A DNA stretch of 64,000 bases from Acidiphilium rubrum (lineage in GTDB: Bacteria; Pseudomonadota; Alphaproteobacteria; Acetobacterales; Acetobacteraceae), in NCBI RefSeq assembly GCF_900156265.1, contig NZ_FTNE01000016.1:1-64000 (forward strand), in the 5' to 3' direction. Made by a program: the position numbers and the translations under genes. The notes beneath the pieces were generated by a model. It was not told the DNA's origin. It saw only the letters and a program-made list of their open reading frames with translations, and did not search any database. Every line of letters begins with the position of its first letter. Position 1 is the stretch's first letter. This document shows positions 1-64,000 of this stretch, piece by piece.

Positions 1-395
1 TGCTCCCCAACGGCCCCGCCGCCCCCATCGTCGCCGGTGCCAACGCCCGCCTCGAACTCCAGCACTTCATGGAAGATCCCATCGTACAGGCCCTGCTCGC
101 CACCCACCCCAGCCTCGGCCGCATCCTCCGCCCGCTCCACACCATGCTCGGCCTGCGCTACCCAGCCAGCATCAAACGCCCCAAATCGACCAAGCCCCGG
201 CCCAAGCGCACCCGCAAACCAAAGCGCCAGCCCAGCTTCATGGACCAATACAAAATCAACCCCGACGGCAGCATCGACTTCACGCCGGAACAACTCCACG
301 AAATCCTCGGCCCACCCCCACCGCCCGTGCCGCCCTGGCACCAGCCCTTCGTGCCGTCCTTCAATGTGAAAAAAATGTGGCGCAAAGGGCCATGA
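1..395 (+). CDS. Hypothetical proline-rich protein, C-terminal part (cut by the window edge)
   Basis: The reading frame is open from base 3 and ends with TGA at 393-395, so only the last ~130 residues are present. They align almost residue for residue with the C-terminal half of the minus-strand gene at 49510-50196, differing for example at RPLHTM/RPVHTM and PKRTRK/PKRIRK. The tail has a basic KRPKSTKPRPKR stretch, a conserved SFMDQYKINPDGSIDF segment, a poly-proline run and a C-terminal KKMWRKGP. I recognise no domain. The similarity continues about 30 bases past the stop codon, which points to duplication of a DNA segment, not only of a protein family. Function unknown. Confidence 0.75.
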   Translation, partial: LPNGPAAPIVAGANARLELQHFMEDPIVQALLATHPSLGRILRPLHTMLGLRYPASIKRPKSTKPRPKRTRKPKRQPSFMDQYKINPDGSIDFTPEQLHEILGPPPPPVPPWHQPFVPSFNVKKMWRKGP

Positions 396-442
396 TTTCG
401 CACGCCTATTTCGTTACGATAACGTAACTAAAAGCACAAAAG

Positions 443-578
443 ACAAAAGAAGTTCTTCTTTTTTGTGAACAAAAAAGAAGCAAAAAAAACTTTGTTAATT
501 TGGGCCCGTGCCGGTTCAAACGCCCGTGCACCAGAGTCAGAAAGTTTTTTGCTTCTTTTTTACAAAAAAGAAGCCTTC
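443..578 (+). repeat. AT-rich double-hairpin element, full copy (forward)
   Basis: The left hairpin has the stem CTTCTTTTTTG/CAAAAAAGAAG (455-480, loop TGAA). The right hairpin has CTTCTTTTTT/AAAAAAGAAG (552-573). The inner arms GAAGCAAAA.. (478-494) and AAAGTTTTTTGCTTC (541-555) also pair with each other across a GC-richer core of about 46 bases, which contains CCCGTGC twice. It sits just past the 3' end of the minus-strand hisN gene. The same layout recurs at five other full sites in the window. Confidence 0.9.
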
Positions 579-588
579 CCTTCCCACC

Positions 589-1353
589 CTACCCCAACGC
601 CCCCAAAACCCCCGCCAGCATCGCGGCATCCCCCAGCGCCAGCACCTCGCCCACGCTATCCAGCGTCAACCGCCGCCCCTGCCAATCCGTCACCGACCCA
701 CCAGCCGCCTCGATCACCGGCACAATCGCCGCCCAATCCCACGGTTTCAGCCCGGCTTCGGCGATCACATCGATCTGCCCGAGCGCCAGCAGCCCATAAG
801 CATAGGCATCCCCGCCGTAGGTCACCCGCCGGCACGCGGCGGCGAGCCTGCCGAATTTCGCATGTTGCGCGGGATTGAACATCTCCGGCGCCGTGCAGGA
901 CAATTCCGCATCCGCCAGCGCCGCCAGGCTGCGGCAACCCGCCCGGCCGTGCCGCCCGGTAAACCGCAGCACCCCGGCATCCGCCAGCCAGCGCTCCCCG
1001 GTAATCGGCTGATCGATCAACCCGAGCACCGGCACGCCCTCATCGAGCAGCGCGATCAACGTCGCAAAAATCGGCCGCCCGGTAATGAACGCCCGCGTCC
1101 CATCGATCGGATCGACCACCCAGGTGAAGCGCCCGCTGGCCACCCCACCCATCTCCTCGCCGATAATCCCGAACTCCGGCGTCCGCTCGGCCAGCACCGC
1201 CCGGATCGCGGCCTCCGCACCCTGGTCCGCCAGCGTTACCGGGCTGTCGTCGCTCTTGGTCACCACATCCGGCAGCGCCCGGAAATACCGCCCGATCACC
1301 GCCCCCGCGGCATCCGCCGCCGCCGCAGCGACGGCGGCATACCCATCGCTCAC
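589..1353 (-). CDS. hisN: Histidinol-phosphatase, inositol monophosphatase family
   Basis: 254 residues. The metal-binding motifs of the inositol monophosphatase superfamily are in place: GEE at 65-67, DPIDGT at 81-86 and WDWAA at 205-209. The family hydrolyses small phosphate monoesters with Mg2+. The RAFITGRP segment after the DPIDGT motif is typical of the HisN branch (histidinol phosphate to histidinol in histidine synthesis) and differs from the SuhB-like paralogue at 60620-61447. The GTG start overlaps the stop of the upstream cytochrome gene by four bases (GTGA), implying translational coupling. Assignment to HisN rather than a general phosphatase is by similarity only. Confidence 0.85.
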   Translation of the reverse strand: MSDGYAAVAAAAADAAGAVIGRYFRALPDVVTKSDDSPVTLADQGAEAAIRAVLAERTPEFGIIGEEMGGVASGRFTWVVDPIDGTRAFITGRPIFATLIALLDEGVPVLGLIDQPITGERWLADAGVLRFTGRHGRAGCRSLAALADAELSCTAPEMFNPAQHAKFGRLAAACRRVTYGGDAYAYGLLALGQIDVIAEAGLKPWDWAAIVPVIEAAGGSVTDWQGRRLTLDSVGEVLALGDAAMLAGVLGALG

Positions 1354-2342
1354 TTCAGCGGCGCAGGGCTGGCCGATTGCGCGTTCAGATACGCCACCAC
1401 ATCGGCGCGCACCTGGTTATTCTTGATCCCCGGATACGCCATATGCGTCCCCGGAATATCCTTCATCGGATTATACAGCCACTCGTTCAGCTTATGCGGC
1501 GTCCATTTGCCATGCGCCGCCTTCTTCACCGCGCCCGAAAAACTATACCCCGCCTTGGCGAACATCGGTGACCCCACCACGCCGTACAAATTCGGCCCGA
1601 CGCCGTTGGCCCCCCCACTGTTGATCGAATGACACGCCGAGCATTGCTGCTGGAAAAAACTCTCCCCCTTGGCGACCACCGCGCTGGCGAGCAGCGGCTT
1701 GATCGAGGGCGCCCCGCTGCTCAGCCCCGCCGGCGCCGCCGCCGCGGTCACCGTCGCACCGCCCGCACCCGGCTTGGGCAGCGGAATCGGGTTGGACGAC
1801 AGCGTCCGCAAATACGCAATCGTATCCGCGCGCACCTGGTCGTTCTTGATCCCGGTATAGCCCATCCGCGTGCCCGGCACGTCCTTCTGCGGATCATCGA
1901 GCCATTCGTTCATCTTCTGATAGGTCCACACGCCCGACGCCTTCGCCTTCGCGGCCGAGGAAAAATCATACCCCGCCTTGGCGAACATCTTGTCGTTCAT
2001 CACACCGTACAAATTCGGCCCGACCCCGTTCGCCCCGCCGCTGTTCACCGAATGGCACGCCGCGCATTGCTGCGCCACGAAGCTTGCCCCCTTGCTGACA
2101 TCGGCCTTGACGATCAACCCGTCGATCGAGGGCACCCCACCCCCGGCCGGCGCCGTCGCGACGGCCGCCGTCGCAATCACCGGCTTCTTCGGCGCATCCT
2201 TGCCGGAAATAATCCCGGCCGCATGAGTCGCGATCCAGAACACCAGCCCGGCCGACAGAATGCCGCCCGCGATCTTGTTCAGCAGCAACGGATCACGACG
2301 CTTGCCGCTGGTACCGTTCGCATGGGGGTTCGGCGTATTCAT
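1350..2342 (-). CDS. Membrane-anchored diheme cytochrome c
   Basis: 330 residues. A single hydrophobic helix at about 26-45 anchors the protein, followed by an Ala/Pro-rich linker and two tandem cytochrome c domains. Heme motifs are CAACH (93-97) and CSACH (234-238). Each domain has a downstream GTRM or GTHM that can supply the axial Met (M160, M301). The two halves are very similar (NSGGANGVGPNLYGV in both), so the gene looks like an internal duplication of a CycM-type domain. The expected role is electron transfer at the periplasmic face of the membrane. A strong GGAGG lies before the ATG. It is divergent from kdsB and translationally coupled to hisN. Confidence 0.9.
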   Translation of the reverse strand: MNTPNPHANGTSGKRRDPLLLNKIAGGILSAGLVFWIATHAAGIISGKDAPKKPVIATAAVATAPAGGGVPSIDGLIVKADVSKGASFVAQQCAACHSVNSGGANGVGPNLYGVMNDKMFAKAGYDFSSAAKAKASGVWTYQKMNEWLDDPQKDVPGTRMGYTGIKNDQVRADTIAYLRTLSSNPIPLPKPGAGGATVTAAAAPAGLSSGAPSIKPLLASAVVAKGESFFQQQCSACHSINSGGANGVGPNLYGVVGSPMFAKAGYSFSGAVKKAAHGKWTPHKLNEWLYNPMKDIPGTHMAYPGIKNNQVRADVVAYLNAQSASPAPLK

Positions 2343-2410
2343 CGTCAGGCATCCTCCAGAGCTTTACCGGGGGATGTATAACGATTTAGGAAAGTGCGAC
2401 AAGCGATAAC

Positions 2411-3184
2411 GTGATCGCACGCAGGGAGGCCGCAATTTCATCACCGATCATCATGATCCCCGCCCGGCTCGGCTCGACCCGCCTGCCCGGCAAACCGCTG
2501 GCCGATATCGCCGGCCTGCCCATGATCGTCCACGTGCTGCGCCGCGCCCAGGCCGCCGCGATCGGGCCGGTCGTCATCGCCTGCGCCGAACCCGCCATCG
2601 CCGATGCCGTGCAGCAAGCCGGCGGCACCGCAATCATGACCGAGCCCGATCTACCCAGCGGTTCGGACCGCATCGCCGCCGCCCTGGCGTCGTTCGACCC
2701 CGCCCGCACGCATGACATCGTGATCAACCTGCAAGGCGACCTGCCCGGCTTCGACCCCGCAACCCTGCACGACCTGCTCGCCGTGCTCGAAAACCCAGGC
2801 TTCGACATCGCAACCCTGGTCGCCCCGATCACCAGCCCCGATGAAGCCGCGGCCGATCAGGTGGTCAAAGCCGCCTGCGGTTTCGAATCAAGCGACATCG
2901 CCCCGGCACTCTATTTCTCGCGCCACATCATCCCCTCCGGCGCCGGGCCGCTGTGGCATCACATCGGCGTCTACGCCTACCGCCGCGCGGCGCTCGAACG
3001 CTTCGTCGCCGCCCCGCCCTCCCCGCTCGAACGGCGCGAGAAACTCGAACAATTGCGCGCCCTCGAACTCGGCCTGCGGATCGGCGCCGCACGCATCACC
3101 CACGCGCCGTTCGGCGTCGACACGCCAGACGATCTGGCCCGCGCCCGCCGCGAACTCGCCGCCAAGGACCTCAATCAGCCATGA
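2411..3184 (+). CDS. kdsB: 3-deoxy-manno-octulosonate cytidylyltransferase
   Basis: 257 residues. Activates Kdo with CTP to CMP-Kdo for lipid A-core assembly in the cytoplasm. The N-terminal nucleotide-binding signature IPARLGSTRLPGKPLA is typical, as are LPSGSDRIAAA and the NLQGDLPG metal/nucleotide motif. The GTG at 2411 gives a ~14-residue lead before the IPARLGSTR motif. The ATG at 2453 would start only one residue before IPARLG, which is short for the family but not excluded. No strong ribosome site decides between them. The stop overlaps the pheA start (ATGA), so the two are co-translated. kdsD lies 15 kb away in the same window. Confidence 0.95.
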   Translation: MIARREAAISSPIIMIPARLGSTRLPGKPLADIAGLPMIVHVLRRAQAAAIGPVVIACAEPAIADAVQQAGGTAIMTEPDLPSGSDRIAAALASFDPARTHDIVINLQGDLPGFDPATLHDLLAVLENPGFDIATLVAPITSPDEAAADQVVKAACGFESSDIAPALYFSRHIIPSGAGPLWHHIGVYAYRRAALERFVAAPPSPLERREKLEQLRALELGLRIGAARITHAPFGVDTPDDLARARRELAAKDLNQP

Positions 3185-4044
3185 CCGACACCATCGCCTT
3201 TCAGGGCGTCCCCGGCGCCTATTCCGATCTCGCCTGCCGCACCGCCTTCCCCGGCATGGCAACCCTGCCCTGCCAGACCTTCGAAGCCGCGATCGATGCG
3301 GTCCGCTCCGGCGCCGCAACCCTCGCCATGCTGCCGACCGAAAACTCCCTGTCCGGCCGCGTGCCGGACATGCACACCCTGCTGCCGGACTCCGGCCTCT
3401 CGATCATCGCGGAGCATTTCCAGCGCGTCGAGCATTGCCTGCTCGGCACACCCGGCGCCACGCTGGCGGACGTGCGGAAAATCCACTCCCACGCCGTCGC
3501 CCTCGGCCAGATCCGCGCCCTGGTCCGCGAGCTCGGCGCGCAAACCGTGGTCGAGGCCGATACCGCCGGCTCGGCCGAGCTGGTCGCGCGCTGGAACCGT
3601 TCGGAAAGTGCCGCCGTCGCCTCATCACTCGCCGCCGAAATCTACGGGCTCGACATCCTCCGCCGCAATGTCGAAGACGCCGCCCACAACACCACCCGAT
3701 TCTACGTGATGGCAAAAACCCCCCGCCTGCCGCCGGTCGAGGCAGATAATCTGATCACCAGCTTCGTCTTCCGCGTCCGCAACGTGCCCGCCGCGCTGTT
3801 CAAGGCGCTCGGCGGCTTCGCCACCAACGGCGTCAACATGACCCGGCTGGAAAGCTACATGGTCGGCGGCCAGTTCTCCGCCACCCAATTCCTCGCCGAA
3901 ATCGACGGTCACCCCGAGCGGCGCGACGTCCGCCTCGCGCTTGAGGAACTCGATTTCTTCTCCCGCGAAATCCGCATCCTCGGCGTCTATCCCGCCGCGC
4001 CCTTCCGCCTGGCCCAGCGCGCGGCCCAGAGCGGCGCCGACTGA
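3181..4044 (+). CDS. pheA: Prephenate dehydratase
   Basis: 287 residues. Converts prephenate to phenylpyruvate in phenylalanine synthesis. An N-terminal PDT domain begins with AFQGVPGAYSDLA and carries NTTRFYVM near residue 175. A C-terminal ACT domain (about 195-280) includes the LESYMVGGQFSATQFLAEIDGH segment, the region that binds phenylalanine for feedback inhibition in this family. There is no N-terminal chorismate mutase domain, as is usual in alphaproteobacteria. ATG at 3181 overlaps the kdsB stop by four bases. Confidence 0.96.
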   Translation: MTDTIAFQGVPGAYSDLACRTAFPGMATLPCQTFEAAIDAVRSGAATLAMLPTENSLSGRVPDMHTLLPDSGLSIIAEHFQRVEHCLLGTPGATLADVRKIHSHAVALGQIRALVRELGAQTVVEADTAGSAELVARWNRSESAAVASSLAAEIYGLDILRRNVEDAAHNTTRFYVMAKTPRLPPVEADNLITSFVFRVRNVPAALFKALGGFATNGVNMTRLESYMVGGQFSATQFLAEIDGHPERRDVRLALEELDFFSREIRILGVYPAAPFRLAQRAAQSGAD

Positions 4045-4232
4045 AACCTGGCGTTGTACGAACCCTCCGGCAACGAATCGTTAGATATTGCACCATGACC
4101 ACAAAAGCACTGCCGAATTTCATTGTGACCAACGATCGGCTTTGCTAACACTCACCGCGATCGAGGCGCAATAACCGCCTCACAGGGCAGGCACCGGCAC
4201 AAAACGCAACCGGTGATTGTCAGGAGAGTGCG

Positions 4233-6023
4233 ATGACCGTGCCGAGCGAGACGTTCAACCCGATCAGCACACCGGCCGCCGACTGGAGCGATCCGGCGAA
4301 CTGGTCGGGCGGCGTGGTGCCGGGCGCCGGCGTCGCCGCCGCCATCACCGGCACGACCGCCCTGCTCGACCCCGGCGTCACGATCGAAGCCAGCCTCGCC
4401 CTCGCCGGCGCCGCCGTGCTGAGCGGCAACGATGGTGCCGTGGTGCTCGGATCATCGGCCGCCGTCACCATCTCCGGCAGCGGCGCGCTCTACGCGAATG
4501 ATTCCGTGGTCAACCAGGGTGTCATCGCGCTCGGCGCGGCATCGAGCCTCAGCGTCGTGGTCGAACTCGGCGCGCTCAGCGGCCTCACCGGCGCGGCACC
4601 GCCCAGCTTCGCCAGCACCGGCACCATCGCACTCGAAACCGGCGCCACGCTCGCCATCACCGGCACCGCATTCGAAAACACGGGCACGCTCGCGCTCGCA
4701 GGCGGCACGCTGATGCTCGACGGCGGCGCGCTCGGCGGCGGCGGCACGATCGATCTCACCGGCGGCGCGCTCGCCTGGCTGGGGGACGGCGTGGCCGACC
4801 AGCAATTCAGCTTCGCCGGCGGCACGCTCGCCCTGGCCGATCCCCTGCTCGGCGCCGCGGTCTCGCTCACCGGCTTCACCAGCGGCGATGTCCTGCTGCT
4901 GCCGACCCTGGCGGACGCGCGCATCGCCCAAAGCAACGGCCAGGTCACCATCGAGACCGCGACCGGCATCGTCGAAGGCAGTTTCGCGCTCGCCGGCGCG
5001 CCCGCGCTCAGCGTCGTCGCATCGGGCAGCGGCAGCGCCGTGGTCATCGCCGCCGCCAGCGCGCCCGCCCCGGCGAACGACCCGCCGTGCTTCGCGCGCG
5101 GCACCGCCATCCTCACCCCCAGCGGCTATCGCCCGGTCGAACACCTCGCGGTCGGCGATCCGGTGATCACCGCCAGCGGCGGCGTGCAGCCGATCGTCTG
5201 GGTCGGCCAGCATACGTCGGACCTCGCGACCCACCCCGCACCCCACCGGGTGCAGCCCATCCGCATCGCCGCCGGCGCGCTCGCGCACAGCGTGCCGCGC
5301 CGCGCCCTGCGGGTCTCGCCCGACCACGCCATCGCGCTGGACGGCGTGCTGATCCCCGCGAAACTACTGGTCAACGGCGCCACGATCATCCAGGAACAGG
5401 ATTGCCTCGCGATCACCTATCACCACATCGAACTCGCCCGGCATGACATCGTGCTGGCCGAAGCCGCACCCTGCGAAACCTATCTCGATACCGGCAACCG
5501 CGCCGGTTTCAGCACCGCCTCATCCTGGCCGGTGCGCCAGAAACGCTGGGACCACGATGCCTGCGCGCCACTGGTCACCGCCGGCGCCCGCTTGCGCCGC
5601 AGCCGCGCCGCGCTGCACGACCGGGCCTGCGCGCTCGGCTTTGCCCCGGCAGCCGCCGCCACGGTCAGCCTCTGGATCGATGGCCGGCCCGCCGCGCGCG
5701 ATGCCGCCGGGCGCTTCGCCGTGCCGCTGGTGCACGGCGGCCGCGCGATCATCCGCTCCCACCGCTTCATCCCCGCACATTTCGATCCTGGGTCGGACGA
5801 CCGTCGCGAACTCGGCGTCGCCATCACCGCCCTGCGCGCCGGCCGCCGCCACTTCAACCCCGACGATCTCGCCCAATCGGGCTTTCACCCCCGCGCCAGC
5901 GGCGATACCGCCCGCTGGACCGATGGCAACGGCGTGATCCATCTGCCAACCTGTGTGCGATCGATCGCGGTCGACATCGCTGGCCTGCCCCTGGCCTGGC
6001 AGCGCGCCGCACCGCCACAGTGA
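4233..6023 (+). CDS. Hint-domain surface protein with Gly/Ala-rich repeat region
   Basis: 596 residues. The first ~280 residues are low-complexity, beta-helix-like repeats rich in Gly, Ala, Thr and Leu (for example GGTLMLDGGALGGGGTIDLTGG), typical of passenger regions of exported adhesins. At residue 286 starts a Hint_2 (hedgehog/intein-like) domain: CFARGTAILTP with Cys286 in the nucleophile position, VGDPVIT, and VSPDHAIAL. The rest resembles the tail of Hint_2 proteins common in Acetobacteraceae and Rhodobacteraceae. No conventional signal peptide is visible, so secretion would need another route (type I is a guess). An AGGAGA ribosome site precedes the ATG. In such proteins Hint domains may self-cleave; that is not shown here. 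Confidence 0.8.
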   Translation: MTVPSETFNPISTPAADWSDPANWSGGVVPGAGVAAAITGTTALLDPGVTIEASLALAGAAVLSGNDGAVVLGSSAAVTISGSGALYANDSVVNQGVIALGAASSLSVVVELGALSGLTGAAPPSFASTGTIALETGATLAITGTAFENTGTLALAGGTLMLDGGALGGGGTIDLTGGALAWLGDGVADQQFSFAGGTLALADPLLGAAVSLTGFTSGDVLLLPTLADARIAQSNGQVTIETATGIVEGSFALAGAPALSVVASGSGSAVVIAAASAPAPANDPPCFARGTAILTPSGYRPVEHLAVGDPVITASGGVQPIVWVGQHTSDLATHPAPHRVQPIRIAAGALAHSVPRRALRVSPDHAIALDGVLIPAKLLVNGATIIQEQDCLAITYHHIELARHDIVLAEAAPCETYLDTGNRAGFSTASSWPVRQKRWDHDACAPLVTAGARLRRSRAALHDRACALGFAPAAAATVSLWIDGRPAARDAAGRFAVPLVHGGRAIIRSHRFIPAHFDPGSDDRRELGVAITALRAGRRHFNPDDLAQSGFHPRASGDTARWTDGNGVIHLPTCVRSIAVDIAGLPLAWQRAAPPQ

Positions 6024-6110
6024 CAAATCGATGACACTGCCTCACCCCGGGTTGCGTCACACGCCGGGGCATTTCAAAAACCGGGCATCGTTCAACATCA
6101 AGGATCATCG

Positions 6111-7145
6111 ATGACACGATTTCGCCTGGCCCTCGCGCTCGCCGCATCGCTCCTGCCCGCCATCGCCGCCGCCGCGCCGCCGCAGTTCGCCCTGACCGGC
6201 AGCATCCCGATCGCCGGACCGGTGAAATGGGACTATCTGACCACCCAGCCCGGCACCAACCGCCTGTTCGCGGCGGAGGGCGACCGCGTCGTCGTGGTCG
6301 ATACCGAGACGCGGAAACTCATCGCCACCATCGCCCCGATCGATGGGGCCCACGGCATCGCCCTCGCGCCGCGCCTCAATCGCGGCTTCGCGACCGCGGG
6401 CATCGCCGGCACGGTCACGATGTTCAACCTGAAGACCCTCAAACCGATCAAGACCATCGACGTCGCCCCCGGCCCGGACGCCATCGCCTACGACCCCGCG
6501 ACCGAACGCGTCTTCGTGCCCAATGAAAAAACCCAGGCGCTGATCGCGATCGATGCCCGCACCGGCAAAATCATCAAACGCATCCCGTTCCACGCCGATC
6601 CCGAATTCATCGTCACCGATGGCCGCGGCACCGCCTATCTCAACCTCAACTCGGCCGATCAGATCGCGGTGGTGAACACCCGCACGCTGAAGATCATGCG
6701 GCGAATCAACGTAGCCCCCACCTGCCACGGCCCCACCGGCCTTGCGATCGATCGGGCCCGCCAACGGCTGTTCGTGTCCTGCCGCAATCACGCGGTCGAT
6801 GTCGTCGCGGCGCGCTCCGGGCGCATCCTGGCAACCCTGCCGATCCCGGCATTTTCCGATGCGATGCGGTTCGACCCCTCACGCAACCTCGCCTTCGCCC
6901 CCAGCATCGACGGCACCCTCACGGTGATCGGCGCCGCCGGCAAGCACGGCTATAAAATCGTCCAGACCCTGAAAACCGCGCCCACCGCCCGCACCATGGC
7001 GTTCGATCAGGCGACCCAGACCGCGTATCTCTCGGCCGCCACCATCGTCAAAACCCTGCCGCCGGCACCGGGCAAAACCTATGGCAGGCCCGTATTCGCA
7101 CCGGGGAGCTTCCGCATCCTGATCGTCAGGGCCGAACACCATTGA
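6111..7145 (+). CDS. Exported YVTN-type beta-propeller protein
   Basis: 344 residues. A clear Sec signal peptide (RFRLALALAASLLPAIAAAA) precedes a series of propeller blades with repeated patterns such as VVVVDTETRKLIATI, VFVPNEKTQALIAIDARTGKIIKRI and AVVNTRTLKIMRRI. These are YVTN/NHL-like repeats that fold into a seven-bladed propeller in known relatives. The protein is probably periplasmic. No catalytic motif is visible and the ligand is unknown. It stands alone between the Hint-protein gene and the convergent hrcA gene. Confidence 0.8.
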   Translation: MTRFRLALALAASLLPAIAAAAPPQFALTGSIPIAGPVKWDYLTTQPGTNRLFAAEGDRVVVVDTETRKLIATIAPIDGAHGIALAPRLNRGFATAGIAGTVTMFNLKTLKPIKTIDVAPGPDAIAYDPATERVFVPNEKTQALIAIDARTGKIIKRIPFHADPEFIVTDGRGTAYLNLNSADQIAVVNTRTLKIMRRINVAPTCHGPTGLAIDRARQRLFVSCRNHAVDVVAARSGRILATLPIPAFSDAMRFDPSRNLAFAPSIDGTLTVIGAAGKHGYKIVQTLKTAPTARTMAFDQATQTAYLSAATIVKTLPPAPGKTYGRPVFAPGSFRILIVRAEHH

Positions 7146-7177
7146 GCCGAACCCAGCGCGTCCGGTGGGCCGCGCTG

Positions 7178-8269
7178 TCAGCCGAGCAGGCGGCCGATGA
7201 CGCGGGCCGTGTAATCGACCACCGGAATGATCTTGCCGTAGTTGATCCGGCTAGGGCCGATCACGCCGATCGCGCCGACGATCCGATCATTCCGGTTGCG
7301 CGCCGGGGCGACCACCATCGACATGCCGGACGCCCCGAACAGGCCACTCTCCGCGCCGATGAAAATCCGCACCCCGTCCGATTGTTCGGCCAGTTCCAGC
7401 AGTTTCAGCATGGTCTCCTGCGCTTCGAGCCGCTCGAACAATTGCTGCAGCGCGGCCAGCTTTTCGACCTGGTCGATATCGGCCAGCAACCGCCCCTGGC
7501 CGCGCACGATCAACGACCCGCCGCGCCCCTCGCCCGACCAGGTGGCGAGCCCTGCCTCGACAATGCCGGCCGCGATCGAATCGAGCGCCGAACGGTCCGC
7601 GGTCATGTCCGCCGCCACCCGCCGCCGCAGATCCGCCAACGACAGGCCGGACAATTGCGCGTTCAGATAATTGCTCGCCTCCTGCAACGCCGAAGGCGGC
7701 AGGCCGAGCGGCGTCTCGATCACCCGATTCTCGACCTGGCCATCCGCCGAAACCAGCACCACCAGCGCCCGGCCGGAACTCAGCGGCACGAATTCGATAT
7801 GCTTGATCGCGCCTTCCGATTTCGGCGCGAGCACGATCCCCGCCGCCGACGACAGGCCCGACAGCAGGGTGGATGCCTCAGTCAGCGTGTCCTGCACCGA
7901 CCGGCCGGACTGCGCGAGCGCCGCCTCGATCCGCTCGCGCTCCTCATCGGATAATTCACCGAAATGCAACAACCCATCGACGAACAGCCGCAACCCCCGG
8001 TCGGTCGGCAGGCGCCCGGCCGAAATATGCGGCGAAAACAGCAATCCCGCCTCGGTCAGATCGGCCATGACATTGCGGATCGTCGCCGGCGACAGGCCCA
8101 GCGGCAACAGGCGCGATAACGTGCGGCTGCCCACCGGCTCACCGGTTTCGACATATTGTTCGACGATTTCGCGCAACACCGCAGCCGATCGGGCATCGAG
8201 CCCGGGCGGCCGTTTGGTCGGGGCGCCTGACTGAAACGTGCGCGGCGGTCGCGGGGGTGACTGGTCCAT
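7178..8269 (-). CDS. hrcA: Heat-inducible transcription repressor HrcA
   Basis: 363 residues from the ATG at 8269. An N-terminal winged helix contains the signature [33 protein letters not shown], followed by [20 protein letters not shown]. The rest matches the HrcA core, with [17 protein letters not shown] and [32 protein letters not shown] near the C-terminus. HrcA binds CIRCE operators upstream of groESL and dnaK-type genes. No CIRCE sequence is visible upstream of this gene, so its targets must lie elsewhere. It is divergent from rph, an arrangement common in alphaproteobacteria. Confidence 0.96.
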
Positions 8270-8336
8270 CAGCCGAGAAGAGGCTATCGCGGGGCGAAAA
8301 TCAAGCAACCATCGCAACCGCACCGGAGCCCCCATC

Positions 8337-9068
8337 ATGAACACCCCCACACGACCCAGCGGCCGCACGGCCGATGCGCTGCGCCGCGTTGAAATCGTCA
8401 CCGGCTTTTCCCACCACGCCGAAGGCTCGGCGCTGATCCGCATGGGCGGCACCGAAGTGCTGTGCGCCGCCAGCGTGGAATCCCGCGTACCCGGCTTTCT
8501 GCGCAACACCGGCCTGGGTTGGGTGACGGCGGAATACGGCATGCTGCCGCGCGCCACCCACACCCGCGGCGACCGCGAAGCCGCACGCGGCAAGCAATCC
8601 GGCCGCACCCAGGAAATCCAGCGCCTGATCGGCCGCAGCCTGCGCGCCGTGGTCGATCGGAAATTGCTCGGTGAAATGAGCATCACCCTCGATTGCGACG
8701 TGCTGAACGCCGATGGCGGCACCCGCTGCGCCGCGATCACCGGCTCTTACGTGGCTCTGGCCCTCGCGATCAGGAAACTCCAGGCCAACAACGTGCTCAA
8801 GGTCAACCCGCTGATCGGCCAGGTCGCCGCGGTGTCCTGCGGGATATACGAGGGCCGCCCGGTGCTCGACCTCGACTATGCCGAAGATTCCAACGCCGAG
8901 GCCGATGCGAATTTCGTGCTGACCGCCGCGGGCGGCATCGTCGAAATCCAGGCGACGGCGGAACAGGCGACCTTCGACGAAGCCGCCTTCGCCGCCTTGC
9001 TCGGCCTCGCCCGGAGCGGCACCGCCGCGCTGTTCGCCGCCCAGACCGCGGCCATCGAGGCGGCGTGA
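8337..9068 (+). CDS. rph: Ribonuclease PH
   Basis: 243 residues. A phosphorolytic 3'-5' exoribonuclease that trims the 3' ends of tRNA precursors, with substrate release as nucleoside diphosphates. Family motifs: [10 protein letters not shown] at the N-terminus, [19 protein letters not shown], the [20 protein letters not shown] helix, and [14 protein letters not shown] with the conserved aspartates. The stop codon overlaps the rdgB start by one base (TGATG), so the pair is co-translated. The start at 8337 was chosen because it gives the usual short lead before RPSGR. Confidence 0.97.
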
Positions 9069-9655
9069 TGCGGCTCGAACGCGGCCAGCGGCTGATCATC
9101 GCGACCCATAACCCGGGCAAACTCGCGGAGTTCGCCCTGCTGCTGGCACCGTTCGGGTTGAACTGCGTCGCATCGAGCGCGCTGGGTCTGCCAGAACCGG
9201 CGGAAACCGCGCCGGATTTCGCGGGCAACGCACAAATCAAGGCCCTGGAAGCCGCACGCGCCAGCGACACCTGGGCACTCGCCGATGATTCCGGCCTGCT
9301 GGTCAGCGCCATGGCCAACGCCCCCGGCGTACGCTCGGCGCGCTTCGCCACCGAAGCCGGCGGCTACACCCAGGCCATGGCGCGCATCATCGCAGCCACC
9401 CGCACCAACGATCACGCCGCCTTCGCCTGCGCCATCTGCCTCGCGACGCCGGATGGCAAAACCGCAACCTACCTCGGCTACTGCCACGGCCATATCGCCG
9501 CCACGCCGCGCGGAGCCAGCGGCTTCGGCTACGACCCGATCTTCATCCCCGCCGGCGCAACCCAGAGCTTCGGCGAAATGGACAAACCCACCAAAGCCGC
9601 CATCAGCCACCGCGGCCGGGCACTCAGGCAGTTCGTGGCAGCGCATCGCGGGTGA
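9068..9655 (+). CDS. rdgB: dITP/XTP pyrophosphatase
   Basis: 195 residues. Hydrolyses non-canonical purine triphosphates (XTP, dITP, ITP) to monophosphates and so cleans the nucleotide pool. Signatures: IIATHNPGKLAEF at the N-terminus, the catalytic region TWALADDSGLLV, and SGFGYDPIFIP followed by KAAISHRGRAL. Length is normal for the Ham1/RdgB family. In many alphaproteobacteria the next gene is hemW. Here hemW lies 34 kb away and a GC-rich hairpin element follows instead. Confidence 0.96.
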   Translation: MRLERGQRLIIATHNPGKLAEFALLLAPFGLNCVASSALGLPEPAETAPDFAGNAQIKALEAARASDTWALADDSGLLVSAMANAPGVRSARFATEAGGYTQAMARIIAATRTNDHAAFACAICLATPDGKTATYLGYCHGHIAATPRGASGFGYDPIFIPAGATQSFGEMDKPTKAAISHRGRALRQFVAAHRG

Positions 9656-9689
9656 TGCTGGCCGGTGGTGGTGGGCGATTGAAGTAGGT

Positions 9690-9938
9690 AAGGCCAGGGG
9701 CTCTGCCCCTGGACCCCGTTAAAGGCGGAGCCTTTAAAATCCATTAGTTTTAGGCAAGGGGAGGGCGACCCAGGCCAGATCGACGGAACCACCGAGGCAG
9801 CGCCCTCCCCTTGCCTAAAACTAGCGGGTTCTAAGGGCTCCGCCCTTAGTGGGGGTCGAGGGGGCGGAGGAGCCGAAGGTTCCAGCGATGCTCTTCATCG
9901 CTGGAATGGCTCCGGAGGGAAAGCCCCCCGCCTTGCTT
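9690..9938 (+). repeat. GC-rich long-stem hairpin element, copy 1, with nested insertion
   Basis: A perfect 23-base inverted repeat (9745-9767 and 9801-9823) encloses a 33-base loop. Smaller hairpins lie in both flanks: CCAGGGGC/GCCCCTGG (9694-9712), AAAGGC/GCCTTT (9721-9735) and CTAAGGGC/GCCCTTAG (9831-9849). The right flank also carries an extra hairpin (about 9866-9916), with TTCCAGCGATG pairing with CATCGCTGGAA, that is missing from copy 2 at 27743-27939. The element fills the gap between the convergent rdgB and gltB genes and may act as a bidirectional terminator. Confidence 0.9.
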
Positions 9939-9967
9939 ACTTCAAGCGCCCCTACCACCACCCGGCA

Positions 9968-12900
9968 TTACTCCGCCGGCACCAGCACGCGGTCTGCCGT
10001 CATCATTGGCACGGGCAGGAATTTTGCGTAATCGCGTGGGACGATCATCCAGACGTGCTGGATGGTGCGGTCCCATGCGTTTAGCAGTGCTTCGGCGTAG
10101 CGGCTCTGGGTTTCGCGTGCGTGTTCGGTGACCAGGGCGCGCAGTTGGTCGGCCCAGTAGGGCTCGGAAACACGGTTCCATAATAGTGTTTCCGGGTTGA
10201 TCCGCAGCTCGAAATCATCGCTGGCGTCGTAGACGAAGGCGATGCCGCCGGTGAAGCCGGCGCCGAAATTATCGCCGGTCGCACCCAGAATGACCACGGT
10301 GCCGCCGGTCATGTATTCGCAGGCGTTCGAGCCTGAGCCTTCGATGACGGCGACGGCGCCGGAGTTGCGGACCGCGAAGCGCTCACCCGCCTGCCCGGCT
10401 GCAAATAATTTGCCTGCCGTGGCACCATAGAGGCAGGTGTTGCCGATGATGGTGTTTTCGTTGCTGATCATGTTCGAGGATGGTGCCGGGCGCACCACGA
10501 TGGTCGCACCCGACAGGCCTTTGCCGACATAGTCGTTGGCGTCGCCGAAGACTTCCAGTTTCAGCCCCTGGACCGCGAACGCGCCGAGCGACTGGCCGGC
10601 CGCACCGCGCAGCCGCACGGTGACATGATCGGGCTTGAGGTCCATGCCCTTCATGGTCCGCACGATGCGCGATGAAAACTTGGTACCGATTGCGCGATGG
10701 GTATTGCGGATGCCGTATTGCAGCTGCATTTTTTCACCGCGCTCGAAGAACGCGCCGGCATCCGCGATCATCTGGGCATCGAGCGTTTCGGGCACCTCGT
10801 TACGGCCTTCGAGCGTGCAGTAGCGCGCGTGCGGGCCGGGGTCGGCCTGGGCGAGAATCGCGTTCAGATCGAGATCGTCGAGAATCTCCGAGCCGCGCGA
10901 GACCTGGTGCAGGTAATCGGTCCGCCCGATCACATCCGCCAGATGGCGCACGCCGAGCGAGGCCAGGATATGCCGGACATCCTCGGCCACGAACGAGAAC
11001 AGATTGATGACTTTCTCGGGTGTACCTTCAAACTTCGCACGCAACGCCTCATCTTGCGTGCACACGCCCACCGGGCAGGTGTTGGAATGGCACTGGCGCA
11101 CCATGATGCAGCCCATGGCGACGAGCGATGCGGTGCCGATGCCGAATTCCTCGGCGCCGAGCATGGCGGCGATCACCACGTCGCGCCCCGTCTTGATGCC
11201 GCCATCGGTGCGCAGTTTCACCTTGTGGCGCAGGCGATTGAGCATCAGGACCTGATGCGCTTCCGACAGGCCCATTTCCCAGGGCAGGCCAGCGTATTTG
11301 ATCGAGCTTTGCGGGCTCGCGCCGGTACCGCCGGAATGGCCGGAAATCAGGATCGCATCAGCCTTTGCCTTGGCGACGCCAGCGGCAATCGTTCCGATTC
11401 CGGATCGTGAAACCAGCTTCACGCACACGCTCGCCTGCGGGTTGATCTGTTTCAGATCATAGATAAGCTGAGCCAGATCCTCGATCGAATAGATATCGTG
11501 ATGCGGCGGCGGGCTGATCAGCATGACGCCCGGTGTCGCGTGGCGCAGCTTTGCGATCAGGCCGGTCACCTTGAAACCGGGCAGCTGGCCACCCTCGCCC
11601 GGCTTGGCGCCCTGGGCCACTTTGATCTCGATCTCGCGGCAGTTGTTGAGATATTCCGCGTTGACGCCGAACCGGCCGGAGGCGATCTGCTTGATTGCGG
11701 AGGATGCGTTATCGCCGTTGGCGCGGGGTTTCGCGCGCTCGGCATCTTCGCCGCCTTCGCCGGAATCCGATCGTGCGCCGATCCGGTTCATCGCGATCGA
11801 GAGCGTCTCATGCGCTTCCGGTGAGAGGGCGCCGAGCGAAATGCCTGGTGCCAGCAGGCGTTTTCTGATCTCGGTGATGCTCTCCACCTCATCGACCGGA
11901 ATTGGTGTAAGCCCCTCGCGGCGGAAATCGAGCAGGTCGCGCAGGGCGACCGGTGCCTGGCTGTGCACGGCATCGGCGTATTTTTTGTAGAGCGTGTAGC
12001 TATCGGTCGCGACCGCGGTTTGCAGCATGTGCACCATACCGCCATCGAACGCATGGGTCTCGCCCTGGCGGCGCAGACGATACACGCCACCGACCGGCAG
12101 GGTCACCGCATCGGAATCCCATGCGGTTGCGTGCAGTTCGAGCAGTTTGTGGGCGATGCCCGGCAGACCGATGCCGGAAATTCGCGAGAGCATGCCTGGG
12201 AAAAACTCAGCGACCAGTGCGCGTGACAGGCCGATCGCCTCGAAATTATAGCCGCCGCGATAGGATGAAATCACCGAGATGCCGAGTTTCGACATCACCT
12301 TGAGCAGGCCCTTGCTCACGGCTTTCTTGTAGCGCCCGACGCAATCTTTCAGCGACAGCGTGCCGAACAGGCCGCGCCGATGGCGGTCCGCGATGCTTTC
12401 CTGCGCGAGATAGGCGTTGATCGTGGTGGCGCCGACGCCGATCAGCACGGCGAAATAATGCACATCCATGCATTCCGCCGCGCGCACGTTCAGGCTGGTG
12501 AACGTGCGCAGCGACTGGCGCACGAGATGGGTGTGCACCGCGCCGGTCGCGAGGATCATCGGGATCGGGGCGTGGGTTTCGTTGAAGGCTTCGTCAGTCA
12601 GAATAACATGGGTGCGGCCGGCGCGCACACCTTCCTCGGCCTCGCGGCGGATGCGTTCGATGGCGGCGCGCAAGCCGGCCTCGCCGGCGGCGACGGGAAA
12701 CGTGCAATCGACCACGCAGGCGTTGACACCCATGGTGCGGCGCATCGCGTCGAACTCGGCGGTCGACAAAACCGGGCTGTCCAGCTGCAACAGATCGCAT
12801 TGCTCGGAATCTTCATCGAGCACGTTGCCCAGATTGCCGAGCCGGGTCTTGAGCGACATCACGCGCGATTCCCGCAGGCTGTCGATCGCGGGGTTGGTCA

Positions 12901-14506
12901 CTTGCGAAAAATTCTGCCGGAAGTAATTGTGCAGGCCACGATAACGCTCGGATAACACGGCGATCGGCGTGTCATCGCCCATCGAGCCGATCGCCTCGCC
13001 CGCGTCCTCGACCATTGGGTGCAGGATCAGTTCGAGTTCCTCGAGCGTGTAGCCGACACCGAGCTGGCGGCGGCGGAGGTCTTCGCCGGCGAACAGCACG
13101 GGCTCCGGCGCATCGGTTTTCACGATATGATCGATCACGGTGATCCGCTTGGTCCAAGCACCGAAATCCTGGCGCGCCGCCAGCACATCCATCATTTCGT
13201 TGTGGTGATAAAACCGGCCGCTGGCGAGATCGACCGCGATGGTCTCGCCCGGACCGACATGGCCGCGTTCGATGATGCGGATTTCATCGAGTTTCACCAT
13301 GCCGGTTTCCGAGCCGATGATCAGCAGATCATCGCTGGTCTTGGTGAAGCGCAGCGGGCGCAACCCGTTGCGGTCGAGCCCGGCGATGACGAAGCGGCCA
13401 TCGGTCGCGGTGATCGCGGCCGGGCCGTCCCACGGTTCCATCACCGCGTTGCAATAGGCGATCAGGTCGCGATGGGCGGTTTTCATCGTGGCATTGCTGC
13501 CCATCGCTGGCGGAATCATCAGCGTCTTTGCCATCGGCGCGTCGCGCCCGCCGTGGATCAGCAGTTCGAACACGGCATCGAGCGTCGCGGTGTCGGAGCT
13601 GCCGGCCTGGATCACCGGCTTGATGTCATCGAGATGATTGTTGAGCACGGTGGCCGAGAGGCGGGTTTCGTGGCTTTTCATCCAGTTGACGTTGCCGGCC
13701 AGCGTGTTGATTTCGCCGTTGTGCGCGAGCGTGCGGAACGGCTGCGCGAGCCGCCAGGTCGGGAACGTGTTGGTGGAATAGCGCTGATGATAGATCGCAA
13801 AGCGCGAGACGAAACGATCATCGAGCAGATCGGGGTAGAATTCGGTCAGGCTTTGGGCAAGGAACATGCCTTTGTAGATGATCGAGCGGCATGACAGCGA
13901 GCAGATATAGAGTTCGGGAATCTGCGCCTCGATCGCGGATTTTTCGATGCGGCGGCGAATGATGTAGAGATCGCGCTCGTAGTCGGCTTCGGCCTTGCCG
14001 AGCGCGTTCCAGATCATGATCTGTTCGATTTCCGGCCGCGTCGCATTGGCTTTTTCGCCGATGCACGCAACATCGATCGGCACCTGCCGCCAGCCGTAGA
14101 TGCGGTAGCCGAAATTCAGGATCTCGGTTTCGATGATCTGACGGCAGCGCTCCTGCGCCGAAAGATCGGTCTTGGGCAGGAACACCATGCCGACCGCGAT
14201 CGGGCCCTGGCGCATCCGGTCGCCACCGCGCTCCACCGCATCGGCAAAGAAATCCTGTGGAATTTCCACGTGAATTCCCGCACCATCGCCGGTCTTGCCA
14301 TCGGCGTCGACCGCGCCGCGGTGCCAGACGGCCTTGAGCGCGTTGATCCCGGCAACGACCACATCGCGGCGCTTTTTGCCGTCGAGGGCGGCGATCAGGC
14401 CGACACCGCAATTGTCGTGCTCCTGCGCGGGATCGTAGCTGCCGGCGAGTTTCGCGACATTGCTGTGCCAGGCTGCGAGAAATTCCGCTGCTGTCTCTTC
14501 GGTCAT
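9968..14506 (-). CDS. gltB: Glutamate synthase (NADPH), large subunit
   Basis: 1512 residues from the ATG at 14506. It releases ammonia from glutamine and channels it to 2-oxoglutarate, making glutamate. The class II amidotransferase domain starts at the Cys in HDNCGVG (Cys33). In this family a short propeptide, here 32 residues, is removed to expose this Cys. A central domain and the FMN-binding synthase domain follow. The 3Fe-4S cluster cysteines are visible in CIMVRQCHSNTC (1133, 1139, 1144). The C-terminal GxGxG beta-helix region includes GGTVVILG and GIAFVYD. It lies 5 bp downstream of gltD in the same operon. Confidence 0.97.
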   Translation of the reverse strand: MTEETAAEFLAAWHSNVAKLAGSYDPAQEHDNCGVGLIAALDGKKRRDVVVAGINALKAVWHRGAVDADGKTGDGAGIHVEIPQDFFADAVERGGDRMRQGPIAVGMVFLPKTDLSAQERCRQIIETEILNFGYRIYGWRQVPIDVACIGEKANATRPEIEQIMIWNALGKAEADYERDLYIIRRRIEKSAIEAQIPELYICSLSCRSIIYKGMFLAQSLTEFYPDLLDDRFVSRFAIYHQRYSTNTFPTWRLAQPFRTLAHNGEINTLAGNVNWMKSHETRLSATVLNNHLDDIKPVIQAGSSDTATLDAVFELLIHGGRDAPMAKTLMIPPAMGSNATMKTAHRDLIAYCNAVMEPWDGPAAITATDGRFVIAGLDRNGLRPLRFTKTSDDLLIIGSETGMVKLDEIRIIERGHVGPGETIAVDLASGRFYHHNEMMDVLAARQDFGAWTKRITVIDHIVKTDAPEPVLFAGEDLRRRQLGVGYTLEELELILHPMVEDAGEAIGSMGDDTPIAVLSERYRGLHNYFRQNFSQVTNPAIDSLRESRVMSLKTRLGNLGNVLDEDSEQCDLLQLDSPVLSTAEFDAMRRTMGVNACVVDCTFPVAAGEAGLRAAIERIRREAEEGVRAGRTHVILTDEAFNETHAPIPMILATGAVHTHLVRQSLRTFTSLNVRAAECMDVHYFAVLIGVGATTINAYLAQESIADRHRRGLFGTLSLKDCVGRYKKAVSKGLLKVMSKLGISVISSYRGGYNFEAIGLSRALVAEFFPGMLSRISGIGLPGIAHKLLELHATAWDSDAVTLPVGGVYRLRRQGETHAFDGGMVHMLQTAVATDSYTLYKKYADAVHSQAPVALRDLLDFRREGLTPIPVDEVESITEIRKRLLAPGISLGALSPEAHETLSIAMNRIGARSDSGEGGEDAERAKPRANGDNASSAIKQIASGRFGVNAEYLNNCREIEIKVAQGAKPGEGGQLPGFKVTGLIAKLRHATPGVMLISPPPHHDIYSIEDLAQLIYDLKQINPQASVCVKLVSRSGIGTIAAGVAKAKADAILISGHSGGTGASPQSSIKYAGLPWEMGLSEAHQVLMLNRLRHKVKLRTDGGIKTGRDVVIAAMLGAEEFGIGTASLVAMGCIMVRQCHSNTCPVGVCTQDEALRAKFEGTPEKVINLFSFVAEDVRHILASLGVRHLADVIGRTDYLHQVSRGSEILDDLDLNAILAQADPGPHARYCTLEGRNEVPETLDAQMIADAGAFFERGEKMQLQYGIRNTHRAIGTKFSSRIVRTMKGMDLKPDHVTVRLRGAAGQSLGAFAVQGLKLEVFGDANDYVGKGLSGATIVVRPAPSSNMISNENTIIGNTCLYGATAGKLFAAGQAGERFAVRNSGAVAVIEGSGSNACEYMTGGTVVILGATGDNFGAGFTGGIAFVYDASDDFELRINPETLLWNRVSEPYWADQLRALVTEHARETQSRYAEALLNAWDRTIQHVWMIVPRDYAKFLPVPMMTADRVLVPAE

Positions 14507-14511
14507 CGCAT

Positions 14512-15954
14512 TCACTCCGCTGCGGTCGCGAACGACGCGCTCTGTTCGAGATATTGATGCATCGCGGCCGCGGCGTCGCGCCCGTCCTTGATCGCCCAGA
14601 CCACCAGGCTCGCGCCGCGCACGATGTCGCCGGCGGCAAATACGCCGGGCAGCGCGGTCATGAAATCCTTCGAGCCAACCTTCAAGGTTCCCCAACGGGT
14701 CAGTGCCAGACCGGGCTCGTTGAAGGCACCGGGCAGGTCTTCGGGGTCGAATCCCAGGGCCTTGATGACCAGATCGGCCTCGACCGTGAAGGATGATCCG
14801 GCGACCGGTTCGACGATCTGCCGGCCCGATGCATCGGCGAGGCCGAGGTGCATCCGCACCGCGCGCACGCCGGTGACGTGATCATCGCCCAGAAACGCTT
14901 CGGGTGCGGCGAGCCAGGTGAATTCGATGCCCTCGTCGATCGCGTTGGTGACCTCGCGCATCGAGCCGGGCATGTTCGCCCGGTCGCGCCGGTACAGGCA
15001 GGTGACCGAGGCGGCGTCCTGGCGGATGGCGGTGCGTACGCAATCCATCGCGGTATCGCCGCCGCCGATCACCACCACGCGCTTGCCGGCGGCGTTGAGC
15101 AGGCCGGAGTCGTAATCCGGCACGTCGTCGCCCAATCCCTTGCGGTTCGAGGCGATCAGGTAATCGAGCGCCGGCACGATGCCGTGCAGGCCGGACCCGG
15201 GGGCCGCGATTTCGCGGGCTTTGTAGACACCGGTTGCGATCAGCACGGCATCGTGCCGGCCGCGCAGTGCTTCAAAGCTCAGTGCGCCGCCGATGTCCTG
15301 GTTCAGGTGAAACTGAATGCCGCCGTCTTCCAGCCACAGGCGGCGGCGCTCGACGATCGGTTTTTCCAGCTTGAAGCCGGGAATGCCATAGATCAGCAGG
15401 CCGCCCATCCGGTCGTGCCGGTCGTAGACATGGACCTGATAGCCCTGGCGGCGCAGCGCCTCGGCGGCCGCGAGACCGGCTGGGCCGGCGCCGATGATGC
15501 CGATCGACTGCGCGCGTTCGCGCCGCGGGCGGATCGGGCGGACCCAACCCTGCTCGAAAGCGGTGTCGGTGATGAAGCGCTCGACCGCGCCGATCGTGAC
15601 GCTCTCGAAGCCTTTTTCGATGACGCAATTGCCTTCGCACAGCCGGTCCTGCGGGCAGATGCGGCCGCAGATTTCGGGGAAGGTGTTGGTCGCGGCGGAG
15701 ATTTCGTATGCCTCCTCCAACCGTCCCTCGGCGGAGAGTTTCAGCCAGTCGGGGATGTTGTTCCCGAGCGGACAATGGATTTGGCAGAACGGAATGCCGC
15801 ATTGGCTGCAACGGCTCGCCTGGGCGGCGGCGCCGGCCTGATCGAACTCCCGATAGATTTCGCCAAAATCCTCGCGGCGTTCCACTACTCCGCGTTTTTG
15901 GGGCGGTTGCTGCGGCAGGCGCACGAATTGCTGCATGTGCTCGGTCATCGGCAC
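14512..15954 (-). CDS. gltD: Glutamate synthase (NADPH), small subunit
   Basis: 480 residues. Supplies electrons from NADPH through FAD and 4Fe-4S clusters to GltB. The N-terminal cysteine clusters are CSQCGIPFCQIHCP and CGRICPQDRLCEGNC. The FAD-binding GAGPAGLAAAE lies near residue 155, the NADPH-binding GGGDTAMDC near 300, and a C-terminal FAAGDIVRGASLVVWAI segment completes the fold. It is the first gene of a gltD-gltB operon, with a GGAG site before the ATG. The 180-base region 15955-16134 upstream must hold the promoter, but I could not assign clear -35/-10 boxes. Confidence 0.97.
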   Translation of the reverse strand: MPMTEHMQQFVRLPQQPPQKRGVVERREDFGEIYREFDQAGAAAQASRCSQCGIPFCQIHCPLGNNIPDWLKLSAEGRLEEAYEISAATNTFPEICGRICPQDRLCEGNCVIEKGFESVTIGAVERFITDTAFEQGWVRPIRPRRERAQSIGIIGAGPAGLAAAEALRRQGYQVHVYDRHDRMGGLLIYGIPGFKLEKPIVERRRLWLEDGGIQFHLNQDIGGALSFEALRGRHDAVLIATGVYKAREIAAPGSGLHGIVPALDYLIASNRKGLGDDVPDYDSGLLNAAGKRVVVIGGGDTAMDCVRTAIRQDAASVTCLYRRDRANMPGSMREVTNAIDEGIEFTWLAAPEAFLGDDHVTGVRAVRMHLGLADASGRQIVEPVAGSSFTVEADLVIKALGFDPEDLPGAFNEPGLALTRWGTLKVGSKDFMTALPGVFAAGDIVRGASLVVWAIKDGRDAAAAMHQYLEQSASFATAAE

Positions 15955-16134
15955 AACTCCGTTTCCGTTATTTGACTGTCCGGACTTCGTTTATCCGATC
16001 AAACGGGCCGATGCCAGCAATATTTTACCTATATGACAGGACAGGTATCATAGTTTGTTGTTTTTCTGCATTACGCGCTACGCTGATCACCTGGCGCGCC
16101 GATAAATAGGATCACAATCGGACCTATCGACAAT

Positions 16135-17076
16135 TCAGCTCGGTTTTCCCTTGCCGCCGACCCGGTAGCGGCGCAGGTAATCGGGCACGATCAGGCGGAT
16201 CGGCGTCGGCGTGATGCCCAGGCTCGCCAGCGTTAGCGCGCCGGGCGAGACCACATTGTCGTGGCGCAGCAGCAATAATTGATCGCGCGTGAGCAGTTTG
16301 CCCGGCAGATGTTCCAGCACGCTCGCCTGCACGCCCGCGAGCCAGCGCGGCAGTGCGATCAACGCGCGGTGCCGGCCGGTCTCGTGCAGGATATAGGCCA
16401 TCAGCGCGCGGAAGGTTTCGATGTCCGGCCCACCGAGCTCATAGGTCTGGCCCATCGTGTCCGGCTGCGCGAGCGCCGCCATGACCGCCTGCGCGACATC
16501 ACCGACATAGACCGGCTGGAATCGGGTATTGCCTTCGACCACCGGCAAAGCGGGCGAGATCGCGGCCATCGCGCCGAATCGGTTGAAAAACTGATCCTCC
16601 GGCCCGAACACGATCGAGGGGCGCAGGATCGTCGCGGTCGGAAATGCGGCGCGCACCGCAATCTCGCCGGCGCCCTTGCTGCGTGCGTATTGGCTGGCGC
16701 TGCTGGGATCGGCGCCGATCGCCGAGATCTGGATCAGCCGCGCAACGCCGCCCGCCGCCGCAAGGCGCGCGATCATGCCGGCACCGGCGTGCTGCACGCG
16801 CTCGAAATCGCCGCGCCGCCGCTCGGCCAGAATCCCGACCAGATTGACCACCACATCCGCCGATTCGACCGACCGGCGCACCGCCGCCTCGTTATCGAGC
16901 GGCGCGTAGAGTGGCACGATCTGCCCGACGCCGCCGAGCGGGCGCAGAAACGCCCCGGCCTCGGTATCGCGCATCGCGGCGCGCACCATATAGCCCTGAT
17001 CAGCCAGGCGCTTGACCACGTAGCGGCCGATAAAACCGGAGGCGCCGAAAACCGTTGCGATCTTGCGCGATGCCAT
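16135..17076 (-). CDS. NAD(P)-binding protein, complex I NDUFA9-like atypical SDR
   Basis: 313 residues from the ATG at 17076, with a strong AGGAG seven bases upstream. The N-terminal Rossmann motif VFGASGFIGRYVV is that of atypical short-chain dehydrogenases. Features such as VVNLVGILAERR, the YARSKGAGE box and ILRPSIVFGPEDQFFNRFG are typical of the NDUFA9/complex I 39-kDa subunit-like family found across alphaproteobacteria. The family binds a nucleotide and often has lost redox activity. The substrate is unknown and a role in respiratory complex assembly is only inferred. Confidence 0.85.
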   Translation of the reverse strand: MASRKIATVFGASGFIGRYVVKRLADQGYMVRAAMRDTEAGAFLRPLGGVGQIVPLYAPLDNEAAVRRSVESADVVVNLVGILAERRRGDFERVQHAGAGMIARLAAAGGVARLIQISAIGADPSSASQYARSKGAGEIAVRAAFPTATILRPSIVFGPEDQFFNRFGAMAAISPALPVVEGNTRFQPVYVGDVAQAVMAALAQPDTMGQTYELGGPDIETFRALMAYILHETGRHRALIALPRWLAGVQASVLEHLPGKLLTRDQLLLLRHDNVVSPGALTLASLGITPTPIRLIVPDYLRRYRVGGKGKPS

Positions 17077-17229
17077 GAAATCTCCTGGGGTTGCTCTATA
17101 AAATGGTCGCACGATCACCCGCGGCAAGACAACTGCCCGCGGCTTGGCGCATTGACGGGCGCAGGCCGCTTCGCTAAAGCGCGGCTCATCGGTTGCCGCC
17201 TCTTGGTGCGGCGCTCGAAAGCCCCCAAT

Positions 17230-17312
17230 GCCCAGGTGGCGAAATGGTAGACGCGCAGGCTTCAGGTGCCTGTGGCCGCAAGGCTGTGGAAGTTCGAGTC
17301 TTCTCCTGGGCA
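17230..17312 (+). tRNA. tRNA-Leu (anticodon CAG)
   Basis: The acceptor stem GCCCAGG (17230-17236) pairs with CCTGGGC (17305-17311), with discriminator A. The anticodon stem CAGGC/GCCTG encloses the loop TTCAGGT, giving anticodon CAG. A long variable arm (class II) and the T arm GGAAG-TTCGAGT-CTTCT are present. The 3' CCA is not encoded. No integrase or att-like duplication is visible beside it. Confidence 0.95.
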
Positions 17313-17373
17313 TTTTGGTGGGGCATTTCAGTGGGGCGTCAGGCCGATCCTTATAAATTTGTTGGAAAATCAC

Positions 17374-18030
17374 ATGAGCCAGACGCAGTTTGCCGCCGGC
17401 GCGACCATCCATATCCATCGCCACGATCTGCCGGATGGCATCACGTTCGGCGCGATGGTCGCGATCGATACCGAAACCATGGGCCTCGACCCCAGGCGCG
17501 ACCGGCTCTGCCTGGTGCAGCTATCGGCCGGTGATGGTACCGCGCATCTGGTTCAGATCATTCCGCCGGCCATGGGCGGGCGCGGGGCCGATTGCCCCAA
17601 TTTGAAGGCGCTGCTGACCAACCCGGACGTGATCAAGATTTTTCACTTCGCCCGGTTCGATGTCGCCGCACTCTACAATGGGCTCGGCGTGATGACCGCG
17701 CCGGTGATCTGCACCAAAATCGCCTCGAAACTGATCCGCACCTACACCGACCGGCATGGGTTGAAGGATCTGTGCCGTGATCTCATCGGCGTCGATCTGT
17801 CCAAGCAGCAGCAGACCAGCGATTGGGGCGCACCCGAACTGACCGCCGAGCAATGCGCCTATGCCGCATCGGATGTGCTGCATCTGCACGCGTTGTGGGC
17901 GAAGCTCGATGCGTTGCTGGTACGGGAAAACCGGCGCGATATCGCCCAGGCCTGCTACGATTTCCTGCCGATGCGTGGCCGGCTCGACCTGCTGGGCTAT
18001 GAGGACCCGGACCTGTTCAGCCACCGTTGA
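17374..18030 (+). CDS. RNase D-like 3'-5' exonuclease (single-domain)
   Basis: 218 residues. A DEDDy exonuclease: Exo I IDTETMG (Asp32, Glu34), Exo II FHFARFDVAAL, and Exo III YAASDVL with the Tyr four residues before Asp. It lacks the C-terminal HRDC domains of classical RNase D (about 375 residues), so it corresponds to the short form common in alphaproteobacteria. It probably trims the 3' ends of structured RNAs. It starts 61 bases after a tRNA-Leu gene with no visible terminator between, so it may be co-transcribed with it. The ATG was chosen as the first in-frame start after the tRNA. Confidence 0.88.
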   Translation: MSQTQFAAGATIHIHRHDLPDGITFGAMVAIDTETMGLDPRRDRLCLVQLSAGDGTAHLVQIIPPAMGGRGADCPNLKALLTNPDVIKIFHFARFDVAALYNGLGVMTAPVICTKIASKLIRTYTDRHGLKDLCRDLIGVDLSKQQQTSDWGAPELTAEQCAYAASDVLHLHALWAKLDALLVRENRRDIAQACYDFLPMRGRLDLLGYEDPDLFSHR

Positions 18031-18102
18031 GCGCGCCACCGATTACACTTGGTTGCGCCCGGATCAGTTGACCCGACGCGATCCATCGTCCCATACAGGA
18101 TC

Positions 18103-19140
18103 ATGAGTCTGAGGCAGACATTGGATCATCCCCGCATCGGCCGCACGGCCGGGGGCGGCGATGACGAATTGGCGTCGGTTGCGCGCGATCTCGCGGTCGC
18201 GCGCGACGTGCTGAGCACCGAGGCCGACGCGCTGAAAGCACTGGCCGGCACGTTGGGTGCGGGGTTCTCGGCCGCGGTTTCGCTGCTGCACGCCGCAAGT
18301 GGCCGCGTGGTGGTGACCGGCATGGGCAAATCCGGCCATGTCGCCCGCAAAATCGCAGCGACGCTTGCTTCGACCGGCACCCCTGCCCTGTTCGTCCATC
18401 CGGCGGAGGCGAGCCATGGCGACCTCGGCATGATCGTGCCGGGCGATGTCGTGCTGGCCCTGTCCAATTCCGGTGAAGCGGCGGAACTGGCGGATATCGT
18501 GACCCATGCGCGGCGGTTTGCCCTGCCGCTGATCGCGATCACCGCGCGCGCCGACAGCACGTTGGCACGCGCGGCAACGCAGGTACTGCTGCTGCCGAAC
18601 GCGCCGGAGGCCGGCCCGATCGGCCTGGCGCCGACCACCAGCACCACCATGCAGATGGCGCTGGGCGATGCGCTGGCCGTCACGCTGCTATGCCGGCGCG
18701 GCTTTACCGCGGCGGATTTTTCCTCGTTCCATCCCGGCGGCAAGCTCGGCGCGCGGCTCAAGCGGGTGGGCGATCTGATGCACACCGGCGCCGCGATCCC
18801 ACTCGCCGCGCCCGATACCACGATGGACCGGGCGATTCTGCTGATCACGGAAAAGCATTTCGGCTGCCTCGGCATCGTCGATCCGGCTGGCACGCTGCTC
18901 GGCATCGTCACCGATGGCGATATGCGCCGCGCGATGGGCCCGGAGTTCCTGGGCCGGCGCGCCGATGCCATCATGACGCGGACACCCCGGGTGATCGGCG
19001 CGGCGGCGCTCGCCGAAGACGCGCTGCACGACATGACGGCGCTGGAACCCAAGGTGATGTCGCTGTTCGTGGTCGATGCGGCGCGGCGCGTGATCGGGAT
19101 CGTGCACATGCATGATCTGCTGCGCGCCGGGGTGGCGTGA
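18103..19140 (+). CDS. kdsD: D-arabinose-5-phosphate isomerase, KpsF/GutQ family
   Basis: 345 residues. Converts ribulose 5-phosphate to arabinose 5-phosphate, the first step to Kdo. The N-terminal SIS (sugar isomerase) domain has VVVTGMGKSGHVARKIAATLASTGTPA and VLALSNSGEA. Two C-terminal CBS domains (about 215-345) include CLGIVDPAGTLLGIVTDGDMRR. ATG 18103 is preferred. An in-frame TTG at 18049 would add 18 residues that do not look conserved. It is the first gene of the kdsD-lptC-lptA-lptB operon and its stop overlaps lptC (GTGA). Confidence 0.95.
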   Translation: MSLRQTLDHPRIGRTAGGGDDELASVARDLAVARDVLSTEADALKALAGTLGAGFSAAVSLLHAASGRVVVTGMGKSGHVARKIAATLASTGTPALFVHPAEASHGDLGMIVPGDVVLALSNSGEAAELADIVTHARRFALPLIAITARADSTLARAATQVLLLPNAPEAGPIGLAPTTSTTMQMALGDALAVTLLCRRGFTAADFSSFHPGGKLGARLKRVGDLMHTGAAIPLAAPDTTMDRAILLITEKHFGCLGIVDPAGTLLGIVTDGDMRRAMGPEFLGRRADAIMTRTPRVIGAAALAEDALHDMTALEPKVMSLFVVDAARRVIGIVHMHDLLRAGVA

Positions 19141-19886
19141 GCATGACCCCGCCAATCGCACCCGAACGGGCCGCCGTCCGCCCCGATCCACGCGGTGAGA
19201 AAAAAACGGGCTCGCTGCTGACCAGCGAGGGCATTCTGGCCGCACTCAGCCGCACGCGCGAAGAACAGCGCGCCGTGCTGGGACGCCACCGCCGCGCGGT
19301 GTCGATTTTCAAATATACGCTGCCAGCCCTGGCCGCGGTGCTGATCACCGCGCTGGCCGTGCTGCCCAACCTGCGCAACGGCGCTGCGATCGGCCGGATT
19401 TCATACAAGAAACAGGCGATTGCGGCCGGCGCGCCGCTTTCGCGCATGAGCACGGCGCGGTATCGCGGTGTGGATGCGCAGGGCGAGAAATTCACCATCA
19501 CGGCGCAGCGCGTCATCCAGGTCACGCAGGACCGGCTGAACCTGGTGGCGCCAAAGGGCGACCTGACCACCAAATCCGGCAATTGGCTGATGCTGAACGC
19601 GCGCCACGGCTTGTATCACCAGAACAGCCAGTTGCTCGATCTGGCCGGCAAGGTGACGCTGTACCGCCAGGACGGCACGATCCTGCACACCAGCCGCGCC
19701 GCGATCGATATCAAGGGCGGCTCGGCCAAGGGCTCCGATCCGGTCAAGGCGTTCGGCCCGTTCGGCACGCTGCACGCGCAGGATGGCTTCGTTGCGACCA
19801 ATCATGGCAGCGATATTCTGTTCAAGGGCGCTTCGCACGTGGTGCTTGATCAGGTTGCGGTTCCGGCCGTTGGGGGCGGATCGTGA
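19137..19886 (+). CDS. lptC: LPS export ABC transporter periplasmic protein LptC
   Basis: 249 residues from a GTG that overlaps the kdsD stop; an ATG at 19143 is also possible. It has a cytoplasmic lead of about 55 residues, one membrane helix (FKYTLPALAAVLITALAVLPNL) and a periplasmic LptC beta-jellyroll region (ARYRGVDAQGEKFTITAQRV through LDLAGKVTLYRQDGT). LptC joins the LptB2FG transporter to the LptA bridge that carries LPS across the periplasm. The long cytoplasmic lead is unlike the E. coli protein but usual in Rhodospirillales. Its stop overlaps the lptA GTG. Confidence 0.9.
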   Translation: MSMTPPIAPERAAVRPDPRGEKKTGSLLTSEGILAALSRTREEQRAVLGRHRRAVSIFKYTLPALAAVLITALAVLPNLRNGAAIGRISYKKQAIAAGAPLSRMSTARYRGVDAQGEKFTITAQRVIQVTQDRLNLVAPKGDLTTKSGNWLMLNARHGLYHQNSQLLDLAGKVTLYRQDGTILHTSRAAIDIKGGSAKGSDPVKAFGPFGTLHAQDGFVATNHGSDILFKGASHVVLDQVAVPAVGGGS

Positions 19887-20953
19887 CGGTAAGGCAAGGC
19901 AAGGACTGCTTTTTTGTAAAAAAGCAGCAAAAAACTTTTATTAATCTGGGGCACGGGCGGTTTCATCGTCACGGACTCATGGTTGGAAAGTTTTTTTGCT
20001 TCTTTTTTTCCAAAAAAAGAAGTGCTTCCTTCCGTCTCTTTCTGGCGTTCGCAGCACCCGTAGCCGCCCAAGCCCAATCCCTCGGCTTCGACGGCGGGTC
20101 CGGCCCAACACCGGTGCCGATCAACATCACCGCGAGCAACGGCATCGCCTGGAACCAGACGGCGCACACCGTGACGGCGATGGGCAGCGCCCAGGCCGTG
20201 CGCGGCAAGGTGACGGTGACGGCTAACCAACTGGTCGCGCATTATCAGCCGAAAACGGGCACCTTGCCGCCCGCGACCAAGCCCGCCGCGACCGATGGCG
20301 GGCTGGGCGGGCTCGATTCCGGCTCGTCGCAGATCACGCAGCTCGATGCCGTCGGCAATGTGCATATTTTCACCGCGACCGATCAGGCGTTCGGCGATCT
20401 TGCGGTGTTCCATATGGACCGGCACGAATTGGTCCTGACCGGCAAGCACCTGAAACTGACCACGCCGACCGACACTGTGACCGCGCGCGATCAGATCCAG
20501 TATTGGTCGCAGGAGCGCAAGGCGGTGGCGATCGGCGACGCGCTGATCGTGACGAACGACCAGCGCTCGATCGCGGCCGATACGCTGACCGGCTATTTCG
20601 TCGCGGCCGCGCCGCCGGGTGTCGCGACGGCGGACCCATCGTCCGATCAGGCGAGCAAGCTGCGCAAGGTGGTTGCGGTCGGGCATGTCGTGGTGCGGAC
20701 GGCGACCGATATCGCGACCGGTGAACACGGCGTGTATCATCCGGCGACCGGCATCGCGATCCTGACCGGCGATGTGCATATCACGCACGGACCGAACGAA
20801 TTGGCCGGGCAGCGCGGCCAGGTGAACATGAAGACCGGCATCGCGACACTGATGGCGACCAAGGGCCATCGCGTCGAGGGCATGGTGCTGCCCAATTCCG
20901 CCCCTGGACCTGCCGCGAAGTCGCCGCAATCCGCGCGGAAACCGGGTTCATGA
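19883..20953 (+). CDS. lptA: LPS transport protein LptA with element-encoded N-terminal extension
   Basis: 356 residues from the GTG that overlaps the lptC stop (GTGA). The mature region is an OstA/LptA domain (ASNGIAWNQTAHTVTAMGSAQAVRGKVTVTANQLVAHY and later GDVHITHGPNELAGQRGQVNMKTG). It should form the periplasmic LPS bridge. Residues 7-48 are encoded by a full AT-rich repeat element (19900-20030), giving an odd Phe/Lys-rich stretch (CFFVKKQQKTF, FFCFFFSKK). The hydrophobic core of a signal peptide follows at about 50-65 (FRLFLAFAAPVAAQAQ). An internal ATG at 19979 would keep the signal sequence but has no good ribosome site. The overlap with lptC makes the GTG plausible. Its stop overlaps lptB (ATGA). 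Confidence 0.88.
   Translation: MTVRQGKDCFFVKKQQKTFINLGHGRFHRHGLMVGKFFCFFFSKKRSASFRLFLAFAAPVAAQAQSLGFDGGSGPTPVPINITASNGIAWNQTAHTVTAMGSAQAVRGKVTVTANQLVAHYQPKTGTLPPATKPAATDGGLGGLDSGSSQITQLDAVGNVHIFTATDQAFGDLAVFHMDRHELVLTGKHLKLTTPTDTVTARDQIQYWSQERKAVAIGDALIVTNDQRSIAADTLTGYFVAAAPPGVATADPSSDQASKLRKVVAVGHVVVRTATDIATGEHGVYHPATGIAILTGDVHITHGPNELAGQRGQVNMKTGIATLMATKGHRVEGMVLPNSAPGPAAKSPQSARKPGS
19900..20030 (+). repeat. AT-rich double-hairpin element, full copy inside lptA
   Basis: The left hairpin is CTGCTTTTTT/AAAAAAGCAG (19906-19927) and the right one CTTCTTTTTTT/AAAAAAAGAAG (19999-20022). Inner arms and core are as in the other copies but more diverged. It lies in frame between the start codon of lptA and its signal-peptide core. 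It is the only copy inside an operon rather than at a gene's 3' end. Confidence 0.88.
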
Positions 20954-21741
20954 ACGAGCAATCGCGCGTCAGCGAGGGCGGGTATCGGGAGCCGGCCGGT
21001 ATGATTTCGATCCCATCGGGGACGGGGCTGGTGGCGACCGGTCTTGGCAAGAGTTTTCGCAAACGCCCGGTGGTGCGCAACGTGTCGGTCACGCTGCGGC
21101 GCGGCGAGGTGGTCGGGCTGCTCGGGCCGAACGGCGCGGGCAAGACGACGACGTTCTACATGATCGTCGGGCTGATCCAGCCGGATACCGGCTCGATCGT
21201 GCTGGATGGCGCGGATATCTCGACCCTGCCGATGTATCGCCGCGCCCGCCTGGGGGTTGGCTACCTGCCGCAGGAGGCGAGCGTGTTTCGCGGCCTGACG
21301 GTGGAGCAGAACATCATGGCGGCGCTGGAAGTGGTCGAAGACGACCGCGACCGGCGCGATGCGATGCTGACCGAGTTGCTGGCGGAATTCAGCATTCTGC
21401 ACCTGCGGCGCACCCCGGCCGTCGCGCTGTCGGGCGGTGAACGCCGCCGCGTCGAAATCGCCCGCGCGCTCGCCACCGGCCCCAGCTACATCCTGCTCGA
21501 TGAACCGCTGGCCGGTATCGATCCCATCGCGGTCGGTGAAATCCGCGACATGGTCACCCAACTCAAGGACCGCGGTCTCGGCGTGGTGATCACCGACCAT
21601 AATGTGCGCGAGACGCTCGAAGTGATCGACCGGGCCTATATTTTGCACGATGGGCAGGTTTTGATGGAGGGCCTGCCGGATGAGGTTGTCGCGCATCCGG
21701 ATGTGCGGCGGGTTTATCTCGGGGATCGGTTTATTCTGTAA
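20950..21741 (+). CDS. lptB: LPS export ABC transporter ATP-binding protein LptB
   Basis: 263 residues. Walker A GPNGAGKTT (59-67), Q-loop in GYLPQEASVFR, signature LSGGERRRVEIARAL, Walker B YILLDEP, and ITDHNVRETL with the switch His. It energises extraction of LPS from the inner membrane as a dimer with LptF/LptG, whose genes are not in this window. About 25 residues precede the usual start of the family. The ATG overlaps the lptA stop. In many alphaproteobacteria rpoN follows lptB. Here a half hairpin element and a convergent gene follow. Confidence 0.97.
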   Translation: MNEQSRVSEGGYREPAGMISIPSGTGLVATGLGKSFRKRPVVRNVSVTLRRGEVVGLLGPNGAGKTTTFYMIVGLIQPDTGSIVLDGADISTLPMYRRARLGVGYLPQEASVFRGLTVEQNIMAALEVVEDDRDRRDAMLTELLAEFSILHLRRTPAVALSGGERRRVEIARALATGPSYILLDEPLAGIDPIAVGEIRDMVTQLKDRGLGVVITDHNVRETLEVIDRAYILHDGQVLMEGLPDEVVAHPDVRRVYLGDRFIL

Positions 21742-21744
21742 AAG

Positions 21745-21780
21745 AAGGGTTCTTTTTTGTAAAAAAGAACCAAAAAACTT
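21745..21780 (+). repeat. AT-rich element, left half only
   Basis: The hairpin GGTTCTTTTTT/AAAAAAGAACC (21748-21771) is followed by AAAAAACTTTT. There is no core and no right half. It lies three bases after the lptB stop, between convergent genes, where a terminator would be expected. Confidence 0.8.
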
Positions 21781-21787
21781 TTACTCG

Positions 21788-22696
21788 TTATCTTGCAAAT
21801 AATTGGTCTGTGGTGTTCGAGATGTAGATCTCGTGGCGGGCGGTCAGATTGTCGCCGATCACCAGACGATTGTCGATCTGCGCCAGATGACCACCGACGG
21901 CAATGATCGGGTGATGCCAGACGAGCCCGCCGAAGATGAGCGTCTTGAAGCGGTACAGTTTTGCGATGAAGATCTGGTTGCCGACGCCGCTGTATTTCCG
22001 CTCCCCCACGATCTGTGGATGCTCCGCCGCGAGGCCGGAGGCGTGGAACAGGTATTCCGACAGAAAACTGCTTGCCGCACCGGTATCAAGAATCGCGGTC
22101 AGGCGATGACCATCCAGCGTCACCGGGAATTTCGGTGCGCCATTGCCCGCCTTGCCGAAATCGACCGGGTGTAGCGCACCGCTCCATGGTACGATCGTGC
22201 CGCAATCGAACGTATCGACCAGAAAGACCTGCTGCGCCGGCAGGTCGATGTCGATATCGTAATAACGCAGGATGTCGTTGCCGATCAGGCCGCCGAGATG
22301 CCGCCCATCAGGCAGTTTGTGGTCCGACAACGCGAGCACGGGCAGCAGGATCTTGCTGCCGCGCGCAGCACCGAGTTGAAAATCGCGCACCGTCGCGACC
22401 GAGGTGAACGTCGACCCGCCCGCTCCGGCGACCAGCAGCGATTTGCTGGCCTCGACCGGCAGATTGAGCGCGGTGGCGACCGACGGTGTCACGCTGGAAA
22501 ACGCGCCACCGGTATCGATCATGATATCCACCGGCAATCCGTTCATCCGCGCGCGGACGATCGGCATCGGGCTGTTCGGAAAGGCGGTGTTGAGCAGGGC
22601 AACCGGCTTGGGTTTGCACACGCCCGATGAAGCACAACCGCCCAAAGCCAGCATCATCACGATACCAGCCAGCACAAAAGCAAAATTCACAAACAT
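21788..22696 (-). CDS. Putative lipoprotein with two retropepsin-like aspartyl protease domains
   Basis: 302 residues. A lipobox (ALGGC, Cys21) follows an N-terminal hydrophobic helix, so the protein is probably a membrane-anchored periplasmic lipoprotein. It has two aspartyl-protease cores: IMIDTGGAFSSVTPS (Asp61) and AILDTGAASSFLS (Asp204), each followed by a hydrophobic-hydrophobic-Gly segment (GGLIGNDIL; LIFGGLVW). The arrangement resembles a pepsin-like pseudodimer built from two retropepsin-type halves. The substrate is unknown. A run of seven G lies directly before the ATG on the coding strand. Confidence 0.75.
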   Translation of the reverse strand: MFVNFAFVLAGIVMMLALGGCASSGVCKPKPVALLNTAFPNSPMPIVRARMNGLPVDIMIDTGGAFSSVTPSVATALNLPVEASKSLLVAGAGGSTFTSVATVRDFQLGAARGSKILLPVLALSDHKLPDGRHLGGLIGNDILRYYDIDIDLPAQQVFLVDTFDCGTIVPWSGALHPVDFGKAGNGAPKFPVTLDGHRLTAILDTGAASSFLSEYLFHASGLAAEHPQIVGERKYSGVGNQIFIAKLYRFKTLIFGGLVWHHPIIAVGGHLAQIDNRLVIGDNLTARHEIYISNTTDQLFAR

Positions 22697-22775
22697 CCCC
22701 CCCTGATCGCAAACCGATTAGGGGGCGGAATGTTACGGTCCGTCCAATCACGTCACCGTGATCATGCGGCCGGCG

Positions 22776-24944
22776 TCAGGCGGCGGCTTTGGCCTCCCGG
22801 CGCCGGTCATGCAGGATGAATTCGGTATAACCGTTCGGCTGTGTGCGGCCCTTGAACACCAGGTCGCAGGCGGCCTGGAACGCGATGCCGTCGAAACCCG
22901 GCGCCATCGGCTTGTAGAGCGCATCGCCGGCGTTCTGGCCATCGACCACCGCGGCCATCCGCTTCATCGTCGCCATCACCTGCGCCTCGGTGACGATGCC
23001 GTGGTGCAGCCAGTTGGCGATGTGCTGGGCGGAAATCCGCAGGGTCGCGCGGTCTTCCATCAGCGCCACGTTATGAATATCGGGCACTTTCGAGCAGCCG
23101 ATGCCCTGGTCGATCCAGCGCACCACATAGCCGAGAATGCCCTGCGCATTGTTGTCGAGCTCCTGCTGAATATCGTCCGGCTGCCAGTTCGGCCGGCCGG
23201 CCAGCGGGATCATCAGCAGATCATTCAGCGATCCCATCGGGCGGGATTTCAGCTCGGCCTGGCGGGCAGCGATATCGACCATGTGGTAGTGCAGCGCATG
23301 CAGCGTCGCCGCGGTGGGCGATGGCACCCAGGCGGTGTTCGCGCCGGCGCGCGGATGGCCGATTTTCTGCTCGAGCATCGCGGCCATCGCATCCGGGGCC
23401 GCCCACATGCCCTTGCCGATCTGGGCGTGGCCGGGCAGGCCGCAGGCGATGCCGATATCGACGTTGCGATCCTCGTAGGATTTGATCCAGGGCGTGTTCT
23501 TGATCTCGTTTTTGCGGATCATCGGGCCCGCTTCGATCGAGGTGTGGATTTCATCGCCGGTGCGGTCGAGAAAGCCGGTGTTGATGAAAAAGATGCGGTG
23601 CTGTGCCGCCTCGATACAGGCGGCGAGATTGGCCGAGGTGCGGCGTTCCTCGTCCATGATACCCATTTTGATCGTGTTCGCCGGCAGATGCAGCAGGGTT
23701 TCCACCGCACCGAACAACGCATCGGCGTAAGCGACTTCATCCGCGCCATGCATCTTGGGCTTGACGATGTAAATCGACCCGGCGCGCGAGTTTTTGACCC
23801 CCGTGGTGCGCTTGATGTCGTGCAGGCCGCACAGCGCTGTCACCACCAGATCGAGCATGGTCTCGGGAATCGGGTTGCCGGCTGCATCGAGCACGGTGTC
23901 GGTATAGATATGGTGCCCGACATTGCGGATCAGCATCAGCACCCGGCCGGGCAGTGCGAACTCGGTGCCATCCGGCGCGGTGTAGACCCGATCGGCGGCG
24001 AGGCGGCGGGTGAAGCGCGTGCCGCCTTTTTCGACCTGCTCTTCGAGCGTGCCGTTCATCAGACCGAGCCAGTTGCGATAGACCAGCACCTTGTCCTCGG
24101 CATCCACCGCGGCGACGCTGTCCTCGGCATCCATGATCGAGCTGATCGCGGATTCGATCACCAGATCGGCGATGCCGGCCGGATCGGTCTTGCCGATCGT
24201 GTTGGTCGCATCGATCACGATTTCGACGTACAAATTGTGGTTGCGCAGCAGGATCGCGGTCGGCTTTGCCGGATCGCCGCGGTAGCCGGCGAATTGCGCG
24301 CCGTGCTTGATGCCGGTTTCACCGCGTTCCAGCACGATCGCGAGATGGCCGTTATGGATGTGATAGCCGCGCGCCTCCTTGTGGCTGCCGACCGAGAGCG
24401 GAAAATTCGCATCGAGAAACGCGCGCCCGCGTGCAACCACGGCGGCACCGCGCTTTTCATTATAGGTCTTGCCGCGCGCCTGACCATCGGATTCGGCGAT
24501 CGCATCGGTGCCGTAGAGCGCATCGTAAAGGCTGCCCCAGCGCGCGTTGGCGGCGTTCAGCGCGTAGCGCGCGTTCATCACCGGCACCACCAGCTGCGGA
24601 CCGGCGATGGTGGCGATTTCCGCATCGACCGTGCTGGTGCTGACCGCAAACGTCGAAGGCTCCGGCTGCAGATAGCCGATTTCACGCAGGAACGCCTGAT
24701 ACGCCGCCTGATCGATCGGCTGCGCCTTGTGGGTGCGATGCCACTGATCGATCGCGGTCTGCAAACGGTCACGCTCGGCCATCAGCTCGGCATTGCGCGG
24801 CGCGTGCTTGGCGATCAGCGCGCTGAAACCGTGCCAGAATTCGCTCGGCTCGAGCCCGGAGCCGGGCAGAGCTTCGGAGGCGATGAACTGGTGCAGCGGT
24901 GCGGCAATTTTGATGCTGCCGGCATCGATATAGGTTTGGCTCAT
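22776..24944 (-). CDS. glcB: Malate synthase G
   Basis: 722 residues from the ATG at 24944. Condenses glyoxylate with acetyl-CoA to malate in the glyoxylate or glycolate pathways. Length and landmarks fit isoform [80 protein letters not shown] and the C-terminal [18 protein letters not shown]. An in-frame ATG at 24959 and longer starts exist; 24944 matches the usual MSQTYIDAG-type beginning. It is a single gene. No isocitrate lyase or glc genes are nearby. Confidence 0.96.
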
Positions 24945-25049
24945 AAAGGGGGTCTCCATCCGTTGCGGTGGTTTTGGCCAAACGCCGGGCGCTTGTCGAG
25001 TGGGCGGGACCTGCGGGCTGACAACCTCCTCTTGCAACCGTGATTTTAC

Positions 25050-25064
25050 GAACATATAGTGAAC
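25050..25064. promoter_or_regulatory. Candidate LexA (SOS) box
   Basis: GAACATATAGTGAAC is GAAC-N7-GAAC, the reverse complement of the alphaproteobacterial LexA site GTTC-N7-GTTC. It lies 22-36 bases upstream of the radical SAM gene, where a repressor would cover the promoter. The glcB gene is on the other side. Confidence 0.75.
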
Positions 25065-25085
25065 AAATGATTGATGGTCCGATCG

Positions 25086-26300
25086 ATGGATGAAGCGCTC
25101 GACACAAAACTACGAATTCTGGCCGATGCCGCGAAATACGATGCCTCCTGCGCCTCGTCCGGCGGCAAAAAACGCGCGGCGGGTAAAAACGGCATCGGCT
25201 CGACCACCGGCTCGGGCATCTGCCATTCGTACACGCCCGATGGTCGCTGCATTTCGCTGCTGAAAATCCTGCTGACCAATTACTGCCTGTTCGACTGCGC
25301 CTATTGCATCAATCGCCGCTCCTCGAACACGAAACGCGCCCGCTTCACGGTGGCGGAGGTGGTTTCCCTCACCATCGGTTTTTACAAGCGCAACTATATC
25401 GAAGGGCTGTTCCTCTCGTCCGGCATCATCCGATCGCCCGATTACACGATGGAGCAGATGATGCTGGTGGCGAAAACCCTGCGCAACGAGCACGGGTTCG
25501 CCGGCTACATCCATCTCAAAACCATCCCCGAGGCGAATCCCTGGCTGATCGAGCAGGCCGGGCTGTTCGCGGATCGGCTGTCGATCAATCTCGAATTGCC
25601 GCTCCAGAAAAGCCTCGAAGATCTCGCCCCCGAAAAGAATACCGCGACCATCAAGACCGCGATGGGGCAGATGCGCGAACGCATCATCGAGGCAAAAGAG
25701 GAACGCCGGCATTTCGCGCCAGCCGGGCAGAGCACGCAATTGATCATCGGCGCCGATACCGCAACCGACGACGTCGTGCTCACCACCAGCGCATCGCTGT
25801 ACAAAAACTACGCGCTCAAGCGGGTCTATTATTCGGCGTTCAGTCCGATCCCGGAGGCAAGCCGGTTCCTGCCCGCGAAATCGCCGCCGTTGCAACGCGA
25901 ACACCGGCTGTATCAGGCGGACTGGCTGCTGCGCTACTACGGCTTCACCGTGCCCGAAATCACCGAAGGCGGCGATGCCAGTATGCTCGACCTCGACATC
26001 GACCCGAAACTCGCCTGGGCGCTGAAGCACCGCGCGCTGTTTCCGGTCGATGTGAACACCGCGCCGCGCGAAATGCTGTTGCGGGTGCCGGGGCTGGGCA
26101 CAAGGGCGGTCGATAAAATCCTCGCCGCACGCCGGCACATGCGCCTGCGGCTCGATGACATCGCCCGCCTGACCAGCGGGCTCAAACGACTGCGACCGTT
26201 CCTGATCACGCTCGATCATCGCCCCACCCGGCTGATCGACCGCGCCGATCTGCGCCAGAGCCTGATCGCACCGCCGGTGCAACCGAGCCTGTTCGATTGA
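25086..26300 (+). CDS. Putative DNA modification/repair radical SAM protein
   Basis: 404 residues. The radical SAM cluster motif CLFDCAYC (Cys67, Cys71, Cys74) lies behind a conserved N-terminal [19 protein letters not shown] segment. The TIM-barrel region carries GLFLSSGI and SINLELP. The C-terminus has a helix-hairpin-helix stretch ([20 protein letters not shown]) that suggests DNA contact. This matches the family that is nearly always next to a UdgX-type uracil-DNA glycosylase. The chemistry is unknown. The start at 25086 gives the family-like beginning; ATG 25074 or TTG 25071 are alternatives. A LexA-like box lies upstream. The stop overlaps the next gene (TTGA). Confidence 0.9.
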
Positions 26301-27706
26301 ACACAGCCGTCACCCTCGCCGCCGGCGCCGACCAGGACGGATTTCGCCTCGCAGTCCGGCGCCTGCTCGCCGCCGATATCGCGCCGGATGCGGTGGTCTG
26401 GGGCACGCCGGATGCGGGCGATCTGTTCGGCGGCAGCCTCGCGGGCGATGCGCCACCGGTCATGCTGCCGCGGGCGCTCGCTGCGATGATCACGCCGGTG
26501 GTCTGCCATCGTGACCCCGAACGCTACGCGCTGCTGTATCGGCTGATCTGGCGGATGCGCCATGGTGAGCCTGAGCTGCTGGCCAACCCGGCCGACGCGC
26601 TGGTCCGCCGCCTCGAGATGATGCGCAAAGCCATCCGCCGCGATCTGCACAAAATGCACGCCTTCGTGCGGTTTCGCGAAACCATCGGACCCGATGGCAC
26701 GGCACGCTACATCGCCTGGTTCGAGCCGGATCATTACATCGTCGAAGCGACGGCGGGGTTCTTCGTCGAACGATTCCGCAGCATGATCTGGGCCATCCTG
26801 ACCCCGGTCGGCTCGCTGTTCTGGGATACCGAACGCCTCGCCATCGGCGGCCCAGGCACCAAAGACCACCTGCCGGCCGATGACGCGTTCGAAGCCGGCT
26901 GGTGCAGCTATTACGAAAGCATCTTCAATCCCGCACGGCTCAACACGGTCGCGATGCGCAGCGAAATGGCCGGCAAATACTGGCACAACCTGCCCGAAGC
27001 GCGCCTGATCCCGGCCCTCGTGCGCGGCGCACCGGAGCGGCTGCGCGATATGGTCGCACGCGAAGCCACCACCCCGATCCACCGCGACCCCGCGCTGGCG
27101 GTGGCCGCAATGGCCAAGCAAAACCCGAAAACCCTCGCCGATCTCAACCGCATCATCGCCGCCGCCCCCAGCCTCGTACCAGGCGCAACCCGCGCGGTGC
27201 TCGGCGAAGGCCCGATCGGGGCGGCCATCATGCTGGTCGGCGAACAACCGGGCGATGCCGAAGACAACGCCGGCCGCCCCTTCGTCGGCCCGGCCGGCCA
27301 AATGCTCGATCGCGCCCTCGCCGAGGCCGGAATCGATCGCACCACCACCTACCTCACCAACGCCGTCAAACATTTCAAATACCAGCAACGCGGCAAACGC
27401 CGGCTGCACGCATCCCCCACCACCAGCGAAGTGAAACACTACCGCTGGTGGCTGATGCAGGAACTCGGCTTCGTGCAGCCCAAACTGGTCGTGGCCCTCG
27501 GCGCGACGGCTCTGCTCGCCCTCACCGGCCAGCCCCTGCCGCTGCTGCGCAACCGCGGCCCCATCAGTTTCGACGGCCAGGCCGGCTTCGTTACAACCCA
27601 CCCCGCCTACCTGCTGCGCCTGCCCGATCCCGCCACCCAACAAACCGCCTACACCGCCTTCGTCGCCGACCTCCAACACGCCCGGTCCCTGGCCTCCGCG
27701 TGTTAA
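26297..27706 (+). CDS. UdgX-type uracil-DNA glycosylase fused to an N-terminal DUF4130 domain
   Basis: 469 residues from a TTG overlapping the preceding stop. Residues ~1-255 form a DUF4130-like region (LYRLIWRMRHG, KMHAFVRFRE, WFEPDHYIVEATAGFFVERF). Residues ~290-469 form the glycosylase with GEQPGDAED (about 315-323) and the KRRLH motif (367-371). In UdgX the His of this loop (His371 here) forms a covalent bond with the abasic sugar after uracil removal. The usual motif is KRRIH, so Leu for Ile is a mild variation. With the radical SAM protein it forms a DNA-repair pair whose joint function is not established. Confidence 0.92.
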   Translation: MNTAVTLAAGADQDGFRLAVRRLLAADIAPDAVVWGTPDAGDLFGGSLAGDAPPVMLPRALAAMITPVVCHRDPERYALLYRLIWRMRHGEPELLANPADALVRRLEMMRKAIRRDLHKMHAFVRFRETIGPDGTARYIAWFEPDHYIVEATAGFFVERFRSMIWAILTPVGSLFWDTERLAIGGPGTKDHLPADDAFEAGWCSYYESIFNPARLNTVAMRSEMAGKYWHNLPEARLIPALVRGAPERLRDMVAREATTPIHRDPALAVAAMAKQNPKTLADLNRIIAAAPSLVPGATRAVLGEGPIGAAIMLVGEQPGDAEDNAGRPFVGPAGQMLDRALAEAGIDRTTTYLTNAVKHFKYQQRGKRRLHASPTTSEVKHYRWWLMQELGFVQPKLVVALGATALLALTGQPLPLLRNRGPISFDGQAGFVTTHPAYLLRLPDPATQQTAYTAFVADLQHARSLASAC

Positions 27707-27742
27707 CCTGATGCCTGCCGTCTTGGGGGGCGCTTTGGGTGA

Positions 27743-27939
27743 GCAAGGCGGGGGGCTTTGCCCCCTCGACCCCCACTAAGGGCGGAGCCCTTAGAACCCG
27801 CTAGTTTTAGGTAAGGGGAGGGCGATACAGGCCAGATCAGCGGAAAGTCCGAGGCAGCGCCCTCCCCTTACCTAAAACTAATGGATTTTAAAGGCTCCGC
27901 CTTTAACGGGGTCCAGGGGCAGAGCCCCTGGCCTTGCTT
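27743..27939 (-). repeat. GC-rich long-stem hairpin element, copy 2
   Basis: A 23-base perfect inverted repeat (27802-27824 and 27858-27880) encloses a 33-base loop. The flanks are the reverse complement of the flanks of copy 1 (9690-9938), including the AAAGGC/GCCTTT and CCAGGGGC/GCCCCTGG hairpins. The loop, however, reads in the same direction as in copy 1. It lacks the nested hairpin insertion of copy 1. It lies between convergent genes. Confidence 0.9.
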
Positions 27940-27978
27940 GCCCAACGCGCCACCCCCAAAACGGCAGGCATCGGGTTG

Positions 27979-28566
27979 TCACGCGTGGCCCGGGGCCAGG
28001 AGGGTGGCGATCTGGGTGGCGAAGTCGCCCCACACTGCGGACATGGCGGCGGCGATCTGGGTGGGCGTGGTGCCGTTGGTGGGCGAGCGCAGGTGGATGA
28101 GGCGGGTTTGGCGGTGTTGGCTGGTTTGGGGTTTGATCGAGACATCGGCGTCGAGGGTGATTTGGCCGGTAGCATCGGGGTCGAAGGTCAGGATGTTGAT
28201 TTCGATGATCAGGCTATCGGGCAGGTCGATGGCGCCGCCGCCGCCGATCACGGTGGCGTAGGGCAGGCGTTGGGCGAGGTTCTGGACCATGCTGATGCGC
28301 AGCAGGTCGGTGAGGGAGCCGGCCCATTGATTATCATCGAAGGTGGCGAAGCTGGTGCGGCTGCTGGGTTTGGGCAGGCCGCTCTGGTTCAGATAGGACG
28401 GGATGATGATCGGCCGCAGGGCGATATTGGCGTGCACCGTGCGATCGACGGCGCCTGGGGTTGGCGCGATGCGGTAATATTGCGTGACGACGGCGGTGCC
28501 GCACCCGGCCAGCGGGGCGCAGAGGGCGGCGGCGCCGGCGATCAGGGTGGTGCGGCGGGTTGCCAT
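27979..28566 (-). CDS. pqiC: PqiC-type outer-membrane lipoprotein
   Basis: 195 residues from the ATG at 28566; TTG 28569 is an alternative. A lipobox (PLAGC, Cys22) marks a lipoprotein. The body fits the ABC-transport auxiliary/PqiC family: YYRIAPTP, a LLRISMVQNLAQRLPYATV helix and LIIEINILTFDPDATGQITLDADVSI. In E. coli PqiC anchors the PqiB tube at the outer membrane. It is the third gene of the pqiABC operon, and the pqiB stop overlaps its start by one base. Confidence 0.85.
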   Translation of the reverse strand: MATRRTTLIAGAAALCAPLAGCGTAVVTQYYRIAPTPGAVDRTVHANIALRPIIIPSYLNQSGLPKPSSRTSFATFDDNQWAGSLTDLLRISMVQNLAQRLPYATVIGGGGAIDLPDSLIIEINILTFDPDATGQITLDADVSIKPQTSQHRQTRLIHLRSPTNGTTPTQIAAAMSAVWGDFATQIATLLAPGHA

Positions 28567-30143
28567 CAATGCTTGCTCCTTCCGAACAGGACCGCTTGCG
28601 GGTGCTGCGACAGGTAATTGGTCAATTGCTGGACCGATTGCAGGGTCTGGTTGCTCTGGCTGATCAGGCGTTCGAGGTTGATCTCGAAATCGGAATCCGG
28701 GCCATAGCTGCGGTTCAGCGATTTCAGCAGTTGATTGGTCGATTGCGCGGTCTGGGATACCGAGTTCAGGGTATGGTCGATCGGCGCGTGCTCCAGCGTA
28801 CGGTTAGCGGTGACGATCAGTTTGTTCATGTTATCGCCAATCTGCTGGATCGGCAGTTTGTCGAGCTTGGCTGAAACGCTGGCGAGCGATTGCATGATGG
28901 CGTCGAGCCCGCCGGGCTGGCTGGGCAGCACCATCACATGGTGCTCATGCGTGACCGAGGCGGGTTTGGCGTGCGGCACCATGGTGAAGGCAATGATCTT
29001 CTGGCCGGTGACGATATTGCCGGTCTCGATTTCGACGCGCATGCCCCGATCGACCAGTTTCTGGAATTCGGTGGTTTCGTTGATCGATTGCAGCGCCTGC
29101 GGATTCGGGAAAATCCGGCCGGGTTGCAGGCGCATTTCGACCTTGGCGCGGATGAGTGCGGAGTGCAGATCGACCACGAGTTTCAGCTTGGAGACCACGC
29201 CGACCTGGATGCCGAGAAACATCACCGGCGCCCCTTCGGTCAGGCCGCTGACCGAGGAGGTGAAGTATGAAACGACCGGCAATTGCGTCTGGTAGCCCGC
29301 GGTCTCCGCCGCTTCGTGGGTCGGGTAGAGCGGGAACACCGCTTCGGAGGGGCTGGGTTTGTCCTTGTCCGCGCGTGGCGGCAACGCAAAGGTGACGCCG
29401 CCGGTCACCAGCGCCTGGATGGACTGCACCTCGATATGAAACGCGCCGCCGATGATGCCGGCGGTGATACCGGACGAGTTCCAGAACAGGCTCTCCGGCT
29501 TGACCAGATTATCGAACGGGGCGCGCACGAAAATCCTGATTTTCGCCGGGCCGAGGCCGTTGCCCAGATCATAGCCGAGCACCTCGCCCACCTGAACGTC
29601 GCGGTAGAACACTGGCGAGCCGGTATTGAGTGATCCGATGTCCTTGGCGCGCAGCACGAAGGTGCGGCCGGCGACATCCGAGCGCACGCCGGGCGGTTGT
29701 TCGAGGCCGATGAAATAGGATTGCGGCTTGCCACCCGGTGCGCCGGGATCGACGCCGATGAACGCGCCGGACACCAGCGTATCGAGGCCGGAGGGGTCCT
29801 TGAACGAGAAATGCGGCCGCACCACCCAGAACCGCGCATGGCTGGTGAGGAATCGTGCGCCGACATTGTTCATCCGCACATGCGCGATGACGTGGCGGTT
29901 GTTGCGGCTGAGATCGATGGTCTCGAGCGTGCCCAGCGTCATCGCCTTGTATTTGACCTGGGTCTGCCCGGCGACCAGGCCTTGCGCGGTATCGAATTGC
30001 AGGGTCAGCAGCGGGCCTTGCTGGGCCAGTGTGCGGTAGCCGAGATAGGCCGCAATCCCGATCGCGATCAGCGGCACCAGCCAGACGAAGGAGAAGCGTT
30101 TGCGTTTCAGCCGAGCCGGCTTCGGGGCGGGCGTTTCGCTCAT
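28566..30143 (-). CDS. pqiB: Intermembrane lipid transport protein PqiB (MCE/MlaD domains)
   Basis: 525 residues. One N-terminal membrane helix (FVWLVPLIAIGIAAYLGY) is followed by three MCE domains: GPLLTLQFDTAQGLVAGQTQVKYKAMTLGTL, DIGSLNTGSPVFYRDVQVGEVLGY and VSGLTEGAPVMFLGIQVGVVSKL. A long C-terminal coiled coil (about 410-520) follows. MCE proteins of this type form hollow hexameric tubes that carry lipids between inner and outer membranes. Its ATG overlaps the pqiA stop (ATGA), so pqiA, pqiB and pqiC are translationally linked. Confidence 0.93.
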   Translation of the reverse strand: MSETPAPKPARLKRKRFSFVWLVPLIAIGIAAYLGYRTLAQQGPLLTLQFDTAQGLVAGQTQVKYKAMTLGTLETIDLSRNNRHVIAHVRMNNVGARFLTSHARFWVVRPHFSFKDPSGLDTLVSGAFIGVDPGAPGGKPQSYFIGLEQPPGVRSDVAGRTFVLRAKDIGSLNTGSPVFYRDVQVGEVLGYDLGNGLGPAKIRIFVRAPFDNLVKPESLFWNSSGITAGIIGGAFHIEVQSIQALVTGGVTFALPPRADKDKPSPSEAVFPLYPTHEAAETAGYQTQLPVVSYFTSSVSGLTEGAPVMFLGIQVGVVSKLKLVVDLHSALIRAKVEMRLQPGRIFPNPQALQSINETTEFQKLVDRGMRVEIETGNIVTGQKIIAFTMVPHAKPASVTHEHHVMVLPSQPGGLDAIMQSLASVSAKLDKLPIQQIGDNMNKLIVTANRTLEHAPIDHTLNSVSQTAQSTNQLLKSLNRSYGPDSDFEINLERLISQSNQTLQSVQQLTNYLSQHPQAVLFGRSKH

Positions 30144-31429
30144 GAGGGCTCCGCGATCAGCGTGGGGTCATGCGGGGTTTCGGGTGCGGCTTCGCGTGCG
30201 CCGTCCCACATCAGGCGCGGATCAAAGCTCTCGACCGCGACCATCGTGATCACCACGACACCGGCGAAGCAGGCCGCACCGGTCGAGGCCCGCACATTGG
30301 CGAACTGGCCGAACCGCACCAGTGCGACCAGGATCGAGACCATGAAGACATCGATCATCGACCAGCGGCCGATGAACGCGACAAAGCGATAGGTGCGTGT
30401 CAGGCCGAGCAGATGCCGCCCGCTCGGGCGCTGCGCCTCGATCAGCATGCAGGCCATCGACAGCAGCTTGACCAGCGGGATTGCGATGCTCGCGAGCAGC
30501 ACGAGCAGGCCGAGCGGCCAGACGCCGGCCGCGAACAATTCCACGATGCCGCCCATGATGGTGAAGGGCGTGGTGCGGGCGAGCTGGGTGATCAGCATCA
30601 CCGGATAGAGATTGGCCGGAATATAAAGCGCCATCGCCGCGATCACGAAGGCCCAGCTGCGGACGATGCTGTCGGGTTTGCGGTCGCGCAGCACCGTGTC
30701 GCACCGCGTGCACGCCATGCCAGGTTCGGCGCGGTTGATCAGGAAACAGCAATGGCACCCGATCAGATGGCCGCCGCGGTGATCGGCATCGAGCGGGCGT
30801 GGCGCGGGGCCGGTATCGAGCGCATCCCAGATCGCGCCGGTATCCAGCGAGCCATCGAGTGCGGCCATCGAGATCATCAGGCCGACCAGGGCGAACAGCG
30901 ACAGGTCAAGATGCACGGTCGCCATCGCGGTCAGGCGCGTGTAGGCGACCAGGAAGCCGAGCAGATAGACATCGACCATCGCCCACGGCCCGATCAGCGG
31001 ATACCAGCGGAAGATCGCCTTGAGAAAGCGGGTCGGTTGGTGCTCCAGACGGATGCCGAACAGGGTGAGCAGCACGATGCCGAGCTTGATTCCCGGGAAT
31101 ATAATGGTAACCGCCAGCACCAGGAACCCGACAAGATCGAACCCCTGCACTGTCAGTTGTAGCGGACCGGTCGCGATATCCGCGCGCTGCAACCGGCCAA
31201 AGATCGAAATCTGTACGAACGGGCCGGCCAGCGCGAGCAGATAGAACAAGCCGGCGGCAAGCGCCCAGCCGCGCGGGATGCGCATGTCGGGGTGCCAGAT
31301 CCGCCCAAGACTGCTGGTGCATTGCGGGCAACTGGCCGCGACGCCGCGCACATTGTGAGGCACCGTCGAGATCAAGCCACATAACGGGCAGTCGCGCAGA
31401 GCGACGGAATGCGCGCCGTCACCCGTCAA
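30140..31429 (-). CDS. pqiA: Paraquat-inducible protein A, inner-membrane partner
   Basis: 429 residues. Two tandem PqiA domains are visible, each starting with a zinc-ribbon-like Cys pair set: CPLCGLI...CPQC near the N-terminus and CHCCFLI...CTRCD in the middle. Each has about four membrane helices (for example LAAGLFYLLALAGPFVQI and VIAAMALYIPANLYPVMLI). It should sit in the inner membrane and feed or receive lipids from PqiB. It is the first gene of the operon. Upstream, 31430-31550 likely holds the promoter, but no clear boxes were found. Confidence 0.92.
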   Translation of the reverse strand: MTGDGAHSVALRDCPLCGLISTVPHNVRGVAASCPQCTSSLGRIWHPDMRIPRGWALAAGLFYLLALAGPFVQISIFGRLQRADIATGPLQLTVQGFDLVGFLVLAVTIIFPGIKLGIVLLTLFGIRLEHQPTRFLKAIFRWYPLIGPWAMVDVYLLGFLVAYTRLTAMATVHLDLSLFALVGLMISMAALDGSLDTGAIWDALDTGPAPRPLDADHRGGHLIGCHCCFLINRAEPGMACTRCDTVLRDRKPDSIVRSWAFVIAAMALYIPANLYPVMLITQLARTTPFTIMGGIVELFAAGVWPLGLLVLLASIAIPLVKLLSMACMLIEAQRPSGRHLLGLTRTYRFVAFIGRWSMIDVFMVSILVALVRFGQFANVRASTGAACFAGVVVITMVAVESFDPRLMWDGAREAAPETPHDPTLIAEPS

Positions 31430-31550
31430 GCGCGGCAGGCTCCGATCCGATGATCCGGGCAGAGTGGCGCGAGGCGGGTTCGGCGTCCGTCATGACGGTT
31501 ATAGTGGGGATGCGAGGCAACCGGCGCAATGTGGGGATACACTAGGTAAA

Positions 31551-31685
31551 GGAAGGTCTTCTTTTTTGAAAAAAAGAAGCGAAAAACTTTCCGACCCTGG
31601 GGCACGGGCGCTGAAACCGGCATGGACCCAAATTAACAAAGTTTTTTTTGCTTCTTTTTTGTTCACAAAAAAGAAGACCTTCCCT
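31551..31685 (-). repeat. AT-rich double-hairpin element, full copy (reverse)
   Basis: Same architecture as the copy at 443-578 but inverted. The CTTCTTTTTTG/CAAAAAAGAAG hairpin is on the right (31651-31676, loop TTCA), and the core with the paired GGGC/GCCC blocks lies between the arms. It occupies the space between the pqiA start and the dehydratase 3' end. The rest of the 31430-31732 gap holds nothing I can identify. Confidence 0.9.
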
Positions 31686-31732
31686 TCCCTTCCTTTTTTG
31701 CCGTTACAGCCCGCCGCCGAAAAACCCAAGCC

Positions 31733-33514
31733 TCAATGATTATCGCGCGGCACGCCGAACCGCTCCGCGATCCGCTGATAGCCGACCGCGTGTTCCATCA
31801 CCGCACCGGTTTCCAACTGGCCGGTGAAGCGGCGGTGGATTTCCTGCCAGGGGGTCTGGTTGAGCAGTTCCGGCAGTTCCATCGCCTCGCGGCGCCGGGT
31901 CAGTTCGGCTTCGTCGATCAGGATATTGGCGGTGCGGGTCTTGAGATCGACCCGGATGCGATCGCCGGTTTTCAGCAGCAGCAGGCCGCCGCCGACCGCC
32001 GATTCGGGTGATGCGTTCAGGATCGAGGGGCTGCCCGAGGTGCCGCTTTGCCGCCCGTCGCCGATGCAGGGCAGCTGGTTGACGCCTTGTTTCACCAGCG
32101 CATCCGGCGGCAGCATGTTCACCACCTCGGCCGAGCCGGGATAGCCGATCGGGCCGCAGTTGCGGATCACCAGGATGCAATCGGCATCGATGCCGAGCGA
32201 GGCGTCGTTGATCCGGTCGTGATAATCCTCCGGCCCTTCGAACACGATGGCGCGGCCCTCGAACGCATCGTGATCGCCCGGCTTGCGCATGAAGCGGTCG
32301 CGGAACTCGGGCGAGATCACCGAGGTTTTCATAATCGCGCTGTGGAACAGATTGCCGGTGAGCACGGCGAACCCGGCGTGTTCGTGCAGCGGGGTTGCGT
32401 AATCGGTGATCATTTCGGCATCGATGCTGCGCTTGCCGCGGTTTTCCTCACCCATGGTGCGGCCGGACACGGTCAGCGCCCCTTCGCGGATCTTGCCGTG
32501 GCGCATCAGCTCGCCGATCACGGCGGGCAGGCCGCCGGCGCGGTGGAACCGCTCGCCGAGATATTTGCCGGCCGGCATCATGTTGACCAGCAGCGGGATT
32601 TCGTAGCCGATTTTGTCCCAATCCGCGATGTCGAGTTCGACGCCGATATGCCGCGCGATCGCGATCACATGCGGCGGGCAATTGGTCGAAGCACCGATCG
32701 CCGAGGCGCAGACGATGGCGTTTTCGAACGCCTCGCGCGTCAGGATGCGCGACGGGCGCAAATCTTCATGCACCATGTCGACGATGCGCTTGCCGGTCTC
32801 GTAGGCGATCTGCGCGCGCTCGCGGTACGGGCCGGGGATCGCGGCGCAGCCGGGCAGCGACATCCCCAGCGCTTCGGCCATCGCGTTCATCGAGCTGGCG
32901 GTGCCCATGGTGTTGCAATGGCCCACGCTGGGCGCCGAGCCGGCCACCATGTCGATAAATTTGTTGTAGGCGATTTCACCGGCGGCGAGGCGGCGGCGGG
33001 CTTCCCACACCACGGTGCCGGAACCGACCAATTCGCCCTCGAACCAGCCATCGAGCATCGGCCCACCGGACAGCACGATGGCGGGGATATCGACGGTGGC
33101 GGCCCCCATGATCATCGCCGGGGTCGTTTTATCGCAGCCGGTGGTGAGCACCACGCCGTCGAGCGGGTAGCCGAACAGCACTTCGACCAGCCCGAGATAG
33201 GTCAGGTTGCGGTCGAGCGCCGCGGTCGGGCGCTTGCCGGTTTCCTGGATCGGGTGGACCGGAAACTCGATCGGCACGCCGCCGGCGGCGCGAATGCCAT
33301 CGGCCACCCGCTTGGCGAGTTCGATATGATGGCGGTTGCATGGCGACAGATCGCTGCCGGTCTGGGCGATGCCGATGATCGGCTTGCCGGATTGCAATTC
33401 CTCACGGGTCAGCCCGTAATTCAGGTAGCGCTCCAAATAGAGCGCGGTCATGCCGGGATTGCCGGGATTGTCGAACCATTGGGCCGAACGCAGCTTGGTC
33501 GGGGTATTGCTCAT
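31733..33514 (-). CDS. IlvD/Edd family sugar-acid dehydratase (xylonate/arabonate type)
   Basis: 593 residues. An iron-sulfur dehydratase that removes water from an aldonate to give a 2-keto-3-deoxy acid. Landmarks: [13 protein letters not shown] near the start, the Fe-S cysteines in [17 protein letters not shown] and [13 protein letters not shown], the Mg-binding region, and [21 protein letters not shown]. Overall it resembles Caulobacter-type D-xylonate dehydratase (XylD) and L-arabonate dehydratases more than IlvD or Edd. The exact aldonate is not deducible. The adjacent SDR and gluconolactonase-like genes suggest a non-phosphorylative sugar oxidation route. The gene follows the SDR gene by 11 bases on the same strand. 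Confidence 0.88.
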
Positions 33515-33525
33515 CGGGGTTACTT

Positions 33526-34272
33526 TCAGTTCGACCAGCCGCCGTCGATCACATGAGCGACGCCGGTGGTGAAGCGGGATTCATCGGAGGCGAGATACAA
33601 GGCGAGCATCGCCATTTCATCGGGCGTGCCGAGCCTGCCCATCGGCTGGCGGCCGACGAACTCCGCCTCGATCGTCGCGGTATCGGTGTTGCGGGAAGCG
33701 GCCAGGGCGGCAATGCGGCCGCGCAGCGACGGGCTTTCCACCGTGCCGGGGCAGATCGCGTTGCAGCGCACGCCTTTGGTGACGTAGTCGGCCGCGACCG
33801 ATTTGGTCAGCCCGACCACGGCGGCCTTCGACGCGCCATAGGCGAAGCGGTTGACCGTGCCCTTGATCGACCCGACCGTGGAGGCGATGTTGATGATCGA
33901 GCCGCCACGCTGTTCCAGCATGCCCGGCAGAAACGCCCGAATCGTGTGAAACATCGATGTCACATTGAGATCGAACGAGAATTGCCAATCCTTGTCGGCA
34001 CAATCGAGCACCGAGCCATGCGCGACATAGCCGGCGGCGTTGACCAGAATATCGACCGCGCCGACCGATTGCGCCATTGCCGCGATCGCGGCGGCATCGG
34101 TCACGTCGAGCGCCATCGCCCCCTCGATCCCGGCGAGCAGGCTGGCATCGCGGTCGGTCGCGATCACCATGGCCCCCTCGCGCATCAAGGTTTCAGCAAT
34201 CGCGCGGCCGATTCCCTGCCCCGCGGCCGTGACGAAAGCGGTCTTGCCGGCAACGCGTCCTGTGTTCGACAT
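33526..34272 (-). CDS. Short-chain dehydrogenase, BDH2/2-keto-3-deoxy-L-fuconate dehydrogenase-like
   Basis: 248 residues. A classical SDR: cofactor motif [18 protein letters not shown], the catalytic Ser in INIASTVGS and YGASK, and the C-terminal IDGGWSN. The segments [27 protein letters not shown] and [15 protein letters not shown] resemble the BDH2/L-KDF 4-dehydrogenase branch. Such enzymes oxidise 2-keto-3-deoxy sugar acids in fucose/rhamnose-type pathways or hydroxy acids. Placed upstream of the dehydratase, it may act on its product or on the initial sugar. The substrate is inferred only. Confidence 0.85.
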
Positions 34273-34419
34273 CGTCGTTCCTCATCATCATCTTGTTGCT
34301 TGCCAGCAGGGCCGACTGGACCGAAACTGGTGCGGTTGATAGATGACGATTACCAATAACCAACACACACCGCAAGCAGACCAACGCGCGCAGAAAGCAA
34401 GAGGGGGGGGACACCGACA

Positions 34420-35334
34420 ATGACCGAAGGTTACCATATCTATGATCCGCGGATGCGGCCGATGCTGCTGATGAACGCGGCGGTCGAACGGATCGCGACC
34501 GGGTTTCGCTGGGCGGAAGGCCCGGTCTGGTTCGGCGATGCGAATTGCCTGCTGTGGTCCGACATTCCGAACGACCGGATCATGCGCTGGTGGCCGACCG
34601 GGGAGATGGATGTCTATCGCGCCCCTGCCCGCTTCACCAACGGCCACACCCGCGACCGGCAGGGCCGGCTGATCAGCTGCGAACACGGCGGGCGCTGCAT
34701 CAGCCGCACCGAATACGACGGCCGCGTGACCGTGCTGGTCGACCGGTTCGAGAACAAGAAGCTGAACTCACCCAATGATGTGGTGGTGAAATCGGACGGC
34801 TCGATCTGGTTCACCGACCCCGATTACGGCATCATGTCCGATTACGAGGGGCACCGCGCGGAGAGCGAAATCGGCGCCTGCCGCGTCTACCGGTTCGACC
34901 CGGCGAGCAACACGCTCGCGGTGGTCGCCGATGATTACGAACGGCCGAACGGCATTGCCTTCAGCCCGGACGAGCGGTTCCTGTACGTGGCGGATACCGG
35001 CTTCACCCATCGCGAGGGCGGCCCGCATCACATCAGGGTGCACGAGGTGATCGATGGGGTGCGCCTCGGCGCGGGCCGGGTGTTCACCGTGATCGAACCC
35101 GGCTTCGCGGATGGGTTCCGGCTCGATGAGCACGGTAACATCTGGACCAGTTGCGGTTCGGGCAATGCGGTCGCCGCCTTCGCGCCGGATGCCACGCCGC
35201 TCGGCAAGATCGACATCCCCGAAATGGTGAGCAACCTCTGTTTCGGCGGCCCGAAGCGCAACCGGCTGTTCATCACCGCGACGACATCGGTCTATTCGCT
35301 CTACCTCGGCGTGCGCGGGCATCCTATTTCATAG
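34420..35334 (+). CDS. SMP-30/gluconolactonase-like lactonase
   Basis: 304 residues. A six-bladed propeller of the SMP-30/LRE family. The metal ligands are expected in WAEGPVW (Glu), NSPNDVVV (Asn) and the YVADTG (Asp) segments. Other landmarks are LLWSDIPNDRIMRW and DGSIWFTDPDYGI. The family hydrolyses sugar lactones to aldonates, the step before the dehydratase encoded on the opposite strand. It is divergent from the SDR gene across 147 bases. An eight-G run (34403-34410) sits where a ribosome site would be, nine bases before the ATG. Confidence 0.88.
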   Translation: MTEGYHIYDPRMRPMLLMNAAVERIATGFRWAEGPVWFGDANCLLWSDIPNDRIMRWWPTGEMDVYRAPARFTNGHTRDRQGRLISCEHGGRCISRTEYDGRVTVLVDRFENKKLNSPNDVVVKSDGSIWFTDPDYGIMSDYEGHRAESEIGACRVYRFDPASNTLAVVADDYERPNGIAFSPDERFLYVADTGFTHREGGPHHIRVHEVIDGVRLGAGRVFTVIEPGFADGFRLDEHGNIWTSCGSGNAVAAFAPDATPLGKIDIPEMVSNLCFGGPKRNRLFITATTSVYSLYLGVRGHPIS

Positions 35335-35336
35335 CG

Positions 35337-35939
35337 ATGAACCGCAACACCGCCCTTCTCGTGATCGATGTGCAGCGCGATTTCTGCGCCGGCGGCGCGC
35401 TCGCCGTACCGGATGGCGATGCGGTGGTGCCGGTGATCAACGCGCTGGCCCAGCACTATCAAACCGTGGTGATCACGCAGGACTGGCATCCGCCGCAGCA
35501 CGTCTCGTTCGCCAGCACGCATCCCGGGCGGGCACCGTTCGAGACCATCACGCTCGACTACGGAACCCAAATGCTGTGGCCGGATCATTGCGTGATGGCC
35601 AGCGCGGGGGCAGCACTGCACCCCGATCTCGCGATCCCGCACGCAGCACTGATCCTGCGCAAAGGGTCGAACCGGGGCATCGATTCGTATTCGGCGTTTC
35701 TCGAAGCCGACCGGACCAGCCGCACCGGGCTCGATGGCTATCTGGCCGCGCGCGGCATCACCGCCGTCGATCTGTGCGGGCTTGCGACCGATTATTGCGT
35801 GTCCTGGTCGGCGCAGGACGCGCGGCACTTCGGGTTCGCGGCACGGGTGATCGAGCCAGCGTGCCGGGCGATCGACGTCGATGGATCGCTGGCGGCGGCG
35901 TGGGCGGCGATGGGGGGTGCGGGTGTTGTGCGGGGTTGA
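35337..35939 (+). CDS. pncA: Nicotinamidase
   Basis: 200 residues. Deamidates nicotinamide to nicotinate in NAD salvage. An isochorismatase-like hydrolase: Asp in LLVIDVQRDFCAGGALAV, metal-binding TQDWHPPQHVSFAS (Asp-x-His and a later His), the KGSNRGIDSYSAF substrate loop with Lys, and the catalytic Cys in GLATDYCVSWSAQDA. The start lies two bases after the preceding stop, so it is co-transcribed with the SMP-30 gene. That links it to the sugar cluster by position, perhaps through NAD demand, but no functional link is shown. Confidence 0.95.
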   Translation: MNRNTALLVIDVQRDFCAGGALAVPDGDAVVPVINALAQHYQTVVITQDWHPPQHVSFASTHPGRAPFETITLDYGTQMLWPDHCVMASAGAALHPDLAIPHAALILRKGSNRGIDSYSAFLEADRTSRTGLDGYLAARGITAVDLCGLATDYCVSWSAQDARHFGFAARVIEPACRAIDVDGSLAAAWAAMGGAGVVRG

Positions 35940-35944
35940 GAGAA

Positions 35945-36073
35945 GGGAAGGCTTCTTTTTTGAAAAAAAGAAGCAAAAAACTTTCTGACTCTGGGGCACG
36001 GGCGCTGAAACCGGCACGGGCGCAAATTAACAAAGTTTTTTTTGCTTCTTTTTTGTTCACAAAAAGGAAGACC
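35945..36073 (-). repeat. AT-rich double-hairpin element, full copy (reverse)
   Basis: Starts six bases past the pncA stop. It has the left CTTCTTTTTT hairpin, the core GGGGCACGGGCGCTGAAACC, the inner arms and the right hairpin CTTCTTTTTTG/CAAAAAGGAAG, with one mismatch in the last stem (GGAAG instead of AGAAG). Inverted relative to the copy at 443-578. Confidence 0.9.
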
Positions 36074-36150
36074 CTTACCTCCCTCCCCGTTTTCCGCACT
36101 TCCGAGCCCGGGGGTCGCACAGAGCCGCCCGGTCTGATACCAGCGCGCGC

Positions 36151-39135
36151 ATGAGCGACGCGGCGGATCATCGGACCAGGGTTGCGCGGCGGATCATTGC
36201 CGTGCTGGTGGTGATCGGGCTCGCCGCCGTCGCGATCGTCTACCTGCCGCGCATCGCCTCGGGCAATTACCACCGCGCGGCGATCGAGCGGCTGGCAAGC
36301 GATGCGCTGGGGCGGCGCGTGAGCATTGCCGGGCCGATCGAATTGTCGCTGCTGCCCGATCCGCAGCTGCGCGCTGACACGATCACCATCGGCAGTCCGA
36401 AGGGCGGGCTGATCACGGCGGCGACGCTGAAGCTCGACCTCGCCCCCCTGCCCTTGCTGCTCGGGCGGCTACGCGCGACCAGGCTGACGCTGCGCAAACC
36501 CGATGTGACGCTGCCCTGGCCGCTGCCGGGTGGTGCCGCCGCGGTGGCGCCGCCACTCTGGCTGGCATCGCTGCATGCCACCATCGTCGATGGCGTGTTC
36601 CGGCTGGGATCACTGACATTCGACCATGTCGATCTGTCGATTTTCACCGGCGGGCCGAACGCCGTGCTGGCGGCATCCGGCACGCTGACGATCGGTGGCA
36701 TGCCGGCCTCGGTGACGCTGGATATCGACAATACCGGCGGCGCCGCGCCCGCGCCGGTGCAGAGCACGATCCGGCTCGACGGCAATGCCGGGCGGATGGC
36801 GTTCAAAGGCACGCTCGACCACGCGAGCGTGCTGCGCGGCACGCTGAGCGGCATGTTGGCCGGGCTCGGCGGCACATCCGGCCCGGTGGATTTCCATGGC
36901 GACCTCGCCGCCGATGGCGCGGTGGTGATGCTGCGCGAGATCGATGCGCGCGTGACCGACCCCAGGATCGGCGATGCCAGCCATACCCGCGGCAGCGCCA
37001 CGATCGTGCTGCGACCGGCGCCGCTGTTGCGGCTCGACCTGACCGGCGCGCGCTGGCGGATCGGCGCCGGGCAGACAATGCTGCGGCGGATGGCGGCGGT
37101 GCTGCCGATTGCGGCGCGGCTCGACCTGACGGACAGCCGGTTCGACCATCTCACCGTCAAATCGATCCACGCCGATCTCACGAGCGATGCGGCGGGGACG
37201 CAATTGCAGGCGCTGGCGATGAGCCTGCCGGGTGCCGGATCGCTCACGCTGGCACGATCCACCACGCCCGGCGAGGCGGAACGAGTACGGATTGCCGCCC
37301 CCGATCCGGCCCGCACCATCGCTGCCCTGCGCGCCAGCTACGCTTGGCTGCCGGCCTGGCCGGATGGGCTCGGCGCGCTGACGCTCACGGGACATTTGCG
37401 AATGCGGGCGGATGGCGCGATCGACCTCGCCGGGCTGAAGGGCGCGCTCGGCGGCAAGACCTGGCCGCGCTCGGGCTTCACCGGCGGGTTGAAGGTGCGG
37501 CCCGGCCGGCATGGTGCCACGATGGCCGCAGACCTCGCGTTCGACCGGCTGCGCCTGACGCCGGCCGCACTCGGCGCGCTGCGCGCCGCGCTGCTGGCCA
37601 AGACCGCCACCATCACCGGGCCGATCGCGCTGCGGGCCCGCACGCTCGACATCGTGACGCAGGCGAAGACCGCGCCGCCGCTGTTCACCGGCACGCATCT
37701 GCTGATCGACGGCGCGCTGCGCGATGCCACATCGGGCGGCGGTGTCGCATTGTCGCTGGCGACGCTGCGGATCGGCCAGACCCTGCTGGTCGGGCATGGC
37801 GCGCGGCGGAGCGATGGCGGCATCATGGCGGCGCGCTGGCTGATCACCGGGCCGGATGCGGCGGCGACGCTTGCGGCGGTCACGCATGGATTTGGCGGCA
37901 AGCCGCCTCCCTGGTTCGGCTTGCCGGTGTGGCATCACCGCTTCGCGGCCGCCCTGGTCGCGGCGGGGCCGATGCGGGCGCTGCATACCGGGCTCACGCT
38001 GCATCTCGGCGCGATCCGGGCGGCGGCGCTGCCGGTGATCGATCTGGCCGGCGGCATCGCGACCGGCGCGGTGACGCTGCATGCGCCGAACGCGGTGGCA
38101 TTGATCCGCGATCTGGGCGGGGCCGCGGTGCTCGGCCCGCGCAACGGGCTGGACTGGCCGGGTGCCGGGTCGGTCAGCCTGCGGGCCTCGGCGTTTCTGA
38201 GCGATGACCGCATCGGCCTGCCCGATTTCGTGCTCTCGCTCGGCGCGCTGACCACCAGCGGATCGTTGAGCCTGCGCTTGGGCGACCGGCCCGCGGTCGC
38301 CGGCAGCATCGCGGCCGATACGCTGATGATCCCGGCGGCGGGGACACTGCTGCATCTGGCCGGCGCGGCGATGGCGGGCAAGGTGCGGATTGCGCTGCCG
38401 CGCATCACCGCCGCCCGCATCGCGGATGCGGAGACGGTCGTGGCCCGGCATGTCGCCGGCAGTCTCGCCCTTGGCGATGGCGCGGTGACGCTCGGCGTCG
38501 ACCGGGCGGATGTCGCGGGCGGCGTGCTGGGTGGCGAAGCGACAATCACCGACGGCACCGCCCCCGGCCTCACGATCAAGGCGCATCTGCAGAACGCCGA
38601 CGCCGCGAGGCTCGCGCAGGACAGCGGTATCGCCGCGCCGATCGGTGCCGGCACAATGGGTGTTGCCGCCGATCTGACGGCGCACGGCACCACGCCGGCA
38701 GACTGGCGCAAGACGCTCACCGGCAGCGTGATGGCGCTCGGCAGCGCACTCGCGATCCGAGGGGTCGATCTCGCCGCGGCGTCCAACGCGCTGGCACAGG
38801 CGCTGGCCCGGCAGCCGGCGCACCCGGCCGATGCGCTGCTGCGCACGGTGGTGCGGGCCGCCTTGCAGAACGGCACCACGGTGTTCGATACGGCAACGCT
38901 GCAAGGCGCCGTGGCGGGCGGGGTGATGACGCTGGATCAGTCCAGCCTCACCGGCACGGCGGGATCGATCGGGCTCGGCGGCACGGTGGATTTCGCGAAC
39001 GATCGGCTGGCGCTGACCGCGACCCTGCAACCGCATCTCGATGGAACCATCCCGGCCCCGGCGCTGCCGATCGATCTGACCGGCTCGCTCGATCATCCGC
39101 ACATCGTCGCGCATCGCGGGGCGTCACCGCCATGA
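36151..39135 (+). CDS. AsmA family protein
   Basis: 994 residues. One N-terminal membrane helix (IIAVLVVIGLAAVAIVYL) is followed by a very long beta-rich periplasmic region of repeating amphipathic strands. The AsmA signature RRVSIAGPIELSLLPDPQLRADTITIG lies at about 50-77. The C-terminal AsmA-like domain has GSIGLGGTVDFANDRLALTATLQP. AsmA/TamB-like proteins are thought to form bridges for phospholipid transport to the outer membrane, which fits the other envelope genes here (lpt, pqi). The stop overlaps the next gene (ATGA). Confidence 0.88.
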   Translation: MSDAADHRTRVARRIIAVLVVIGLAAVAIVYLPRIASGNYHRAAIERLASDALGRRVSIAGPIELSLLPDPQLRADTITIGSPKGGLITAATLKLDLAPLPLLLGRLRATRLTLRKPDVTLPWPLPGGAAAVAPPLWLASLHATIVDGVFRLGSLTFDHVDLSIFTGGPNAVLAASGTLTIGGMPASVTLDIDNTGGAAPAPVQSTIRLDGNAGRMAFKGTLDHASVLRGTLSGMLAGLGGTSGPVDFHGDLAADGAVVMLREIDARVTDPRIGDASHTRGSATIVLRPAPLLRLDLTGARWRIGAGQTMLRRMAAVLPIAARLDLTDSRFDHLTVKSIHADLTSDAAGTQLQALAMSLPGAGSLTLARSTTPGEAERVRIAAPDPARTIAALRASYAWLPAWPDGLGALTLTGHLRMRADGAIDLAGLKGALGGKTWPRSGFTGGLKVRPGRHGATMAADLAFDRLRLTPAALGALRAALLAKTATITGPIALRARTLDIVTQAKTAPPLFTGTHLLIDGALRDATSGGGVALSLATLRIGQTLLVGHGARRSDGGIMAARWLITGPDAAATLAAVTHGFGGKPPPWFGLPVWHHRFAAALVAAGPMRALHTGLTLHLGAIRAAALPVIDLAGGIATGAVTLHAPNAVALIRDLGGAAVLGPRNGLDWPGAGSVSLRASAFLSDDRIGLPDFVLSLGALTTSGSLSLRLGDRPAVAGSIAADTLMIPAAGTLLHLAGAAMAGKVRIALPRITAARIADAETVVARHVAGSLALGDGAVTLGVDRADVAGGVLGGEATITDGTAPGLTIKAHLQNADAARLAQDSGIAAPIGAGTMGVAADLTAHGTTPADWRKTLTGSVMALGSALAIRGVDLAAASNALAQALARQPAHPADALLRTVVRAALQNGTTVFDTATLQGAVAGGVMTLDQSSLTGTAGSIGLGGTVDFANDRLALTATLQPHLDGTIPAPALPIDLTGSLDHPHIVAHRGASPP

Positions 39136-40382
39136 CGCGGGAGCGGCGCTGGCAACTCGCGGCCTATTTATTGCTCAACGGCGGCTTCTTCTTTTTCGAC
39201 ACCGCGATGGGCCTGTTCGATGTCGCGACCTACGGGTATTTCGCGCGCGAGCACGTGGCTTCCTATCTGTTCGCGCTGGATTTCGTGATGGTCAGCGTGC
39301 CGATGTTGCTCGGCGGCTGGCTCGCGCATCTGCTCAACCGGCGGTTCGGCGTGCGCGCGGTGATCGGGCTGGGCTACACGATCGCGACTGCTGGGTTTTT
39401 GGTGCTGTTTCTGACCGGGCTGTACCGGATTCCGCTGTGCCTGCTGATCGTGGCGTTTCTGCTCGGCATCGTGTTCAGCGCGATCCTGCCGGCCCTGTCG
39501 CGCTTCATCCGCGATGTATTCGGCGCGGGCAAAGGGGCTGTGCTGGCGCTGAAGCTCGATGCGATCTTCATGGCGGTCGGCATGGTCGCCGGTGTTGGTT
39601 TCGGCACGGTCTGGTTCGATCGCGAGGGGCTGGCGGTGTTCTTTCCCCTCGCGACCGGCTGTTTCGCGCTGGCGGGGATGATCCATGTCAGCACCCTGTT
39701 TTTCCCCGGCGTGCTGCGCGACTACGCCGGGCCGGAAGTGCCGGCGCGCTGGGCGGCCACGCTGCGGGCGATGCGCCGGGCCGAGACGAAATGGCGCAGC
39801 CTGATGCTGCAACCCTCGCTGAACATGGTGATCGTGCCGCTGATGGTCGGGCTGCCGGCCGCCGCCGCCGAGCGGCACTACGGCGCGCTGCCGGTGATCG
39901 GGCTGGTCGCGGCCCCGATCATCGTGTTGGCCGGGCGGCGCACCGGCATGCTGGCCGGGCGGCTGCTGGCGCCGGAATTCGTGCTGCGGCTGATGGTCGC
40001 ACGGCGCGGCGCGGCGCTGGTGCCGATGATCGGGTTTTTCATATTATACGCGCTGGCGTTCGTGGTGCCGTCGCTGCCGCTGGTGTTTGCCCTGGTGTTC
40101 TGCGCGCATCTGCTGAGTAATGTCGTGGCGGGTGCGGTGTTCTATGGCGTGCAGACCGAGTTTCCCGCCGGCGAGACGGCTGCGGCCAGCGCGCTGCAAT
40201 CGCAGCTATCGACCGGCGTCTGGGTGATCGTGGCCTCGCTGGCGACCGTGCTGCTGGTCTTTCTGCCGCCGCCGGCCACAATCGGGCTGGCCGGATGCGG
40301 GCTGGTGGTGGCGGCGCTGGTGTTGCGCGGGTCCGGCATCGGCGGGTTGCAACCCGGCGTGGCGCGCCCGATCGCGAAATGA
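39132..40382 (+). CDS. MFS-type transporter
   Basis: 416 residues with about 12 hydrophobic helices. The A-motif-like loop after helix 2 reads GGWLAHLLNRRFGVRAVIGLG. The first helix is unusually Phe-rich (LLNGGFFFFDTAMGLF). It is translationally coupled to the AsmA gene (ATGA overlap), suggesting a joint envelope-related task, but no substrate can be assigned. It is convergent with the YfhO-like gene 35 bases downstream. Confidence 0.8.
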   Translation: MTRERRWQLAAYLLLNGGFFFFDTAMGLFDVATYGYFAREHVASYLFALDFVMVSVPMLLGGWLAHLLNRRFGVRAVIGLGYTIATAGFLVLFLTGLYRIPLCLLIVAFLLGIVFSAILPALSRFIRDVFGAGKGAVLALKLDAIFMAVGMVAGVGFGTVWFDREGLAVFFPLATGCFALAGMIHVSTLFFPGVLRDYAGPEVPARWAATLRAMRRAETKWRSLMLQPSLNMVIVPLMVGLPAAAAERHYGALPVIGLVAAPIIVLAGRRTGMLAGRLLAPEFVLRLMVARRGAALVPMIGFFILYALAFVVPSLPLVFALVFCAHLLSNVVAGAVFYGVQTEFPAGETAAASALQSQLSTGVWVIVASLATVLLVFLPPPATIGLAGCGLVVAALVLRGSGIGGLQPGVARPIAK

Positions 40383-40417
40383 ATCGCGGCGATCAATGAT
40401 GACGCGGCACGCGACCG

Positions 40418-43117
40418 TCAATGAAGCGCCGAAGACGACCCTGTTCCACCGCGCGGCAGAGCACGCCGCCTGAACGCGCGATACGGCCGGATCGCGCATC
40501 CGGCCCAAAGCGCCAGCGCCAGTCCCGCCAGCGCGACCGATAGCCGCGTGCCGCGCGGGCGGTAGCTGAACGTCACGCTGCTGCGCCCGGCCGGCAGCGC
40601 GACCGATTGAAACAACGCGCCGTGCCGGGCAACCGGCACCGCGCGCCCGTTCAACCGCGCCCGCCAGCCGGGAAACCAGGCTTCCTGACGGGTCAGGATC
40701 GCCGGTGTCGCGCACTCGGCACTGACTTTGTCGCGCCCTGTCGCGCTCAGGCGGCAGGCAGGCGTCGCGCTGAAATAGCGGTGATACGACCGGATGCGAA
40801 AAATCGACATGACCGGGTCGTGATACACCGGCATGGCCGACCCACCCGGCAGCGTCTGGCTCAGGCGCAGAGCGGGCATCGTCGCGCCGGCAGCAGAGCG
40901 GCGCAGCCAGAGCGCCACGGGATGCGCGCCGGTCACATGGGTCAGGCGCAGATGCAGTGCCGCACCCGCGGTCAGGTCGATGGCTGGATGCAGGGGGATG
41001 TTCAGCCAGGCATCGTCCTGCGCGGTGGCGAGCGGCGCGGTGCCGCCGGCGCACAGCGCCCCCGCGCAGAGGCGGGCGGACAGGATGCCGGTCGAACTGC
41101 CGTCGTAGGTGCCGATCAGGACGGCGACATGATCGATCCTGGTCAGCGTGGCGGCCACCGCCGCGACCTGCCCGGCAGCGAGCGTCGTATCGCGCGAATC
41201 GCCGGCACCCAGAGCCGCGGCACCCGCAAAAATATCGGCGCGCGGCAGGCTGACGCTGCGCAGGAACGGGCTGATCTGGCCCGGGCTGGTGATGACATAT
41301 TTCACGCCGATCGCGGCATAGTCGCGCACATGATCGAACAGAATGGTTCGCCCCTGGCCGCTGCCGGGCGGCGCTTTCCACCATCCCACGAACATCATGC
41401 CCGTGTCATACGGATCGAGATGGTGCCTGATATAGTCGCTCCACGCCTGCGACACCGGCAACTGGCTGTCATCGATCGAGGCGAGGCGGTAGCCGGCCGG
41501 GTAGTCCGGCCCGAACGGGCGGAGCGAATAGACCCGCGCGAGCCCGAGATGCGCCTTGAGATACGCGATGCCGCCGGTGTAGTACCGATACGGGCGCGGC
41601 GCCGAGAGTTGCGGCAGGGCTGCGACCACGAAGGCATCGAGCAGCATCGCCGCCGCGATCATGCGCGCGCGGTTGCGGTGGGCCACAGGGTTCAGCCCGG
41701 CCAGCGCCGCCAGAATGACCAATCCTGCCAGACCCTCGAACACCGTGCCCAGCACGATCGTGGCGCGCACCGGCGGGCTCGCGAAATGATACCAGCCGGT
41801 GATGATGGCCCGGTCAGGCAGGATGACGGCGGCGATCACCGCGACGAGCAGGGCGCCGATCATGCCGCCCTGCCGCAGGCTCAGCGTGCATGTGATGCAA
41901 CGATCGAGCCCGATGCCGGCGAGCACGAACACCGCCATCGACAGCGCCGGCCACAGGAACCGCGCGGTGTTGAGCAATCCAAGATCGGGGATGATGGCGT
42001 TCAGCACGAAGGCGACACCGGGGACGCCGTAGCAGCGCGCGAGACCGACGCCGAGGAACATGCCAAGGCCGATGATCAGGCCGCGCGCGGGATCGGTCCG
42101 GGCGCGCAGCAGCGCGGCCAGAGCCGGGATCACGGCGGTGAGGCCGAACCAGCCGCCCAGCTTGACCAGCGGCAAAGTCGGCAGAGCGGCCGCGACCCAG
42201 CCGGCCGATGCATGGATGCCGGTCGGGCCATAGATCAGCGGGAACAGCGCCAGCGGCATCAGCATCGGCGGCAGGTGATCGACCGCGTAGGCCGCCTTGT
42301 GCGCGCCGAGGTAGCTCTGGGCGGCATAATTCAGGAACGGCACCACCAGCGGCAACGCAAGAGCGAGGCCGATCATCACGGCAAGGATGATCTTGCCGGC
42401 AAAGCGCCAGCGCGCGGCGCCGAGGGTTCCAAAACGTGCCAACGTCCAGGCCGCGGCCAGCAATCCGTCAAGGTAGGCGACCTCCGGATAGCCGCCGTAC
42501 AGCGAATAGGCGAGGCCGAACACGATCCAGTGCCAGCCCTGCGCCGCACCCGAGCGCGCGGCGGCGGCGCTGCGCTCGATGCCGAGCAGGATCAGCGGCA
42601 AAAACGCGAGCGACCCCATGGCGTGCGGTTCCATCAGGAACGCGCCGTTCAGCGCGAACAGGCCGGCGCTGACCAGGCCAGGCGTGCGCCGGCAGCCGAT
42701 CTGGAGCATCAGCGCATAGGTGCCGAGCCCCGCGATGACCTGCATCAGCAGTTTCACGACGAACCAGCCCTGCCAGTATTTCATGATCAGCACGAAGGGC
42801 AGGAAGAACGACAATGTCTGCATTTCGGCCGCGAGCGGCATGCCGATTCCGGTATAGGGATTCCACCAGGGGACGACGCCGCGCAGCCAGTCCGATGCGC
42901 TGAGCCGGGCCAGGGGTTGGGTCAGCAGGCCGATCGAGGCGTCCCAATAACCCGGCGGGCCGCCGAGCAGCGTGGGCGAGCCGGGCGTGGTCAACGAACT
43001 CCAGACGTCGGCGGGGTTGTTGCTGCGCAGGCCCAACACGAACAAAGCGCTGGCCGCGACCGGCAGCAGGATGAGGGCGGCGATCGGCCAGAGATGCGGG
43101 CGCAGCCGGGTGAGCAT
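40418..43117 (-). CDS. YfhO-like polytopic membrane protein, paralogue 1
   Basis: 899 residues. About 12 N-terminal membrane helices are followed by a soluble C-terminal beta-rich domain and a last helix (about 850-870). Conserved loop motifs include GVVPWWNPYTGIGMPLAAEMQTLSFF, the GGYPEVAYLDG loop, and ITRQEAWFPGWRARLNGR near the C-terminus, typical of YfhO-family proteins. The family is linked to glycosylation of cell-surface polymers in Firmicutes. The role here is unknown. A paralogue lies at 44403-47039, with hemW between them. This gene starts seven bases after the hemW stop. Confidence 0.8.
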   Translation of the reverse strand: MLTRLRPHLWPIAALILLPVAASALFVLGLRSNNPADVWSSLTTPGSPTLLGGPPGYWDASIGLLTQPLARLSASDWLRGVVPWWNPYTGIGMPLAAEMQTLSFFLPFVLIMKYWQGWFVVKLLMQVIAGLGTYALMLQIGCRRTPGLVSAGLFALNGAFLMEPHAMGSLAFLPLILLGIERSAAAARSGAAQGWHWIVFGLAYSLYGGYPEVAYLDGLLAAAWTLARFGTLGAARWRFAGKIILAVMIGLALALPLVVPFLNYAAQSYLGAHKAAYAVDHLPPMLMPLALFPLIYGPTGIHASAGWVAAALPTLPLVKLGGWFGLTAVIPALAALLRARTDPARGLIIGLGMFLGVGLARCYGVPGVAFVLNAIIPDLGLLNTARFLWPALSMAVFVLAGIGLDRCITCTLSLRQGGMIGALLVAVIAAVILPDRAIITGWYHFASPPVRATIVLGTVFEGLAGLVILAALAGLNPVAHRNRARMIAAAMLLDAFVVAALPQLSAPRPYRYYTGGIAYLKAHLGLARVYSLRPFGPDYPAGYRLASIDDSQLPVSQAWSDYIRHHLDPYDTGMMFVGWWKAPPGSGQGRTILFDHVRDYAAIGVKYVITSPGQISPFLRSVSLPRADIFAGAAALGAGDSRDTTLAAGQVAAVAATLTRIDHVAVLIGTYDGSSTGILSARLCAGALCAGGTAPLATAQDDAWLNIPLHPAIDLTAGAALHLRLTHVTGAHPVALWLRRSAAGATMPALRLSQTLPGGSAMPVYHDPVMSIFRIRSYHRYFSATPACRLSATGRDKVSAECATPAILTRQEAWFPGWRARLNGRAVPVARHGALFQSVALPAGRSSVTFSYRPRGTRLSVALAGLALALWAGCAIRPYRAFRRRALPRGGTGSSSALH

Positions 43118-43124
43118 CGGTCGC

Positions 43125-44273
43125 TTATCGGACCAACGCGGTCAGCAGGGAGTTGAGCCGCTTGCGCCCTTCGGCGGTGGCGATCAGACGGTCGGGCGTC
43201 GCTTCGAGGTAGCCGGCGAGCAGGGCCTGATCGAGGATGTCGGGGTCGAGCGTGTCGATCAGCGCCCGGCCGGTGCGGGCGGCGTAGGCCTTGGTGTCGA
43301 TGCCTTCGGCAAGGCGCAGGCCCATCAGCAGGGCTTCGCGGGCGCGTTCATCGGCGCTGACCTCGGCCTCCTCGACGCTGCCATGGCCGCGCGCCTCGAC
43401 GCGCCCGGCCCATGCCTCCGGCGCGCGGTGGCGGCGTGTGGCGATCAATTGATCGCCGATGGTGATGCGGCCATGCGCGCCGGCGCCGATGCCGGCGTAA
43501 TCCTGATAGCGCCAGTAGGCGAGGTTGTGGCGGGATTCCTGGCCGGGTTTCGCGTAGTTCGAAATCTCGTACGGCGCGAGGCCGAACCGGGCGGCGATCT
43601 CGGCGGTGGCGTCGTACAATGCGGCGGCATCCTCATCGTCCGGCAGGGTGAAGGCGGCGCGGCCGTAAAGAGTTGCGAATTGCGTGCCGGGCTCGATGGT
43701 GAGTTGGTAGAGCGAAAGGTGATCGAGCCCGACGGCGAGCGCGGTGGCGAGTTCGGCGCGCCAGGCGGCGAGGGTCTGGCCGGGGCGGGCGTAGATCAAG
43801 TCGAAACTGGCGCGGGGGAAAATATCGCGGCCGATTTCGACCGCTGCCATCGCCTGGGCGGCGGAGTGGTTGCGGCCGAGGAAGGTCAGCGCCGCGTCAT
43901 CGAGGCTCTGCACGCCGATCGAGATACGGTTGACGCCGGCATCCCGATAGGCGCGGAAGCGGCCGGCCTCGATGCTGGTGGGGTTGGCTTCCAGGGTGAT
44001 TTCAAGATCCGGTGCGGGGGTGAACAGCGCGGTCGCATCGGCGATCACGGCTGCGACGCTTTCAGGTGCCATCAGGCTCGGCGTGCCGCCGCCGAAAAAG
44101 ATCGAGGCAAGCCGGCGCGGGCCGAGGCGGGCGGCTTCGAAGGCGAGTTCGGTGCGCAGGGCGGCGAGGATGCGGGCTTCGGGGATTGCCGCGCGGACGT
44201 GGGAGTTGAAGTCGCAATAGGGGCATTTCGACAGGCAGAACGGCCAGTGGATGTAGAGGGCGAGGAATTGCAT
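43125..44273 (-). CDS. hemW: Radical SAM heme chaperone HemW
   Basis: 382 residues. The radical SAM motif CLSKCPYC (Cys13, Cys17, Cys20) sits in the HemW-specific context YIHWPFCLSKCPYCDFNSH. Further motifs are FFGGGTPSLM, TLEANPTSIE, GVNRISIGVQS and the YEISNYAKPGQESRHNLAYW segment that marks HemW rather than HemN. HemW inserts heme into respiratory enzymes. It would normally follow rdgB in many alphaproteobacteria; here it sits between two YfhO-like paralogues. Confidence 0.93.
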   Translation of the reverse strand: MQFLALYIHWPFCLSKCPYCDFNSHVRAAIPEARILAALRTELAFEAARLGPRRLASIFFGGGTPSLMAPESVAAVIADATALFTPAPDLEITLEANPTSIEAGRFRAYRDAGVNRISIGVQSLDDAALTFLGRNHSAAQAMAAVEIGRDIFPRASFDLIYARPGQTLAAWRAELATALAVGLDHLSLYQLTIEPGTQFATLYGRAAFTLPDDEDAAALYDATAEIAARFGLAPYEISNYAKPGQESRHNLAYWRYQDYAGIGAGAHGRITIGDQLIATRRHRAPEAWAGRVEARGHGSVEEAEVSADERAREALLMGLRLAEGIDTKAYAARTGRALIDTLDPDILDQALLAGYLEATPDRLIATAEGRKRLNSLLTALVR

Positions 44274-44309
44274 GGGGCGGTTGTGTCGTATTTGGCGAAA
44301 CGCGCAAGG

Positions 44310-44447
44310 GAAGGGAGAGTCTTCTTTTTTGTGAACAAAAAAGAAGCGAAAAAAACTTCGTCGATTGGGGCCCGTGACCGTGAAAACGCCCGTGCCCCCG
44401 AGTCAGGACGTTTCTTGCGTCTTTTTTACAAAAAAGAAGCCTTCCCT
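44310..44447 (+). repeat. AT-rich double-hairpin element, full copy overlapping a gene end
   Basis: The left hairpin is CTTCTTTTTTG/CAAAAAAGAAG. The core contains CCCGTGA and CCCGTGC blocks, and the right arm is CTTTTTTAC/AAAAAAGAAG. The right hairpin is inside the 3' end of the minus-strand YfhO-like gene and supplies its last ~14 codons and stop. Confidence 0.9.
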
Positions 44448-47039
44448 CCCCATCAACCCAACCCAGACCACCAGCGCCGCCAGCGCCAGGCTCACCGCAA
44501 GCCGCGTGCCGCGTGGGCGATAGAAAAAGCGCACCCGGCTATGGCCCGCCGGCAGCGTGATCGATTGGAACACCGCCCCGGTTCGCCGGATCGCGGCGGG
44601 ATGGCCATCGATGGTGACGTGCCAGCCCGGGAACCAGGCTTCCAACCGGGTCAGCTTCGCCGGTGCGGGGCAATCGGCGTCGAGCTTGTTCAGCCCGTAA
44701 GGGGTCAGGCGGCAGGCGGGCGATGCGGTGAACAGCGCGCGGTGCTGCGGCAGGCGATAGATCGTCATCACCCGATCCTGATAGACCCGCCTGATCTGCT
44801 GGCTCTGGCGGTCCGTGCTGATGGTCAGCCGCGGCATGGTCGTGCCATCGGCGTTGCGGCGCAGCCAGATCGCCACCGCACCCACCCCCTGCCGGTGGGT
44901 GAGGCGTAGCGTGATCGTCTGACCGGCCGCGATCGGCAGCGGCGGGGTGAGATTGATCGGCAGCGGCGCGTCATCGGTTGCGTGATCGAGCGGCGCTGAG
45001 CCAGTTGCGCAGATCGACCCGGCGCAGAGCCGGGCGGCGAGGCTGCCGTGGGCGTGGCCGTTGTATGTGCCGATCAGGATGGCGATGCGGTCGATCGGGT
45101 TGGCGGTGCCGCGGATGATGCTGGTCTCGGCCGCCGGCAGGGTGGTTTCGAGTGACTGGCCGGAACCCAGCACGGCCGCACCGGCGGGTGGGGCGTGGTC
45201 CGGCACCGGGCGCTCGACGCGGAACGGATCGGTGCCCGGATCGGCGATGATGTATTTCACGCCGCTCGCCTCGTAGTTCGCGAGATTGCGGCGCAGGGCC
45301 GCGACGCCGCCTGCCATGCCCTGCGGGGTCCACCAGCCGACGAACATGATCGCGTCGGATTCGGCGTTGAGCCGGCTCGTGATGTAGTGGCTCCAGCCGC
45401 GCGAGACCGGCAGTTGATTGTCGTTCAGCGCGGCGAGTTCGTCACCGGCCGGATAGTCCGGGCCGAACGGGCGCAGCGAGTAGAACCGGTTCAAACCGAG
45501 ATGCGCCCTCAGATAGGCGATGCCGCCGCGATGAAACTGATAGGCGCGCGGCGCGCAGAGTTGCGGCACACTCGCGATGATGAAGCTGTCGAGCACGATC
45601 AGGCCCAGCACGAGCGATGCGGCCAGCCTGGTCGGGCGGCGCAGCAGCGCGATCAGGATGGCGGCGCCGGCGGATAGTTCCAGCAGATTGCCGAACAGGA
45701 TGAGATGACGGAGCGCGGGGGATGACGCGTGATACCAGGCGAGGATGGCATGGGCGGCGGGAAGCACCGCGGTGAGACCGGCCGCGATGAGGAGTGCCAC
45801 CAGCGCTGTGGCGGTGGGCGAGCGGGGTGGCCCGTCGTTGATCCACCGATCGAAGCCAAAGCCGGCCAGGATGAAGACGGCGAGTTCGACCGCCGGGATG
45901 ATGAACCTGACCGCATCGATCCGCGCAAGATCGGGGATGATGGCGTTGAGGATGGCGGTGACATACGGCAGGCCGAAGCAGCGCGCGAGGCCGATCAGGC
46001 TGAACAGGGTGAGTGCCACGATCAGGGTGCGGTTGCGGTCGGTGCGGGCGCGGACGATGGCGGCCAGCGCCGGCACCACGGCAGTGAGGCCGAGCCAGCC
46101 GCCCAGATCGGGCCAATCATAGATGAAGGGGGCAGGAATGCCGAGCGGCCGCCCTGATGGGATCGGGCCATAGATGAAGGGGAACAGAAAGACCGGCGCC
46201 ATTTCCGGGCGCAGATGCAGGATCGCGTAGAATCGCTTGTGGAAGCCGAGAAATGTATGGCCGACATAATGCAGGAACGGGATGATCTGCGGCAGGGTGA
46301 GCATGAGACCGATGGCTGTGCCGATCGCGAGTTTGGCCGCGAAGCGGTGTCGGTGCGGGCCGAGACCGGCCAGGCGGACCAGCGCCCACACGGCCGCCAG
46401 TAATCCATCGAGATAGGCGACCTCGGGGTAGCCACCGTACAGCGAATAGGCCAAGGCGAAAGGGATGAGGTTCCAGCCACCCGTCTGGCCAGCGCGGGCG
46501 GCTTGGGCGGCGCGTTCGAGCCCCAGCAGCAGCAGCGGTAGAAAGGCCATCGACCCCATCGCCTGCGTTGCCATCAGGAAACTGCTGTTGAGGGCGAACA
46601 AGGCGCCGGTCAGCCACGCCGCTCGTTTGCGGCAACCGAGCGCGCGCATCAGGTAATAGGATGATAATCCTGCGATACACTGCATCAGGATTTTCACGAC
46701 CAGCCAGCCCTGCCACCATTTGAAGATCAGGATGAACGGCAGGAAGAAGGACATGGTCTGCATTTCGGCCGCGAGCGGCATGCCGATGCCGGAATAGGGA
46801 TTCCACCAGGGCACGATGCCGTGCAACCAGTCGAGCGCGCTGAGCCGGCCGAGCGGCTGGTTCAGAATGCCGATCGAGGCGTCGACATAGCCGGGTGAAC
46901 CGAACAGCCAGGGTTGGCCGTGGTAGGTGGCTAGAAAACTCCAGGCTCCGGCGGGGTTGACCGCGACGACGCCGAGCAGGGCGAGGATGCTGGCGCCGAT
47001 CGGCAGGGCGATCAGGCCACAAAGGGCGAGCGGCTTCAT
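44403..47039 (-). CDS. YfhO-like polytopic membrane protein, paralogue 2, element-encoded C-terminus
   Basis: 878 residues from the ATG at 47039. It has the same layout as paralogue 1: about 12 membrane helices, loops GIVPWWNPYSGIGMPLAAEMQTMSFF and GGYPEVAYLDG, a soluble domain and a final helix. Both have the FYRPRGTRL-type segment before the last helix. After that helix paralogue 1 continues with a basic tail (RPYRAFRRRALPRGG). Here the tail is replaced by EGFFFVKKTQETS, read from an AT-rich repeat element. The frame stays open far upstream, antisense to katG; that extension is spurious. The region 47040-47207 separates it from the divergent katG. Confidence 0.82.
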   Translation of the reverse strand: MKPLALCGLIALPIGASILALLGVVAVNPAGAWSFLATYHGQPWLFGSPGYVDASIGILNQPLGRLSALDWLHGIVPWWNPYSGIGMPLAAEMQTMSFFLPFILIFKWWQGWLVVKILMQCIAGLSSYYLMRALGCRKRAAWLTGALFALNSSFLMATQAMGSMAFLPLLLLGLERAAQAARAGQTGGWNLIPFALAYSLYGGYPEVAYLDGLLAAVWALVRLAGLGPHRHRFAAKLAIGTAIGLMLTLPQIIPFLHYVGHTFLGFHKRFYAILHLRPEMAPVFLFPFIYGPIPSGRPLGIPAPFIYDWPDLGGWLGLTAVVPALAAIVRARTDRNRTLIVALTLFSLIGLARCFGLPYVTAILNAIIPDLARIDAVRFIIPAVELAVFILAGFGFDRWINDGPPRSPTATALVALLIAAGLTAVLPAAHAILAWYHASSPALRHLILFGNLLELSAGAAILIALLRRPTRLAASLVLGLIVLDSFIIASVPQLCAPRAYQFHRGGIAYLRAHLGLNRFYSLRPFGPDYPAGDELAALNDNQLPVSRGWSHYITSRLNAESDAIMFVGWWTPQGMAGGVAALRRNLANYEASGVKYIIADPGTDPFRVERPVPDHAPPAGAAVLGSGQSLETTLPAAETSIIRGTANPIDRIAILIGTYNGHAHGSLAARLCAGSICATGSAPLDHATDDAPLPINLTPPLPIAAGQTITLRLTHRQGVGAVAIWLRRNADGTTMPRLTISTDRQSQQIRRVYQDRVMTIYRLPQHRALFTASPACRLTPYGLNKLDADCPAPAKLTRLEAWFPGWHVTIDGHPAAIRRTGAVFQSITLPAGHSRVRFFYRPRGTRLAVSLALAALVVWVGLMGREGFFFVKKTQETS

Positions 47040-47180
47040 GGCGCGGTTTTGTCCGAACTGGCGAAACAAGCAAGATCGGTCGCGTGTGACGCATAGGTTT
47101 GCCCGATGAACCAGATATGGAGAATCGACTTCACCTATAACGCCATGGGGTGCTCTAAGGAGGCTTCGTGGCGGAACTGA

Positions 47181-49400
<2,220 letters not shown>

Positions 49401-49422
49401 TTGCAGCGATCGGTTGAGGTGC

Positions 49423-49443
49423 GGCGGCGTCGGTGACGCCGCC
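49423..49443 (+). terminator. Hairpin after katG
   Basis: GGCGGCGTC-GGT-GACGCCGCC forms a nine-base-pair stem starting 23 bases after the katG stop. No T-run follows, so it may be only a stabilising hairpin. Confidence 0.5.
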
Positions 49444-49509
49444 GTACTGATTCCGGGGGTTTGGTTTCGTTGTTTTGTTGCTATATCGTAACGATTTAGG
49501 CGTGCGAAC

Positions 49510-50196
49510 TCATGGACCCTTGCGCCACATTTTTTTGACGTTGAAGGACGGCACGAAGGGCTGGTGCCAGGGCGGTACGGGGGGTGGCGGCGGGCCGAGG
49601 ATTTCGTGGAGTTGTTCTGGCGTGAAGTCGATGCTGCCGTCGGGGTTGATTTTGTATTGGTCCATGAAGCTGGGCTGGCGCTTTGGTTTGCGGATGCGCT
49701 TGGGCCGGGGCTTGGTCGATTTGGGGCGCTTGATGCTGGCTGGGTAGCGCAGGCCGAGCATGGTGTGGACCGGGCGGAGGATGCGGCCGAGGCTGGGGTG
49801 GGTGGCCAGCAGCGCCTGGACGATGGGATCTTCCATGAAGTGCTGGAGTTCGAGGCGGGCGTTGGCACCGGCGACGATGGGGGCGGCTGGGCCGTTGGGG
49901 AGCAGGCGGATGAGCCAGGCGAAGCCGCGCGGGAGGGTTAGGGCGGGTTTGGGTTTGGGTTCGGTGGCTTCTTTGCGTTCGGTCTTGGCGCGGATGCGGG
50001 GGGTTTGCGGGGGTTTGGCGGCGATTTTGGCGAAGCGGGCGATCTGGCGGCTGAGGTAGTTCCAGATCAGGACGAGGAGCGGGCCGTGGATTTTGAGGCG
50101 GTAGCCGTTGTCGGCCACGGAGCGTTGCAGGGCGCGGAAGATCATCGCGAAGCGCTCGGACGGGTCGGCGGGCATGAAAGGCGCGTTCGAGATCAT
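49510..50196 (-). CDS. Hypothetical proline-rich basic protein (full copy of the gene at 1-395)
   Basis: 228 residues from the ATG at 50196. It begins PFMPADPSERFAMIFRALQRSVADNGYR, then has a hydrophobic/basic helix (GPLLVLIWNYLSRQIARFAKIAAK), a Lys/Pro-rich linker, and the conserved block ending in NVKKMWRKGP. No known domain or catalytic motif is apparent. The open frame continues upstream antisense to rpsB, but that part is not conserved and was excluded. No convincing ribosome site precedes the ATG. Two copies in one 64-kb window suggest a family with several copies in this genome. Function unknown. Confidence 0.7.
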   Translation of the reverse strand: MISNAPFMPADPSERFAMIFRALQRSVADNGYRLKIHGPLLVLIWNYLSRQIARFAKIAAKPPQTPRIRAKTERKEATEPKPKPALTLPRGFAWLIRLLPNGPAAPIVAGANARLELQHFMEDPIVQALLATHPSLGRILRPVHTMLGLRYPASIKRPKSTKPRPKRIRKPKRQPSFMDQYKINPDGSIDFTPEQLHEILGPPPPPVPPWHQPFVPSFNVKKMWRKGP

Positions 50197-50288
50197 GGGG
50201 GGAGATAAACATAGAGGGTGGGGGGTGAGAAAGGGGTTTGTTAGGGGATGCGTTAGAATTTTTGGTTTGGGTTCTGGCGGGGGTGGAT

Positions 50289-50321
50289 TGATGGGCTTCG
50301 CAAGGGCTCTGCCCATCCTAC
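50289..50321 (-). repeat. REP-like palindrome with GTAG tetranucleotide, ATGGGC stem
   Basis: ATGGGC (50291-50296) pairs with GCCCAT (50311-50316), followed by CCTAC. On the minus strand this reads GTAGG then the stem-loop, the same order as the four REPs around the RAYT gene but with a different stem. Confidence 0.55.
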
Positions 50322-50337
50322 AGCCTGCTGATGAATA

Positions 50338-50378
50338 AGAGTTTTTTGGTTCTTTTTTGCAAAAAAGAACTGCTTCCT
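50338..50378 (+). repeat. AT-rich element, right half only
   Basis: GAGTTTTTTGGTTC arm and hairpin GTTCTTTTTT/AAAAAAGAAC, then TGCTTCC. No left half or core. It lies upstream of rpsB. Confidence 0.75.
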
Positions 50379-50541
50379 TGCCTTCCCTGCCCTTCTGCGG
50401 CATACCGCGCGCGTCAGCTTTTGCTGATAATTCGCACATGGAGCGCCTTCCCCTGTTTGGGGTCCGGTGCCGCGAGGCATGGCTCTGTGGAGGTTTTAAC
50501 CGGACGATCGCCGAAGTGCGGTCATAGAAAGGATGTTGCTC
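50379..50541 (+). promoter_or_regulatory. Probable rpsB promoter and leader region
   Basis: No gene is visible from 50197 to 50541. This part should hold the rpsB promoter and 5' leader. A possible -10 (GATAAT, 50426-50431) is present but I find no convincing -35. A small CCCC-TGTTT-GGGG hairpin and the segment GTGGAGGTTTTAACCGG follow. Leaders of this kind can bind S2 for autoregulation; that is inference here. Confidence 0.4.
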
Positions 50542-51315
50542 ATGGCTATGCCAGAGGTTTCGTTGCGTCAGTTGCTCGAGTCGGGTGTGCATTTCGGGCA
50601 CAACACGCGGCGGTGGAATCCGCGGATGGCGCCGTATTTGTTTGGCGTGCGCAATCAGGTTCATATCATTGATTTGCAGCAGACGGTGCCGATGCTGGAG
50701 CGGGCGTTGCGCGAGGTGCGTAATGTTGCGGCCGGTGGCGGGCGTGTGTTGTTTGTTGGCACCAAGCGCGCGGCGGCGGATCATGTGGCCGAGGCGGCGA
50801 CGCGGTGTGGGCAGTATTATGTCAATCATCGGTGGTTGGGCGGGATGCTGACGAATTGGAAGACGATTACCAATTCGATCCGCAAATTGCGCCAGATGGA
50901 AGACACCGTGAGTGGTGAGGCGCAGGGCCTGACCAAGAAGGAAATTCTGAACCTGTCGCGCGAGAAGGAGAAGCTGGAGCGCGCGTTGGGTGGCATCAAG
51001 GAGATGGGCGGGCTGCCGGATATTCTGTTCATCATCGACACCAACAAGGAGAAGTTGGCGGTCGAGGAGGCGAACAAGCTTGGGATTCCGGTGATTGCGG
51101 TGCTGGATTCCAATTCGGACCCTGAGGGCGTGACCTATCCGATTCCGGGCAACGACGATGCGATCCGCGCGATTACGATGTATTGCGATCTGATTGCGGG
51201 CGCGGTGCTCGAGGGGATCAGTGCTGAGATGGCGGGTTCGGGTGTGGATATCGGGGCGATGGAAGAGTTGCCGCCGGATGCGGGCGCCGATGAGGATGCC
51301 GCAGTTCACGCCTGA
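50542..51315 (+). CDS. rpsB: 30S ribosomal protein S2
   Basis: 257 residues. N-terminal [29 protein letters not shown], the [11 protein letters not shown] segment, [15 protein letters not shown] and [15 protein letters not shown] are diagnostic of S2. The start at 50542 is set by GAAAGGA nine bases upstream; the ATG at 50533 falls inside that site. S2 joins late in 30S assembly and is needed for translation of leadered mRNAs. It is in an operon with tsf 29 bases downstream. Confidence 0.98.
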
Positions 51316-51344
51316 GTTTTTTTGATCAATTGAGGAGGATGACC

Positions 51345-52250
51345 ATGGCCGAAGTTACGGGCACGATGGTGAAGGATCTGCGCGACAAGACGGGCGCGGG
51401 GATGATGGATTGCAAGAAGGCGCTGGTTGAGGCCGGCGGCGACATGGAAGCCGCGGTGGATTGGCTGCGCAAGAAGGGTCTGGCGGCGGCGGCCAAGAAA
51501 TCGGGCCGGGTTGCGGCCGAGGGCCTGGTTGGCGTGGCGCATGAGGGCAACAAGGCGGCGATGGTCGAGGTGAATGCCGAGACCGATTTCGTGGCGCGCA
51601 ATGATGCGTTTCAGGCGTTCGTCGAGACGGTTGCCACGCTTGCGCTGAGCGTGGGCGAGGATGTCGAGGCGTTGAAGGCGGCGGCGTATCCGGGGACTTC
51701 GCATTCGGTGGCCGAGGAGTTGACGCATCTGATTGCGACGGTGGGCGAGAACATGACGATCCGGCGGGTTGCCGTGATCGAGGTTTCGCGCGGGGCGGCG
51801 GCTTCGTATGTGCATGGCGCGTTGAAGCCGGGCCTGGGCAAGATTGGCGTGCTGGTTGCGCTGGAGGGTGACGCCGAGGCGGCGTTGGCGGCACTCGGGC
51901 GGCAGATTGGCATGCATATTGCGGCGACGCGGCCGGATGCGATCAGCGCGGCGGATGTGGACCCGGCGGCGGTTGCGCGCGAGCGGGCGATTTTCGCGGA
52001 CCAGGCGCGGGCCGAGGGCAAGCCGGATGCGATCATCGAAAAGATGGTCGAGGGGCGGGTTCGCAAGTATTTCGCGGATGTGGTGTTGCTCGAGCAGGTG
52101 TGGGTGCATGACGGCGAGAGCAAGGTGCAGAAGATTGTGCACAATGCCGGGGCCGAGGTGACGCGGTTTGTGCGGTTCACGCTTGGTGAGGGGATTGAGA
52201 AGGAGACCACCGATTTCGCGGCCGAGGTTGCGGCGGCGGCGGGGGTTTGA
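51345..52250 (+). CDS. tsf: Elongation factor Ts
   Basis: 301 residues. Exchanges GDP for GTP on EF-Tu. The N-terminal UBA-like part [37 protein letters not shown] and the core motif [15 protein letters not shown] are diagnostic. A strong GAGGAGG precedes the ATG. A good intrinsic terminator follows within 90 bases. In most alphaproteobacteria pyrH and frr come next; here the operon ends and an Mrr-type gene follows. Confidence 0.98.
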
Positions 52251-52301
52251 GGTTGGGGGTTTTTCCGTAAGGGGGAGGCTTCGGCGTTTTTGAGGGTTGG
52301 G

Positions 52302-52339
52302 CCGGCGGCGTGGGGTTTTCACGCCGCCGGTTTTTTTTT
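52302..52339 (+). terminator. Intrinsic terminator of rpsB-tsf
   Basis: The stem CCGGCGGCGTG/CACGCCGCCGG (52302-52312 and 52320-52330) with a seven-base loop is followed directly by nine T. Confidence 0.93.
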
Positions 52340-52424
52340 GGTTGGGGGTGGGGTGGGGTGATGGGGGTTGGAGGCATGGTCGTACTTACTTGTCAAACGG
52401 ACATTCGATCGGCACAGTTCAGTG

Positions 52425-53381
52425 ATGCCCTCACCACATTTCCCCGGCGTTAAAACACCACCTCGGTACGAGGGCGCATTCCTTCGGTTCATGAATCCAT
52501 TATTGGATGCGATGCGCGAGAAAGGTGGGCAAGCGCGGCCGCGCGAAATCTATGATACGATCGCGCACAGGCTTAATCTGTCCGAGGAAGAGCGAACAGT
52601 TACTAACAAGAATGGTTATCCGCGCTTTGAAAATCAAATCGCATGGGCACGCTCCTATCTGGTCAAAACCGGCTACCTGGATTCACCCTCTCGCGGTGTC
52701 TGGAGGCTTACTGACAAAGGCAAAGAAGCCTATCTCGATGGCCCCGACATAGATTTGATTTGGCAGCGCGTCATGGAGATGAACGCCCTGGCAAAGGCCA
52801 AGATCGGAAGCGATGAGGGAGTGGCGCAGGGGGTCGTCTTCGATCGGCAACCCTCTGTGAAAGACGAGGAAGATGAGGTCATCGCCCCTTCGCCGCAGAC
52901 TTCGCCTTATAGCGATCATCGAGCCGCCCTCGTCACGTTGATCGGGAGTATGACGCCTGCTGGCTTTGAAGATTTCTGCTCAGAGTTGCTGGCGCGTGTC
53001 GGGGTGGAAGATGTTCAGACCACGCGGTATTCCAAAGATGGCGGCATCGATGGTACGGGCCGGTTGCGGATCAACGAATTTGTGTCTCAACCAATCGCCT
53101 TTCAGGCGAAAAAATTTGATGGCTCGGGACGGAAGGTTTCGTCGGAGGAAATCCAGCGATTTCGGGGGGCCATTGGCGGGCACATTGCGAAAGGAATTTT
53201 CTTTACAACAACAACGTTTTCTGAGGATGGACGGCGTGAAGCGCGAGCGCCCGGAAAAGTCGAAATCGAGCTTGTTGATCTGGATCGGATATTGGAGATA
53301 TGCGAGACTTATGAGATTGGGCTCATCGAGCAGAAGATTCTTGTCACGGAGCCCTCTTTCTTCGAGCGATTTCGTCGTTAG
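52425..53381 (+). CDS. mrr: Mrr-type restriction endonuclease
   Basis: 318 residues from the ATG at 52425; GTG 52422 is also possible. An N-terminal Mrr winged-helix domain (PREIYDTIAHRLNLSEEER, RSYLVKTGYLDSPSRGVWRLTDKG) is followed by a Glu/Asp-rich linker and a C-terminal Mrr_cat PD-(D/E)xK nuclease. The nuclease has FEDFCSELLARVG, DGGIDGTG with the metal-binding Asp, FQAKKF with the catalytic Lys, and GAIGGHIAKGIFFTTTTFS. Mrr enzymes cut methylated foreign DNA. Base composition is clearly more AT-rich than the neighbours and codon use is less G/C-biased, suggesting recent transfer. No methyltransferase is adjacent, as expected for a methylation-dependent enzyme. Confidence 0.9.
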   Translation: MPSPHFPGVKTPPRYEGAFLRFMNPLLDAMREKGGQARPREIYDTIAHRLNLSEEERTVTNKNGYPRFENQIAWARSYLVKTGYLDSPSRGVWRLTDKGKEAYLDGPDIDLIWQRVMEMNALAKAKIGSDEGVAQGVVFDRQPSVKDEEDEVIAPSPQTSPYSDHRAALVTLIGSMTPAGFEDFCSELLARVGVEDVQTTRYSKDGGIDGTGRLRINEFVSQPIAFQAKKFDGSGRKVSSEEIQRFRGAIGGHIAKGIFFTTTTFSEDGRREARAPGKVEIELVDLDRILEICETYEIGLIEQKILVTEPSFFERFRR

Positions 53382-53549
53382 CGAGCGTAGAGCGGAAGAA
53401 CGCAGCTTCATCCGCCAACTTTAGCGACGTTAGTCTAGGTTTGATTATTGTGAAGCGTTGCTTGGAAGTATGCAGCCGAAGTTAGTTGCATACTCAGATT
53501 GTTGTGGTGAAGGTAATCTCGGGGAATGGTGTGCAACGGCGAGAGAGAC
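53382..53549. other. AT-richer gap after mrr
   Basis: No gene is visible. A hairpin AGTATGCA/TGCATACT (53467-53494, 12-base loop) is present, without a T-run. Composition resembles mrr rather than the backbone, so it is probably part of the same acquired segment. Confidence 0.45.
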
Positions 53550-53579
53550 GGCGGATTGCGCTTCGCTTTTCCGCCCTAC
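53550..53579 (-). repeat. REP sequence 1
   Basis: GGCGGA...TCCGCC palindrome with CTAC at the right end. On the minus strand it reads GTAG followed by the stem GGCGGAAAAGCGAAGCG. One of four nearly identical copies around the RAYT gene. Confidence 0.85.
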
Positions 53580-53596
53580 GGTTGTTGCATTATTGA

Positions 53597-53632
53597 AAGT
53601 TTTTGCTTCTTTTTACAAAAAGAAGCGCTTGC
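53597..53632 (+). repeat. AT-rich element, right half only, left of RAYT cassette
   Basis: GAAAGTTTTTGCTTC arm and hairpin GCTTCTTTTT/AAAAAGAAGC, then GCTTG. It matches the half element at 54295-54330, including the following GCTTG. Confidence 0.75.
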
Positions 53633-53674
53633 TTGATTGATGGTGAAACGGGATCGTTGATCGTTCGGGAAGGA

Positions 53675-53704
53675 GGCGGATTACGCTTCGCTTTTCCGCC
53701 CTAC
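53675..53704 (-). repeat. REP sequence 2, overlapping the RAYT stop codon
   Basis: Same 30-base pattern as REP 1 with ATTACGC in place of ATTGCGC. Its terminal CTAC (53701-53704) is read on the minus strand as GTAG, and the TAG in it is the RAYT stop codon. Confidence 0.85.
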
Positions 53705-54228
53705 GGTTGCTGGGGTTGGTGGTCCGGTTCGCCCATTTCGGGGTGGGGGTCGGGGGTGTCGGGGGATGACCATGTGGGGTCGTAGAGGCCTTGGGCGACG
53801 CATTTTTGGAAGGTGGAGAAGGGCCAGGCGGCGGGGTGGGGGGCGAGGCCGTGTTTGACCGGGTTGAAGTGGATGTAGTCCATGTGGGCGCGGTAGTCGT
53901 TTTCGGTGCGGATGGTGTGTTCCCAATAGCGGTTTTGCCAGGGGCTGGGAGCGAAGTTTTGTGTGGTGGCTTTGGTGAAGCGGGTTTTGAGGGCGCGCCA
54001 GCGGGCGGCGTAATCGGTGTCGCCTTCGGGGAGGGTCCAGAGGCAGTGCATGTGGTCGGGGAGGATCACCCAGGCGTCGATGTGGAAGGGGGCGCGGTGG
54101 CGGGTGGTGCGGATGGCGGTGCGGAGGGCTTCGATTTCGCGGGTCAGGAGGTCGGAATTGCGGTTGGCGAGGTTGATGGTGAAGAAGTAGGTGCCGCCTG
54201 GGGTGCGGTTGCGGCGGTAGTTGGGCAT
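53701..54228 (-). CDS. REP-associated tyrosine transposase (RAYT)
   Basis: 175 residues. A Y1/HUH single-strand transposase of the TnpA_REP type: N-terminal MPNYRR..PGGTYFFTINL, the HUH metal motif in PDHMHCLW (His59, His61), and YRAHMDYIHFNPVKHGL with the probable catalytic Tyr118. Length is typical. Two REP copies lie on each side of it, so the cassette has the full arrangement expected of a RAYT acting on REPs. The C-terminus ends in a low-complexity Pro/Gln stretch and the stop codon falls in a REP. The frame is intact, so it may be active. The ATG is preceded by no strong ribosome site. Confidence 0.93.
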   Translation of the reverse strand: MPNYRRNRTPGGTYFFTINLANRNSDLLTREIEALRTAIRTTRHRAPFHIDAWVILPDHMHCLWTLPEGDTDYAARWRALKTRFTKATTQNFAPSPWQNRYWEHTIRTENDYRAHMDYIHFNPVKHGLAPHPAAWPFSTFQKCVAQGLYDPTWSSPDTPDPHPEMGEPDHQPQQP

Positions 54229-54294
54229 GGAAGGATGTTAGCAGGGCGGGGGGCATTGGGGTAGATTGATTTTGTGGCGACGGAGCGAAATTGA

Positions 54295-54330
54295 TGAAAG
54301 TTTTTGCTTCTTTTTTTTAAAAGAAGCGCT
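54295..54330 (+). repeat. AT-rich element, right half only, right of RAYT gene
   Basis: GAAAGTTTTTGCTTC arm and hairpin CTTCTTTT/AAAAGAAG followed by GCTTG. Near-direct repeat of 53597-53632. Confidence 0.7.
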
Positions 54331-54376
54331 TGTTTTCTTTTTTAGGGCCGGGTTGATTGCGTGTGGTTAGAGAAGA

Positions 54377-54406
54377 GGCGGATTACGCTTCGCTATTCCG
54401 CCCTAC
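54377..54406 (-). repeat. REP sequence 3
   Basis: Same pattern as the other REPs, with a CTATTCC variant in the second arm and the CTAC end (GTAG on the minus strand). Confidence 0.85.
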
Positions 54407-54441
54407 AAGTCGAAGAGGTGGGTTGCGTGTGGTTGGAAAGG

Positions 54442-54471
54442 GGCGGATTGCGCTTCGCTTTTCCGCCCTAC
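54442..54471 (-). repeat. REP sequence 4
   Basis: Identical in sequence to REP 1 and in the same orientation. It ends 14 bases before the metH stop codon. Confidence 0.85.
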
Positions 54472-54484
54472 CAGGGGGGTGGGG

Positions 54485-57970
<3,486 letters not shown>

Positions 57971-58029
57971 GATGCCTCACGATATAGCACGGACCGGGTG
58001 ATTCCAATGTTCGATGCAACGGGGGAGCA

Positions 58030-58362
58030 ATGATCGAAGTGGTGTTCGGCGGGGCGGTGGGGCCAGAGGATGCGGTACTGATCGAGGGGGATGCGCCGGC
58101 ACCGGCGGCCGCGGCGGTGGCGCGGTTCGTGGTGCCGGATCATCCGTTGCATGGCGTGGGGTGTGCGTGCTGCGCGCCGCGCGGGCCGGCGAGTGAGGCG
58201 TTGGCGCGGTTGTTTCTGGCGCGGGCGCGCGGCGAGGTGGCGTGGTTCGCGCGGGTGGTGGTGCTGGCGGGGGATGATGGCGTGGCGCTGGTGCTTGCGG
58301 CGCTGGCGGGGGATGCGGTGACGCGGGCGCGGTTTCGCGGTGTGGCAATATCGTCTGACTGA
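58030..58362 (+). CDS. Hypothetical protein with CxCC motif
   Basis: 110 residues, strongly Ala/Val-rich. The only notable feature is HGVGCACCAPRG (about residues 41-52), a Cys-x-Cys-Cys cluster that could bind metal. GGGGAG lies just before the ATG. It is divergent from metH and just upstream of the HTH-gene promoter. No family recognised. Confidence 0.6.
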   Translation: MIEVVFGGAVGPEDAVLIEGDAPAPAAAAVARFVVPDHPLHGVGCACCAPRGPASEALARLFLARARGEVAWFARVVVLAGDDGVALVLAALAGDAVTRARFRGVAISSD

Positions 58363-58374
58363 ATGTTAGTTATA

Positions 58375-58403
58375 TTGACATCGCGATAGTGTTCCCGTAT
58401 CGT
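58375..58403 (+). promoter_or_regulatory. Sigma-70-type promoter for the HTH gene cluster
   Basis: A perfect -35 TTGACA (58375-58380) and -10 TATCGT (58398-58403) are spaced by 17 bases. An 8-base palindrome ATCGCGAT (58380-58387) lies in the spacer. The gene starts 27 bases further on. Confidence 0.75.
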
Positions 58404-58406
58404 TCT

Positions 58407-58420
58407 CCCTGTAACCAGGG
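58407..58420 (+). promoter_or_regulatory. Palindrome at the expected transcription start, candidate operator
   Basis: CCCTG-TAAC-CAGGG, a five-base-pair inverted repeat just after the -10. It overlaps the start of the AGGGAGG ribosome site. It may be an operator for autoregulation or an mRNA hairpin hiding the ribosome site. Confidence 0.4.
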
Positions 58421-58429
58421 AGGCTCACC

Positions 58430-58747
58430 ATGCCGGGACGTCGCGATTGGACTGAAACCGCCGATAACACGATCCGCCAGATGCGGGCCGCCGGGGCGAC
58501 CTGGGCGGCGATCGGCGATGTGCTGGGATTGTCACGCAACACGATCATTGAACGGGGGCGGCGGATTCAGGCGCAGGGCGGGCCGGTGCCGCCGCGCAAG
58601 GCGGAGCGGCGGCCGGAAGATGAACCGAACCGCGCACCGCTGCACGCCGGGCATCCGGTCGCGTGGGATGTGCTGACGTCGGGGACGATTCTGGAGGGCA
58701 CGCTGTTCGTGCCGCTGAGCGCCGGGCGGCGGGAGTTGCGGCGATGA
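58430..58747 (+). CDS. Small helix-turn-helix protein
   Basis: 105 residues. The N-terminal half is a compact HTH: WTETADNTIRQMRAAGATWAAIGDVLGLSRNTIIERGRRIQ (residues ~7-47), similar in style to GcrA- or phage-type DNA-binding modules. The rest is Pro/Arg-rich with LTSGTILEGTLFVPLSAG and no known fold. AGGGAGG precedes the ATG, and a strong promoter with palindromes lies directly upstream. The stop overlaps the next gene (ATGA). Probably a transcription regulator; the target is unknown. Confidence 0.7.
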   Translation: MPGRRDWTETADNTIRQMRAAGATWAAIGDVLGLSRNTIIERGRRIQAQGGPVPPRKAERRPEDEPNRAPLHAGHPVAWDVLTSGTILEGTLFVPLSAGRRELRR

Positions 58748-59280
58748 GCGGGCGGGTGGTGGGTATGGCAGCATCGGTGCGGGCGCAGGCGCCGGGCGCG
58801 GTGCTGGGCTCGGGTGTTGCGGCGCGCGGCGGCATTCGGCCCTGCCCGGCCGTGACGGGTTCGGCCGATCCGGCGGCGGCGCTGGTGGCGCGGTTGGAGG
58901 ATGCCGGATCGACGCTGCTGGCGATGCCGAATTCAGGCTATTCGCCGCATCTGCGGATGATGCGCTACGAGGTGGTGCACAGCGCGCTCGATGCGTATGG
59001 CTGGCAGCCGGCGCAGGTGCGCCAGCCGCATCCCTCCGGTGCGGCGATCGACCGGATGGACGAGGCGCTGGGGTGGCTCGCGATCATTCCGGAAGACCGG
59101 TTCGTGCTGCGGCGGATCGTGGGCGCGCGGGCGCTGACGCACCCGCTGACCGGGCGGTATCTGTTTCCCTGGCGCCGGCTGGGGAGCGTGCTGGGGGCGG
59201 ATCATAAATCGGTGCAGCGCTGGCATAAGGATGGGCTGGGGATTATTTTGACGGGGCTTGGGGAAATGGTTAGAAAGTGA
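58744..59280 (+). CDS. DUF6362-like protein with C-terminal HTH
   Basis: 178 residues from the ATG overlapping the previous stop. The second half (about 105-175) reads MDEALGWLAIIPEDRFVLRRIVGARAL...PWRRLGSVLGADHKSVQRWHKDG, a conserved region I associate with DUF6362 proteins of alphaproteobacteria and their phages. LGSVLGADHKSVQRW looks like an HTH recognition helix. The N-terminal ~50 residues are low-complexity. It is co-expressed with the small HTH protein, so the pair may form a regulatory unit, possibly of phage origin. Confidence 0.7.
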   Translation: MSGRVVGMAASVRAQAPGAVLGSGVAARGGIRPCPAVTGSADPAAALVARLEDAGSTLLAMPNSGYSPHLRMMRYEVVHSALDAYGWQPAQVRQPHPSGAAIDRMDEALGWLAIIPEDRFVLRRIVGARALTHPLTGRYLFPWRRLGSVLGADHKSVQRWHKDGLGIILTGLGEMVRK

Positions 59281-59284
59281 GGGT

Positions 59285-59581
59285 ATGGAGTGCGGTGCTG
59301 CGCGTGGTACCGCTACGCTTGATACCGCTGCGTTTGGTCCGTTGGATGACCGGTTGAGGGATGTGATGGGTTTATCGACCACGATGGGCGTGCGTTCGGC
59401 CAAACCACCGCGGGCGCGGCGGTCACGGATCGATCGGGTGCTGGCCGGGCTTGGGTCGGCGGCGATTTTCTTTGCCGGCCCGACCAGGCTGCCCGCCGCC
59501 AAGCAGCGCGGCGGGATCGCGGCGGATTGGCGGGCCGTCGGCGACGATCTGGCGGCCGCGATGAAGCATCGTGAGCGCTGA
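59285..59581 (+). CDS. Hypothetical protein
   Basis: 98 residues, starting four bases after the preceding stop. It is basic in the middle (SAKPPRARRSRIDRVLAGLGSAAIFFAG) with a short hydrophobic stretch and ends DWRAVGDDLAAAMKHRER. No recognised family. An in-frame ATG at 59258 exists, but it would overlap the DUF6362-like gene. Position suggests the same transcript as the two genes before it. Confidence 0.5.
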   Translation: MECGAARGTATLDTAAFGPLDDRLRDVMGLSTTMGVRSAKPPRARRSRIDRVLAGLGSAAIFFAGPTRLPAAKQRGGIAADWRAVGDDLAAAMKHRER

Positions 59582-59750
59582 GCCGGATAGCGGCGCAGAC
59601 CCCGACGACGACATAATATCCGATCCGGCAGCGGCTGTCGCGCTGTTGCATCATAACACGCCGGTTGCGCTCGCGCTGGTCGGCGTGCCCTCGGTCGGCG
59701 CGATCGGCTGGTTCGTGCGGGCGCGAATCGAGCCGGCCGAACCCGACTGA
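59571..59750 (+). CDS. Small hypothetical protein, possible single-span membrane protein
   Basis: 59 residues from a GTG that overlaps the end of the preceding frame by 11 bases. It has an acidic N-terminus (AEPDSGADPDDDIISD) and a hydrophobic segment (TPVALALVGVPSVGAIGWFV) followed by Arg residues, compatible with one membrane helix. No homologue recognised. The tight overlap with the previous gene is the main support. Confidence 0.35.
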   Translation: MSAEPDSGADPDDDIISDPAAAVALLHHNTPVALALVGVPSVGAIGWFVRARIEPAEPD

Positions 59751-59836
59751 AATCGCCGCGATGCCGCCCCGCCTTGCCCAAACCGGCGCATCGGGCTAAG
59801 CCGCCGCATCCTTATCGCAGATCGAGTGTATTTTTC

Positions 59837-60403
59837 ATGAAGCAGCAGGCGAACCTTATCCGCGCTGGCCAGGTCATTGAACATGACGGCAACCGCTGGA
59901 CCGTGCTCAAGCAGCAGATCATCACGCCAGGCAAAGGCGGCGCTTTCATCCAGGTGGAAATGCGCAACCTCAAGACCGGCAACAAGACCAACGAACGCTG
60001 GCGCACCGCCGATACCGTCGAGCGGTTGATGACCGATAACCGCGATTACACCTATTCCTACACGGACGGTGACAACCTCGTGCTGATGGACGGGGAAACC
60101 TTCGAGCAGTTCCTGGTGCCCACCGATCTGCTCGGCGACATGCTGCCGTTTCTACAGGATAACATGCCCGTCGTGGTCGATCTGGTCGAGGGCGATCCGG
60201 TCGGCATCCACCTACCCGCCACAGTCACACTCGAAATCGTCGAGGCGGACCCGGTGGTCAAAGGCCAGACCGCATCATCGTCCTACAAACCCGCCAAACT
60301 CGCCAACGGCGTGAAAACCATGGTGCCACCCTTCGTCGAAGCCGGCGAACGCGTGGTCGTGCGCACGGAAGACGCGAGCTATGTGGAACGCGCCAAGGGG
60401 TAA
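59837..60403 (+). CDS. efp: Translation elongation factor P
   Basis: 188 residues. Relieves ribosome stalling at poly-proline motifs. Three beta-barrel domains are recognisable: domain I with the PGKGGAF loop (Lys33, the position modified by beta-lysylation in other bacteria), domain II with NRDYTYSYTDGDNLVLMD, and domain III ending in VPPFVEAGERVVVRTEDASYVERAKG. No epmA or epmB is in the window, so the modification state is unknown. suhB follows in the same direction across a GC-rich hairpin, a pairing frequent in Rhodospirillales. Confidence 0.97.
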   Translation: MKQQANLIRAGQVIEHDGNRWTVLKQQIITPGKGGAFIQVEMRNLKTGNKTNERWRTADTVERLMTDNRDYTYSYTDGDNLVLMDGETFEQFLVPTDLLGDMLPFLQDNMPVVVDLVEGDPVGIHLPATVTLEIVEADPVVKGQTASSSYKPAKLANGVKTMVPPFVEAGERVVVRTEDASYVERAKG

Positions 60404-60404
60404 G

Positions 60405-60597
60405 GAAGACCAAGGGGCTCCGCCCCCTGGACCCCCGCTGGGGCCTTAGGCCCCAGACCCCGCTCGTTTCAGATGAGAGGGGGCATCAAGTCCGTACTCT
60501 TTGAAACAGTAAGTCAGCCCCCTCTCATCTGAAACTAATGAGGTCCAGGAACTAAGTTCCTGGCGGGGGTCCAGGGGGCGGAGCCCCTTGGCCTTCT
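60405..60597 (+). repeat. GC-rich long-stem hairpin element, diverged copy 3
   Basis: A 19-base perfect inverted repeat (60466-60484 and 60517-60535) encloses a 32-base loop. An outer inverted repeat pairs GGGGCTCCGCCCCCTGG on the left with its complement near 60571-60589. The layout matches the copies at 9690 and 27743, with a different inner stem and loop. It lies between efp and suhB. Confidence 0.85.
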
Positions 60598-60619
60598 TAA
60601 CCCTTTTGGAGTGTCTCAC

Positions 60620-61447
60620 ATGGTTCCCCGTCGTTCTGCGCATATGACGATCATGGTTGCTGCGGCGCAGAAGGCGGCGAAGCGGTTGATCCGGGATTTC
60701 AACGAGGTCGAGCATTTGCAGGTTTCCGTGAAGGGGCCTTCGGATTTTGTCAGTCAGGCGGATGTGCGATCGGAGCAGACGCTGATCGAGGAGTTGGAGC
60801 GGGCGCGGCCGGGGTATGCGTTTCTGGGTGAGGAGGGTGGTGCACGCGGGTCGGACAATTGGGCGTGGCGGTGGGTGATCGATCCGCTGGATGGGACGAC
60901 CAATTTTCTGCATGCGATTCCGAACTGGGCGATTTCGATTGCGCTGGAGAAGCGGCTGGCGGATGGCGGGTCCGAGGTTGTGGCGGGGCTGGTGTTTGCG
61001 CCGGCGCTGGACGAGATTTATTGGGCGGAAAAGGGTGGCGGGGCTTATTTGAACGACAAGCGGCTGCGGGTTTCGGCGCGGCGGGACTGGTCGGCTTGTT
61101 TGTTCGCGACCGGGATTCCGTTTGCGAAGACGGCGCCGAAGAACCGGCTGGCGTTTGCGCGGGTGCTGGGGGCGTTGATGCCGGAGACGGCCGGGGTGCG
61201 GCGGGTTGGCGCGGCATCGCTCGATCTCGCGTGGACGGCGGCCGGGCGATATGATGCGTATTGGGAATTGGGCACCCATGCCTGGGATGTGATGGCGGGG
61301 GTGTTGTTGGTGCGCGAAGCGGGCGGGTATGCGACCGATCCGGCCGGGCATGAGCATGTTTCGGGCGATGTGGTCGCCGGTAATCCGCATATTCAGCCGC
61401 GGTTGCGGGAGTTGGTGGCTGAGGCGCTCGAGGGGCCTAGGGGGTAG
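60620..61447 (+). CDS. suhB: Inositol-1-monophosphatase
   Basis: 275 residues. Mg2+-dependent phosphatase motifs: GEEGGARG (70-77), DPLDGTTNF (88-96) and HAWDVMAG near residue 223. This is the SuhB/IMPase branch, unlike the HisN-type relative at 589-1353. SuhB in other bacteria also joins rRNA transcription antitermination complexes; whether this one does is unknown. TTGGAG precedes the ATG at 60620. It may be co-transcribed with efp if the intervening hairpin does not terminate. Confidence 0.92.
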   Translation: MVPRRSAHMTIMVAAAQKAAKRLIRDFNEVEHLQVSVKGPSDFVSQADVRSEQTLIEELERARPGYAFLGEEGGARGSDNWAWRWVIDPLDGTTNFLHAIPNWAISIALEKRLADGGSEVVAGLVFAPALDEIYWAEKGGGAYLNDKRLRVSARRDWSACLFATGIPFAKTAPKNRLAFARVLGALMPETAGVRRVGAASLDLAWTAAGRYDAYWELGTHAWDVMAGVLLVREAGGYATDPAGHEHVSGDVVAGNPHIQPRLRELVAEALEGPRG

Positions 61448-61583
61448 GAAGGAAGGCTTCTTTTTTGAAAAAAAGGAGCAAAAAACTTTCTGACGTTGGG
61501 GCACGGGCGCTGAAACCGGCACGGGCCCAAATTAACAAAGTTTTTTTTGCTTCTTTTTTGTTCACAAAAAAGAAGACCTCCCC
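61448..61583 (-). repeat. AT-rich double-hairpin element, full copy (reverse)
   Basis: It begins at the base after the suhB stop. The left hairpin is CTTCTTTTTT/AAAAAAGGAG (one mismatch), with core GGGGCACGGGCGCTGAAACC, inner arms, and right hairpin CTTCTTTTTTG/CAAAAAAGAAG. Inverted relative to the copy at 443-578. Confidence 0.9.
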
Positions 61584-61647
61584 TCGCCTTAGCCTTTCTT
61601 TACCGGCCATTGAGCGCAAGCCGCGTTCTACGCTAGACTCACGCCCG

Positions 61648-62238
61648 ATGAGACAGGTTTTCGCAACGATCCTGCTGGGTCTGGCCGCACTGTACGGTGC
61701 ATGTACGGCATCGGCGCAGGTTGTGGTGAACCAGCAGGCGTTGCAGCAGTTATCCGGCAAGCCGGTGGCGCCGCAGCGGCCGGTGGTGCGCCGGCCGTAT
61801 CGGCCGATCGTGCGGCGGCCCGTTGTCCGGCGGCGCGCGGTGATGCGCCCCCTGCCCTTGCCGCCGCCACCGCCACCGCCGCCGGTTTCGGTGCCGGTTG
61901 TCGCGGCCGTGCCGCCGCCACCCAAACCGGCGAGGCCGCGGGCGGTGACGCTGGTGTTTCCGAGTGTGGATGTGGCGTTGCCGGGCGGAGCTGCGCGGCG
62001 ATTATCGAGTTTCATCGGCGCCAAGGTGAATGCGCGGGCGCATTATGTGGTGCAGGCGACGGCGCCGGGGATTGCGAGCGATCCTTCGGTGGCGCGGCGG
62101 ATGGCGCTCAACCGGGGGCTCGCGGTGCGGGCGGTGTTGCGGCGGGCGGGCGTTTCGTCCGATCACATCATTGTTCAGGCGCTGGGGAATCCGCCCGGCA
62201 TCGTGCCCGATCATGTTACGCTGACGGAAATACCTTAG
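61648..62238 (+). CDS. Exported proline-rich protein with OmpA-like C-terminal part
   Basis: 196 residues from the ATG at 61648. A signal peptide (RQVFATILLGLAALYGACTASAQ) is followed by a Pro/Arg/Val-rich linker (RPVVRRPYRPIVRRPVVRRR and eight consecutive prolines) and a ~95-residue domain. That domain has OmpA-like topology: VTLVFPSVDVALPGGAARRLSSFI, a RMALNRGLAVRAVLRRAGVSSDHI helix-strand and VQALGN. The Asp/Arg pair for peptidoglycan binding is not obvious. An upstream in-frame extension reads through a repeat element and was excluded. It lies 15 bases before the MotA-like gene, so the two are probably one operon. Confidence 0.7.
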   Translation: MRQVFATILLGLAALYGACTASAQVVVNQQALQQLSGKPVAPQRPVVRRPYRPIVRRPVVRRRAVMRPLPLPPPPPPPPVSVPVVAAVPPPPKPARPRAVTLVFPSVDVALPGGAARRLSSFIGAKVNARAHYVVQATAPGIASDPSVARRMALNRGLAVRAVLRRAGVSSDHIIVQALGNPPGIVPDHVTLTEIP

Positions 62239-62253
62239 GGATTTTTTGCCATC

Positions 62254-63384
62254 ATGACGCGACCGAACCGCTACCTTATTCGTATGCTGGTGTTTCTGGT
62301 CCTGGTGTATGGGCTGGCGGCGATCATCGCGCCGACGCTGGCGAAGTTTTATATGGCGAACCCGGTGGTCAATTCGGTGATCGTGCTGGTCGAGATTTTC
62401 GGGATCGGGTGGAATCTGCGCCAGGTGCTGCGGCTGAGCCCGGAGGTGGATTGGGTCGAGCGGTTTCAGCGTTCGCGCGCCTCGATCGAGCAGGGGCCGA
62501 AGCCGCGCCTGTTGTTGCCGATGGCGCGGATGTTCGGCGCGCGCGGCGACGACAACAAGCGGATGAGCCTGTCGATTGCGAGCATGCGGACGATGCTGGA
62601 TGGCATTGCCAGCCGGTTGGACGAGAGCCGCGAGACCTCGCGCTACGTGACCGGGGTGATGATTTTTCTCGGCCTGCTCGGCACGTTCTGGGGCTTGTTG
62701 AAGACCGTGCATGCGGTGGCCGGGGTGATCGGCGGGATGAATGTTTCGGGCGGCGATGTGAATGCGATGTTCGACCAGTTGAAATCCGGGTTGGCCGGGC
62801 CGCTGGCGGGCATGGGGACGGCGTTTTCATCCTCGATGTTCGGCCTGTCGGGGGCGTTGATCCTGGGGTTTCTCGATCTGACCGCAGGGCAGGCGATGAA
62901 CCGGTTTTTCAATGAGTTGGAAGAATGGCTGGCGGGGCTGACCCGGGTTTCATCGGGTGCGCTGGCGATCGAGGGCGAGGCCTCGATGCCGGCGTATGTG
63001 CAGGCGCTGCTGGAGCAGAGTGCGGAGAACATCGAAGCCTTGCAGCGTGTGCTGCTGCGCAACGAGGAGAGCCGGGCGCAGACCGCGCAGGCGACGCAGA
63101 CGCTGACCGAGCGGATGAACACGCTGACTGAGGCGATCCATAATTCGCACCGCATCATGCTGAAGATCGGCGAGGGTCAGGCGGCGCTGGCGCGGATGGC
63201 GGAGCAGGCGGATCAGGGCAATGATGAAATATCGCGCGCGCATTTGCGGAATATCGAATTGCTGCTGGCGCGGATGATTACGGAATCAGAACAGGGGCGG
63301 ATGCAGGGAATGGCGGATTTGCGGCATGACCTGAAGATTCTGACGCGGACGGTGGCGGCGCGGCTCGATGATGTGAGGGGCTGA
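62254..63384 (+). CDS. MotA/TolQ/ExbB-like proton channel protein
   Basis: 376 residues. Two N-terminal membrane helices (YLIRMLVFLVLVYGLAAIIAPTL and VNSVIVLVEIFGIGWNLRQVL) come before a cytoplasmic stretch. Two more helices follow, with the MotA/ExbB-type signature VTGVMIFLGLLGTFWGLLKTV and GMGTAFSSSMFGLSGALILGFLDL. The C-terminal ~140 residues are a long, Glu/Gln/Ala-rich coiled coil. The protein is conserved in non-flagellated alphaproteobacteria and often annotated MotA, but no flagellar gene is nearby. It starts three bases upstream of the MotB-like gene, its presumed partner. Confidence 0.82.
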   Translation: MTRPNRYLIRMLVFLVLVYGLAAIIAPTLAKFYMANPVVNSVIVLVEIFGIGWNLRQVLRLSPEVDWVERFQRSRASIEQGPKPRLLLPMARMFGARGDDNKRMSLSIASMRTMLDGIASRLDESRETSRYVTGVMIFLGLLGTFWGLLKTVHAVAGVIGGMNVSGGDVNAMFDQLKSGLAGPLAGMGTAFSSSMFGLSGALILGFLDLTAGQAMNRFFNELEEWLAGLTRVSSGALAIEGEASMPAYVQALLEQSAENIEALQRVLLRNEESRAQTAQATQTLTERMNTLTEAIHNSHRIMLKIGEGQAALARMAEQADQGNDEISRAHLRNIELLLARMITESEQGRMQGMADLRHDLKILTRTVAARLDDVRG

Positions 63385-63387
63385 GCG

Positions 63388-64000
63388 ATGGCGCGGCTGC
63401 ACCGGAGCCGGGGCAACGGGCTGGATATCTGGCCGGGCTATGTCGATGCGTTGTCGACATTGTTGATGGTGACGATTTTCGTGCTGCTGGTGTTCGTGCT
63501 GGCGGAGGCGTTTCTGTCGGTGGCGTTGAGCGGCAGCAACAAGACGATTGCGACGCTGCGCGGCGAGATCGCGCAATTGTCGAACGTGCTGGCGCTGGAG
63601 AAATCGAAGACGGCTTCGTTGCAGGATGAGTTGGCGAGCATGGCCTCGCTGATGAAGGCAAAGCAGGCGGCGAGTGCGGCAGCACTTTCCGGGCAGGTGA
63701 AGCTGAACGCGCGGGAGGTTTCGACGGTGGCGCTGCTCGATCAGCAGATTGCGGCGTTGCGGCTGCAACTGGCGAGCCTGGCGGCGGCGCTGGATGCGGC
63801 GGCGGCGCAGGATGCGGCGGATCACGTGCAGATTGCCGACCTCGGCAAGCAGTTGAACGAGGCGTTGGCCCGCAAGGTGGCGCGTTTGCAGCAGTATCGC
63901 AGCGAATTCTTCGGTGATCTGCGCAAGGCGCTGGCGGGGGAGAAGAATATCAAGATCGTCGGGGATCGTTTCGTGTTCGAAAGCGATGTGCTGTTTCCCT
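63388..64000 (+). CDS. MotB/OmpA-type partner of the proton channel (truncated by window end)
   Basis: The 204 codons present start with a short basic cytoplasmic lead and one membrane helix (WPGYVDALSTLLMVTIFVLLVFVLAEAFL). The Asp at about residue 20, in YVDALS, stands where MotB has its proton-carrying Asp. A long coiled coil (about 50-175) follows, then GEKNIKIVGDRFVFESDVLF, which begins the OmpA-like peptidoglycan-binding domain beyond the edge. With the MotA-like protein it should form a wall-anchored, proton-driven complex of unknown task. Confidence 0.8.
   Translation, partial: MARLHRSRGNGLDIWPGYVDALSTLLMVTIFVLLVFVLAEAFLSVALSGSNKTIATLRGEIAQLSNVLALEKSKTASLQDELASMASLMKAKQAASAAALSGQVKLNAREVSTVALLDQQIAALRLQLASLAAALDAAAAQDAADHVQIADLGKQLNEALARKVARLQQYRSEFFGDLRKALAGEKNIKIVGDRFVFESDVLFP

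Follow-up and report, generated by a model that had tools for sequence, protein, structure and literature searches.

How can a palindromic repeat come to lie in frame within the 5′ end of lptA, a lipopolysaccharide-transport gene, in an acid-living bacterium, and what becomes of the residues that it would encode? The question is raised by a window of 64,000 nt (the whole stretch of DNA that was analysed) from an Acidiphilium genome of 3.98 Mb in 78 contigs, in which 4-nt overlaps occur at both the lptC/lptA and the lptA/lptB junctions and the lptA start and lptC stop are merged as GTGA (Table 1). In the comparisons below the present genome is G000 and Acidiphilium sp. PA is G003. The first-pass annotation had described an AT-rich double-hairpin repeat element between the GTG start of lptA and the core of its signal peptide, and this element proved to be real and a member of a large repeat family. 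Its location was also given correctly, while the proposed bounds (19900-20030, residues 7-48) are here corrected to a conserved core at 19895-20030, corresponding to codons 5-50. The reading that we consider probable as a whole is that a mobile REPIN-like element inserted into the lptA leader, is translated from the GTG and is then cleaved off.

Table 1. Features of the lpt operon, of the element inserted in lptA and of the RAYT locus (window positions).
Feature	Position	Strand	Remarks
lptC	19137..19886	+	Pfam LptC E 3e-9
Shine-Dalgarno (SD) region of GTG start	19872..19882	+	GGGGGCGGATC; GGAGGCGGATC in Acidiphilium sp. PA
lptA	19883..20953	+	GTG start; precursor 356 aa; Pfam LptD_N/LptA E 8e-14; single genome match
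Whole REPIN-like element	19889..20036	+	Alignment of 47 copies; arm ends set by eye
Conserved element core	19895..20030	+	Unit compared between species; lptA codons 5-50
Hairpin 1	19906..19927	+	CTGCTTTTTT-GT-AAAAAAGCAG; compensatory changes
Central stem region	19929..19997	+	AAAAAACTTTT pairs with AAAGTTTTTTT round G-rich loop; minimum-energy fold
ATG inside element	19979..19981	+	Only other standard in-frame start before hydrophobic core here; SD -2.7 kcal/mol
Hairpin 2	19999..20022	+	CTTCTTTTTTT-CC-AAAAAAAGAAG; 3′ arm codes Lys-Lys-Arg; compensatory changes
Hydrophobic core and predicted signal peptidase motif AQA/QS	20036..20074	+	Hydropathy; mature LptA predicted from Gln65
lptB	20950..21741	+	Pfam ABC_tran E 5e-36
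Half-element (single hairpin)	21745..21788	+	Directly 3′ of lptB stop; also in Acidiphilium sp. PA
Half-element 3′ of RAYT ORF	53589..53634	+	
RAYT gene (REP-associated tyrosine transposase), candidate mobiliser	53701..54228	-	NF047646 E 1e-53
Half-element 5′ of RAYT ORF	54290..54335	+	

Structure of the element and its repeat family

In the alignment of 47 full-length copies, composed of the loci of about 40 fetched copies and of the window's own, the consensus runs from a purine-rich arm through hairpin 1, AAAAAACTTTT, a G-rich centre, AAAGTTTTTTT and hairpin 2 to a pyrimidine-rich arm. The outer arms (in lptA, purine at 19889-19904 and pyrimidine at 20023-20036) are less conserved, and the element in lptA measures about 135 nt. 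Across 36 aligned copies, 35 of them from this genome's 47 and one from G011, hairpin pairing is kept in 99.6% of the cells and 13 cells are changed on both sides, a number that none of 500 shuffles attained. The lptA copy has a compensatory change of its own in hairpin 1, CTGC/GCAG in place of CTTC/GAAG. The predicted RNA fold of 155 nt has an energy of -52.6 kcal/mol (z = -4.9), which none of 200 shuffles equalled. A fold of the whole element as one long hairpin, which was the RNAalifold choice, was rejected, having a covariation term of about 0 and breaking the variable pair in 6 of 36 rows, while local hairpin 1 keeps that pair in 36 of 36. At the Rfam gathering score the element belongs to no Rfam family, a tRNA being the only match in the window.

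A first look at this genome gave 292 element candidates, 40 of which were scored, and among those 40 the copy most like the lptA element is 85% identical to it over 144 nt. In the bacterial family as a whole, matches (E up to 1e-6) were found in 34 of 120 sampled genomes, including two Acidiphilium genomes already counted in the genus survey. As in REPINs, two inverted REP hairpins are separated by a spacer, the copy number is high and the location is mainly extragenic, with 46 of 47 copies not wholly inside a well-supported gene. GTAG is absent directly 5′ of the palindrome, where the consensus reads AAAGTTTTTTTGC, and for want of such a tag before the hairpins the family is called REPIN-like and not a GTAG REP.

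Other repeats also occur in the window. The half-element behind lptB, 4 nt past the stop, has a stem that differs yet still matches (GGTTC/GAACC), and it faces a convergent predicted gene. A 432-nt inverted duplication joins positions 1-432 with 49473-49904 (95% complementary, 49 kb between), and a second inverted-repeat element with 54-nt arms is present in two copies (9690-9865 and 27760-27935).

Position of the copies and the insertion in lptA

The nearest predicted stop codon lies at a median distance of 7 nt from the copies. For 40 of the 45 copies in this genome, for 37 of 45 copies in G003 and for 27 of 38 in G011 a stop was found within 30 nt, compared with 950 of 6000 random noncoding points. 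Gene ends were called with a simple custom hexamer gene finder and should be read as approximate, copies for which the stretch offered no usable stop were set aside, and the first two sets are not independent because many insertions are common to both. The lptA core begins 9 nt past the lptC stop, a position typical for the family, although in this case it already belongs to the next gene. Across the genome the copy is not, as had been claimed, the only full one within an operon: with gene ends from the same finder, 35 of 47 full copies are situated between codirectional genes, and at least a dozen copies between such genes have no more than 30 nt on either side.

The lptA copy is, on the other hand, unique among the 47 in falling entirely within a well-supported gene. 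Some fifteen of the others run 1-48 nt into the end of a predicted gene, and one (L067) shares 73 nt with an antisense ORF of 46 codons that scores low. The 47 copies in G003 include the same lptA insertion and, at the orthologue of the L067 site, one copy contained in an antisense ORF of 52 codons, also with a low score; of 41 non-edge copies in G011, none is in a well-supported gene and one (L178) is in a small unassigned ORF. That ORF (L178:1383-1724) is basic and passes through a full element, from which a large part of its final 60 residues would come. Three predicted genes end inside an element (L008:1500-1632, L072:1509-1644, L077:1501-1629), where the repeat would give the stop and the C-terminal residues. 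Nine ORFs across elements were considered, six with a coding-like continuation and three (L070, L086, L005) that would carry the element at the C-terminal end. One further full copy, at 44313-44447 of the window, has a right flank that was not found in the G003 stretch, and may be a younger insertion or reflect a local rearrangement near the duplicated genes at 40-47 kb.

The closest lptA relatives are those of Acidiphilium sp. PA (93% protein identity, best segment) and of an Acidiphilium MAG, and the DNA of the window is about 93% identical to that of G003 over the longest aligned blocks. Acidiphilium sp. PA has the same insertion, with 136 core nt aligned, 9 differences, no gaps and an open frame. 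The flanks of the insertion are 93.7% and 95.8% identical between the two genomes, and the lptA element has diverged at about the same pace as its flanks and the other copies. The element is absent from the lptA of L015 (G011, 80% protein identity) and of the other readable relatives, which have ordinary leaders; when aligned at the insertion, none of them proved to have the element's residues without the element. The overlap of the lptA start with the lptC stop recurs in 23 other distinct genomes, whose leaders comprise about 17-40 residues, compared with 64 in both element carriers. This survey tried 29 loci, of which four (L023, L035, L039, L041) gave no call, one (L028) was the wrong gene, and one (L012) duplicates L018, both being on the same contig and counted once. 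The search of 60 relatives gave no lptA for 10 of them, the genus members G005 and G012 among these, which limits the known spread of the insertion.

The short, element-free leaders of the relatives indicate that the insertion is derived and lies inside the leader. As part of the best explanation, it would have occurred before this Acidiphilium and Acidiphilium sp. PA split, in their common ancestor. An assembly artefact or a dead gene is extremely improbable and was rejected, given the same arrangement in a second genome, the purifying selection on the mature part of lptA and the single lptA match in the whole genome.

Reading frame, start codon and leader

As had been stated in the first-pass annotation, no stop codon interrupts the lptA frame of the element. 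The equivalent frame is open in 23 of 47 copies (8 and 14 of 47 for the other two forward frames), and 23% of frames are open in dinucleotide shuffles; by itself, the open lptA frame is not remarkable. Nor is it strong evidence for selection, since about half of the open frames of the other G000 copies (27 of 53) are still open and in register in G003. Likewise, the lack of an indel is not exceptional, because 9 of the 28 other orthologous pairs of full length show a net frame shift (the set excludes one partial pair and 11 pairings based on a single flank). When these 28 pairs were mapped to the lptA-equivalent frame, 89 of 271 differences fell at codon position 3, compared with 6 of 9 in the lptA element (p ~0.04), an excess over few differences that is suggestive of selection, if not strong. 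The pN/pS ratio is 0.24 for the element and 0.11 for the mature region (aligned; the two genes differ by three codons), and mature LptA is, by this measure, under purifying selection.

In the lptA frame the hairpin arms read as Phe and Lys runs, which supports the earlier suggestion that the element gives LptA a long Phe/Lys-rich signal n-region. The last arm is read as Ser-Lys-Lys-Arg, a few residues before LFLAFAAPVA-AQA/QS. Cleavage is predicted at AQA/QS on account of this motif and of the mature start Q-S-L-G that most genus relatives have, and cleavage after AQA would remove all foreign residues.

In-frame ATG, GTG or TTG codons before the hydrophobic region are at codons 1 and 33 here and at codons 1, 3, 27 and 33 in Acidiphilium sp. 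PA; the next standard start is codon 78 in both species, beyond the mature N-terminus. Thus, if this single-copy conserved lptA is used, residues of the element must be made, and if LptA is exported by its own signal peptide, part of the element must be translated. The point bears directly on a possible annotation error, namely that lptA starts only beyond an extragenic element. Most N-terminal REPs may indeed be extragenic, according to PMC3733652, and seven other candidates for intragenic copies were rejected here for this very reason: six loci of this genome (L061, L067, L064, L006, L062, L080) and L168 in G011 have their own start after the element. At lptA, however, neither species has an ATG, GTG or TTG after the element and before the mature protein, and a start at the non-standard CTG of codon 54 would give a leader of 11 residues that has no n-region, so such an error is very improbable and close to refuted.

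It had also been suggested that translation may restart at ATG 19979. The first half of the element would then be an untranslated leader, and the protein would have a 32-residue leader that begins MVGKFFCFFFSKKR. This ATG is kept in both species, the resulting leader would be nearer to the usual length, and the folded element could hinder ribosomes coming from the GTG. However, its SD duplex is estimated at -2.7 kcal/mol, versus -9.2 at the GTG here and -10.1 in Acidiphilium sp. PA, the ATG is within a strongly folded region, the overlapping lptA start is conserved in relatives, and the third-position excess spans the whole core. SD strength and the conserved overlap with lptC favour GTG 19883, which we take as the probable start; a restart is unlikely, and even then sequence of the element would be translated.

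An insertion kept for a regulatory effect, with an RNA structure at the lptC-lptA junction that makes expression of lptA-lptB lower than, or independent of, that of lptC, is about as improbable as a restart. The strong fold adjoins the start codon, and REPs have been hypothesised to affect mRNA stability and termination (PMC3733652). On the other hand, the ribosome-binding site is outside the element, no promoter-like or terminator-like consensus match was found in 19600-20400, and the divergence of the lptA copy is about as fast as that of its flanks and the other copies. The hairpins are common to the copies generally, and can therefore be accounted for by mobility alone. Slightly more room may be left for a domesticated repeat, in which a working Lys-Lys-Arg n-region is combined with a folded RNA at the lptC-lptA junction that sets the LptA/LptB dose, although this too is doubtful. 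If so, cleaved leaders would be a general safe haven for mobile palindromes entering essential genes, and removal after translation would be a protein-level counterpart of splicing out an insertion.

In the reading that we prefer, that of a mobile insertion in a cleaved leader, a non-autonomous REPIN-like element with two inverted hairpins round a central stem would have been moved by a RAYT-type transposase. It would have inserted some 9 nt past the lptC stop (the exact point is approximate) in the common ancestor of both Acidiphilium, at the usual position of the family just after a stop codon. Because the lptA start overlaps that stop by 4 nt, this site falls in the n-region of the LptA signal peptide. 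The reading frame was kept, and since the A-rich hairpin arm codes Lys-Lys-Arg before the hydrophobic core, the positively charged n-region would have been rebuilt. Translation would start at GTG 19883, coupled to lptC, and proceed through the element, after which the 64-residue leader, mostly encoded by the element, would be removed by signal peptidase. Mature LptA would then be unchanged and the insertion tolerated. The element was apparently retained intact in two species because that part of the protein is cut off, with a probably near-neutral effect on the host.

RAYT genes and comparison with known systems

Matches to NF047646 over the cut-off were found in five of 13 genus genomes, the same five that have the most element candidates (G000 291, G003 239, G006 43, G011 170, G012 109; at most 40 per genome were scored), although these RAYT-bearing genomes may simply be close kin. 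G009 has 25 candidates and 22 element matches and no RAYT match; elsewhere in the genus, eight element matches occur in G001 and two in each of G007 and G010, while four genomes have none. The RAYT count leaves out ten weaker, mostly partial NF047646 matches, and PF01797 missed 10 of the 11 genes found over the cut-off.

RAYT genes are thus present in genomes with the repeats and have repeats beside them. Eight of the 11 loci over the cut-off have an element or half-element no more than 200 nt away from the stop-to-stop ORF, compared with 46 of 254 predicted genes that have an element within 250 nt (naive binomial p 1e-4, which overstates independence because the RAYT loci are related to one another); L135, L139 and L152 have no close element. 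In five loci that look similar, as grouped by eye (L142, L143, L144, L148, L138), a half-element lies 57-68 nt downstream, while L139 looks like them but has none. Mobilisation by a RAYT-type transposase is, on these grounds, probable.

Besides its half-elements, the RAYT gene of the window has four GTAG-type REPs around it (GGCGGATTRCGCTTCGC...CCGCCCTAC; 53540-53706 and 54376-54473), unrelated to the AT-rich family, and it might mobilise either kind of repeat. Most of 52365-54483 is without a counterpart in the aligned Acidiphilium sp. PA blocks, and the same segment includes an Mrr-type restriction endonuclease (Mrr_N and Mrr_cat, 52368-53381, plus strand).

Several known systems may be compared with these observations. 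In Pseudomonas fluorescens SBW25, REPINs and REPtrons are moved by RAYT (TnpA-REP) transposases (PMC3116915). The present family resembles REPINs in its inverted hairpin doublet with a spacer, its size of about a hundred nt, its hundreds of first-look candidates lying mostly outside genes, its compensatory hairpin changes, and the RAYT genes of repeat-rich genomes, most with an adjoining repeat. Unlike the SBW25 REPINs, it is without the GTAG tag, has AT-rich stems and a longer unit with a central stem region, and is found in the Acetobacteraceae relatives of Acidiphilium. A second comparison is with TIRtrons, in which RAYT-like (TIRYT) genes lie beside self-complementary non-GTAG repeats, some dispersed as families (PMC3733652). 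There the TIRs flank the gene as inverted pairs, whereas inverted repeats bounding the transposase were not found at any of the 11 RAYT loci (search threshold E 0.01): the Acidiphilium repeat is usually one-sided, being on both sides only at L151, with the same orientation there; in the window the two halves share one orientation.

The same source describes palindromic repeats in frame in conserved genes, and REPs in codirectional spacers that lie near the 3′ end of the upstream gene, the bias also seen here (PMC3733652). N-terminal REPs of other bacteria are mostly suspected to be mis-annotated, while lptA has no alternative standard start and a leader predicted to be cleaved, so mis-annotation is excluded for its element as far as sequence can exclude it.

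A further likeness is to a palindrome in frame in protein-coding genes of an alphaproteobacterium, as the lptA element is. Rickettsia palindromic elements (RPEs), of about 100-150 nt, are said to have been reported in this situation by Ogata in 2000 and 2002, and nearly half of those first reported were reportedly intragenic. The in-frame location of RPEs in protein-coding genes is also described in PMC10969869. The open frame of the lptA element and the want of an alternative standard start, both seen in two species, would accord with a translated, RPE-like insertion. RPEs are commonly intragenic, whereas in the Acidiphilium family this applies to 1 of 47 copies here, and RPE residues are kept in the protein, whereas those of the lptA element are expected to be removed by signal peptidase.

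Literature searches confined to open-access papers brought up none that dealt with this repeat in Acidiphilium or with a REP inside lptA, and a non-GTAG REPIN-like family with nearby RAYT genes is now described in Acidiphilium and its relatives. The lptA copy offers a clean, checkable case of a mobile palindrome inside an envelope gene. It suggests an origin for such insertions, where a preference for sites just past stop codons meets overlapping gene pairs, and a basis for their tolerance, in the leader location and the Lys-rich A-tracts. In-frame REP and RPE insertions are already known, and to this known kind the present case adds as new details the family itself, the position in a leader and the retention by two species; what sets the lptA case apart is its site in a leader that is probably cleaved.
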